Below are positions 1-41,623 of a stretch of DNA of 41,623 nucleotides, in pieces; within the stretch, counting starts at the first letter, position 1; each line of letters begins with the position of its first letter. The DNA is taken from the IMG/VR virus record IMGVR_UViG_3300010885_031547, positions 1-41,623 of that record. One strand, 5' to 3'. This DNA is from a virus. A model generated the notes under the pieces. That model was not told the DNA's origin, did no database searches, and worked only from the letters and a program-made list of their open reading frames with translations. A program made the position numbers and the translations under genes.

Positions 1-12
1 CGATCACGATAA

Positions 13-84
13 GCGGGTTTCGTATAGAGGCTATTACGCGGGTTTTCCAAACCCGTCACGGGAGTTCGATTCTCCCAACCCGCA
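13..84 (+). tRNA. tRNA-Gly (anticodon UCC)
   Basis: The cloverleaf can be folded by eye. The acceptor GCGGGTT pairs with AACCCGC, the anticodon stem CGGGT/ACCCG encloses loop TTTCCAA, the T arm GGGAG-TTCGATT-CTCCC is canonical, and the discriminator is A84. The anticodon TCC reads GGA glycine codons. CCA is not encoded. The tRNA sits 15 nt upstream of a small ORF. Confidence 0.93.
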
Positions 85-99
85 TTAGGAGAAACACAC

Positions 100-339
100 A
101 TGAGCAAGCGAGAACTAAAGACCAACATGGATTTCTTTATGACAATTAATCCACACTACCCCGATGAACCTGCCCTGCACATCAAGGGCGTGGACACGGC
201 GGAACAGGTGGATACATACAGTATTGACGAAGTGGAAGACCTGATCGACAGGCTTCACTTAATGCTTGGTGAAATGTATCACAAGCAGAAGATGATGGAG
301 TTGAGCAAGGCTCCTACACTATTTGACGGTATTGACTGA
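100..339 (+). CDS. Small acidic hypothetical protein, 79 aa
   Basis: Not recognised. The start is supported by AGGAG about 8 nt upstream. The product is soluble-looking and acidic. Residues 30-66 are predicted helical (a V-D-T/E-D-L-I-D-R-L type heptad pattern), with no cysteine cluster, signal peptide or membrane segment. It lies between tRNA-Gly and tRNA-Lys and is probably co-transcribed with them. Small ORFs between tRNAs are common in T4-type accessory regions. No function is assigned. Confidence 0.65.
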   Translation: MSKRELKTNMDFFMTINPHYPDEPALHIKGVDTAEQVDTYSIDEVEDLIDRLHLMLGEMYHKQKMMELSKAPTLFDGID

Positions 340-345
340 CATATC

Positions 346-418
346 GCCTTGGTAACTCAGTTGGTAGAGTAAGAGACTTTTAATCTCTAAGTCGCGGGTT
401 CGAACCCCGCCCAAGGCA
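346..418 (+). tRNA. tRNA-Lys (anticodon UUU)
   Basis: The acceptor GCCTTGG pairs with CCAAGGC. The D arm is CTC-AGTTGGTA-GAG, the anticodon stem AGAGA/TCTCT encloses loop CTTTTAA, and the T arm is GCGGG-TTCGAAC-CCCGC. A418 is the discriminator. The anticodon TTT reads lysine codons. It lies just before a very lysine-rich ORF. CCA is not encoded. Confidence 0.94.
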
Positions 419-437
419 CGATCAAAGGAGACACGAA

Positions 438-917
438 ATGGCAAAGAAGAAGATCAAGAAGCCTGTCAGCAAACGAGTCAAAAAGACCGACATTCCCAAA
501 GTCCGCAAGCCTCGCGTCAAGAAGCCGAAGAGCGTGGTCACCACTGAACCCGCGATCAAGACTGTTTGGAGCGAAGGCTCTGTGAATGACTTTCTTGCAG
601 ATGTTGGTGCGGTTCCCACTCCCGTTCCAACTCATGCGGACACTCCACTAGTTCCGCCTGTAGAGTACACAAAGATCAGCGTTCCTAGCCGTCTGAACTA
701 CTTGGACGATTTGGAAAAGCCGAATAGTTGGATTTCAGCAATTAAGGAATTTGCTAATCGCACAACGGACTGGGTTGATGATGTCTTTGATGCTCGGTTT
801 GATAAATTGAAGACTTTTGCGTTTGACTATCCACTTGTTTTTGCGATTTCTTTCTGCACTGCTCTCACGGGCATCGCCATCGGCGTGGCTGCTGTCATGG
901 GATATTTTAGATGGTGA
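438..917 (+). CDS. Basic protein with one C-terminal membrane segment, 159 aa
   Basis: Not recognised by family. AAAGGAG lies 8 nt upstream of the ATG. Residues 1-35 are extremely Lys/Arg-rich (repeated K-K-x-K and V-R-K-P-R-V-K-K-P units). Residues 36-75 are Pro/Thr-rich and probably disordered. Residues 95-125 look amphipathic, and residues about 132-156 form one hydrophobic helix ending in a short aromatic tail. This predicts a tail-anchored inner-membrane protein with a positively charged cytoplasmic arm, which might contact nucleic acid or lipid head groups; that part is inference. It follows tRNA-Lys directly. Confidence 0.7.
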   Translation: MAKKKIKKPVSKRVKKTDIPKVRKPRVKKPKSVVTTEPAIKTVWSEGSVNDFLADVGAVPTPVPTHADTPLVPPVEYTKISVPSRLNYLDDLEKPNSWISAIKEFANRTTDWVDDVFDARFDKLKTFAFDYPLVFAISFCTALTGIAIGVAAVMGYFRW

Positions 918-950
918 CACATTGAAATACAGGAATCTTGGTGTAGGGTA

Positions 951-978
951 TTGACACTCACCACAGACCTGCTACAAT
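951..978 (+). promoter_or_regulatory. sigma70-like promoter of the HTH-like gene
   Basis: TTGACA (951-956), a 16-bp spacer and TACAAT (973-978), preceded by GGTA. The predicted start is about 75 nt upstream of ATG 1060. The 5' leader can form a 6-bp hairpin, ACATCG (983-988) with CGATGT (999-1004). The spacing is the same as at the 3268 and 8231 promoters. Confidence 0.8.
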
Positions 979-1059
979 TAGGACATCGAAACGCCAACCG
1001 ATGTGACGGGCTGACATCCAAGGCGTAAACCTTTTCAAGCCCAATTTGGAGATTTCGTA

Positions 1060-1335
1060 ATGGCTACTACCAAGATTTCGAACCGTCGTCGCGTCCTGAA
1101 CTACCTCGCCTCGGGCAAGACCCTCACGGGCAGCCAGGCTGCGAGCAAGTTCGGCGTGAAGAACTTCCGCGCCATGATCAGCGACATCCGTTCGCAGGTC
1201 GAGTCGTTCGGCAACTGGGAAGTCACGCAGACCGTCCGCAACGGCGAGACTGTCTACGGTATGGTGGACACCCATGACGGTGACCGTACCTACGGCTTCC
1301 GTCAGGACGGTTCGCGCTACCTCATCAACGCCTAA
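1060..1335 (+). CDS. Small HTH-like protein, 91 aa
   Basis: The N-terminal half (about residues 8-45) reads as a helix-turn-helix: an R-R-R-V-L-N-Y-L helix, a turn, a G-S-Q-A-A-S-K-F-G helix, then K-N-F-R-A-M-I-S-D-I-R, which resembles a recognition helix. The C-terminal half is beta-like (W-E-V-T-Q-T-V, T-Y-G-F-R-Q-D-G). Similar short proteins occur in T4-like phages of aquatic bacteria, usually as hypothetical. It has its own strong promoter, a GGAG ribosome site and a hairpin in the leader. Codon use differs visibly from its neighbours: third positions are mostly C or G, as in a highly expressed gene. A regulatory or DNA-binding role is inferred; the target is unknown. Confidence 0.8.
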   Translation: MATTKISNRRRVLNYLASGKTLTGSQAASKFGVKNFRAMISDIRSQVESFGNWEVTQTVRNGETVYGMVDTHDGDRTYGFRQDGSRYLINA

Positions 1336-1354
1336 TTCGTTGATCGTCTGATTG

Positions 1355-1397
1355 CCCTTGGGGTGGTTGCGCCGTATTGCGTAGCCACCCCTTTGGG
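1355..1397 (+). terminator. Hairpin after the HTH-like gene
   Basis: GGGGTGG (1360-1366) pairs with CCACCCC (1385-1391). Flanking CCC (1355-1357) and GGG (1395-1397) extend it. Only short T tracts follow (TTT, 1398-1400), so termination is probably partial. It separates the strongly promoted HTH-like gene from the next ORF. Confidence 0.45.
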
Positions 1398-1422
1398 TTT
1401 CTACTCTAACCAAAGGAAACAC

Positions 1423-1809
1423 ATGAACAACAAGACTTCAATTTTCGTTTCGTATGCCCTGCTCGTTCTCGTTGGGTTTGGTGGCACTGCTCTGCTTGGT
1501 TTCACAGGCAAGAATAGTGACACGAACGCGGTGGTCGCATTCCTCGGCTTCTACGGCTTCCTCTGCACCACTGGTACATTCTATGTGCTTGGCAAGCAGA
1601 AGGCGGCTCTAGACTCCCTCGTTGAGCATATCAACGAAGTGAACGATTCTCACTACAAGAACGCGGATGCGATCCACCGCCGTGTGGATGAGGGTCTATC
1701 GGTGATTGAGCGCGATGTAGAGAAGCGTATTGATTCGGTGTGGGCAAACATTGACCGCATCGACTCCGATCTTGAAGACTGTAAGTCTTGCACTCCCTGC
1801 AAGAAGTGA
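1423..1809 (+). CDS. Two-helix membrane protein with a coiled-coil tail, 128 aa
   Basis: I place the start at 1423, where AAAGGAA lies 6 nt upstream. An in-frame ATG at 1363 falls inside the hairpin after the previous gene. Residues about 6-29 and 37-58 are hydrophobic helices. Residues 60-118 form a charged heptad-rich segment (L-D-S-L-V-E-H-I, V-I-E-R-D-V-E-K-R-I, I-D-R-I-D-S-D-L). The end carries a C-x2-C-x2-C cluster and two Lys. A small inner-membrane protein with a cytoplasmic coiled coil is predicted. Superinfection exclusion or a spanin- or holin-like role is possible, but nothing in the sequence decides this. Confidence 0.7.
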   Translation: MNNKTSIFVSYALLVLVGFGGTALLGFTGKNSDTNAVVAFLGFYGFLCTTGTFYVLGKQKAALDSLVEHINEVNDSHYKNADAIHRRVDEGLSVIERDVEKRIDSVWANIDRIDSDLEDCKSCTPCKK

Positions 1810-1823
1810 TTTGAACCCCTTTG

Positions 1824-1858
1824 CGCCTTGCGGGTGAAATATCCCTCAAGGCGTTTTT
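1824..1858 (+). terminator. Intrinsic terminator that also masks the next ribosome site
   Basis: CGCCTTG (1824-1830) pairs with CAAGGCG (1847-1853), with an inner GGG/CCC, followed by TTTTT (1854-1858). The ATG of the next gene starts at 1859, directly at the end of the T run. Its only Shine-Dalgarno candidate (AAGG, 1848-1851) lies in the 3' arm of the stem. Confidence 0.8.
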
Positions 1859-2296
1859 ATGAACGCGAAACAGATTCATCGGCTGCTGCGGATTGCGTAT
1901 CCCTTGTGCTTGGAGATTCCTCGTCCCAAGAAGCACATTTCGGTGATACTGTATAAGGGTCGGATTGAAGCCATCGGCTCCAATCAGTTGAAGACCCACC
2001 CCGAAGCGGTAAAGCATGGTTACCTGTTTGGAGAAATGCACTCCGAACTTGACGCATTTTTGAAACTTGGTGATCGTAAGCGGGGGCTGTCCCTGTTCAA
2101 TATTCGCTTCAATCGCTTTGGACAGATGCGTATGGCGCGTCCGTGTTTCCGCTGTATGCCGTGGTGTATGGGCTGCTTTGACGAGATTTGGTACACCACA
2201 GACGAAGGGATAATGCTCCACGGCGAAGGGCTTTCTCCTATAAATACTCGTAGCATCAAGGAGATACTAAATGAAAAAGTTCACCCAATATCTTGA
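1859..2296 (+). CDS. Cytidine/dCMP deaminase-like zinc protein, 145 aa
   Basis: The core fits the cytidine deaminase fold: a beta hairpin (H-I-S-V-I-L-Y-K-G-R-I-E-A-I-G, residues 26-40), then H61-S-E63, then P95-C96-x2-C99. Known members ligate zinc with His/Cys of the H-x-E motif and the two Cys of P-C-x2-C, and Glu shuttles the proton. Here Ser replaces the usual Ala of H-A-E, and two extra Cys follow (C103, C106). The protein is short compared with T4 dCMP deaminase (about 190 aa) and lacks its extra allosteric zinc region. It may act on a free nucleotide or on nucleic acid; the substrate cannot be told. The gene overlaps the next one by 26 bp. Its ribosome site is inside the upstream hairpin. 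Confidence 0.7.
   Translation: MNAKQIHRLLRIAYPLCLEIPRPKKHISVILYKGRIEAIGSNQLKTHPEAVKHGYLFGEMHSELDAFLKLGDRKRGLSLFNIRFNRFGQMRMARPCFRCMPWCMGCFDEIWYTTDEGIMLHGEGLSPINTRSIKEILNEKVHPIS
2239..2246 (+). promoter_or_regulatory. T4-type late promoter TATAAATA
   Basis: An exact match to the T4 late -10 consensus. It ends 24 nt before ATG 2271, with AAGGAG between. It lies inside the 3' end of the deaminase-like gene and marks the downstream 283-aa protein as a late gene dependent on gp55/gp33. Confidence 0.85.
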
Positions 2297-3122
2297 TACA
2301 CGCGGACTACAGGAGGCTCTGTCCCACAAGGAAGCCACAGAGGTTTCACTTGTTGAAGCCAAACTGTCTCGCGTGTTCCAATATGTGGAAGACGACAAGA
2401 AGGACTTTGGCATTCTCAGCGCGTTCCGTGGTGGCAATTCTGAAAAGGAAAACAAGGCTCGTCACGAAGAACTAAAGAAGATGGTTCGTCAGATGGGCTA
2501 CGGATTCATTGAACTGCGCGGCGGCTACAAGGGCGACGAAGGCTATGTGGAAGAATTGAGTCTGCTCGTTCCCAATGTCACGAAGAAGAATATTGTTGAC
2601 TTGGGGCGTAAGTTCCAACAGCACTCTGTCATGTACAAGAATGATCAAGACTTCTACTACATCGGCACAAACGAAGAGGCTGGCGTGGGCAAGGTTCTCA
2701 TGCGGTTTAAGAAGGGTGTAGGACAGGACAATCTTGAACTCGCCAAGCACAAGGTGGTTGATTTCTTCTCTAGTTTGAAGAAGGGACCACACAGTGACAC
2801 GAAGTTTGTGTTTAATGCAAAGGACGAGACACCAAAGGAAGCCGCACAGGGCAAGGAAGCAGAAGCCCGTGTTGCACAGCGTCACCGTCCAGGCGACATC
2901 TGGAAGACATCAAGCGGTTTGTGGGGCGGCATGGACAGTGCTGGCAATTACGAGTACTTTGATGACGAGAAAGCCGCAAAGCAATTTGCAAAGAAACACC
3001 GCAAGGGCTACCGCATCCAAGAGCGCGAAGAGTGGAATTTCGCAAAGGCTGCGTACTTGCGTAGAGGCGAAGACCCCAAGTGGATCACAATCTACGAGGA
3101 TTCTACGGAAGACCACGACTAA
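2271..3122 (+). CDS. Late protein with a DUF3293-like domain, 283 aa
   Basis: The start has AAGGAG and an exact late promoter, so the protein is probably made with virion components. Residues about 45-140 have the DUF3293 pattern: F-G-I-L-S-A-F near the start, an E-N-x-A-x-x-E-E-L-K helix, then G-Y-x-E-E-L-S-L-L-V and L-G-R-K-F-Q-Q-H-S-V with a following beta strand. Residues 190-215 are a charged linker. Residues 215-283 hold a small W/Y-rich module (I-W-K-T-S-S-G-L-W-G-G, Y-F-D-D-E-K-A-A-K-Q-F-A-K-K-H-R-K-G-Y). DUF3293 has no established function. An internal virion or head-associated role is inferred only from lateness. Confidence 0.75.
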   Translation: MKKFTQYLDTRGLQEALSHKEATEVSLVEAKLSRVFQYVEDDKKDFGILSAFRGGNSEKENKARHEELKKMVRQMGYGFIELRGGYKGDEGYVEELSLLVPNVTKKNIVDLGRKFQQHSVMYKNDQDFYYIGTNEEAGVGKVLMRFKKGVGQDNLELAKHKVVDFFSSLKKGPHSDTKFVFNAKDETPKEAAQGKEAEARVAQRHRPGDIWKTSSGLWGGMDSAGNYEYFDDEKAAKQFAKKHRKGYRIQEREEWNFAKAAYLRRGEDPKWITIYEDSTEDHD

Positions 3123-3139
3123 ATAAGTCGGAGGAGTAA

Positions 3140-3247
3140 ATGAAAAAAGATACTGCTAGAACAGCATTGAAAAAATCACTGCTGCGGAACGCTGTGCAAA
3201 ATATACGGCGTGAAATAGTGGATCGCAAGAAGAGTCAAAAGAAATAA
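3140..3247 (+). CDS. Basic micro-protein, 35 aa
   Basis: A short ORF supported mainly by GGAGGAG three bases upstream of the ATG, the strongest Shine-Dalgarno in the window, and by its position 17 nt after the 283-aa late gene. The product starts M-K-K-D-T-A-R-T-A and is almost a third Lys plus Arg, with an amphipathic helix predicted over residues 5-30 and no Cys or Trp. It could bind nucleic acid or be an internal virion peptide; neither is shown. Confidence 0.5.
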   Translation: MKKDTARTALKKSLLRNAVQNIRREIVDRKKSQKK

Positions 3248-3267
3248 TCATGTAGCATCGTGTGGTA

Positions 3268-3295
3268 TTGACCGTCCCGTTCGTTCTGATACAAT
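3268..3295 (+). promoter_or_regulatory. sigma70-like promoter of the secreted Gly/Tyr-rich protein
   Basis: TTGACC (3268-3273), a 16-bp spacer and TACAAT (3290-3295), preceded by GGTA as at the 951 promoter. The expected start is near 3302, giving a leader of only about 15 nt with AAAGGAG before ATG 3317. Confidence 0.8.
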
Positions 3296-3316
3296 CATGT
3301 GTGAAAGGAGTTCGTA

Positions 3317-3796
3317 ATGAACTTTAGCACTCTCGTTTCGTCTGTCGTGGTTAGTCTCGCTCTCTCGTCTGCTGCCTCGGCTCAGTGGAGCAGCGGCGGC
3401 TTTAATGTCGGCGTTGGTGGTTCCTATGGCAAGTACAAGGTTAGTGAGACTGGTCCTAACGGACAGACTTACAATCGAACTGTTACTAACAACAACCTTA
3501 GTTGGGGCGTTGGCTTGGGTGGTTCGTCCACCAATTATCCCGCTTACGGCGGTTACGGCATGGGCGGTTACGGCATGGGTGGTTACGGCGGTGGTTGGGG
3601 TTACGGTGGCGGTTACGGCTATGGCGGTGGATGTGGCTATGGTGGCGCGATGGTGCTGCCTTACTACGGCGGGGGCTGCTACCCCACTGTGGTTCCGTAT
3701 TCGCCGTTTACCCGCTGCTACGGGACTCCCATGTACGCTCCGCAGTATCCCTGCGCTCCTGCGGCGGTGCTTCCTCAAGCCCCCATTTGCTGGTGA
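3317..3796 (+). CDS. Secreted Gly/Tyr-rich protein, 159 aa
   Basis: Residues 1-23 are a Sec signal peptide: a short polar start, a V-V-V-S-L-A-L-S-S core and an A-A-S-A cleavage site before Q-W. Residues 24-65 are beta-like. Residues 73-111 are an imperfect repeat of G-Y-G-M-G and Y-G-G-G-W units, and the DNA repeats too (3541-3650). The C-terminal part is rich in Pro, Tyr and paired Cys (C106, C119, C130, C141, C158), so disulfides in the periplasm or outside are plausible. Gly/Tyr repeats are known from surface, adhesive and biofilm proteins, but I do not recognise a family. The gene has its own strong promoter and a structured 3' region ending in a strong terminator, so it forms a one-gene unit. 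A secreted protein of this kind is unusual in a T4-type phage; it could alter the host envelope or biofilm. Confidence 0.8.
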   Translation: MNFSTLVSSVVVSLALSSAASAQWSSGGFNVGVGGSYGKYKVSETGPNGQTYNRTVTNNNLSWGVGLGGSSTNYPAYGGYGMGGYGMGGYGGGWGYGGGYGYGGGCGYGGAMVLPYYGGGCYPTVVPYSPFTRCYGTPMYAPQYPCAPAAVLPQAPICW

Positions 3797-3841
3797 GTAT
3801 ATGACTAATAGTAAACCTTTATATTGTTAATTGCCTATCCC

Positions 3842-3988
3842 TTCCTGCACCGATGATCACGGTCGGCTGATCTCCATCAAACGCAGGAAAAAGCCTTTGA
3901 TTCGTCAAAGGAACGCAAGAGAAGATTGGGCTTCTTGCGGCGGTGACTTCAGAGTACCGTGGCACAACGCACTCATCTGAAAATGGTT
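3842..3988 (+). ncRNA. Hairpin-rich untranslated RNA (3' UTR or small RNA)
   Basis: No credible ORF lies between the stop at 3796 and the terminator at 3989-4020. Successive helices fill the space. P1 is TTCCTGC (3842-3848) with GCAGGAA (3883-3889), enclosing GATCA (3855-3859) with TGATC (3868-3872). P2 is CCTTTGA (3894-3900) with TCAAAGG (3905-3911) around a TTCG tetraloop. P3 is CGCAAGA (3914-3920) with TCTTGCG (3933-3939). A weaker P4 is CGGT (3941-3944) with ACCG (3956-3959). It may be a structured 3' UTR of the secreted-protein mRNA or a small RNA released from it. I do not match it to a known riboswitch or ribozyme. Confidence 0.5.
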
Positions 3989-4020
3989 CGGCGGCTCCAT
4001 TCAAAAGCCGCCGCTTTTTT
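3989..4020 (+). terminator. Strong intrinsic terminator
   Basis: CGGCGGCT (3989-3996) pairs with AGCCGCCG (4006-4013), loop CCATTCAAA, followed by C and TTTTTT (4015-4020). It ends the secreted-protein / structured-RNA unit immediately before the tRNA cluster. Confidence 0.9.
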
Positions 4021-4124
4021 GCGTAGTTCAGCAGCAGAAAGATAAACTGTAGGCTGGCTAGGGTCTTCTGCTTGCAAGGGAGGATCTGAAACAGAGCAAC
4101 AGAGGTGCAAGTCCTCCGCTACGC
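4021..4124 (+). ncRNA. tRNA-like or structured RNA in the tRNA cluster
   Basis: GCGTAGT (4021-4027) pairs with GCTACGC (4118-4124) like a 7-bp acceptor, with TTTT following. A T-arm-like hairpin GAGG-TGCAAGT-CCTC (4102-4116) keeps C56 and A58 but not T55. A D-arm-like TTC-AGCAGCA-GAA (4027-4039) lacks the conserved GG. No convincing anticodon arm can be drawn in the remaining 62 nt. Alternative pairings compete: CTTGCA (4071-4076) with TGCAAG (4106-4111), and GGAGGA (4079-4084) with TCCTCC (4112-4117). It is either a degenerate or unusual long tRNA, or a small stable RNA comparable in place to RNA C and RNA D of the T4 tRNA cluster. Confidence 0.45.
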
Positions 4125-4128
4125 TTTT

Positions 4129-4201
4129 GGTCCTGTCGTCTAGTTGGCTAGGATACCGCCCTTTCACGGCGAGAACACGGGTTCGAATCCCGTCAGGATC
4201 A
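4129..4201 (+). tRNA. tRNA-Glu (anticodon UUC)
   Basis: The acceptor GGTCCTG pairs with CAGGATC (one G-T pair). The anticodon stem CCGCC/GGCGA (one C-A mismatch at its base) encloses loop CTTTCAC, and the T arm is ACGGG-TTCGAAT-CCCGT. A201 of the cluster (4201) is the discriminator. The central part closely matches the bacterial tRNA-Glu consensus. The anticodon TTC reads glutamate codons. Confidence 0.93.
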
Positions 4202-4206
4202 TTTCG

Positions 4207-4295
4207 GGACAGGTGGCAGAGTGGTCGAATGCGGCGGTTTGCTAAATCGCTGAAGGCAGATATGTCTTCCGAAGGTTCGAATCCTTCCTTGTCCG
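4207..4295 (+). tRNA. tRNA-Ser (anticodon GCU)
   Basis: A type II tRNA with a long variable arm. The acceptor GGACAGG pairs with CTTGTCC, the D region TGGCAGAGTGGTCGAATGC is typical of Ser, the anticodon stem GCGGT/ATCGC encloses loop TTGCTAA, and the T arm is GAAGG-TTCGAAT-CCTTC. The discriminator G4295 is typical of serine tRNAs. It reads AGC/AGU codons. Confidence 0.94.
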
Positions 4296-4296
4296 T

Positions 4297-4367
4297 TCCC
4301 TTGTTGTGTAAAGGTAGCACAGGAGATTTTGATTCTTCTAGTCTTGGTTCGAATCCAAGCGAGGGAA
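4297..4367 (+). tRNA. tRNA-Gln (anticodon UUG)
   Basis: The acceptor TCCCTTG (4297-4303) pairs with CGAGGGA (4360-4366), so the first pair is U1-A72, as is typical of glutamine tRNAs. The anticodon stem GGAGA/TCTTC encloses loop TTTTGAT. The T arm is CTTGG-TTCGAAT-CCAAG and the discriminator A4367. It starts one base after tRNA-Ser ends. Confidence 0.92.
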
Positions 4368-4368
4368 C

Positions 4369-4440
4369 GCCACCTTAGCACAGCGGCAGTGCAGCGGTTT
4401 TGTAAACCGCAGGTCATCGGTTCGAATCCGATAGGTGGCT
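4369..4440 (+). tRNA. tRNA-Thr (anticodon UGU)
   Basis: The acceptor GCCACCT pairs with AGGTGGC. The anticodon stem GCGGT/ACCGC encloses loop TTTGTAA, the T arm is ATCGG-TTCGAAT-CCGAT, and the discriminator is T4440. The anticodon TGT reads ACA. It is the last gene of the cluster, one base after tRNA-Gln. Confidence 0.94.
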
Positions 4441-4485
4441 TTTGTTAAGGGAAAGTTCAAGCACAAGTGCGGATGAACATAGGGT

Positions 4486-4680
4486 ATGGAAACACTTGCA
4501 TTGACATTTTATGGGATCGGAGTAGTTGCCGCCATTGTTGCGGGTCTACTGAAACTGTATCGCACCGCGTATTCGCGTGGCTATGATGACGGCAAGCACT
4601 GCGGCTTCACCGAGGGGCTGTACGCTGCTGCCAAGCGGGAATCCCGCAAACAGCAGTGGCAACAGTATCATGCAGTCTAA
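4486..4680 (+). CDS. Small single-pass membrane protein, 64 aa
   Basis: Not recognised. Residues about 5-24 form one hydrophobic helix right at the N terminus (F-Y-G-I-G-V-V-A-A-I-V-A-G-L-L). A basic, Tyr/Gly-rich cytoplasmic tail follows and ends in an R-K-Q-Q-W-Q-Q segment. The ribosome site is weak (AGGG close to the ATG). Its stop overlaps the stop of the convergent minus-strand gene by three bases. It could be a holin-like or exclusion-type peptide, but a single helix with a tail is not diagnostic. Confidence 0.6.
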   Translation: METLALTFYGIGVVAAIVAGLLKLYRTAYSRGYDDGKHCGFTEGLYAAAKRESRKQQWQQYHAV

Positions 4681-5984
4681 TACACATTAAGTGATAGCGT
4701 CAGGCTTGGTTTTGTGTCTGCTGTTGATATTTCTGTATCAAGACCTGTTCTATTTTCAGATACTGTAGATTCGTTCAAGAATATTCTGATTCTATCCTTG
4801 TGGCGTGTCTCGTCTGATACCATTGCAACGGTAAAGTCTTTGGAATTGTTCACTTGTGCTTGAGTGTAGTATCTGATTTTCAATTTTTGTTCTGGAACAA
4901 GTGCTGCGGCTTCAGTTTTTGTCTCATCGGATGGATGTTCTATTTCAAGCACATACGATCCGAATGGTATTGTTGAATCAGACGCAAATTCTACCGATGT
5001 GTTATGTGTGGTTATTCCATTCGGTAGGGTGAAACCACTCAACAAAACGGAATCAGCGGATGGGCGGTCAACAACTGTGCAGATTTTTGATCCCATAGAC
5101 ACAGAATTGTTTGTGTCTGGATCGAACATTTCCAAAGTAGACCCAACAGATATAGAAAATTGAGCGGAATAGAACTGTTTCAGTCTATCGGAAGAAGACT
5201 CTTGTTGTGTAACAAGTACATTCTGTCCGCTTTCGGTCATTTGAACATACACACCTTCGGTTTTTATGCTGTTCCGATCACCAGCAGACAAGAATTTGCA
5301 GTTTTTGAGCAGTTCGTCACCCAAGAAGCCCTCCCGATGCTCCCATGAGTGAAATTGAACCGTGCCTTGCTCGCTTTCGCTGCTTTTGATCACCAATGCA
5401 AGTTGATTTGCTCCTGATGTCTGCCACAGGTGGCACTGACTAGTGATGTCAAAAGACAATTTTCCTTCAGAAATACGACCAACAGTCGTATATTGAGATA
5501 GTGACTGTTCAAAGTCTCCACCTTCTTCTATCCAGTGTGTCTCTGATAGTTCTGTTGGCTTGAACCACGAAACAGACGGGTCGATGGACGATCCAAACCT
5601 GATAAGTTTGGCTTCAAATTCTAGTTCTGATGTGGCATCAGTGTACAAGGACAGTATTGCGCGATCAATTCCGTATGATGCGCTTCCTATCTCTTGATTG
5701 ATTGCCTGTGATGGGTGAAAAAACAGAACAGTTCTGTATTTCGTGTCTCCAATCAGTCCAATTTTTGTGTAGTCTCTGTGTCTAAGTAGCAGTTCTCCGT
5801 CCTCGCTTTGTGGAAGCACGGTAAACTGTTTGGAAATAGAGTCAAACACTCTTGTTTCAGAGAGTGCAGAATTTGTTATGAATGTGTCGCTGTCTCCTGC
5901 CCCACCGAATATCTTCACCTCTACTGGTGTGTATTCGGATCTATACGATCCGCCTATGTTGTTTCGATATCGTTGAGAGAGCAT
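4677..5984 (-). CDS. Beta-rich virion protein with a DNRLRE-like domain, 435 aa
   Basis: No T4 counterpart recognised. Residues about 75-215 have the layout of DNRLRE domains: an A-I-L-S-L-Y strand, W and E residues before a W-I-E-E-G-G-D turn, then L-S-F-D-I-T-S-Q-C-H-L-W and Q-L-A-L-V-I-K-S-S. In other proteins these beta-sandwich modules occur in cell-surface and polysaccharide-related proteins. Residues 215-435 are further beta-rich sequence. The start ATG at 5984 lies 8 nt after the stop of the upstream gene, so the two are one minus-strand unit. A virion appendage or surface-binding protein is likely. The exact role is unknown. Confidence 0.7.
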   Translation of the reverse strand: MLSQRYRNNIGGSYRSEYTPVEVKIFGGAGDSDTFITNSALSETRVFDSISKQFTVLPQSEDGELLLRHRDYTKIGLIGDTKYRTVLFFHPSQAINQEIGSASYGIDRAILSLYTDATSELEFEAKLIRFGSSIDPSVSWFKPTELSETHWIEEGGDFEQSLSQYTTVGRISEGKLSFDITSQCHLWQTSGANQLALVIKSSESEQGTVQFHSWEHREGFLGDELLKNCKFLSAGDRNSIKTEGVYVQMTESGQNVLVTQQESSSDRLKQFYSAQFSISVGSTLEMFDPDTNNSVSMGSKICTVVDRPSADSVLLSGFTLPNGITTHNTSVEFASDSTIPFGSYVLEIEHPSDETKTEAAALVPEQKLKIRYYTQAQVNNSKDFTVAMVSDETRHKDRIRIFLNESTVSENRTGLDTEISTADTKPSLTLSLNVY

Positions 5985-5992
5985 TCTTCATT

Positions 5993-7930
5993 TCACGAGG
6001 CGTAGAAGGAGAATGTGAGTCCTGGTCCAGTGTTGTGGGGAGCAGTCGAAGCAGAATATGGGGGATAGAAAACATAAACTTTGTTGATGTTGTCTACCTC
6101 TATAAACATCTCTTCTCCGTGATATAGCGTGTATGCGGCGGATGTTGCTGTAAGACCGTAAGTATTAGTGTCTTGAGCAGAAATCACGCACATGAATTCG
6201 TTCGATGAAGCAGATGCACCTGTTGCTACTCTTGAGGTTTTTATTCTCACACCTGTTGAACAGGTGAATCCTGGAGCAGAATTCAATTCCGAAAGATTCT
6301 TTGCTGCGTATCCAACAAATCCTGTTCGTGACATGAATGTGGGTTGCTGCTTAACAGACAAGAGCGAAACACCGATACTCTTTTGTGTTGCAACATTAAC
6401 ATTTTCAACAACTGCATTTGTCAGCACCGACTCACTCACAGGAACGATATTGTTGTCGATTGCTGCTTTTACTAGAGCGTATAGTGACTCTGTGTAGCGG
6501 AAGTCGGTAGATCCAACAGATACATTTTGTGAATACAGTGCTGCTTTTAGAGCAGCCATGTAGTCTGTTCCGTTCTTGATGTTCGACAAAGAAGTATTCA
6601 GTGTGGATGAAAGGCTTGACAGGGATGTGTCAATGTTCGGAAGTTCAACAGGGAGAAGACCTCCGCTGAATCCCTTGACAATCACTGGACCGTTTCCTGT
6701 GTCTCCAACAACCCATACGCCAACAGTGGATGAAGTCGAACCCTTTACAGGAACAGGATTGTACGCTTCTTGAGAAATTCCAATACCTGTGCTGAAAGTG
6801 GCGTATGCGTTGAATGATATTCCCGTATTTACGAGATATACACTTACGGCAGATCCGCTCCATCCAGCACCAGTGAATCCCCCGACTCTCTCCATGTTTC
6901 CATTCTTTAGAATGGTGTTCATGTAAGTAGGAACGGTGGACTTGGATTGGGTGTCTGTTGCACCTTGTCCAACCACTGTAATAGTGTCTCGCGTGTAGTC
7001 TACACTTCGAATGTCTAGGCTAGCACCACTTACAGTAAGACCGAGAGAGGACTTAATGTTGACATTCAGCGCATTGTTTTCGCTGAAGATTGGTGCTGCG
7101 GTTGCTCCAGTGAATCCGAACAGCCCAACCGATACGGTTGAAGCCGTTCCGCCGCCATATACGGTAATCGTGTCTGATGCAGCAGTAAGACCGCGAGTAA
7201 TCACGGTTCCAAAGGTCACTCCCACAGCGGTAGCGCCAGCAACACCAAATACTCCAAGATTGGAGAAAGAAGAAACTGTGACAGGAAGAGGTTGAGATAC
7301 AGTGATTCCTACAGGATATCCGCTGCAAATTCCTTGGATGCTCACATAGTCAATTGCTGCTATGTCGCTAGTGCCACCAATTCCACCACCTTGTAGTTTT
7401 CTGATATTCAGATTGTTAGCATTTACCGTTACTTGTCCCATCGTAACGCCGATTGGAACAGCACCTGATGCGCCAGTGACAGGCATATAGTCCATAGACG
7501 CGCCAAGACCCATGATTGTCGTGGCTATGCTGTAGTAACCGCTATTTGATGTGTAGTCGTATCTCTCTAGTGCGCCATCAATGGTCACATTTAGAGTTGT
7601 GCCTGTAGCAAAACTCAGAGATATTCCTGTTGCCCCCGCAATACTTACTTGTAGAGGTGATGTATTTGCAAATGATGTTACCTGTACAGGAAGATTTCCT
7701 ATCGTTGCCGTGCTGATATCTACAGTCAACGGACTAGTATAGGAAATTCCTACTTGGGAATTTACCAGAGTTACAGGAAGACCATTGGAAGCAGTAACAT
7801 CAATGGCAGAACCACTAGCCCCGTAAACAATTTGCACTCTCTGATGATGTGCATTATTGACAAAACTGCTGGCTATGGTATAAGTAGTACCACTGGTTAC
7901 AATGTTGTAGTTGTCGCTAGTTGCTCCCAT
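5993..7930 (-). CDS. Repetitive beta-rich fibre-like protein, 645 aa
   Basis: The start has GGAG 8 nt upstream. Residues 1-420 are built from short repeats rich in Gly, Thr, Ser, Val and Ile, with motifs such as L-P-V-T-V, P-V-G-I-T-V, G-V-T-F-G and G-A-T-A-x-P, as expected of stacked beta-strand fibre or adhesin units. Residues 455-520 are a helical stretch (S-L-S-S-L-S-S-T-L-N, Y-M-A-A-L-K-A-A-L) that could be a trimeric coiled coil. The last 100 residues look like a compact beta domain ending in F-Y-A-S. It is probably a virion fibre or decoration protein encoded with the 435-aa gene downstream. No late promoter was found in the 80 bp upstream. Confidence 0.7.
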   Translation of the reverse strand: MGATSDNYNIVTSGTTYTIASSFVNNAHHQRVQIVYGASGSAIDVTASNGLPVTLVNSQVGISYTSPLTVDISTATIGNLPVQVTSFANTSPLQVSIAGATGISLSFATGTTLNVTIDGALERYDYTSNSGYYSIATTIMGLGASMDYMPVTGASGAVPIGVTMGQVTVNANNLNIRKLQGGGIGGTSDIAAIDYVSIQGICSGYPVGITVSQPLPVTVSSFSNLGVFGVAGATAVGVTFGTVITRGLTAASDTITVYGGGTASTVSVGLFGFTGATAAPIFSENNALNVNIKSSLGLTVSGASLDIRSVDYTRDTITVVGQGATDTQSKSTVPTYMNTILKNGNMERVGGFTGAGWSGSAVSVYLVNTGISFNAYATFSTGIGISQEAYNPVPVKGSTSSTVGVWVVGDTGNGPVIVKGFSGGLLPVELPNIDTSLSSLSSTLNTSLSNIKNGTDYMAALKAALYSQNVSVGSTDFRYTESLYALVKAAIDNNIVPVSESVLTNAVVENVNVATQKSIGVSLLSVKQQPTFMSRTGFVGYAAKNLSELNSAPGFTCSTGVRIKTSRVATGASASSNEFMCVISAQDTNTYGLTATSAAYTLYHGEEMFIEVDNINKVYVFYPPYSASTAPHNTGPGLTFSFYAS

Positions 7931-8011
7931 TGGATTCTCCGATGAGTTCTTGGGCTAATTCAAACCTAAATAGGGTTACCACCTATGTATATTTCCGAAA
8001 GCAAGGCTAAC

Positions 8012-8227
8012 ATGGACATCAACAACATCCGTTTTCCCCGTGAAGTAGAAACCCATGTCAAGAAGTATGAAGTTTCGTATATTGATGCGGTAATAGCCGT
8101 ATGTGAACGCTACGGTATCGAACCACAAGTGGCTGCAAAGTTCCTCAGTAAGCCCATCATTGAAAAAATCAAGGCTGAAGGACAGGAACTGAATCTTCTT
8201 CCAAAAAAATCCAAACTGCCTGTTTGA
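8012..8227 (+). CDS. 33: Late-transcription coactivator gp33
   Basis: The sequence matches the short gp33 family of T4-like phages: V-S-Y-I-D-A-V-I-A-V-C-E-R-Y-G-I-E-P, then P-I-I-E-K-I-K-A-E-G, then L-N-L-L-P. In T4, gp33 bridges the RNA polymerase beta flap and the gp45 sliding clamp, and with the sigma factor gp55 it drives late transcription. I choose ATG 8012 (71 aa) because AAGG lies 8 nt upstream. An in-frame ATG at 7985 (80 aa) has no ribosome site. The gene is divergent from the 645-aa gene and 104 bp upstream of gp32. It fits the late promoters seen at 2239, 12498 and 14257. Confidence 0.85.
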   Translation: MDINNIRFPREVETHVKKYEVSYIDAVIAVCERYGIEPQVAAKFLSKPIIEKIKAEGQELNLLPKKSKLPV

Positions 8228-8230
8228 CCA

Positions 8231-8258
8231 TTGACTACACAGGAGTCTGTGGTATCTT
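8231..8258 (+). promoter_or_regulatory. sigma70-like promoter of gp32 with an inverted repeat in the spacer
   Basis: TTGACT (8231-8236), a 16-bp spacer and TATCTT (8253-8258). The spacer holds a perfect inverted repeat, CACAG (8238-8242) and CTGTG (8247-8251), separated by GAGT. This could be an operator or chance. The leader to ATG 8332 is about 68 nt and ends with AAGGAG. In T4 the gp32 leader is the target of autogenous translational repression. Confidence 0.65.
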
Positions 8259-8331
8259 ACCTACATACCTGTGACTGAATTGTTCGTCAACACATTAACA
8301 CACAGCGTACACCTAGTACAAGGAGACAACT

Positions 8332-9273
8332 ATGGGTTTTAAGGACATGAAGACTGCATCGAAGAACGCCTATCAGACTCTTGCCACAGAAATGGACAAG
8401 ATGGCGAAGAAGTCGGAGTCTTACAAAGACGACCGCCTTTGGAGGGCTGAAACTGACAAGACTGGCAACGGCTACGCGGAGATTCGGTTCCTCCCCGCGC
8501 CCGATGGCGAAGACCTGCCGTGGGCGCGTGTGTGGCATCACGGTTTCCGTGGACCAGGCGGTTGGTACATTGAGAATTCCCTCACGACTATTGGTCTAAA
8601 GGATCCAGTAAGTGAGATGAACTCCATGTTGTGGAACACGGGTTCGGACAAGGACAAGGCTATTGCGCGTGATCGTAAGCGCAAGTTGTCGTATGTTTCG
8701 AACATTCTTGTGGTCAGCGACCCCAAGCACCCCGAGAACGAGGGCAAGGTGTTCCTGTTCAAGTACGGCAAGAAGATTTTCGAGAAGATTCAGGAAGCGA
8801 TGAATCCGCAGTTTCAGGACGAGAAGCCCCTGAATCCGTTCGACTTTTGGAACGGCGCGAACTTCAAGTTGAAGATTCGTCAGGTGGACGGGTACACGAA
8901 CTACGACAAGAGTGAGTTCGCCGCCCCCTCTGCTCTGCTTGGTGGCGATGATGCTGCACTTGAGAAGATGTGGAAGACACAGCACTCACTCGCGGAGTTT
9001 ACCGATCCGAAGTCTTTCAAGTCTTACGATGAACTGAAGGCTCGTCTTGAAATGGTGCTTGGAGGCAACATTCGCGCAACCGCTGATTCGGCTGTTGCAA
9101 AGGGTGGTGCAGAGAAGGCATCGTTCGATGACGAAGACGAGACTCCTGCTCCTGTTGCGAAGAAGGCTGCTCCGCAGCCCACGAAGAAGAGTCCTGTGAA
9201 GGAAGCCGTTAGCAGTGACGACGACACTGAGGATGCACTCTCTTACTTTGAGAAGTTGGCTAGCGACGACTAA
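8332..9273 (+). CDS. 32: Single-stranded DNA-binding protein gp32
   Basis: Clear gp32. The basic N-terminal arm (residues 1-30, for cooperative binding) is followed by the OB-fold core with W-Y-I-E-N, L-S-Y-V-S-N-I-L-V-V, P-E-N-E-G-K-V-F and F-W-N-G-A-N-F-K-L-K-I-R-Q-V matching the T4 core. A linker and an acidic C-terminal tail (about 265-313, E-D-E and S-D-D-D-T-E-D runs) recruit replication proteins in T4. The length of 313 aa is close to T4 (301). The protein has no cysteine at all, so the T4 zinc ligands (one His, three Cys) are not kept; the loop reads N-S-L-T-T-I-G-L-K-D-P. It has its own promoter and a strong terminator. Confidence 0.95.
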   Translation: MGFKDMKTASKNAYQTLATEMDKMAKKSESYKDDRLWRAETDKTGNGYAEIRFLPAPDGEDLPWARVWHHGFRGPGGWYIENSLTTIGLKDPVSEMNSMLWNTGSDKDKAIARDRKRKLSYVSNILVVSDPKHPENEGKVFLFKYGKKIFEKIQEAMNPQFQDEKPLNPFDFWNGANFKLKIRQVDGYTNYDKSEFAAPSALLGGDDAALEKMWKTQHSLAEFTDPKSFKSYDELKARLEMVLGGNIRATADSAVAKGGAEKASFDDEDETPAPVAKKAAPQPTKKSPVKEAVSSDDDTEDALSYFEKLASDD

Positions 9274-9300
9274 ATACTAGCAGCCTTCGGTTTCGCAGCG

Positions 9301-9334
9301 AGGGGCGCACTTCGGTGCGCCCCTTTCTTTTTTT
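9301..9334 (+). terminator. Strong intrinsic terminator after gp32
   Basis: AGGGGCGCAC (9301-9310) and GTGCGCCCCT (9315-9324) form a perfect 10-bp stem with a TTCG tetraloop, followed by TTCTTTTTTT. It ends gp32 transcription one base before the stop codon of the convergent tape-measure gene. It lacks a U tract in the opposite direction. Confidence 0.93.
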
Positions 9335-11543
9335 AGAACGAATACGAGGCTCTTTGCATCGTTAGTATTGTCGGCTCGTTGTTTCGTAGACGCAGATCAT
9401 CGTTGAAGTTGTTCGTGGTGTTCTGTATCTTTGTCTGCACTACCGAGTTCATAGATGGAGCAGCAGGCTTCGCTGTCCCCGCTGCTGCTGCTTTCTCTGC
9501 GTCCAATGCGTTCATCTCGTTGTTGTACTGTTGAACCATCTTTCCTAGAGATGTGTTTGGTGAAGCAGGGGCAGATATTTTTCCCTCAACCACAGATGAT
9601 TGTGATTCTCCTTGCTGTCCTGCTGCCGTAGACACCTCTGATGCCTTTGCAATTTCTCCTGCGGCTCCTTCAGCGGCTTTATCTGTCTTCTGTTCTTCTG
9701 CTCCACCAACATCAATAAGAGATCCAACACCAGGAATAGAAGACACCATATCATAAATTCGTCTTCCTCCTACTGCTTCTCCTAAAGATTCTGCAATCTT
9801 GGAGCCTACCCATTCACCTCCAAGTGTTCCAACCAGAGTTCCTATTCCTGGAATGGGAATCATTGAACCTAGAATTCCTCCACCCACAGATCCAAGAACA
9901 CTTCCAAGAACTTTTACAAGCCCAACTCCTATTTTTTCTTTCTTCTCGTCAGGTGTGATTTGAGAGTCGTTCTTGATGTTAGCCAAATCAATAGCACCCA
10001 TGCCAGCGGTGATCAATGCTCCAAGACCAGGTATGGATACTATAGCCTTCAGTATTTTTCCAGAACTAGACTTTATGGTGCTACCGATAGCCTTTGCTGG
10101 GTTCAGATTGCTCACGGCTCCAGAAACAGATCCCCATGCACGCGACAGCCATCCTCCTGCCTTTCCTGCTGTTGCTGCAATAGATGATCCCATTCCCTTT
10201 GTTGCAGAAACAACAGATGAGCCTACTGTTTTTGCAGCACCAAGAGCCTTGCCTCCTGCTTTTGCCACCATTCCACCAATAGATTTTGCATCCCGTACAA
10301 GCGGAGTATCTTTTATGAGTCCGTATGCCTTGCTGCCGATATTAGCCACAGCACCGAGAGCCTTGCCACCAAGACTTTTAGCACCAGAAACAACAGCCGA
10401 AGCCTTTCTTCCGAGTCCTCTTTGGGAAATCATAGACATTAGGTTTCCAAGAATTCCACTTTCGCCTTCTTGTTTTCCGAATCCGAGAAGTTTTGCTAGA
10501 CCAGACAGCAAGCCACCACTCTTTTGTTGGGGTTGCCCTGCCGCTGATGGGGTTTGTCTTCCAAGTGATTCTAGTTCTGCTTCTCGGTCTGATAGTTCTT
10601 TTGTTTGTGGCTTGAACTGATCCACAAGCAGTTTTCGTATTTCGGAAATTTCTTTGTAGATTGAACCTAGTGTAGAGTCTTCTCTTCCAGCCATGAGACC
10701 AGGAATATCCGAAGCACGAACCCCGCCAGGCACACCTCCACTTCGTGGAACTCTGCCACCAGAAATGTCTATGTCTCCGCTGCGCTTTCCTCTTCTAGCA
10801 ATTGACCGCTGAAGACCACCCGAATATCTTTCTAGTTCTTCTTGGGTTTCTCTTTTTTGTTTCAGGAACTCTCCTAGAATTCCACCAACAACAGGTATTT
10901 TTGAAGCCAGTCTTTCTGGAAGAGTCTTTCGGAAGGTCTGTGCTTTTTCTTTGATGAATTCCTGAAACGATGTTCGCTTCTTTAATTGCTCTTCGACAGG
11001 AGCAACGATCTCATCTAGTTTTGCTGCAATATCTGATTGTTCGCCTTGTGTTTTCTTCGCAAGTTCACGAATGAACTGTATTTTTGCGTATATTCTCTTT
11101 GCTTCATCTTGAGATGCACCGATTGAAGCCTCGGACAATTGTGTGGCTTCATCCATCAATTCACGCGCAGCGGCTGATGCTGGATCTTGTCCGACAAACC
11201 TTTGTTTGTTTTGTGATATGTACTCTTCTATGGTTGAGCGGACACCTTTTTGTCCTTCCATTCCCACAACATAATTGTCCAAATCTGATGTTTCGAATCC
11301 AAGTTCTTTTCGTCTTAGTCCAATAGATTCTAGAAGACCAATTTCTGTTTGTTGTGTTTGTGGTTGATCGCTTTCACCAGCGTTGGAAACTGGTGGCGTA
11401 GCCGCGCTTGCAACATTCATCACAGGCTCAAGTGTTGCAGTGGATGCTGGCTTTTCTGTGGACAAGAATTGCCCTAGCGAATTTCGCTTTCGAGCCGCTG
11501 CAAGTTTTTGCCTTACTGAAAGTTTTGACCTTCTTCTAGCCAT
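9333..11543 (-). CDS. Tail tape-measure-like protein (gp29 position), 736 aa
   Basis: AAAGGAG precedes the ATG. Residues 1-20 are basic. Residues 60-260 are charged and helical (coiled-coil-like, with E-E-Q-L-K-K-R and K-R-E-T-Q-E-E-L-E-R). Residues 330-480 are Gly/Ala/Ser/Lys repeats (K-S-L-G-G-K-A-L-G-A type). Residues about 495-615 are hydrophobic glycine zippers (G-L-G-A-L-I-T-A-G, L-G-S-V-G-G-G-I-L-G). Residues 640-736 are polar. Helical body plus glycine-zipper segments is the usual plan of tape-measure proteins, which fill the tail tube and cross the inner membrane at injection. The gene lies directly downstream of gp26 and its frameshift ORF, the place of lambda H. By length it would span roughly 110 nm at 1.5 angstrom per residue. 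T4 gp29 is about 590 aa. Sequence homology to gp29 is not certain. Confidence 0.65.
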   Translation of the reverse strand: MARRRSKLSVRQKLAAARKRNSLGQFLSTEKPASTATLEPVMNVASAATPPVSNAGESDQPQTQQTEIGLLESIGLRRKELGFETSDLDNYVVGMEGQKGVRSTIEEYISQNKQRFVGQDPASAAARELMDEATQLSEASIGASQDEAKRIYAKIQFIRELAKKTQGEQSDIAAKLDEIVAPVEEQLKKRTSFQEFIKEKAQTFRKTLPERLASKIPVVGGILGEFLKQKRETQEELERYSGGLQRSIARRGKRSGDIDISGGRVPRSGGVPGGVRASDIPGLMAGREDSTLGSIYKEISEIRKLLVDQFKPQTKELSDREAELESLGRQTPSAAGQPQQKSGGLLSGLAKLLGFGKQEGESGILGNLMSMISQRGLGRKASAVVSGAKSLGGKALGAVANIGSKAYGLIKDTPLVRDAKSIGGMVAKAGGKALGAAKTVGSSVVSATKGMGSSIAATAGKAGGWLSRAWGSVSGAVSNLNPAKAIGSTIKSSSGKILKAIVSIPGLGALITAGMGAIDLANIKNDSQITPDEKKEKIGVGLVKVLGSVLGSVGGGILGSMIPIPGIGTLVGTLGGEWVGSKIAESLGEAVGGRRIYDMVSSIPGVGSLIDVGGAEEQKTDKAAEGAAGEIAKASEVSTAAGQQGESQSSVVEGKISAPASPNTSLGKMVQQYNNEMNALDAEKAAAAGTAKPAAPSMNSVVQTKIQNTTNNFNDDLRLRNNEPTILTMQRASYSF

Positions 11544-11572
11544 GCTACTCCTTTGGGATCATGGTGAATAGG

Positions 11573-11761
11573 TCACAGGTGCTTTTGATTGCTTACCTTG
11601 TCTTTCTCTTTTTTCAGGTGAGCAATCAGCATTTGTATGTATACCTCTCTCTCCCAAGGTATCATGCTTTCTAGTTCAGCCAGAGAGTAGCCGTGGTGTT
11701 GCAGAAGATTGAAGTTTAATTGAAAGAACGCCCCCAAGTCAGTGTGACAGAGGGCTATTGA
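11573..11761 (-). CDS. -1 frame extension of gp26 (gp51 / lambda T analogue), 62 codons
   Basis: This frame opens behind gp26 and has no usable start: the only ATG is at codon 33, and an in-frame TTG at codon 9 has no Shine-Dalgarno. Read from the slippery site it starts S-I-A-L-C-H-T-D-L-G and contains H-H-G-Y-S-L-A-E-L-E-S-M-I-P-W-E-R-E, followed by a helical Lys-rich end. A W-E-R-E-type helix after an aromatic stretch is what I expect of the small chaperone domain encoded before tape measures. The predicted fusion is gp26 residues 1-235 plus 62 aa, 297 aa in all. The TGA at 11573-11575 is 29 nt upstream of the tape-measure ATG. Confidence 0.7.
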   Translation of the reverse strand, partial: SIALCHTDLGAFFQLNFNLLQHHGYSLAELESMIPWEREVYIQMLIAHLKKEKDKVSNQKHL

Positions 11762-11767
11762 AAAAAA
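11730..11767 (-). promoter_or_regulatory. Programmed -1 frameshift signal
   Basis: On the minus strand the end of gp26 reads GAT TTT TTT CAA TAG, so a T-TTT-TTT heptamer (11767-11761) lies in the X-XXY-YYZ register. After a 5-nt spacer (CAATA) comes a hairpin: GCCCTC (11755-11750) with GGGGGC (11735-11730) and GTCA (11748-11745) with TGAC (11741-11738), triloop CAC. Slippage by -1 leads straight into the 62-codon frame. Confidence 0.75.
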
Positions 11768-12465
11768 TCAGATACGCTCTTTAGTTCCACCCTGACTGCG
11801 CTTCCACAGGAAGGGCAATTGTAATTAAAGGAGTACTTCAGTTCAGGAGATGTTTGAATGAATTCTATCAGTTTTGCGAACTGATCTGGCATCATGTTGT
11901 CTACAAAGTCAGACAGTTCTTTCGGGGATATGTCTGCTGCTTGGTGTAGTTGGTCATTCAGAACCACTGCTTCAATACACTTCTTCGCAAGTTCAAATGC
12001 CATTTCTACTTCGTCTTTGGTGTAGTCAAAATCGTGGATAGACGGGTATCGCATGATAAGCGACAGGTTGTCGTTTATTACAACTGATGTGTCGTCTGTA
12101 TTTTCTTGTTTCTTGCCTATAGTGATTTCGTCAAGTTTGATCTTGATGTTTGTTGACTTTTGGCAGTTGGTGCAGGTTACTTGTGGCTTAACTTCTTCAC
12201 CCACTGATTTGGATCGTATCTGTAAGAATGCGTATTCTGTGTCAGCAGCACACAGTTTGCGAGTGTCGAGAACACCACTGGTGCATACAGAAACCACATT
12301 CCGCATGGCATCATTGATCTGATTTGGATTTTTGGACTGTAAAGCAACAAGCAGTATCTTTTCTTCCTTAACCACAAACGGTCGGAACTTTACCGTTTGA
12401 TTAGAAACGGGAAGCGTCATGGTGTACTGTGGAAGTGAAGCATTCTGTAGATTCAGGGTAGTCAT
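11755..12465 (-). CDS. 26: Baseplate hub / tail chaperone protein gp26
   Basis: It matches the T4 gp26 family (T4 baseplate protein domain): L-P-V-S-N-Q-T-V-K-F-R-P-F-V-V-K-E-E-K-I near the N terminus, then D-T-E-Y-A-F-L-Q-I-R-S-K-S-V-G-E. A split zinc ribbon follows, C98-x2-C101 and C217-x2-C220. The length of 236 aa compares with 208 in T4. T4 gp26 is needed for central hub assembly. Here the gene also sits where lambda has the G chaperone, between a tube-like gene and the tape measure, and ends in a frameshift signal. A late promoter (GATAAATA) ends 25 nt upstream of the ATG. Confidence 0.88.
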   Translation of the reverse strand: MTTLNLQNASLPQYTMTLPVSNQTVKFRPFVVKEEKILLVALQSKNPNQINDAMRNVVSVCTSGVLDTRKLCAADTEYAFLQIRSKSVGEEVKPQVTCTNCQKSTNIKIKLDEITIGKKQENTDDTSVVINDNLSLIMRYPSIHDFDYTKDEVEMAFELAKKCIEAVVLNDQLHQAADISPKELSDFVDNMMPDQFAKLIEFIQTSPELKYSFNYNCPSCGSAVRVELKSVSDFFQ

Positions 12466-12490
12466 GGTAATCCTTTCAATGAAGATCTAG

Positions 12491-12498
12491 TATTTATC
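12491..12498 (-). promoter_or_regulatory. T4-type late promoter GATAAATA (minus strand)
   Basis: It reads GATAAATA from 12498 to 12491, overlaps the TAA stop of the tube-like gene, and ends 25 nt before the gp26 ATG at 12465. Seven of eight positions match the T4 late consensus. Confidence 0.75.
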
Positions 12499-13234
12499 GT
12501 CTTATTCTTGTGGGTGCGACACGATTCATCAGGGAGAACGCGGTTTCTGGATCGTATATACCGTTAACTGTTCCATTCTCTCCTACCCTGTAAATTTTTC
12601 CATCTGGACCGTTCACGAATCTTTGGACTTGTTCTTGTGGAGCAGACTGCACAGAAGGCGATACAGATACAGCAGGGTTCACACCTGGTCCGATGTACTG
12701 CGCTGTGTACTTTCTGAAAGACAGCGTGATGTCTTGTCTCATTATCTCATTGTCTTTTTCGTAGCCTAGTTGTATGTCACCCAGTGCTTTGGGGTATACC
12801 TCTTCAACTATGAATTTGTGAGTAGCAAAGTCATTCTTGGTGATGACGCTTATTTCCATGTTGGAGATATAGTCTTCATAATACGCAAATTTATAGTTTG
12901 ATGGACTAGAAATGAGGCTCATCCATGTTTCAAAAAATGCTCGCTCTCGTAGATCAGCAGACAACATGACAGATAGGTTTAGTTCTCCACTATAGATTTG
13001 CTCGTATGGCATATTCCTAGCAGGACCATACAGGCGATACGGTGTGGTAGAGAATGATCTGCCTGGTATTGTGGCAGAATCGCATCTAATCATGATCTGT
13101 CGAAGGTCTTGGGAATCTTTTGTTGGGAATGTTTTGGGGTAATTAACAAGAACCTCGTACCTGTTGTTGTACGCTAATCCTGTTTGGGATATTGAATTTA
13201 TCAGTTCGTTTATGTTTGATGGGAGAAAGGTCAT
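12494..13234 (-). CDS. Tail-tube-fold protein (gp19/gp54 type), 246 aa
   Basis: Residues 1-185 follow the tube-protein pattern of T4-like phages: a Y-N-N-R-Y-E-V-L-V strand, the P-G-R-S-F loop, Y-R-L-Y-G-P-A-R-N-M-P-Y-E, Y-S-G-E-L-N-L-S, R-E-R-A-F-F-E-T-W and the E-E-V-Y-P-K-A-L-G-D-I element before the last strands. Residues 186-246 are a Pro/Gln-rich extension. T4 gp19 is 163 aa and gp54 320 aa, so by length this could be the tube initiator gp54 or a tube protein. AGGA precedes the ATG, 2 bp after the neighbouring gene. Its position before gp26 and the tape measure is that of lambda V. Confidence 0.65.
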   Translation of the reverse strand: MTFLPSNINELINSISQTGLAYNNRYEVLVNYPKTFPTKDSQDLRQIMIRCDSATIPGRSFSTTPYRLYGPARNMPYEQIYSGELNLSVMLSADLRERAFFETWMSLISSPSNYKFAYYEDYISNMEISVITKNDFATHKFIVEEVYPKALGDIQLGYEKDNEIMRQDITLSFRKYTAQYIGPGVNPAVSVSPSVQSAPQEQVQRFVNGPDGKIYRVGENGTVNGIYDPETAFSLMNRVAPTRIRR

Positions 13235-13236
13235 GG

Positions 13237-13821
13237 TTATCCTCGGAATGCTCTGTGCAGTGTGTCTCGGTACACGGTTGTTGTTCTTGCCTTTACAAAT
13301 CGTGATGTTTCAGCCTGCACCATGTCTTCCCATATTTGAAACGGAATCACTACTGGACGCCGCTTCATTCCGCTCCAAGTGTATCGTCTGTAGCAAGGTT
13401 TGAAGAATCTATATCTTCTACTTGCATTTAACCGATCATAATCAACCATCAGGCGAGTTCTCCACTCTTCTGAAGCCTTAATGGTAGGAAGATTACGCAT
13501 TATGGCATCGAACAAGAAAGTTCTATGTTGTGGCATCAGAAAATGTAGATTAACCCCCTCAAACCCTCCCCGATAAACATCAGTGATGAGGACTAGTGGG
13601 AACGAATCGTAATATGTATTTCTTGAAATGAAAGATTCGCTCTGAGGTTTGTATTTGAAGAACACCATCTGACCCTGAAACAGCCGATTCGGTATGGACA
13701 GAGTATTGTTTTTCTGTAGGGACTGTATTAGCCCAATGTATGTTTGGTCTGTTGCACCTAGAGCCGTAGTTGTTTCGGCTACTAGATTCTGTAGGTCTTC
13801 CTTTAGGTCTAGTGGGTTCAT
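13237..13821 (-). CDS. T4-type virion protein, candidate DNA-end protector gp2, 194 aa
   Basis: I start at 13821, where the ATG overlaps the gp4 stop as ATGA. The longer frame to 13902 lies inside gp4. The core has the pattern F-F-K-Y-K-P (about residues 55-60), Y-Y-D-S-F-P-L-V-L (71-79), G-F-E-G-V-N-L-H-F-L (88-97) and P-x-x-R-T-F-L, then a very basic aromatic C-terminal half (R-R-Y-R-F-F-K-P-C-Y-R-R-Y). In T4, gene 2 adjoins gene 4 and its product protects packaged DNA ends. Gene order and basic character support that call, but I cannot confirm homology from memory alone. The pattern is shared with proteins of other marine T4-like phages that are variously named. Confidence 0.55.
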   Translation of the reverse strand: MNPLDLKEDLQNLVAETTTALGATDQTYIGLIQSLQKNNTLSIPNRLFQGQMVFFKYKPQSESFISRNTYYDSFPLVLITDVYRGGFEGVNLHFLMPQHRTFLFDAIMRNLPTIKASEEWRTRLMVDYDRLNASRRYRFFKPCYRRYTWSGMKRRPVVIPFQIWEDMVQAETSRFVKARTTTVYRDTLHRAFRG

Positions 13822-14255
13822 GGTTTTTTGAACAGGTCTTGTTCGGTGAGTATCTTGAACTCCCATCCTTTTGCTTGCGACACCCGTTTGGCTGCTTCCC
13901 ACTTTGCACTGTTAACTAGCCAAGTTTTTACTTCAGAGATGTATGTTCTCGTTACTCTGCTCTTTTTTTCGGGCTGTTTGCACTGTTTCAGTGGTTTTAT
14001 TTCCACCAGCCAGGTCTTTATTCCTTCTGGAGTCTTGATCTCTACTAGAAAATCTACAAAGTATCTGTGTGGTTTCTTGTCTACGGGGCTTACATATGGA
14101 ATAACGACTTCTTCTGAAGCCCATCGAATGACATTTGTGTTCTCATCACAGAACTTCATGAACTTTCTTTCCCACATACTTCGGTACATGATCTTGGTGG
14201 GATCACCGATGTATTTGGAGTGGTTCCGAGGTTTGAAAAAGCCCTTGTATGCCAT
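13818..14255 (-). CDS. 4: Head-completion protein gp4 (nuclease fold)
   Basis: A near-consensus gp4: F-F-K-P-R-N-H-S-K-Y, G-D-P-T-K-I-M-Y-R-S-M-W-E-R-K-F-M, W-A-S-E-E-V-V-I-P-Y, R-Y-F-V-D-F, W-L-V-E-I-K-P and a C-terminal G-W-E-F-K-I-L-T-E. E48, D68 and E85-x-K87 fit the TnsA/restriction-type nuclease core (D/E-x-K). In T4, gp4 (with gp50) completes filled heads before tail joining. The start at 14255 gives 145 aa, close to T4 (150). Upstream frame extension to 14327 overlaps the divergent gp48 gene. No good Shine-Dalgarno is visible. Only 35 bp separate its ATG from that of gp48 on the other strand. Confidence 0.88.
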   Translation of the reverse strand: MAYKGFFKPRNHSKYIGDPTKIMYRSMWERKFMKFCDENTNVIRWASEEVVIPYVSPVDKKPHRYFVDFLVEIKTPEGIKTWLVEIKPLKQCKQPEKKSRVTRTYISEVKTWLVNSAKWEAAKRVSQAKGWEFKILTEQDLFKKP

Positions 14256-14256
14256 A

Positions 14257-14264
14257 CATAAATA
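14257..14264 (+). promoter_or_regulatory. T4-type late promoter CATAAATA of the baseplate operon
   Basis: CATAAATA ends 26 nt before ATG 14291 of gp48, inside the 35-bp gap to the divergent gp4 gene. It probably starts the long rightward operon. The flanks make a near palindrome (TACATAAATATGTA). Confidence 0.75.
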
Positions 14265-14290
14265 TGTAGCCGCACCAACACAGGATTTCA

Positions 14291-15817
14291 ATGCCAATAC
14301 CCTCAAATCCATTTCCTTCGACTCCACCTAGCGGAATAGTCACCTCTAGCGGTCGTCAGTTTGCCGCTACAAACAAGACTAGTCGCGTTTCTAGAGAACT
14401 GTTTAACCAGCAACAACAGGACGGGCTTCTTCGTGCGCTAGAGGGAACTCCCAAACTTGAGCGAGGCTCTAGAAGCCGACCAAGTGTTTTAAAATATCCT
14501 GTTGATATCGGGACAGGTGATGTTCCCCATGTAATGCAATTCAAGGTTTTTTGGAGATGGGAAAACAAAGACCTCAAAGAACAGATGGCTAGCGGACTGA
14601 ATGCTGCTAAACTCGAATCCGAAAAGAAGATTGGTGAGTTGTCAACCCTTGCAGGGCTTATTCAAAACGGCAGTCTCACAAAGGAAATGCTTGAGCAGAG
14701 TGGCTTGCCGCGAGAAAATATCGCCGCTCTAAAGGAACTAGCAAATAGTAGTGAGTTGCTAAAAATCGTTGACCCATCAATCAAGGACAATCTGGCAACC
14801 CTGTTGCAGACCAATCCAGGCAAAGCAAAAGACATCATGGAGCAGACTATCAGTTCCTATCAGGCTCGACTGTCGAGCATTGAGTCTGAACTGAACGGTT
14901 CTTTTGGCAAGGTTGGATTGGATGAACAGGAGAGGCTTCTGATTCAAAATAGACTGAGTGAGGACATAGCAGGAACGAGTGAAGGGCAGTCTGCTATAAC
15001 AGGAGCAGGAACAGGTGCTATTGCAGGTGGACTACTTGGTTTGCTTTTTGGTGGAGCAAAAGGAGCCGCTATCGGAGCCGCAGGCGGTGCGGCAGCGGGT
15101 GCGGTTGTTGCTCCTCTAGCAGTTGCTGGAGCAAAGGCTTATCAAAATCAGGCAGTGTATGACCAGATGGTGTCTTTGTACCTTCCGTATTGCACAAAGA
15201 TAAACAACGAAGACACTTTTCAGTACGAGGATTCTAGTCAGACTGCTGCGGGTGCTGCCTTCGATTTTTTGGGAAGACCAATTGAAACTGCCGCGCAGGG
15301 TATAGAGGTGGGAGTAGAAAAGGCAGCGGGGGCTGTTGGTGCAGCAGGAGCAGGCGCACTTGCTCGCGGAAAAGTAGTCAATCCTAGACTAGAAAAACTG
15401 TTTCGTCAGAAAGACTTTCGTAATTTCTCTTTCAGTTGGGATTTTTATCCTAAGACCAAAGAAGAAACGGAAGCAATACGAAATATCATAGAGACATTCC
15501 GTTATCACGCTCATCCTGCATCGGATGATACTAATGCTGGAGAGGGAGAATCCAAAGTTGAGGTGGTTCTTCGTGTTCCTGCTGAGTTTGAAATTCGTTT
15601 CTTGTCTAGTAATCCCAATCCAAACATTGCAGGATTTTTGGAGAACGAATACATCCCGAAGATCGGTAGATGTGCATTGAACAGCATTTCGGTGGACTAC
15701 ACATCAAACTCAGTTTTCAGTTCTTTTGTTGACAACTCACCCACCGCAATCACACTAACACTACAATTCAGCGAAATGGGTGTGCTGACAAGAGAAGTAG
15801 TAGATAAGGGCTTCTGA
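14291..15817 (+). CDS. 48: Baseplate tail-tube cap gp48
   Basis: The C-terminal 140 residues carry the gp48 signature: F-S-F-S-W-D-F-Y-P-K-T-K-E-E-T-E-A-I, a basic helix, P-A-E-F-E-I-R-F, I-G-R-C-A-L-N-S-I-S-V-D-Y, and the end S-P-T-A-I-T-L-T-L-Q-F-S-E-M-G-V-L-T-R. In T4, gp48 caps the baseplate and nucleates the tube. At 508 aa it is longer than T4 gp48 (364). The extra part is a coiled-coil-like segment (95-215) and an Ala/Gly-zipper stretch (about 236-280) that looks membrane-active. Its TGA overlaps the next ATG (TGATG), indicating coupled translation. Confidence 0.8.
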   Translation: MPIPSNPFPSTPPSGIVTSSGRQFAATNKTSRVSRELFNQQQQDGLLRALEGTPKLERGSRSRPSVLKYPVDIGTGDVPHVMQFKVFWRWENKDLKEQMASGLNAAKLESEKKIGELSTLAGLIQNGSLTKEMLEQSGLPRENIAALKELANSSELLKIVDPSIKDNLATLLQTNPGKAKDIMEQTISSYQARLSSIESELNGSFGKVGLDEQERLLIQNRLSEDIAGTSEGQSAITGAGTGAIAGGLLGLLFGGAKGAAIGAAGGAAAGAVVAPLAVAGAKAYQNQAVYDQMVSLYLPYCTKINNEDTFQYEDSSQTAAGAAFDFLGRPIETAAQGIEVGVEKAAGAVGAAGAGALARGKVVNPRLEKLFRQKDFRNFSFSWDFYPKTKEETEAIRNIIETFRYHAHPASDDTNAGEGESKVEVVLRVPAEFEIRFLSSNPNPNIAGFLENEYIPKIGRCALNSISVDYTSNSVFSSFVDNSPTAITLTLQFSEMGVLTREVVDKGF

Positions 15818-16743
15818 TGTACTTCACCAAGTTTCCATTAGTCAAGTATCCCATCAAAGACGGAAACGACTTTCGATATGTCTTTGTTCGTAATCTTCTG
15901 CGGCGTGTTGCGCTGAGTGATGAATTGAAGAACGGTACAGACAGTGTGTTCTTGGAATACGATATCAAAGACGGAGAGCGTCCAGAACATATTGCCGAGC
16001 GAGTGTATGGAGATCCAACATATCATTGGTTGGTGTTGTTGACCAACAATGTGTTTAATTCATTTCACGATTGGTATAAGTCTGGTTCTGCTCTCGAAGA
16101 GTATGTTCAGAAGAAGCACGGAGGGACTTCTGTTTACTTCACTACTGCTTCAGACTCCTTTTACTACGATTCTAGAATCGTCACTGGTGTGTCGTTTGGA
16201 CAGAGCGGTGTTACTACAGATATTTTGGACTACCACCCCACTTTGTGTAAATTGGTTCTTCGTGGAGGTCAGTTTGTAGCAGGCTCTGCGGTGTTGGGTT
16301 TTACGACAGGAGCAACACTATCAGTGAAACTACACAGATCAGAACCATCTTATGTGGCTGTGCATCATTTTGAACTAGATCGTCCAGCAAACGATGAAAC
16401 TGCAAACGACAAGTACACTGTAGATCCCCTTTCACAGCAGAATGCTAGTTTTTCTGTTCTTGGAAGCGTGTTGGGTGTTACACAGGATGAGTATCCCTCT
16501 AACACATCGCAGGGGTTGAACTACAGTGGTTCTGGCGTTGTAGATTTTCACGAAACATACATCGGTAAGTATATGGGGGTTGGTACTAGTCCAAGCATCC
16601 CTGCTACACAGATTAATCAGTATCGTGTTTCTAATTACACTGAAGAGAACAGAGTAAACGAGACTAGGAGAACCATCAAGATTTTGCATCCAAGGTTCAA
16701 GCGGGCTGCTGCTCAAGAACTAGAATCGTTGTTGAGGGTATAA
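15817..16743 (+). CDS. 53: Baseplate wedge protein gp53
   Basis: The N-terminal 110 residues are gp53-like: F-P-L-V-K-Y, R-Y-V-F-V-R-N-L-L-R-R-V, then a LysM-like unit Y-D-I-K-D-G-E-R-P-E-H-I-A-E-R-V-Y-G-D-P-T-Y-H-W-L-V-L-L-T-N-N, and D-W-Y-K-S. The C terminus R-T-I-K-I-L-H-P-R-F is also typical. In T4, gp53 clamps neighbouring wedges. The length of 308 aa against 196 reflects a middle beta-rich insertion (about 110-240). It is translationally coupled to gp48 by one-base overlap. Confidence 0.88.
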   Translation: MYFTKFPLVKYPIKDGNDFRYVFVRNLLRRVALSDELKNGTDSVFLEYDIKDGERPEHIAERVYGDPTYHWLVLLTNNVFNSFHDWYKSGSALEEYVQKKHGGTSVYFTTASDSFYYDSRIVTGVSFGQSGVTTDILDYHPTLCKLVLRGGQFVAGSAVLGFTTGATLSVKLHRSEPSYVAVHHFELDRPANDETANDKYTVDPLSQQNASFSVLGSVLGVTQDEYPSNTSQGLNYSGSGVVDFHETYIGKYMGVGTSPSIPATQINQYRVSNYTEENRVNETRRTIKILHPRFKRAAAQELESLLRV

Positions 16744-16744
16744 C

Positions 16745-18076
16745 ATGGCAGACGGACAAGGACACGGTGGATCAGCACTAAAGGCGGGTGATTACAAACT
16801 AGAAAAGTTTGCGATGTACTCTTTGGTGAACGGAAGTACTATTGATCTGTCTAATATGTTTCGATATATTGAGATATACGAAGACATTTTCTCTCCGTAT
16901 ATCACAGCCAAATTGCACATTGAAGACGCATCAAATTTTCCTGAACGGTTTCCTATCATTGGTCAGGAAAAGGTTGAGTTGTCTTTCAAGTCAGATATCA
17001 ATAGCCTTCCTCTTGTTGAATTGGTGTTTCGCGTCTACAAACTGGACGGACAGCAGATCAGCGAAACTGGAAAGACGCAGACCTATGTTTTGCACTTGAT
17101 GAGTGAAGCAGGATACTTTAATTTCTCGGAGTACTGTGGATACGCTTTGAATGGCAACACAACAGAGATGGTGAAAACAATTCTTCACAAGCATTTTCCT
17201 TCTTCTGTGTGGAAAGACAAAGTAGAGGTAGAAGACAGTGCGGACAACTATTCGTTCGTGTTGCCTCGTTCGTTTACTCCCTTAAAAGCGATATCGTGGT
17301 TGGCATCTAAAGCATATTCCAAAACAGGTTCCGATTACAGTCCGTACTTGTTCTATGAAACTTTGGATGGTCACAAATTCAAGAGTATATCGAAGATCAT
17401 AGAGGACGGTTCTCGTTCTCCTGTAAAGTATGTGTATACACAGGCAAACATACCACTGTTGGAGGGAGAGAAGGAAAATCTAGGATTCAACAGCATTCTT
17501 CCGAGCAGATACCATAAAATTCAACAGATAGAGGAGATGAGTCGATTTGATTCTGCCTCTAACATAATGAATGGGGTAGTGTCTTCTATTCTGGTTGTTC
17601 ATGATCTGATGCGTAAGGAATTCCGAGAGTCTGAACTCTTTGAGCGAGATGTTTTCTCTGCAATGAAAAAACTCGGAACTGAATCACACTTCAGAGACAC
17701 AGATCCAGAGTCTTCTCGTGTTTTAGATAAGGGGGCGGCGTACTACTACCTACCAACAACTCCCTATACTGTATACAGCAATTACAATCCTGTGATAGAC
17801 AACTCTCAAGTAGAGAGTCTTTTCCTCAAGAGGAATTACCACATGAATTCTTTTCTGACACAGAGAATCATGATTCAGGTGTTTGGAGACAGTCGCCGTA
17901 GAGTTGGAGACATAGTTTCTATATCAGTTCCGAAACCTCAGTCTGATGTCATGTATCAATACGATAGGGACGACAAAAACATCAGCGGAGAGTACATGAT
18001 CACTAGCATCAAGCACAGCATATCGGGTTCTTACAGTTGCAAATACGAACTTTCTAGAAACTGCATGGGGGTCTGA
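16745..18076 (+). CDS. Baseplate hub protein, gp27-like, 443 aa
   Basis: The N-terminal region reads like gp27-type hub proteins: M-F-R-Y-I-E-I-Y-E-D-I-F-S-P-Y-I-T-A-K-L, D-A-S-N-F-P-E-R-F-P-I-I-G-Q-E-K-V-E-L-S-F. Residues 200-330 and the C-terminal V-G-D-I-V-S-I-S-V-P-K-P and G-E-Y-M-I-T-S-I-K-H-S-I strands are also beta-barrel-like. In T4, a gp27 trimer joins tube to spike and holds gp5, and here gp5 follows directly with overlapping TGATG. T4 gp27 is 391 aa. Homology is judged by pattern and place. Confidence 0.75.
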   Translation: MADGQGHGGSALKAGDYKLEKFAMYSLVNGSTIDLSNMFRYIEIYEDIFSPYITAKLHIEDASNFPERFPIIGQEKVELSFKSDINSLPLVELVFRVYKLDGQQISETGKTQTYVLHLMSEAGYFNFSEYCGYALNGNTTEMVKTILHKHFPSSVWKDKVEVEDSADNYSFVLPRSFTPLKAISWLASKAYSKTGSDYSPYLFYETLDGHKFKSISKIIEDGSRSPVKYVYTQANIPLLEGEKENLGFNSILPSRYHKIQQIEEMSRFDSASNIMNGVVSSILVVHDLMRKEFRESELFERDVFSAMKKLGTESHFRDTDPESSRVLDKGAAYYYLPTTPYTVYSNYNPVIDNSQVESLFLKRNYHMNSFLTQRIMIQVFGDSRRRVGDIVSISVPKPQSDVMYQYDRDDKNISGEYMITSIKHSISGSYSCKYELSRNCMGV

Positions 18077-19176
18077 TGAAAGGATTTTTAGGAAAAGAAG
18101 GTTTTGTGTGGTGGCACGGGGTTGTAGAAGACACCGCAGATCCGTTGCAACTTGGTAGATGCAGAGTTCGCGTTTATGGTTTTCATGTAGAAAACAAGAC
18201 AGAACTTCCCACATCTGCTTTGCCTTGGGCGTATCCCATGCAGCCTCTTACGAGTGCTGCTTTGTCTGGAATCGGTCAGTCTCCTACTGGTCTGTTGGTG
18301 GGATCTCATGTCTTTGGTTTTTTCCGTGATGGTGACGAAGCCCAAGATCCCGTGATGATTGGTTCGTTTGGTGGTGTTGCTATTAATGCAGCAGATACAA
18401 CCAAAGGATTTCATGATCCATCTGGAAAATATCCTGCAAAGGCTTCGGATGTTTTGGCAAAGGTTTTTCCTCTTGGTGTATCCGTTGTGGGAGAACAAGA
18501 CACCAATCGTCTAGCCAGAAACAACGATGCCAATCAGATGAAGTCTACGGTGGCTGCATATAAAACGGAAACGGTTCAGGCAGAAGTGTACAGCACTCCC
18601 ACGATGGCTGGTGGATTTACTTGGGCAGAACCGCCTACTCCGTATGCAGCACAGTATCCAAAGAACCATGTGCGATACACCGAAAGTGGTCATGTGGAGG
18701 AATTTGACGATACCAGAGGTGCAGAACGAATTCATCAATTCCATCAATCAGGAACCTTTACCGAAGTAGGAAACGGGTGGAAAACCAATCCTGATGGCAC
18801 TCGCGTACAGCGCATCGTTGGAGATGACTACGAGATTGTTCACGGCAACAAGAAGGTGTATATCAAGGGTGATGCAGGATTAAACTTGGTGGTTGATGGG
18901 GCTATGAATCTAACCATTAATGGTGGTGGCAACATTCAGATTAACGGAAACACAAATATTCTCGCAAACGATGATGTGAATCTTCAGATTGAAGGCAGTC
19001 TAAAGGCTTCAGGTAAGACTATTGAGTTCTATGCAGACGGAGACATTGGATTCTCTGGACGCACCATTTCGTTCATCACCGATAGTAACATTATGGTCAT
19101 GCAACAGGGTAAGCGAATTGAAGTTAACTCTGGCGAAGCGGTGTTGCGTCCAAAGAGAGTGAATGTCAAGGACTAA
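18076..19176 (+). CDS. 5: Baseplate spike protein gp5 without a lysozyme domain
   Basis: Residues 1-105 are the gp5/gpV OB fold (W-W-H-G-V-V-E-D-T-A-D-P-L-Q-L-G-R-C-R-V-R-V-Y-G, L-P-W-A-Y-P-M, V-F-G-F-F-R-D-G, Q-D-P-V-M-I-G-S). Residues 190-225 hold the N-H-V-R-Y-T-E-S-G-H and H-Q-F-H-Q-S-G-T linker motif. Residues 230-350 are regular 8-residue beta-helix repeats (N-L-x-I-N-G, N-I-Q-I-N-G) as in the T4 needle. T4 gp5 carries a 160-residue lysozyme between these parts. Here that space is only about 85 residues, with no recognisable catalytic pattern, so peptidoglycan cutting must come from elsewhere if it occurs. Confidence 0.85.
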   Translation: MKGFLGKEGFVWWHGVVEDTADPLQLGRCRVRVYGFHVENKTELPTSALPWAYPMQPLTSAALSGIGQSPTGLLVGSHVFGFFRDGDEAQDPVMIGSFGGVAINAADTTKGFHDPSGKYPAKASDVLAKVFPLGVSVVGEQDTNRLARNNDANQMKSTVAAYKTETVQAEVYSTPTMAGGFTWAEPPTPYAAQYPKNHVRYTESGHVEEFDDTRGAERIHQFHQSGTFTEVGNGWKTNPDGTRVQRIVGDDYEIVHGNKKVYIKGDAGLNLVVDGAMNLTINGGGNIQINGNTNILANDDVNLQIEGSLKASGKTIEFYADGDIGFSGRTISFITDSNIMVMQQGKRIEVNSGEAVLRPKRVNVKD

Positions 19177-19179
19177 ACT

Positions 19180-19398
19180 ATGAACTATAGAGGACACCAT
19201 CGGAAATATGTTCAGGGATCTTCGGTGTATGAAACATACAACCGTGGAGATGTTGTCAAGCGAAACGGTAAGTTCTATGTGTGTTCAACTGAAAACACAT
19301 CAGGATATTTGCCAGAGGAAACTGATTCGGGATTTGATTTGATGTCTTATTTTGTAGATCCATCTCCAAACGATATTATTGACGGAGGTAACTACTGA
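19180..19398 (+). CDS. Small carbohydrate-binding-module-like protein, 72 aa
   Basis: Residues 10-50 match the short CBM5/12-like pattern: Y-N-R-G-D-V-V-K-R-N-G-K-F-Y-V-C with downstream G-Y-L-P. In chitinases and phage fibres this three-stranded fold binds polysaccharide with surface aromatics. It sits between the spike (gp5) and the PAAR tip, 3 nt after gp5, and its stop overlaps the next start (TGATG). A spike- or hub-associated sugar-binding accessory is plausible. Confidence 0.65.
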   Translation: MNYRGHHRKYVQGSSVYETYNRGDVVKRNGKFYVCSTENTSGYLPEETDSGFDLMSYFVDPSPNDIIDGGNY

Positions 19399-19664
19399 TG
19401 CCTGGATTTGGAGTATGCAGAGCGTACCTAGATACTGCTGGAGGCACTATCTTGGTTGGAAATCCATTCTTTTTTGTGGACGGGGTTCCTGTTTCTGTTC
19501 AGGGAAATCCAGTACAGGATCACGGTAACAATGAACATGATGAAGCAATAATGGTACAGGGAAACCCTAATTTTCTTCTTGGAGGAATTCCCGTGTGTAC
19601 GGTTGCGAGTCAGGCTAGTTGTGGACACAAGCCAACAGGATCGGAAACATTTTTTGTGGGGTAA
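19398..19664 (+). CDS. PAAR-type spike tip protein (gp5.4-like), 88 aa
   Basis: Short PAAR fold: V-G-N-P-F-F-F-V-D-G-V-P-V, V-Q-G-N-P-V, V-Q-G-N-P-N-F-L-L-G-G-I-P-V-C and a C-terminal S-x-T-F-F-V-G. His in D-H-G, His in E-H-D, Cys in A-S-C and His in G-H-K are candidates for the three-His/one-Cys metal site known from PAAR tips. PAAR proteins sharpen the gp5 needle, and the place right after gp5 fits. Confidence 0.85.
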   Translation: MPGFGVCRAYLDTAGGTILVGNPFFFVDGVPVSVQGNPVQDHGNNEHDEAIMVQGNPNFLLGGIPVCTVASQASCGHKPTGSETFFVG

Positions 19665-19667
19665 TCT

Positions 19668-20471
19668 ATGGCAGATCAACAGTGTCCATGCAAGCAGAAA
19701 CTGAGTGAGGGAGAAAAGGGAATCCTTAATTTTGGATTGAGCAGCGAGATGCTGAAGAATCCCAATGCGGCTGCTATTGGAGTTGCTCGTCAACTCGGTG
19801 GTTCAAACGGCAATCGACTGGCTACAATCATAGGAAACGCAGCAGCAGTTCCTCCACTTCCGTATTCACAGCAGATTACTCCACTTCTTCCATCACTGAA
19901 TGCACTGAAAGACAAGATAGATCAACAATCAGGAATTGTGAATGTGTTTGAAGCAGAGTGCAACCGCATGACTGATCCTCAATATCTTACAAGCATAATA
20001 AGCAGTCTGTCTCTTTACGGTGAGTTGTCGTGTGCTTTGGGGATTGAAGGTCTTGATATTGGTGTTGGATTGAATGTGGTTAACCAAAACGGTCAACTGT
20101 CCATACAAGGAGCAGTGGCTGCAAATGTAAACATAGAGAAAATACTCAATCAGTTTGATTCTGGTCTTGGAACAGATGTTGCCAGTGCTGTGCAGAGTCT
20201 ACAGTCGGGATTAGATGGAGCGTTTGCCGCAATTGATCAGGTAAACAACGCAATCAATGGAGTCATGGCTGAAGCGGCAGCAATACAGAACAAGGCTGCG
20301 GATTTCATTAGGGATTACACCAACATCAGTTCACTAGCCAATCTAGTTAATAACGCAAGTACAGATCCGTGCTTCAAGTTGGGGTCTACTCTTAATGGAA
20401 GCCTTGTGAGTCCAGGATTTTTGAATGTTGTTCGCGGAGGAACACCAACAGGATTCGGAACCACAAGATGA
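19668..20471 (+). CDS. Baseplate-operon structural protein, 267 aa
   Basis: Not assigned to a T4 gene. The N terminus has a C-P-C motif. Residues 25-110 are mixed. Residues 110-145 give a beta segment (I-G-V-G-L-N-V-V-N-Q-N-G-Q-L-S-I-Q-G). Residues 155-235 are a long Ala-rich helix with coiled-coil periodicity. The C terminus ends G-F-L-N-V-V-R-G-G-T-P-T-G-F-G. Proteins of this kind follow the spike genes in aquatic T4-like phages and are seen as virion proteins. It may be an internal hub component, with the helix in the tube lumen (inference). It overlaps the next gene by 4 bp. Confidence 0.65.
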   Translation: MADQQCPCKQKLSEGEKGILNFGLSSEMLKNPNAAAIGVARQLGGSNGNRLATIIGNAAAVPPLPYSQQITPLLPSLNALKDKIDQQSGIVNVFEAECNRMTDPQYLTSIISSLSLYGELSCALGIEGLDIGVGLNVVNQNGQLSIQGAVAANVNIEKILNQFDSGLGTDVASAVQSLQSGLDGAFAAIDQVNNAINGVMAEAAAIQNKAADFIRDYTNISSLANLVNNASTDPCFKLGSTLNGSLVSPGFLNVVRGGTPTGFGTTR

Positions 20472-21139
20472 CCCCATCAGAAGATACAATCAGCAGTATA
20501 AAAGACCTATCTCTTATGTTCGGAGAGATTCTTGGTGTGTTTGTTGTTGGGCTTGGTATTGGTGCTTGGGGAATAGTTAAGAAGCAAAAATTGAACTGGT
20601 CTTCTCGGTGGAAAGATGTGTATGAAAAGAAGTTTGTAGAAACACACACACAGATACATGAGTTGCTAACAGAACTGCGGCTTACATCTCGTTCATGTAG
20701 GTGTTTAATTTTTCAATTCCATAACGGTGGCGCATTCGCGGATGGAAGTTCCATAAAGAGATTTTCGGTCACCCACGAATCATGTGCTGCGGGAGTTGGA
20801 ACAGTTATACTTGATTCGCAGGATGTTCTTTTGACACGGTATGCAGAATTAGTAAGAGTGCTGGATGATAAGCCGTCAAAAATTCTTTCTATTCGGGATG
20901 TGCCTTCCTCTGCGTTCCGTTCGGGTCTTGAGATAAATAGTGTCGATTACTTTACTGTAATTCCGCTGAAGTGTTCTGATGGTATTTCTCCTCTTGGTTT
21001 TGTGTGTTGTCATTGGTGTACAACCGACAGTTTGGACGAGATTGAGCAAGAGGGTATCACCCAAAATACTTTAGAGCAAGTAATCACAGAAGCAGTAGAA
21101 AATATCAACGCACACCTAAACTACAAAAAGAAGAAGTAA
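20468..21139 (+). CDS. Membrane-anchored GAF-like protein, 223 aa
   Basis: Residues about 17-38 are one hydrophobic helix (F-G-E-I-L-G-V-F-V-V-G-L-G-I-G-A-W-G-I-V). Residues 40-75 are a charged helix. From residue 76 comes a GAF-like domain with R-C-L-I-F-Q-F-H-N-G-G-A-F, F-S-V-T-H-E, Y-F-T-V-I-P-L and L-G-F-V-C-C-H-W. The end is Lys-rich. GAF domains bind small ligands or act as dimerisation units; the F-H-N-G variant has no established role known to me. The gene is locked between a virion gene (4-bp overlap) and gp25 (TAATG overlap), so it is made with the baseplate. It could anchor baseplate assembly at the membrane or sense host state. Confidence 0.65.
   Translation: MTPSEDTISSIKDLSLMFGEILGVFVVGLGIGAWGIVKKQKLNWSSRWKDVYEKKFVETHTQIHELLTELRLTSRSCRCLIFQFHNGGAFADGSSIKRFSVTHESCAAGVGTVILDSQDVLLTRYAELVRVLDDKPSKILSIRDVPSSAFRSGLEINSVDYFTVIPLKCSDGISPLGFVCCHWCTTDSLDEIEQEGITQNTLEQVITEAVENINAHLNYKKKK
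20932..20939 (+). promoter_or_regulatory. Possible internal late promoter GATAAATA
   Basis: An exact NATAAATA octamer inside the GAF-like gene, 199 nt upstream of gp25. Its spacing to the next start is unlike the 24-26 nt of the other late promoters, so it is weak evidence for a secondary start serving gp25 and gp6. Confidence 0.3.
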
Positions 21140-21546
21140 TGGCATTACGAGCAACGGGAACATCAGCATCTGTATACACGGACATTGATCCTATGTTTTC
21201 GAGGAATCCGAAGACAGGTGATTTGCTGCTCGTTCGGGATGATCAGGCAATACGAACATCTCTCAAAAACTTGCTCATGACTTCTTTTGGTGAGAGGCTG
21301 TTTCAGCCAACCATTGGGGGTTCTCTAAGGTCTTTGCTTTTTGAACCCATAGATGCAATCACAACTATGGAAATTAAAGACAGGATACTGAAAACGATTC
21401 TTGATCATGAACCAAGGGTTTCTAATGTAACTGTGGATGTTAGTGCATCCGAAGACCAAAACGGCTACGGTGTTGACATAGAGTATTCAATTGTTGCTGC
21501 TGGAAAAACCGATAGAGTATCGGTTGTACTAGAAAGGGTACGCTGA
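21139..21546 (+). CDS. 25: Baseplate wedge protein gp25
   Basis: Typical gp25/gpW-type wedge protein of 135 aa (T4, 132). It shows Y-T-D-I-D-P-M-F, a D-L-L-L-V-R-D-D-Q-A-I-R-T-S-L-K-N-L-L-M-T helix, G-E-R-L-F-Q-P-T-I-G-G-S-L-R-S-L-L-F-E-P and H-E-P-R-V-S-N-V-T-V. In T4, gp25 joins the wedge core to the sheath. Start and stop overlap neighbours (TAATG, TGATG). Confidence 0.93.
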   Translation: MALRATGTSASVYTDIDPMFSRNPKTGDLLLVRDDQAIRTSLKNLLMTSFGERLFQPTIGGSLRSLLFEPIDAITTMEIKDRILKTILDHEPRVSNVTVDVSASEDQNGYGVDIEYSIVAAGKTDRVSVVLERVR

Positions 21547-23366
21547 TGTCAACGAACAATAACAATTTCAACATTGTTGGACTAGACTTTGATGAAGCCA
21601 AGGCTTCACTCAAGGCGTTTTTGCAGTCTCAGGACACACTCAAAGATTATAACTTTGACGGATCTGTACTCAGCACCATTCTTGATGTTCTAGCGTACAA
21701 TACTCACTATCAGGCGTTTTACGCCAACATGGTTGCAAACGAGATGTTCTTGGATAGTGCTGTTTTGCGTCCATCCGTAGTATCACACGCAAAAACTCTT
21801 GGATATGTTCCTTCTTCTCGCAGAGCATCCAAGGCTGTACTTACAGTGAACGCAGCAGGAGCAACAGATTCAACCTATCTTGCTCGCGGAAGCGAGTTTG
21901 TTGGAACAAATGCTGCGGGAACACAATATCGTTTTGTTCTGTTAGATACCGTGTACGCTAACGGAGCCACTGACAAGTTTGAAAACATTGAAATCTATGA
22001 AGGCACTCTACGCAGAATGAGTTATGTGTATGATCCGACGAAGAAAAGTGGATCGGTTCTTCTCATACCAAACAACAAGATAGACACCACGACTATTCGT
22101 GTGCGAGTCAAGAGTTCTGCTACCGACAACAGCGGACTAGGAGATTCGTGGACTCACGCTGACTCTTACATTGATCTTACTCCAACATCAAAAGTGTACT
22201 TCCTGCAAGAAAAAGAAACAGGTATGTACGAACTGTATTTCGGAGATAACTTCCTTGGAATGCAGCCTCAGTCTGGCAGCATCGTAATCGTGGAGTATTT
22301 GGAGACTAATGCAGACGAAGCAAACTCAATTAATCGCTTCACTAGCGCGGTTAGCGGTTTAGGAACAATCACTGTGGTGTCTGCTTCTTCTGGTGGGGTT
22401 GCAGAAGAAAGTGTTTCTAGAATAAAGTTTCTTGCTCCCAAATACTATACAGCACAGAGCCGCGCAGTAACGGAGAATGATTACAAAACGATGGTCATGC
22501 GAGAGTATCCGAGTGCGAGTTCCGTGTATGTTTACGGTGGAGAAGATGTAGATCCCCCTCAGTACGGAAAAGTCTTCATCGCGCTTAAGCCCAATACTGG
22601 TTCTGCTCTAACTGCACAGGAAAAGACTTCTCTGATCAAGCGTTTGAGAGACAACCGCTCTGTTGTCACTGTTACCCCTGAAATAGTAGATCCAGACTAT
22701 ATTGATTTGGTGATAGACTCAATCATTACATTCGATCCATCACTTACAAGCATTGGAGCAGGAACACTGAAGAGCATTATCGTGGCGTATCTATACACCT
22801 ACTCCACATCAACGCTCGAATCTTTTGGATCTAACTTCTATCTGTCCAAGATTATTCAGGCAATTAACGGACTCAATGCAGGAGTTGTCAGCAATCAGAC
22901 TAGTGTAAAAATGCGAAAGACCATTAATCTGTCTCGGTTGCTTGTCACGAAAGGATTCAGCATTGACTTCAAGAATCCAATTAATCGGGTGAGTCATATG
23001 GAATCAGGTATGCCTACTCTTGCTAGCAGCATATTTTCTCACCGAGATCTGTTTGGTGTTCTGTACAACAATGTAAGTGCAGTGGACAACAGCGATGGGA
23101 GAATCGACCTTGTTCGAATTGACGAAGAAGGCATGAGTAAACTTGTGTATCAAAATATTGGAAGCGTTGATTATGACAAAGGAATAGTTCGTTTCAACAC
23201 GAATTTCTCCCCCACAGGAAGCGAAATATTTTTGACTATCACCGTTGAACCACAGAACGATGATCTTTTTGTTTTTGAGAACAAGATGTTCCGAATTAGC
23301 AGAGCATATTCGGATTCCATTGCCGTCAATTTGATCACACAGAGTAATCGTAAGAAGGCACTGTAA
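21546..23366 (+). CDS. 6: Baseplate wedge protein gp6 (baseplate J type)
   Basis: N terminus of the gp6 type: F-L-Q-S-Q-D-T-L-K-D-Y-N-F-D-G-S-V-L-S-T-I, L-A-Y-N-T-H-Y-Q-A-F-Y-A-N-M-V-A-N-E, D-S-A-V-L-R, with S-H-A-K-T-L-G-Y next. The middle has the baseplate-J motif A-P-K-Y-Y-T-A-Q-S-R-A-V-T-E-N-D-Y (about residues 296-312) and a V-Y-V-Y-G-G-E-D strand. T4 gp6 is 660 aa, here 606. gp6 dimers form the baseplate ring with gp25 and gp53. It is coupled to gp25 by overlap. Confidence 0.93.
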   Translation: MSTNNNNFNIVGLDFDEAKASLKAFLQSQDTLKDYNFDGSVLSTILDVLAYNTHYQAFYANMVANEMFLDSAVLRPSVVSHAKTLGYVPSSRRASKAVLTVNAAGATDSTYLARGSEFVGTNAAGTQYRFVLLDTVYANGATDKFENIEIYEGTLRRMSYVYDPTKKSGSVLLIPNNKIDTTTIRVRVKSSATDNSGLGDSWTHADSYIDLTPTSKVYFLQEKETGMYELYFGDNFLGMQPQSGSIVIVEYLETNADEANSINRFTSAVSGLGTITVVSASSGGVAEESVSRIKFLAPKYYTAQSRAVTENDYKTMVMREYPSASSVYVYGGEDVDPPQYGKVFIALKPNTGSALTAQEKTSLIKRLRDNRSVVTVTPEIVDPDYIDLVIDSIITFDPSLTSIGAGTLKSIIVAYLYTYSTSTLESFGSNFYLSKIIQAINGLNAGVVSNQTSVKMRKTINLSRLLVTKGFSIDFKNPINRVSHMESGMPTLASSIFSHRDLFGVLYNNVSAVDNSDGRIDLVRIDEEGMSKLVYQNIGSVDYDKGIVRFNTNFSPTGSEIFLTITVEPQNDDLFVFENKMFRISRAYSDSIAVNLITQSNRKKAL

Positions 23367-23368
23367 TC

Positions 23369-26300
23369 ATGAGCGTAAGCAACATCATACTTAATACAAA
23401 CGAAGAGACACTTGAAAATATACTGTCTCCATTTATAGAGCAGCAGTTTCCGCAGTTCATTCGTACTGATCACAGGAAACTGGTGTTGTTTGTGAAAGCC
23501 TATTATGAGTGGTTGGAAAAGCAGGGCAATCCTGGATTCGTAGTTTCTCATCTTGACGAAGTTGCTGATCTAGACGGCAACCTAGAACAATTTTTTGACC
23601 ATTTCAAGCGCACATACTTGGAAGGATTTCCCGAAGTTTTTGCTGTATCCACTACAGGTAACAAACCCAACAAGAAAACCTTGTTGAAGAAAATTCGTGA
23701 TTTCTATGGCAACAAGGGAACAGAAAGTGCGTATCGGTTCCTGTTCAAACTCCTGTACGATAGCGATTTGGAAATCTACTATCCGAATAGAGATGTTCTG
23801 AAGACCTCTGATGGTGTTTGGGTGGAGCCGTGTTCTATCAAGACAACATCTGGTTCAGGCTCTGCTCTGTTTTCTGTAGAGGGTGGAAACATTTTGCAGT
23901 ACACAGAGGGTACTCTTACTGCTAGTGCTTTCATTGATTCTGTTGTTCAATACGAATTCGGTGGATACTCTGTTACTGAATTTTTCATCAAAGAGATCAA
24001 CGGCACATTTTTATCCAATCAGCAAGTAGTGCTACAAAAAGGAACTATCGAATACAAAGAAAACCCCTACTCCGTTCTCAGTGAATTCTTTATTGAATTG
24101 CCAGGAGAAAACTACTCCATTGGTGATCGTGTTGTTGTGGTGGACGAGCGCGGAATAGGATTTTTGGCTAAAGTGGATCAGATCGGACTGTCTGGAAACA
24201 TCAAGAGATTGGGAATCATTAATTCGGGCATCAACTACCCTACGGATATCATCGTTGACATCTTCAACGAACGCGGTGAACGAACTGCAAAAGTAAAGGC
24301 AGTATCAACCGCAGTAACAAAGTATCCTGGTTACTTTTTGGGAAACAGCGGCAAGATATCGTCAAACAAGCGTGTACAGGACGGAAATTACTATCAGCCG
24401 TTTTCGTATGAATTGCGTGGAGCAGTTTCTCTTAATACCTATTACGAAACATTGAAATCTATTGTTCACCCAGCAGGCATGAAGATGTTTGGGTCTGTTT
24501 TGGTGAATGCTCTTTTAAAGTCTTCCACTTTTACCTCTGCACAGGTTACAGTATCAGAAACACCTCTGATCGGAAGGTATGCTCCCTATACTCTGCGGAC
24601 TTTCAACGACCTGCGTGATAGTTATTTTTTGCCTAATCAGGTTACTGGTTCCACCCTACAGGTTTGGTTGAGTGCCTACAACATTGATGGGTTTACTAGC
24701 ACAGGCGTTACGAATGGCGTGTTTGAACTTTTTGGCAATAAAAAAGATGCTTACGGAATACGGTATTGGAGAAGCATCAATAATGGAATCACATTTGAGC
24801 CAGCAAATGCAACAGGTGTTTTCACTCAAGCAGAATCAGCACCAAGTTCTACTATTTGGCTTACTCCAAGACTGAAGGAGAATGCTGTTTCTACCCATAG
24901 CACAGTAGACATAAGACCATCCGATTCCACATCTGAAATTCCTACTGGCAGCGGAAATGCTCGTTCTCTTGGTTTTATTGCTTCTTCTGAGAGACTTTCC
25001 ACACTAGGGCTAACAATGTCTCGTTCGTACTTCGTGGTTTTTAAGCCTAGAAGTGTTGGAGTAATTGGAGATCTGGGACTAGCCAATTCAGAAAGTCAGC
25101 AATGGCTGTTGGGTGATGCTGGAGCATATCATGGAATTTTGCTTGGGCGAACTGGTAACGGCACAGATACCACTCCCACTCTGAAAGCCATAGCGTTTCA
25201 GTGGAACAGTGGTTCGAACAGACCATCAGTAACTGTTCCTCTAGGAAAAACGGGTGAGTGGAAACTATTGGTGAACACATATGATCGAAATCCCGTAAGC
25301 GGAAACGGTCCGATGTCTCTCTTCTTTAATGGAGTGTGTGCTGGAACTGTAGCAAACGCAATGCCCATTGCCGCGCCTGTACAGGTTGCGGGTGCTACAT
25401 TTGGTGTGGGTTGTGTAACAAATTCTATCACCAGACAATTCGATGGAGAAATAGCAGAAGTTCTACTGTATCAGGGTGATGTTGGTCAACTGAACCGACA
25501 AAAGATAGAGGGGTATCTTGCTCACAAGTACGGAATGGCTTCTGTTCTTCCGTCTACTCACCCGTACAAGGCTGCACCGCCAGGTGGATCGTTTGCTTCT
25601 GGTAAATGGTATGGAACGACTGGAGATTACTATCCAAACGGATACAATCCATACATTGGTTCGACTTCCGATGTCGGTGTCGATGGACTTACAGCACCGC
25701 CTGGTTCTGTATTCATCCGCAAATATGCAGGATACACATATACGGTTGCTCCTGAACTTGGAGTCACAAGCCACTCTCCTCTAGGTTCTCCGCTTGGTGG
25801 AATCACTTCTTGGCGCAGAAAGAAAGAAGTAAACAACGACATTTCGCAGTTGAGTGGACTTGTCCTGTGGCTAAAGCCAGAGAATATTGGTGTGTGTGGT
25901 TCTTTTGTGAACGGCGCAAGCATGGATGTGTGGAGAGATGCGTCATCGTCTTACAACGACGCGCTGCCCCCAACATGGAGCAGATGGAATGGTGTTGCTC
26001 ACATAACAAAAACTTCAGATTCATCAAGCGACTGGGCGATGCAATCATATGCGAACAACGCTCCCATCACTAAACTGTCGTTCTTGCTCAATGGATTGTG
26101 TGGAGGATACACTAAAGGCAGACACTTGATGGCTGGCTTGAATCAGAGTGGTGATATTGCCAATGCAGGTTATAGTGGAATTGATTATGCGTGGTATTCT
26201 GTTGGACCATATGCCAATGCACCCAACACGGCACGACAGATGAGAATTTATGAGTCTGGCTCGAACATCGGAATATTTTTGACGAGTTCTGTAACTAATT

Positions 26301-29227
26301 TTTCTGCATACGATGAAACGGTTTTTGAAATTGAGTATGAAGAGCCTTATGTCGTATACAGAGCCGATGGTGTTGAAAAGCGCAGAGTCTTTTCTGGTTA
26401 CGGCAAGCAGTTTTACTTTGATTCTTCTTTCTTTGCAACATCATCGTGGGGAATTGAAAAGGGACACTCCATAACCATCAAAGAGATGAGTTATCGCGGT
26501 ATACCTGTTGTGCCTGCATTCTCAAACACCACAGGAATAGAGACAAGAAACTACGCTGGCACTACACTCGACCATCTTCGTCCAGTGATTGCGTTCTCGT
26601 CTGCCGCTGGTCCTACGGGAATCAGTTTCAATGGTGGAGTAATTTATTCTCCAAACACTGCGTGGGGTGGTCAGACTCTGCTCGCTGACTTTATTAGTTT
26701 CGGAAAAACATTCGGCACAGGAACCACCGCAAGCAAAGTGCTTACGGGTCAGCATTTCTATCTCCGAACACCACTCACCCTACCCGAAGACGCTGATGTG
26801 TTCATGGTGTTCCGCAACACAGGAGAAACATGGGACAAGGGAGTTGGATTTGTGTGTTCGGAGGGCGATCTACAGAATCCAATAAACGACTCTGTGATTT
26901 TCCACCGTTCGTACAACTCTATTGACTCCGATCTCACAAAACAAGCACTTGGAACGGTTTCAGCATATTACAAAGTTACTCCTGGTGGAAATATACTGTA
27001 TCCAAGTAATACTCCAACAGGTCTTGTTGGATTCCGTCCTGCTGGTGGTAGAACAGATTTGCAGTTGAATACACTTGCATACGATCCCCATGTGTCTGGT
27101 GTTTCACTTGGAACGGTGGTCGGAGAGTGGAGAAGAGATGAGAACAGCAAGATTGAGTCTTTCTTGAATGGAGATTTGTCTACCAACGAGTCGCGTGTCA
27201 CAGGACGAAAAATTGCGTCCACAAACTTCATTGGGGGCGATGAATATGTGATCCGAAATGGACTCCTCACCGAATTAGACGGCGTGACATCCAATACAAC
27301 AAATCTGATAAACAACTACGAGAAGAATCTACTGTCTTCATACAATTCTGCTTGGCAACCGACTCCTGTGAACTGGTTGAAAGACACTCTTACTTGGTCT
27401 GGAGATGGAAGCGGAACATTCACAGTTACTAATGTCACTGATCGGTATGATCTTTACGGTTTGATTCCTGCTACTCGTTACGGAATGAATCAAACTTATG
27501 AGATTACCCCCAAATCAGCGAACAATGCTTATTTGCAGTTGAACGACGACTGGACTGCTGCTTTCAATGCAAATGTGTGGACATTCAATGTTTGGGTGAA
27601 GCGAATTGACGAACAGGCTCTGCCGTCTTCAATGGGTGTCTATGTGTACTCACATGGACAACAAAACATAAGTACTGCTGTAACTCCTGTTCTAGAACAA
27701 AACGGATGGTACAGACTGTCTCTGACAAGAACTGGTGGAGCGTATTCAGCGACAAATACGAATTGGGCTACTTCTGTGTCTCTTGTTGGAGTCACTAATC
27801 TACCAGCAGGAATAACTCTTCTTTTTAGCAACCCACAGTTGCTAAGTACAGGAACTGTTGCGGATCAGTACTATTCTTCTAGTCTTAATGGCAGCAGCAC
27901 TCCTGCAATGTTCTCTAGTTTGCACAGTCACCTTAATCTACCTGCTGGCTGGTCTGCTTCTGGTCCAATCGGTAACCACGAGATTGTTTACGGTCAGGAA
28001 CCGAACGGCGGTGCTGGTCTTCTATGGCGATTCAAGAATCGTGTTGGTGCTACCGCAGAGCGCGGAGTGACTACGGGATTCCACAGTTCTCTTGTGTCGA
28101 TTGATCGAACAAAGACCTACAGAATTTCCACTTGGGTAAGAAGGGTAAATACGAGCGCAGACAGCGGAACATTCTTGTTTGGTGTAACCTTTGCTGGTAT
28201 TAGTCCTCTGACAACCAAGAGTGGTTCTGGATTCTCTTTTGGAAGCGGGAAGGAGCCTTATTCCCTTGCATCAACATCTCATTCCACGGTTGGTGGGGGA
28301 AACTGGAATTTGTATGTTGCACACATTCACCCACATGGAACTGCTGTGGGAGAAAACCACTACGATACTGGACGATACGCATTTAATGTTTCTTCTTCAA
28401 CTGGTATAAGTGCGTCACCATCTCCAGAAGTGTGTGAGGACTTGGTTTGGGGCAGTGATACTGCTTCGGTTGGTGTGTCTTGTTTGGTCAGCGGAGCAGG
28501 AAACAAGAACTTGGAGTTGTACTGCACACAGCCAAGAATTGAAGAGGTAGACGGAAATGAGGTCTTAATCAATGAAATTATTTCTGGATCGGCTACTCGG
28601 TGGGAAGGCACGGGAATTGTCGGTGATGATCCGTATCTGTACAACGGAACACAGCCTTCCACACAGTTTGATGGAGTTTTGCAATTCGATGGCAAGAACA
28701 CAAAGGTACAGACTACCGATTCGCAACAACTCACTGCAAACAGTTCATTCGAGTGTTGGGTTCGTTGTGATGAAATAGTGAATTACTACAATATGTTTGC
28801 GGGTTATTATGTTCCGTACATCGCACTTTCATCCCCAGCCCCTGGTAAGATCAGACCGAATGTGTGGAATAATTTTGGTCCTGGAGGCAAGAATATCAGT
28901 ACTCCGTTGTTGTATGACATAAATCGGTGGCTTCACTTCGTGTATATCCAAGACTACGATGGATCAGCCAACACAAAGGCAAAAATATACATCAATGGAT
29001 CAAAGACTATTGAAACTATATTTGCAGGCGCACCAAGATCAGTCAAAGACAATCCACTGACAATTGGTGATGGAAGTTCAGCACGGGACTTCTTTTCCAC
29101 GGGATTCCGTACATCGTGGTATCCCTTCAAAGGAAAGGTGTCCAGTGTTCGCGTATACAATCGTGTACTGACAGACGAGGAAGTGTTACAGAATTTTAAC
29201 TCACTGAGAAACCGTTTCGGTGTGTAA
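23369..29227 (+). CDS. 7: Baseplate wedge gp7 fused to adhesin-like domains, 1952 aa
   Basis: Residues 1-400 are gp7-like: F-P-Q-F-I-R-T-D-H-R-K-L-V-L-F, A-Y-Y-E-W-L-E-K-Q-G-N-P, F-Y-G-N-K-G-T-E-S-A-Y-R-F-L-F-K-L-L-Y-D, Y-Y-P-N-R-D. The rest is surface-type modules. A concanavalin/LamG-like unit (about 420-730) ends in G-E-I-A-E-V-L-L-Y and K-I-E-G-Y-L-A-H-K-Y-G. A second (830-1050) begins L-S-G-L-V-L-W-L-K-P. CBM-like beta sandwiches lie at about 1335-1500 and 1520-1720. A final LamG-like unit (1765-1952) has W-L-H-F-V-Y-I and V-R-V-Y-N-R-V-L-T-D-E-E-V-L-Q-N-F-N. T4 gp7 is 1032 aa. In T4 it runs from the hub to the periphery, where such modules could bind cell-surface glycans. Confidence 0.82.
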   Translation: MSVSNIILNTNEETLENILSPFIEQQFPQFIRTDHRKLVLFVKAYYEWLEKQGNPGFVVSHLDEVADLDGNLEQFFDHFKRTYLEGFPEVFAVSTTGNKPNKKTLLKKIRDFYGNKGTESAYRFLFKLLYDSDLEIYYPNRDVLKTSDGVWVEPCSIKTTSGSGSALFSVEGGNILQYTEGTLTASAFIDSVVQYEFGGYSVTEFFIKEINGTFLSNQQVVLQKGTIEYKENPYSVLSEFFIELPGENYSIGDRVVVVDERGIGFLAKVDQIGLSGNIKRLGIINSGINYPTDIIVDIFNERGERTAKVKAVSTAVTKYPGYFLGNSGKISSNKRVQDGNYYQPFSYELRGAVSLNTYYETLKSIVHPAGMKMFGSVLVNALLKSSTFTSAQVTVSETPLIGRYAPYTLRTFNDLRDSYFLPNQVTGSTLQVWLSAYNIDGFTSTGVTNGVFELFGNKKDAYGIRYWRSINNGITFEPANATGVFTQAESAPSSTIWLTPRLKENAVSTHSTVDIRPSDSTSEIPTGSGNARSLGFIASSERLSTLGLTMSRSYFVVFKPRSVGVIGDLGLANSESQQWLLGDAGAYHGILLGRTGNGTDTTPTLKAIAFQWNSGSNRPSVTVPLGKTGEWKLLVNTYDRNPVSGNGPMSLFFNGVCAGTVANAMPIAAPVQVAGATFGVGCVTNSITRQFDGEIAEVLLYQGDVGQLNRQKIEGYLAHKYGMASVLPSTHPYKAAPPGGSFASGKWYGTTGDYYPNGYNPYIGSTSDVGVDGLTAPPGSVFIRKYAGYTYTVAPELGVTSHSPLGSPLGGITSWRRKKEVNNDISQLSGLVLWLKPENIGVCGSFVNGASMDVWRDASSSYNDALPPTWSRWNGVAHITKTSDSSSDWAMQSYANNAPITKLSFLLNGLCGGYTKGRHLMAGLNQSGDIANAGYSGIDYAWYSVGPYANAPNTARQMRIYESGSNIGIFLTSSVTNFSAYDETVFEIEYEEPYVVYRADGVEKRRVFSGYGKQFYFDSSFFATSSWGIEKGHSITIKEMSYRGIPVVPAFSNTTGIETRNYAGTTLDHLRPVIAFSSAAGPTGISFNGGVIYSPNTAWGGQTLLADFISFGKTFGTGTTASKVLTGQHFYLRTPLTLPEDADVFMVFRNTGETWDKGVGFVCSEGDLQNPINDSVIFHRSYNSIDSDLTKQALGTVSAYYKVTPGGNILYPSNTPTGLVGFRPAGGRTDLQLNTLAYDPHVSGVSLGTVVGEWRRDENSKIESFLNGDLSTNESRVTGRKIASTNFIGGDEYVIRNGLLTELDGVTSNTTNLINNYEKNLLSSYNSAWQPTPVNWLKDTLTWSGDGSGTFTVTNVTDRYDLYGLIPATRYGMNQTYEITPKSANNAYLQLNDDWTAAFNANVWTFNVWVKRIDEQALPSSMGVYVYSHGQQNISTAVTPVLEQNGWYRLSLTRTGGAYSATNTNWATSVSLVGVTNLPAGITLLFSNPQLLSTGTVADQYYSSSLNGSSTPAMFSSLHSHLNLPAGWSASGPIGNHEIVYGQEPNGGAGLLWRFKNRVGATAERGVTTGFHSSLVSIDRTKTYRISTWVRRVNTSADSGTFLFGVTFAGISPLTTKSGSGFSFGSGKEPYSLASTSHSTVGGGNWNLYVAHIHPHGTAVGENHYDTGRYAFNVSSSTGISASPSPEVCEDLVWGSDTASVGVSCLVSGAGNKNLELYCTQPRIEEVDGNEVLINEIISGSATRWEGTGIVGDDPYLYNGTQPSTQFDGVLQFDGKNTKVQTTDSQQLTANSSFECWVRCDEIVNYYNMFAGYYVPYIALSSPAPGKIRPNVWNNFGPGGKNISTPLLYDINRWLHFVYIQDYDGSANTKAKIYINGSKTIETIFAGAPRSVKDNPLTIGDGSSARDFFSTGFRTSWYPFKGKVSSVRVYNRVLTDEEVLQNFNSLRNRFGV

Positions 29228-29241
29228 AGAAAGGCGAATTC

Positions 29242-29781
29242 ATGCCAAGCGAGATAGTAGATCCCGATGACGAGTCGCAGTTCCCCGCTGCGCGAGATCA
29301 GTACAATTCTTCACCAATCACTATTAGTCGTTTTGGAGCGTATGTTCGTTCCACTGCCGAAACAACAGCAACCACTCCCAATTCTACTTGGGTAAACGAT
29401 CTCACAAACAACACCACCAATCCATCCTTTTCGTTTTCTGGTGTGTTGAGCGAGGTGATAGTGTTTAATCGAAAATTGAGCGAAACCGAGAGACAGCAGG
29501 TTTACGCATATCTGTCCCAAAAATACAATCTGAATGACTCTCTTCCCAAATCGTTTGATCAGTCTAGAAACTCTGCGTATCAGGCTGGTCTTACATTTTG
29601 GGATGTTGAAAATCACCCAAACAAGAAAAACTTGGACGAGTTGCCGTTTGTGTCTCAGTTTTCTGGACTGACACTAGAATCATTCTTCTCTGTTCCAGAC
29701 TTCATATACAAGTCTCTAGGCACTCGTCTAGCGGATGGAACCACTCTTGCAGGCGATACATATACAAACATAGGACTGTAA
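29242..29781 (+). CDS. Short concanavalin-like fragment protein, 179 aa
   Basis: The middle (G-V-L-S-E-V-I-V-F-N-R-K-L-S-E-T-E-R-Q-Q, then V-Y-A-Y-L-S-Q-K-Y-N-L) repeats the C-terminal strand-helix of the first LamG-like unit in the preceding gene (G-E-I-A-E-V-L-L-Y and Y-L-A-H-K-Y-G). Only the last strands of such a domain are present. The remaining 65 residues are unique, ending F-S-V-P-D-F-I-Y-K-S-L-G-T-R. The gene begins 14 nt after the gp7 stop, has AAAGG, and stops 9 nt before gp8. It could be a remnant of a larger adhesin, or the detached C-terminal end of gp7 after domain insertion. Confidence 0.65.
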   Translation: MPSEIVDPDDESQFPAARDQYNSSPITISRFGAYVRSTAETTATTPNSTWVNDLTNNTTNPSFSFSGVLSEVIVFNRKLSETERQQVYAYLSQKYNLNDSLPKSFDQSRNSAYQAGLTFWDVENHPNKKNLDELPFVSQFSGLTLESFFSVPDFIYKSLGTRLADGTTLAGDTYTNIGL

Positions 29782-29790
29782 GGAGAAGAC

Positions 29791-32157
29791 ATGGCATTCG
29801 TAAAAGCATCGCTTAAAAGGTCATACGCCGAGAGTTTCCTAGCCGAACTGGAGAGGAACGAGAATCAGTATTTCTTCTTCGTTGCCAAAGGCACTACATG
29901 GGCAAACGAGAACTCTCCACCCACATACAATGATACTGTTGCCTCTGAAAATCAGGTGATGGGAGAGATCATTGGATACAAGAAAATCGTTCCACAGAAT
30001 GTCATTTTCGCCATTCCTCGTTATGAATGGAGTAGTGGTGTTTCATATGACCGATACGATGACTCTGTTGAATTGTTTTCTGAAAACGATCCAAAGCAGT
30101 TCTATGTTGTTACATCTGTAAACGGTGTATACAAGTGCTTGGACAACAACGATGGTGGACTTTCTACTGTTGAACCAGCAATAACCACCCCAACTCCATT
30201 CAATACATCGGACGGCTATCGGTGGAAATATTTGACGACATTGCAGGAATCCGATATTCCATACGAACTTACTGACTATATGCCTGTCGAAAAGGCGAGT
30301 AGTGCGGTAGATGTTGGAACCATTACCCAATTCAACACACAGATACAGGCAATACCAGGTGAACTTGTTCGTGTGGATATTGCTAATGCTAGTGGTGCTT
30401 CTGCTGGTGTTTATCAAAATAGCGTTTTCAGAACCACGGAAAATATTGCAAACGCATACATTCAGGTGGCTGCATTTACAAAAGTAAATTCTGAAACTAG
30501 CACCGTGAAAATCACGGATTCTGTTTCTCTTGGTCGTCTTCGGCAGGCTAGCGTTTCGGGATTCAGTGTTTCGAACTATGTGGGACACGCCATTCGGGTA
30601 GAAGCAAGCACAGCAAATTCTTCACAAGTAGGAAACTACGGAATAATTAGTGCAGTGGCAGAAACCCCCAATGACATCACATTTACGGTAAAAAATGATG
30701 TGATTGATTTTGTGGTTAGTCCATCAACGGGCAGTAATTGGGCATCTGTAGAAATTCTTCCCTTCATTAATGTTGTGGGTGATGGGGAAGGCGCGTATGT
30801 TAAAGCAATAATGAATTCTGCAAAGAACATTACTGGAGTGACTGTTGTTAGTGGTGGAAGAAATTACACCAAAGTGTCTTGCATACTAAACAGCAACAAA
30901 ACTGCAATAACGGTTCACCCAACACTGCGGGCAGTGGTGTCACCGAAAGAAGGTCACGGCAGTAATATTTTGAGTGAACTGAATGCACAAGATGTGATCC
31001 TCATCATCGACATTGGAGAAGAAGAATCAGAAACGATCATTGGTGGTGGCTCGTATCGTCAGTACGGAATTATAAAGAATCCTGTTCTGAGTGAAGGACT
31101 AAATCGAATCGCTGGTACAGAAAGCCCTCTGTACAGAGATGTGGTGCTAGTTTGTCCGATTCAATACTTCTCGCCCAATCATTTTTCTGGTGATCCCTAC
31201 AACTTTATCACGGGAATTGAGAGTGGTGCGTCTGCTAAAGTATTGGGGCTTCGTGCTTATTCCTCTCCAAATCCATCGGAAACATGGTCTTCTATTAAAA
31301 CAGTGAAGTCTAGTTTCAATTTTTTGACGCAAAAAGCCAACAAAGACATATATTATCTGAGTCTGGATCGTGCGCCAGTGCCTTCGTATATCGTGGGTGA
31401 AACGGTTAGACAGACTGTCCCAGCAGGAACAGCAATATTTCAAAGTGTATCTTATGGATTTGATGTATTGAGTAGAGGAACCGTTTTGTCTGTTGCTGGA
31501 TCTACACTAGAAGTTCTTTTGACGAGCAACAGCGGTTTTGTGTCAAATGTAGCAGGAGCAACACTACAAGCAGTTGTTTCTGGTATAACTGCTGCCATAA
31601 CCGCAGTTTCTCCGAAAGGTGGAGAGAATGTTTTGGTTTCCGCTAACATTGCTGATGTTGCTCAATTCGTAAAGGATTCCAGTAACAATCAGTTGGGATA
31701 CTCTGTGTATGAAGTGGGTTCTCCATATAGCGATCTCAATGAAATTCCCTCGTATCGTGGACTATATGTCTTGAATATTGTTACAAGTGCTAATGCTGCT
31801 ACTGGTGGTATGGATTTGACCGCATCTCAACTTACTCTGAATTCTTTCATCAGTGGAGATACCATTGTTCAGGGAACCACAAACGGATATGATGACTACG
31901 CATCTGGAAATGTGTATTACTGGGATTTTGTGAACCCCGCTTACGGCAAATTGTATGTGTCGAATGTTCTTGGAACATTCAAGAGCGTTCGGTCACACGG
32001 CATGACAGGAACCACGCTTGGAGCATTTGTGGTGGCGTCTGTCGATAAGCCAGAGATCAAACCAAATTCGGGTGAAATCATATACATAGACAATGTACGA
32101 CCCATTCAGCGAGTTTTTGGTCAGGAAGAAGAATTCCGCGTCCGACTTGGCTTCTAA
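29791..32157 (+). CDS. 8: Baseplate wedge protein gp8, enlarged (788 aa)
   Basis: N terminus of the gp8 type seen in aquatic T4-like phages: Y-A-E-S-F-L-A-E-L-E-R-N-E-N-Q-Y-F-F-F-V-A-K, then W-S-S-G-V-S-Y-D-R-Y-D-D, Q-F-Y-V-V-T, V-Y-K-C-L-D-N-N, T-S-D-G-Y-R-W-K-Y-L and P-Y-E-L-T-D-Y-M-P-V. T4 gp8 is 334 aa. The second half here (about 400-788) is added beta-rich sequence with repeated V-V-S-G-G and A-G-A-T-L-Q motifs. T4 gp8 dimers bind gp10 and gp7. It has AAGGAG 6 nt before the ATG. Confidence 0.82.
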   Translation: MAFVKASLKRSYAESFLAELERNENQYFFFVAKGTTWANENSPPTYNDTVASENQVMGEIIGYKKIVPQNVIFAIPRYEWSSGVSYDRYDDSVELFSENDPKQFYVVTSVNGVYKCLDNNDGGLSTVEPAITTPTPFNTSDGYRWKYLTTLQESDIPYELTDYMPVEKASSAVDVGTITQFNTQIQAIPGELVRVDIANASGASAGVYQNSVFRTTENIANAYIQVAAFTKVNSETSTVKITDSVSLGRLRQASVSGFSVSNYVGHAIRVEASTANSSQVGNYGIISAVAETPNDITFTVKNDVIDFVVSPSTGSNWASVEILPFINVVGDGEGAYVKAIMNSAKNITGVTVVSGGRNYTKVSCILNSNKTAITVHPTLRAVVSPKEGHGSNILSELNAQDVILIIDIGEEESETIIGGGSYRQYGIIKNPVLSEGLNRIAGTESPLYRDVVLVCPIQYFSPNHFSGDPYNFITGIESGASAKVLGLRAYSSPNPSETWSSIKTVKSSFNFLTQKANKDIYYLSLDRAPVPSYIVGETVRQTVPAGTAIFQSVSYGFDVLSRGTVLSVAGSTLEVLLTSNSGFVSNVAGATLQAVVSGITAAITAVSPKGGENVLVSANIADVAQFVKDSSNNQLGYSVYEVGSPYSDLNEIPSYRGLYVLNIVTSANAATGGMDLTASQLTLNSFISGDTIVQGTTNGYDDYASGNVYYWDFVNPAYGKLYVSNVLGTFKSVRSHGMTGTTLGAFVVASVDKPEIKPNSGEIIYIDNVRPIQRVFGQEEEFRVRLGF

Positions 32158-32166
32158 GAGGAAAAC

Positions 32167-35100
32167 ATGGCATACGATCCAAGCATTTTCAACATCAATC
32201 CGTATTACGATGACTTTGATGGAGCAAAGGGGTTTTTGCGTGTACTCTTCAAGCCTGGTTATGCTGTACAGGCTCGTGAACTAACACAGGCACAGACATT
32301 ACTACAGAATCAACTGTCAAAGATCGGAGATCATCTGTTTAAAGATGGATCTCGTATTATTGGCGGTGGTATTTCAGTTCGTAATGCTGCGTACATAATG
32401 GTTGATGCTGGTGTGTCTTCTCCTTTTCTCGGTGCTACAAACTACGAAGATCTTGTTGGAGCGGTTCTAACATCAACTGTTTCTGGAGATCTCACCGAAG
32501 CCCGAGTGGTTCACTATGTCGCTCCTGATGTTTCATCTGACGGATTGCTTGTCCTTATTGTTGATTTTGTTTCTGGATTTGAATTTCAGAGCAGTTTCAA
32601 TATCACAAGAGAAAAAGACTCTTTGCAGTACAACGGATTTGTCGCTGCTCCTTCTGCATTTTTAGATGGTGTTGAGTATCCGTCAACAGGAAACTGCAAA
32701 CTGATAACAGTAAATGAAGGAATATTCTATATTGATGGGTTCTTTGTCCGTTCGGCTACACAGTTTTTCTCTCCATATCAGACCAACTCGGTTCGCAGAG
32801 ATTTTCGCTTCAACGGTTTCTCTGATCTGAACAAGAAGATTGGTTTCCTTATAAACCGCGATAGTGTAACAGAGCGCGAAGACAATACTTTGCGAGATCC
32901 AGCAATTGGATCGTATAATTACAATGCTCCTGGCGCAGACCGATACAAGATATCTCCTGTACTTTCTCAGGTAGAGCCACTAGAAACTCCTGATGATTTT
33001 GTTGAACTTGTGCGCTTTGAGGGTGGTAAGGTGGTCAAGAAGGCTGACCGCATTTCCTATGGCGAGATTGAAAAGACACTGGCGCGAAGAACCTATGACG
33101 AATCTGGTTCGTATAGCGTCAATCCTTTTGATATTAACATCAAGCGTAGTTTGGTGTCTACTGATGCTTTCAATCTAGTGATGGGTCAGGGAAAAGCGTA
33201 TGTCCTCGGTCAAGAAGTGGAAAATCAATACCCCAAAATACTTTCGCTACCGAGAGCGCAGACTGTTCAGCAAGAGGGAGAGTCTAGCCCACTATCATAC
33301 GACTTCAGCACAGGAAACTATGTTGATGTTACATTCAATACAGACTCACAGGCTCTCTTTGGCAGCAATCTGCCTTCTATTGCATCGGGTTCAGTTCTTG
33401 CTCGGTTTTTTGGAACCACAAACAATACCGTTGCTTTAGGTTATGTTCATGGAGCCATTCCGACTAATGCAAACGGGGTAACAGCAAAAACATACCGATT
33501 GTATTTGTATGGAATAAGTGGATCAGTTCAGAGTGGACGCTCTGCTTGCATATACCTCCATTCAAACGGAAACACACTCGGACGATTTACCCCCACTACA
33601 GGTACATCATTTGCTGCACCTTCACAGTCAGTACAGCAATCACTGGTCTACGAGATGACACCAGCGTATGCTGTCGCTGATTTTTCTTCTTTGCGAGTGG
33701 TAGGAAAACTTGTGGGCGGAAACACGAACTTGGTTGCTCCTGTTCACGCTGCCCCCAATACCACATACACTATTACAAAAGATCACTTCAGCGATTCTTT
33801 GGTTAGCCCTAGTTCTAGTGTGTTTTCGTTCTTCAATTACGGATCAGGCAATCCGACATCATCTAGTGATACACAAGAGATTGCCATAATTGATCAGAAC
33901 GGAACGGCATATGTTCCACCTGCAAACGGAACTGTGTTGTCGTCCACAGATGCATCACAGTTTTCTTTGGTAATCACTAATGCTCCAAGCGGATTTACTA
34001 GTGGTAGTTTCCGTGTGGTTGCTCCCGTGATCTACACTCCTGTAATAAGCGACATAAACACTTATCGTTATAAGACGACCGCCAGCACAACTCATCAGTT
34101 CACGACAAACTCTTTCCGTACAGATTCTGTTGGACGAAAGTATTTTGTTCTTCCCCACATTGATGTGTTCTCTGTTTCTTCCATAAACAACCCATCTGAT
34201 TCACAGTCTTTCATTGATGATTTTGAACTTGATGACGGTCAGAGAGAATCGCATTACGATAATGCAAGACTGTACATTAAAGAAAATGCTGCTGGAAAGG
34301 CTGTTTACAATGGAACACCAGGAACAGCAGTAACTCTTGTAGTTTCGTATTCTAGATTTGTTCACAACGGATTGCAATGCGCTCCATTCATAGGAAAGCA
34401 TTCGTATACCGATTTGGAATACGAGAAGATTCCTCTGTACACCAATCCGCGAACAGGAAAAACGGTATCGCTTGCGAATTGTTTAGATTTTAGGCGTTCT
34501 GGTGTTACATCGTCTGTTGCGATGCTCAAGCCATATGGTCGTTCTGAATTTGGAACAATCGGGGACACGCAAGTAAAATACAGCCATTATCTACCCCGTA
34601 TCGACAAGATTTGTCTCAAGGCTGATGTGGATGATGGATCACCCATGTTCTTCTTGGAGTCTGGTACTCCAGATTTTTCTCCTGTTTCACCTTCAGATCC
34701 AGCAGACTCTTTGGTCTTGGCTACGCTGACTATTCCAGCGTATACACACAATCCAGAAGATATAGTGATTTCTCCAGTTAACTCCAAGAGATACACTATG
34801 TCTGATATTGGGCGGATGGAAAAGCGTGTTGATGATGTGGAAGTCTTCACTAAATTGTCTCTGTCTGAAACAGAACTTGAGACTAGATCACTCAAGACAT
34901 CTGTATCGCAAACAGAACCACTGAAGACTTCTATCTTTGTCGATGAACTCTACGGTCACTCATCTTCAGATGTGGTGTCGAACTTCCACTCCTGCTCTAT
35001 TGACTTGGAGCGATCTGAACTCAGACCGTTCTTCTTGCCTTTCGATGTTGGATTCCCGCAAGGGATTACATCTGATACGCAACAATCGACTGATGGAGTT

Positions 35101-37104
35101 GTTACACTCAACTACACAACTAAGTCGTATATCGACAACAAAAAGTACACAAAGACCATCAAGCCTAATCCATCAAACAATGTGAACTGGCTCGGGTTCT
35201 TGAAGATTACTCCACAAGTAACAACTGTCTACGATAAGTCTGTTAGACCAGTGGTTAAAACAAATTCACTGATGGAAAACGACAACTGGTTGTCTTCAAA
35301 CGCAAATGATGACCGTGGATTTGGAACACAGTGGAATGATTGGGAGAGTATTTGGTTTGGAATTGATGATATTGAAGAAGAGCAGCAGGATATTCAAAAG
35401 AGAATTCTGCAAACTCCTCGCGTTAATTCAGAGTCTTCCGTACCCAATATTAACTCTGGAAATGTAAAGGTATCCGCAAGCAGGAATGCACAGTCTATTG
35501 ACCAGCGCACAAGTAGTTTTATGCGTACTAGGTATATGAAGAATCGAATCAAGACAAAAATAGGAAACAAGATTGTTGACAGGAGCGTTGTTCCGTATAT
35601 TCCGTATCAGACCATTTCTGGTGTTGCTACAGGACTGAAACCAAACTCACAGAGCCTGTCTGTATTCTTTGATAGTGATCGTGTATTGTCTGGCGTAACA
35701 ACAGACGAAAATGGAACCTCTGTGTTTTCCTTTGATATTGTATCTTCGTCTGCACTTGTTGGCAACCGAATGGTTCGTATAATAGACGCGGAAGAATTGG
35801 AGAATGCAACAGTTTCTGCCGATGCCATCTATCACTGCTCGGGATTGCTCAATCAGAGAGATTCTGGATCATATTCTACTAGACCACCCGAACTACGCAG
35901 ACAATCGGTAAACAGTGAAACCATAGCAAAAGACCCCTTCAACCGTGATCTGGACACGATAGAAAACAATCAGTGGGCTGATCCGCTTTCACAGACATTC
36001 TTTGTTGATAAGAAGACGAATCCCGAAGGGATTTTCTTGAAAAGAGTTTCTCTGTTCTTCTCTGCTAAAGACTCTAAATTGCCTGTGGTGATTCAGATTC
36101 GTCCAACCGTTTCTGGATATCCTTCACCATCGGTTGTTCTTCCTTTTAGCACGGTGGTGAAGATGCCAGTGGATGTATCGGCATCAAGTGTTCCTGCTGA
36201 AACGAAGTTCGAATTCACTAGTCCAGTGTATTTGGAACCAGGTGAGTACTCTATCTGTGTTCTGACAAACAGTGATGATTACGAACTGTTTGCTGCTGAT
36301 TCGTCTTTCAACTCCATTCCCAACGCTGCTTCCACATCAGGAAGAGCAGGAAACAATCAGTTGGTGGGAACCATGTTTGTGGCACAAGGTCTGGGTCCTG
36401 CTGTGGCAGACAATACCACGGATATGATGTTCTCTGTTGAGAGGTGTGAGTTCTCTTCTCAAGGAACATACAGCATTAATAATGCAACAAACTTGACTGA
36501 TGTTCAGGTTATGAAATTTTACGCTAGCGAAATTGTACCAAATGGTTGCTCTATCAGCAGACAGGTTGGAACAACTGAGTTTGGTAATAGTGAGTCCATG
36601 TATCCTAACACCAGTGTGACACCAAATATCGTGTACACTCTTCGGCGTGGAGCAAGCAATGCTGTGTCTCCTGTGTTTGACAGACAGACTCTGACAGGAA
36701 CAGCAATTCAGATGTACACCAATCGTACATCTTCCTCACCCTACTCCGAATATGTTTCTAGAGTGGTTGAACTTCCAGATTATGTGAGTTCAAACGGTCT
36801 TGCAGTATTTGTGGACGAAAATACCCCATCTCAAACAGGCGTGAGTGTGCAGTACCGATGCAGTGTTTCTGGTGAAACTGATATTTTTGAAAAACCTTGG
36901 GCAGACTTGACCCGAAGCAGCAACACGCCTGCATTCACTAGTTCTTCGGATCTTGATTTCCGAGAGTCACAATTCAGAGGAATCACCAGTTCATTCCAGT
37001 CTTATCAGGTAAAGGTTCGTTTGGCTTCTACCGCCTCCCCCACATACGCCCGTACTCCTTCTGTAAGAAATATTCGCACCATTAGTTTTATACAGCCGAC
37101 TTGA
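32167..37104 (+). CDS. DUF4815 virion structural protein, 1645 aa
   Basis: The N terminus is the hallmark of DUF4815 proteins: Y-Y-D-D-F-D-G-A-K-G-F-L-R-V-L-F-K-P-G-Y, A-V-Q-A-R-E-L-T-Q-A-Q-T-L-L-Q-N-Q, and H-L-F-K-D-G-S. The domain runs to about residue 400. The middle (540-900) is beta-rich. Around 1268 comes D-P-L-S-Q-T-F-F-V-D and a carbohydrate-module-like sandwich with L-P-V-V-I-Q-I-R-P, P-V-Y-L-E-P-G-E-Y-S-I-C-V-L. The family is a virion component of T4-like phages, encoded where T4 has the wedge and pin genes 9-11, and has no settled function. Baseplate periphery or fibre attachment is likely. Confidence 0.82.
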   Translation: MAYDPSIFNINPYYDDFDGAKGFLRVLFKPGYAVQARELTQAQTLLQNQLSKIGDHLFKDGSRIIGGGISVRNAAYIMVDAGVSSPFLGATNYEDLVGAVLTSTVSGDLTEARVVHYVAPDVSSDGLLVLIVDFVSGFEFQSSFNITREKDSLQYNGFVAAPSAFLDGVEYPSTGNCKLITVNEGIFYIDGFFVRSATQFFSPYQTNSVRRDFRFNGFSDLNKKIGFLINRDSVTEREDNTLRDPAIGSYNYNAPGADRYKISPVLSQVEPLETPDDFVELVRFEGGKVVKKADRISYGEIEKTLARRTYDESGSYSVNPFDINIKRSLVSTDAFNLVMGQGKAYVLGQEVENQYPKILSLPRAQTVQQEGESSPLSYDFSTGNYVDVTFNTDSQALFGSNLPSIASGSVLARFFGTTNNTVALGYVHGAIPTNANGVTAKTYRLYLYGISGSVQSGRSACIYLHSNGNTLGRFTPTTGTSFAAPSQSVQQSLVYEMTPAYAVADFSSLRVVGKLVGGNTNLVAPVHAAPNTTYTITKDHFSDSLVSPSSSVFSFFNYGSGNPTSSSDTQEIAIIDQNGTAYVPPANGTVLSSTDASQFSLVITNAPSGFTSGSFRVVAPVIYTPVISDINTYRYKTTASTTHQFTTNSFRTDSVGRKYFVLPHIDVFSVSSINNPSDSQSFIDDFELDDGQRESHYDNARLYIKENAAGKAVYNGTPGTAVTLVVSYSRFVHNGLQCAPFIGKHSYTDLEYEKIPLYTNPRTGKTVSLANCLDFRRSGVTSSVAMLKPYGRSEFGTIGDTQVKYSHYLPRIDKICLKADVDDGSPMFFLESGTPDFSPVSPSDPADSLVLATLTIPAYTHNPEDIVISPVNSKRYTMSDIGRMEKRVDDVEVFTKLSLSETELETRSLKTSVSQTEPLKTSIFVDELYGHSSSDVVSNFHSCSIDLERSELRPFFLPFDVGFPQGITSDTQQSTDGVVTLNYTTKSYIDNKKYTKTIKPNPSNNVNWLGFLKITPQVTTVYDKSVRPVVKTNSLMENDNWLSSNANDDRGFGTQWNDWESIWFGIDDIEEEQQDIQKRILQTPRVNSESSVPNINSGNVKVSASRNAQSIDQRTSSFMRTRYMKNRIKTKIGNKIVDRSVVPYIPYQTISGVATGLKPNSQSLSVFFDSDRVLSGVTTDENGTSVFSFDIVSSSALVGNRMVRIIDAEELENATVSADAIYHCSGLLNQRDSGSYSTRPPELRRQSVNSETIAKDPFNRDLDTIENNQWADPLSQTFFVDKKTNPEGIFLKRVSLFFSAKDSKLPVVIQIRPTVSGYPSPSVVLPFSTVVKMPVDVSASSVPAETKFEFTSPVYLEPGEYSICVLTNSDDYELFAADSSFNSIPNAASTSGRAGNNQLVGTMFVAQGLGPAVADNTTDMMFSVERCEFSSQGTYSINNATNLTDVQVMKFYASEIVPNGCSISRQVGTTEFGNSESMYPNTSVTPNIVYTLRRGASNAVSPVFDRQTLTGTAIQMYTNRTSSSPYSEYVSRVVELPDYVSSNGLAVFVDENTPSQTGVSVQYRCSVSGETDIFEKPWADLTRSSNTPAFTSSSDLDFRESQFRGITSSFQSYQVKVRLASTASPTYARTPSVRNIRTISFIQPT

Positions 37105-37105
37105 C

Positions 37106-37291
37106 ATGAGTAAATACACTAGATCACAGGTAGGTGCTTTGATACTTGCGGATCGTTCTGCTGTGCGCGAATATGTGGAAAAAAAGCAACAGCATGACAG
37201 GATAGAGTGTCTTGCTAGAGAGATAGATACTCTCAAGCAGCAGATTGCCGAACTTCAGACCACCGTACTCAAACTAACTAAGAGCGAGTAA
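37106..37291 (+). CDS. Small coiled-coil protein, 61 aa
   Basis: Residues 20-58 form a heptad-patterned helix (I-x-x-L-A-R-E-I-D-T-L-K-Q-Q-I-A-E-L-Q-T) that should make a parallel coiled coil. The N terminus (S-Q-V-G-A-L-I-L-A-D-R-S) is a short amphipathic piece. It lies one base after the DUF4815 gene and 2 nt before the fibre gene, so it is probably translated by coupling and may be a fibre connector or trimerisation partner. No family recognised. Confidence 0.65.
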   Translation: MSKYTRSQVGALILADRSAVREYVEKKQQHDRIECLAREIDTLKQQIAELQTTVLKLTKSE

Positions 37292-37293
37292 CC

Positions 37294-40200
37294 ATGCCAG
37301 TAGACACAGGACCAGATCGTATTGATTTCGCTATTCCCGAAGTGGATCTCGGTGATACCTTCAACACATGGAGAGATATCACCAATACATCGGTCTACAA
37401 ACTGAACAAGGTGAAACTGTATGAGGGGCTTTCTTCTGGCAGCGTAAATGTGGTTGTAACGGACGGCGGAACCGCTCAGTTCCGTCTTCAAGACAATATT
37501 TTAGACGGAGTTTGTTTTGCTGCTCATGTGGTGTTTGGTACTGGTGTCACATTCAATGGTCCTGTTACATTCAATGCTCCAACATTCACAGTAAATGCCA
37601 ATATTGTCACCATTGATGACTACAACCTGATTCTCGGTGACACTAGTGCAGCCAGTGACGCAAATATTGAGAGTGCTGGTGGCGGTGGTCTTTTCATTAA
37701 TCGTGGATCAGGACTCACAGCACAATGGGTGTATCAGCCCAAACTAGATTCGTACTCAAGCATCTACGGTTTGTGTGGCGCGTGGATGGGAAATGTCAAC
37801 ATTGGTCTTAGTGGTGCTTCTGCGGGTATTGTTCCTTTCCGTGGAACAACACTGGCGGTACACGGCTCATCCATTCGTCTTGACGGAATCTCGGCAGGCG
37901 AACACGGATTCCAAGTAAACCTCATAGACAATCCAGGAAAAACTGGAACCCGTAAGATCGAATTTTCCCGATACTCCCCAACAGGTTCGACCGCGTTCAT
38001 TGATGTAATGATGGAGGAGTCTGGACTCACTTACGGTAATCCGTATGTGTTCATCAAAGACGGTGTGAACCGAAAGACTGTCAGAAAAAACAATCACGGA
38101 TTCGTGGTGGGAACTCCCATAGTGTTGACAGGTGCTGGTTCATATGACGCAGCAAAAGCAGATACACCAGAAAACGCAGAAGTCATTGGTGTGGTTTCGC
38201 GTAGTATCGACAACAACACATTCGAATTAACATTCATTGGTGAAGTGTTCAACATTAATCCTACAGCAAATGCTGCTGGTACTGGATTGATTACAGGATC
38301 GGTTTACTATTTGAGTCCGTATATTCAAGGTAAACTCACAGAATCTCAGCCCACACAGCAGGGTGTTGTTCACAAAGCAGTACTCATCGCAACCTCTACG
38401 ACCTCTGGTGTTGTGATTCCGTGGACGGGTGGATTGCTGACACAGCCTCTTGTACTTGGTTCTTCAACAAATACATCAGTTCGTATTCCTCAATACAACA
38501 AGTTCCGTCTTGGAGATATTGTACGCTATCGTGCGTTTGCTTCTCCAACAGGACTCACATACAACATCCCATCAGGTATCACAGGTGCTACCTACGATTA
38601 CGGAATATTCGTGGTTGCACAGGCAAATACTACAACTGAAGCGGAAGTTGCGGGAATAGTTGTTGCTACGGAGCAGATTTCTGGTACATCGGTAAACCGT
38701 GCATTCAATCTGATGATGGACGGATTCTTTGAATTCCCGCAGGGGGTGTCTGCGGTAAACAGCGGTTCGGCTGGAAGCCTGCAAACAGGAACCGTGTATT
38801 TCTTGAACACAGACTGCGCGGGAACCACACAGGCATATGAAGGCAGAACTGCTTGCTACAACAACTCATCTCCCACACAGGTGGGATATGTTCGCAAGCC
38901 CATGTTGTACGCCATCAGCCCAACCAAGGGATACCTGTTCTCGTATCGTGGAGATGTGACTGGTCTGCCTGGCATTTCCGCGAATGTGCCTCTTGAAAGC
39001 CTTCTAATCCGCAACCTTGCCAGCGACCAAAACGGCGACTTGGTGTTTGGTGTATACAGTGGTGGGGTCAATGGTGGCAAGCAGGTCATGGTGTTTGACA
39101 ACACCACGAAGGGCAATGTTCGCATAGGCGACAGCAATTTCACTAGCAGTTCGGTTGGTGCTGGTGCAACTCTGTCTGTTGCTGGCTCGATTTTTGCTGG
39201 TGACACATTTGCGACCAACGGTTCGGTGATGCTTGCGAGTCGTTACACGGGAGCATTCCCCACGACTCTGAATGTCATCGGCTCGGAATATAGCACGGGA
39301 AATACCGTGGTTGCTTACGGAGTTCGTCCGTCTTCCACCTCTTCCGCAGCGTCTTTCAAAAGCACATACGGTTCTACAAGCCTTGCACGAACTGCCATTG
39401 AGACAGGAGTTGTTGACGGATCATCGAATCCAAAGATGTCGTTCTTGGCGTACTACAACACTGCACACGCTTCTCCAGGCATCACCAATACAGCAGTGGG
39501 AACCGATGTTCCCATGTACGAGGTAATGACCGTCACTCCCATTGGTCTTGGATTTGGAACCTCGTCACCAGGGGCTTCGTTGGATGTTGTTGGCAGTGCA
39601 AGAGTTCGTACTCGTATGGGAATTGGACCAAATTCAGACTCCTACCTTGCAAACGCTTGGTTGAATTTCGGACAAAACTATGAAGTCACAAGCACCCCCG
39701 ATGCCAATCAGACCACATCTACTATTCGTATGTACAGTGGTGCTGGCGCAACATATGGATTGAGTGTTTCCACATCAGCACTGAACATTGGAGCGCACCA
39801 GAGCGGTGCTTCCATCCGCCTCCATGTTGATGGAGCGGAGCGAGCCAGACTTACTTCGTCTGGTCTTGGGATAGGAACAGGTACTCCAGGCGCAAGTCTG
39901 GATGTGAGAGGTGATGGAATTGTTTACGGAAAACTTTCCGTTGGCACATATACTGTTGCACCTGCCTCACTGTACGGAAGTTGGCTTGGTGTGTGTGGTG
40001 GATCAATGCTTTCTGTTCCTAGAAAACTGGGAACTGCTGCGGGACGACAGTTTGTTTTCCGTGATGTAATTTCTTGGGGTGGCGGCAATGATTTTACAGG
40101 CGCGCTTGTGATTGAAACGCCAATTGTTTCAAACAAAAATCAGATGGATACCTACATTATTCGTGGGTACAATTATGGAATATCGGGTCAAGGAGAAGCC

Positions 40201-41475
40201 GCTGGTGCTTACGAATGTGTGATTGGCGCATATGCCTATGATCTGGTGAGCGCTGGTTGGTATGCTCCTGCTGGTTGTGGATATCGTATCAGTGGACGAT
40301 CACCGTTTGATACCGTTCGTCTAACCACTCTTGCCACTGCTGGAGCCGCAGGTAAAAATGTAATCGTTCTCGGAGATGTGAATACTCGCTGGCGGCATCC
40401 GTACATCACAGTTGATGTCATTACTGGATATCAGGACAACACGGTTACATACGGAAGCGAAATTCCAGGTGGATGGTCTGCTGGTGTTTCCACAAACCTT
40501 AGTGCTTGCGGATTTACTGCAAATGCAGGAGTTCCTGTCTATACATTCCCGCAGATGAACAGTGGATTGGTTTGTGGTTTGTGTGGATCTCACGGAGTGG
40601 GAACCACTGGACCAGTTGGAGTTCTTGAACTTTCTCGGCGGATATATGGTGTGAGTCCCACCAATGGGGCGGGCTTCACCTCCATGAATGATCTGTCAGT
40701 GTACAACCTTGTTCTGGATGGATTCTCACAGAACGGCAGCGGCGCGACTCCGATATACAATGGAAATGGAATAGCATTTGCTGCAAGAGACAGCAATTCC
40801 ACTCTTCCATTTGCTGCAATCTATATTGGAGGACGCGGCAGCGGCAGTTGCATGAATTTCGCACTGTCAACCACATACTTCCAGGGCTTGACGGCTCCCG
40901 TGATGACACTGCACAACAATCATGTGGGAATTGGAATCACCGCTCCTAGTGGTCTGGGAACCACTGCTTCTATTGATGTTCGCGGAATTGTCAGATCTAA
41001 TACTATAGCCTTTAGCATGGTAGCAAACAGCGCAGATCACCATGTTGTTCCTGCGAATACAACAACGGGAAGTGTTGGTTTGACATATGATGCGTCTAAT
41101 GTGAGTAGTCCTTATGCAAACCCCTCGACTGGATTTTTCACTGCTCCAGTTTCTGGCTTGTATGAAGTCAGATGCCAAGCCCTATGTACAAAGGGCGCAA
41201 CAACAGGTGCTGGAGGAACCACATATGTTCAACTCTTCTTTCTTAAGACGGGTGGCACTCTAGTTGGTACGGTTGCAATCACTCCGAATCCATTTGTAAA
41301 TACTCAGGGAGCGGATTCCTATCAAATGCTGTATCTTAATGATATAGTCAGTCTGAATGCTGGACAAACATTGGGAGTGAATGTACAAGCACGGAGTGCG
41401 CTAGGTGTTTCTGGAGTAGGGGTTTACAAGGGAAACTATACCAGTTTCAGTGGAAGATACCTCGGAAGAGAATAA
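37294..41475 (+). CDS. Tail fibre-type protein with a C1q-like tip, 1393 aa
   Basis: Residues 1-150 are an attachment-like start (D-T-F-N-T-W-R-D-I-T-N, V-N-A-N-I-V-T-I-D-D-Y-N-L-I-L-G-D). The shaft has G-I-G-T-x-x-P-G-A-S-L-D-V-x-G units at about 751, 857 and 1210, a motif of phage fibre beta-prisms. The last 140 residues (from about 1255) match a C1q/TNF-like jelly roll: N-P-S-T-G-F-F-T-A-P-V-S-G-L-Y-E-V, L-Y-L-N-D-I-V-S-L-N-A-G-Q-T-L-G-V and a closing F-S-G-R-Y-L. C1q-like tips trimerise and bind ligands. It is the likely receptor-contacting fibre or a whisker-type virion protein. Position and start fit the same operon. Confidence 0.8.
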   Translation: MPVDTGPDRIDFAIPEVDLGDTFNTWRDITNTSVYKLNKVKLYEGLSSGSVNVVVTDGGTAQFRLQDNILDGVCFAAHVVFGTGVTFNGPVTFNAPTFTVNANIVTIDDYNLILGDTSAASDANIESAGGGGLFINRGSGLTAQWVYQPKLDSYSSIYGLCGAWMGNVNIGLSGASAGIVPFRGTTLAVHGSSIRLDGISAGEHGFQVNLIDNPGKTGTRKIEFSRYSPTGSTAFIDVMMEESGLTYGNPYVFIKDGVNRKTVRKNNHGFVVGTPIVLTGAGSYDAAKADTPENAEVIGVVSRSIDNNTFELTFIGEVFNINPTANAAGTGLITGSVYYLSPYIQGKLTESQPTQQGVVHKAVLIATSTTSGVVIPWTGGLLTQPLVLGSSTNTSVRIPQYNKFRLGDIVRYRAFASPTGLTYNIPSGITGATYDYGIFVVAQANTTTEAEVAGIVVATEQISGTSVNRAFNLMMDGFFEFPQGVSAVNSGSAGSLQTGTVYFLNTDCAGTTQAYEGRTACYNNSSPTQVGYVRKPMLYAISPTKGYLFSYRGDVTGLPGISANVPLESLLIRNLASDQNGDLVFGVYSGGVNGGKQVMVFDNTTKGNVRIGDSNFTSSSVGAGATLSVAGSIFAGDTFATNGSVMLASRYTGAFPTTLNVIGSEYSTGNTVVAYGVRPSSTSSAASFKSTYGSTSLARTAIETGVVDGSSNPKMSFLAYYNTAHASPGITNTAVGTDVPMYEVMTVTPIGLGFGTSSPGASLDVVGSARVRTRMGIGPNSDSYLANAWLNFGQNYEVTSTPDANQTTSTIRMYSGAGATYGLSVSTSALNIGAHQSGASIRLHVDGAERARLTSSGLGIGTGTPGASLDVRGDGIVYGKLSVGTYTVAPASLYGSWLGVCGGSMLSVPRKLGTAAGRQFVFRDVISWGGGNDFTGALVIETPIVSNKNQMDTYIIRGYNYGISGQGEAAGAYECVIGAYAYDLVSAGWYAPAGCGYRISGRSPFDTVRLTTLATAGAAGKNVIVLGDVNTRWRHPYITVDVITGYQDNTVTYGSEIPGGWSAGVSTNLSACGFTANAGVPVYTFPQMNSGLVCGLCGSHGVGTTGPVGVLELSRRIYGVSPTNGAGFTSMNDLSVYNLVLDGFSQNGSGATPIYNGNGIAFAARDSNSTLPFAAIYIGGRGSGSCMNFALSTTYFQGLTAPVMTLHNNHVGIGITAPSGLGTTASIDVRGIVRSNTIAFSMVANSADHHVVPANTTTGSVGLTYDASNVSSPYANPSTGFFTAPVSGLYEVRCQALCTKGATTGAGGTTYVQLFFLKTGGTLVGTVAITPNPFVNTQGADSYQMLYLNDIVSLNAGQTLGVNVQARSALGVSGVGVYKGNYTSFSGRYLGRE

Positions 41476-41484
41476 AGAGGAAAC

Positions 41485-41623
41485 ATGGGATCATCACTAA
41501 TACTACAGGGCGGCGCATCCACACAGAACACACTGAAGGAAACCTTCGTGCAGAGTGGTCACGGTCTAGCCGTTGGCAATGCCATCCGCTACAACGCGGT
41601 GACATCCCGTTGGGAAAAAGCAC
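41485..41623 (+). CDS. Start of another fibre-type protein (cut by the window edge)
   Basis: ATG 41485 has AGAGGAAA just upstream and lies 9 nt after the fibre stop. The 46 visible codons read M-G-S-S-L-I-L-Q-G-G-A-S and then G-H-G-L-A-V-G-N-A-I-R-Y-N. The H-G-L-x-x-G-x-x-I-R-Y-N pattern is common at the head of repeated fibre modules in T4-like phages. The rest lies outside the window. Confidence 0.65.
   Translation, partial: MGSSLILQGGASTQNTLKETFVQSGHGLAVGNAIRYNAVTSRWEKA

Follow-up and report, generated by a model that had tools for sequence, protein, structure and literature searches.

A gp26-like gene of the virus represented by IMG/VR contig IMGVR_UViG_3300010885_031547 very probably yields two tail assembly chaperones, one short and one long, through programmed -1 frameshifting of the lambda G/GT type. 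We analysed the whole of this contig (41,623 bases, hereafter the window), whose tail chaperone genes lie on the minus strand. The gene (11755..12465, minus strand) encodes a short product of 236 aa, the counterpart of lambda G (TAC-N), which in profile searches matched PF12322 (T4_baseplate) at 2.1e-56, with 191.5 bits against a curated cut-off of 24.5, and PHROG 150 at 1.6e-55. It follows the gene of a tail tube or tube-initiator-like protein (12494..13234, minus strand; PHROG 45, 1.7e-37) and precedes a 736-aa ORF (9333..11543, minus strand), for which profile searches returned no family match. Since this ORF stands directly after the chaperone gene, and since a tape measure is annotated just downstream of the chaperone gene in the relative HTVC008M, it is probably the tape measure gene. 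The PF12322 and PHROG 634 profiles found no second member within the window, and a single gp26-like gene was present in a 95-kb near relative (L003).

Elsewhere in the window, a gp48-like tail tube cap protein of 508 aa (14291-15817, plus strand) matched gp48 only in its C-terminal part, its middle containing a glycine-zipper stretch and a weak match to a tape-measure profile. A gp5-like hub/lysozyme protein (18076-19176, plus strand) had only 366 aa, matched PHROG 430 (868 positions) in two pieces and may be a gp5-like protein without the lysozyme domain. No PHROG family matched the two ORFs of 435 and 645 aa (4677-7930, minus strand) that lie downstream of the tail genes.

The gp26 gene ends in ...GTA TCT GAT TTT TTT CAA TAG, so that a run of seven T's (11767-11761, minus strand) forms the heptamer T TTT TTT in X XXY YYZ register across the codons GAT TTT TTT; every coordinate given for this region in a preliminary description of the contig agreed with the sequence and its ORFs. 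From 11761 the -1 frame is open for 62 codons and terminates with TGA at 11575-11573 (extension 11573..11761, minus strand); the next ATG, at 11543, comes 29 nt on and opens the presumed tape measure ORF. The predicted fusion, the counterpart of lambda GT (TAC-NC), has 235 + 62 = 297 aa, with a -1 reading of F F S I A L C H T D L... over the junction. The same description had held that this frame has no usable start of its own, and indeed the sole in-frame start with most of the domain still ahead of it, TTG 11737, lacks an upstream SD-like sequence. By the proposed mechanism, a minority of ribosomes at GAU UUU UUU would slip back one base in tandem on both Phe codons (U UUU UUU), bypass the stop codon two codons on and read the -1 frame into the 297-aa long form, which would carry the C-terminal domain found in T4 gp51. 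If lambda G/GT is a guide, the tape measure protein would be coated by many copies of the short form and few of the long one, which together would bring in tail tube subunits, and neither form would stay in the virion.

To follow this junction through related phages we relied on protein searches, a DNA-level search of the phage collection having found no relatives. The first IMG/VR scan yielded 79 relatives, 32-94% identical, nearly all of which had a run of six or seven T's directly before the gp26 stop and the gp51 domain in the -1 frame. Named phages were added (the cyanophages and their kin P-SSM4, HTVC008M and Melnitz; Sinorhizobium phiM9 and phiN3, Pseudomonas pf16, Stenotrophomonas Moby, a Nitratidesulfovibrio phage, Aeromonas ZPAH1, KVP40-like Vibrio phages and Agrobacterium Atu_ph07), together with two further IMG/VR scans, one of which used the junction Phe-Phe peptide pattern and is thus biased towards Phe-Phe, not towards its codons. 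Seven very distant gp26 proteins, when aligned, offered no stretch suited to a collection scan. In all, T TTT TTN in X XXY YYZ register was found together with the -1 domain in 251 genes, which formed 107 clusters at 70% identity. The in-register heptamer of six T's plus any base stood at the junction in 107 of 107 lineages, against 16 occurrences at the 24,172 remaining codon steps of these genes. Moreover, the codon before Phe-Phe ended in T in 100% of cases at the junction (64% of D, S, N and H codons elsewhere), and the first junction Phe was TTT in 100% (68% of Phe codons elsewhere in these genes); the product of the two rates, raised to the power of 107, is about 2e-39, which serves only as a guide because it treats the lineages as independent. 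In the clade of the window, GAT TTT TT(T/C) was unchanged in all 40 members; all 20 third positions just upstream varied.

Homopolymers are error-prone, and the T run is one, so that a single gene split by an indel or a sequencing error might look like the junction described here. The same run and the same relation of frames recurred, however, in independent metagenomes and in finished isolate genomes, and two relatives (L002 and L003, 94% aa identity, from other metagenomes) had an identical run of seven T's. The relatives thus refute a single gene broken by homopolymer error, and the probability left to this explanation is negligible; an assembly error is unlikely.

T runs can also cause polymerase slippage, and with six or seven T's at the junction the polymerase might stutter and produce mRNAs with one U more or less, some of which would join the two frames. 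Against this stands the length of the run, since 71 of the 107 lineages have six T's only (T TTT TTC), which is short for slippage by a bacterial polymerase. In addition, the run always read NNT TTT TTN, and none of the genes with the -1 domain had a run of six T's in another register; tandem tRNA slippage needs this register, whereas polymerase slippage does not. We therefore regard a transcriptional origin of the long form as improbable.

Independent translation of the 62-aa domain as a separate gp51, either with TTG 11737 as start codon or through reinitiation once gp26 has terminated, agrees with the annotation of a separate ORF in P-SSM4, phiM9, phiN3, HTVC008M, Melnitz and others, and with the sequence TAATG at the junction of some Ackermannviridae. 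Starts are not conserved, however: 45 of the 107 lineages lack any ATG, GTG or TTG in the first 16 codons of the -1 frame, and a start codon with an SD-like site nearby was present in one lineage of 107. Conserved residues of the -1 domain begin at once (L in 74% of the 107 lineages at position 4, H in 74% at position 6 and L in 92% at position 9) and thus precede the usual first ATG, which argues against a separately started domain. Consistently with this, variation in the window clade by codon position (4, 3 and 7 of 9 before TTG 11737; 31, 19 and 45 of 54 after it) fits coding in the -1 frame on both sides of that codon. Finally, the domain is fused to a gp26-like domain in T4 gp51, and a separate gp51 offers no explanation for the invariant T run in its register. 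Separate initiation is thus still less probable than transcriptional slippage, and ribosomal -1 frameshifting is the reading we retain.

A downstream stimulatory RNA structure is common at -1 frameshift sites and is not obligatory. The window has a possible one, a 10-bp hairpin (11755-11730, minus strand; GCCCUC-U-GUCA-CAC-UGAC-UU-GGGGGC, that is 6 bp, an internal loop, 4 bp and a CAC loop) separated from the heptamer by the 5-nt spacer CAATA. Folded with the spacer and downstream bases, it had a minimum free energy of -14.3 kcal/mol (z = -3.4 against dinucleotide shuffles). Among 17 close relatives, 86% of pair cells were kept, with one compensatory change and hence minimal support from covariation; one relative (L037) had a different hairpin instead and another (L040) had none. 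Over 106 lineages, the 50 nt 3' of the site folded slightly better than shuffles, with a mean z of -0.75 against 0.04 in a control stretch, and the shape of the hairpin was not conserved across the family. The hairpin proposed in the preliminary description is kept in most members of the window clade, but is not a family-wide feature, and a structural stimulator likely occurs in places and not in general.

We then considered the relation of the 62-aa domain to T4 gp51. The domain matched PHROG 634, the 'baseplate hub assembly catalyst' family of gp51, at 4e-23, as well as the last 40 positions of PHROG 150. Conversely, a profile built from -1 domains without any T4-type phages found the tested T4-type gp51 proteins at 1.4e-5 or lower, shuffles doing no better than 0.6. 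Residues 1-201 of T4 gp51 themselves matched PF12322 (3.9e-52), and the end of the protein matched PHROG 634. T4 gp51 is a paralogue of T4 gp26 in which the C-terminal domain follows a gp26-like domain, and it is therefore gp51 as a whole to which the 297-aa fusion corresponds. The earlier proposal that a gp51-like function is delivered as a gp26 fusion accordingly stands as to the gp51-like nature of the extension and needs amending as to the partner, since T4 gp51 is not an unrelated protein but a gp26 paralogue with the same C-terminal domain. Judged by sequence, T4 gp26 has the layout of the short form and T4 gp51 that of the predicted frameshift fusion.

T4 carries the two genes in divergent orientation, separated by 50 bp. 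In RB43 (L095:6001-7294, plus strand), unlike T4, the 51-like and 26-like genes share a strand, lie in tandem and overlap by 8 nt, and in another record (L108:2482-3255, plus strand; IMGVR_UViG_2974754850_000001) a T4-type gp51 is split into two ORFs by a disruption or a sequencing error. T4-type gp26 genes (T4, Mosigvirus, Aeromonas 31, Acinetobacter phages and others) have neither heptamer nor extension. The place of Phe-Phe is mostly kept in them and written TTC TTT, or is changed; the T run is thus not forced by amino-acid constraint alone. KVP40-like phages and ZPAH1, which also belong to Straboviridae, retain the frameshift layout. The gp26 of the KVP40-like phages (L086, L094) is about 50 aa longer owing to a mid-protein insertion, its profile matches falling in two overlapping pieces.

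Among single-copy genes, only those of Ackermannviridae and of two Vibrio phages (K413 and VPALA) lacked the heptamer. The -1 domain is present in them, mostly unannotated, and follows a reduced junction NTTTTC (ATT, GTT or CTT followed by TTC) at the gp26 stop (L087, L110-L124, L285-L289 and L084), as at the Ackermannviridae site GAG ATT TTC ATT TAA; at such a junction only the second tRNA re-pairs well. The gp26 of K413 had no relatives in IMG/VR.

A tree of the PF12322 domain separated frameshift genes, T4-type gp26 and T4-type gp51; it was a quick tree with long branches and a misplaced or divergent RB43 gp26, which leaves the root and a sister relation of gp26 and gp51 unsettled. Given the distribution of the two layouts, and the fact that G/GT frameshifting is widespread among other tailed phages (PMC5009743), we infer that the frameshift state is ancestral and that duplication replaced it. 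In the T4 branch of Straboviridae, gene 26 would have lost the slippery codons and its paralogue, gene 51, would have kept the long form. On balance we favour a history in which the ancestor slipped, the T4 branch exchanged slippage for genes 26 and 51, and the reduced NTTTTC serves as the site of shifting in Ackermannviridae and some Vibrio phages.

The AlphaFold model of gp26 had a pLDDT of 93.5, and the HK97 tail assembly chaperone 2OB9 was the most probable among the 50 PDB matches listed, although this match was weak (probability 0.33; E 3.5, not significant; rmsd 3.9; TM 0.51 over the target). The model of the gp51 type had no chaperone among the 50 matches listed, and a search by sequence found no solved structure.

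As with lambda gpG/gpGT, the predicted -1 frameshift lies before the tape measure gene, a presumed one in the window; the site of the window (U UUU UUU) is not that of lambda, and gp26 is longer than gpG and belongs to the PF12322 family. With T4 gp26/gp51, which are baseplate hub assembly chaperones, the window shares the PF12322 domain and, in the 62-aa extension, a homologue of the gp51 C-terminus, but it has one gene with a slippery site where T4 has two divergent genes without one. The same slippery register and -1 domain occur in Kyanoviridae cyanophages, HTVC008M/Melnitz, KVP40-like phages, phiM9/phiN3, pf16 and Moby, in which annotations usually make the domain a gp51 ORF of its own or pass over it. 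Another myovirus -1 frameshift, at the tail chaperone locus of Vandenendeviridae/Andersonviridae, uses a T-rich GTTTTT, a motif shorter than that of the window (PMC12846349).

Several published observations bear on this arrangement. Sullivan 2010 noted that the gp51 of cyanophages is without the first ~200 aa of T4 gp51 (PMC3037559), and a 2016 recoding review described G-T frameshifting as conserved across long-tailed phages 'except T4'. Tail chaperone genes of T4-like phages were already identified by Vladimirov et al. 2022 (Virology, doi 10.1016/j.virol.2021.11.003), and a 2025 paper (PMC12846349) refers to that article when it mentions polyT slippery sites in these genes; the replacement of frameshifting by duplication may already be described in the 2022 article. 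New here are an exact-register survey of this breadth, the use of T4-type gp26 as a codon control, a test of start codons and the reduced site of Ackermannviridae.

The arrangement is general among T4-like phages outside the close kin of T4; it is of a known kind, and the contig is a new and well-supported member of it. For the annotation of hundreds of T4-like genomes, this means that what now stands as a free 'gp51', as a hypothetical ORF or as nothing at all should be corrected to an expected frameshifted fusion. The two layouts further suggest a natural experiment, the exchange of a fixed frameshift ratio for two separately controlled genes.
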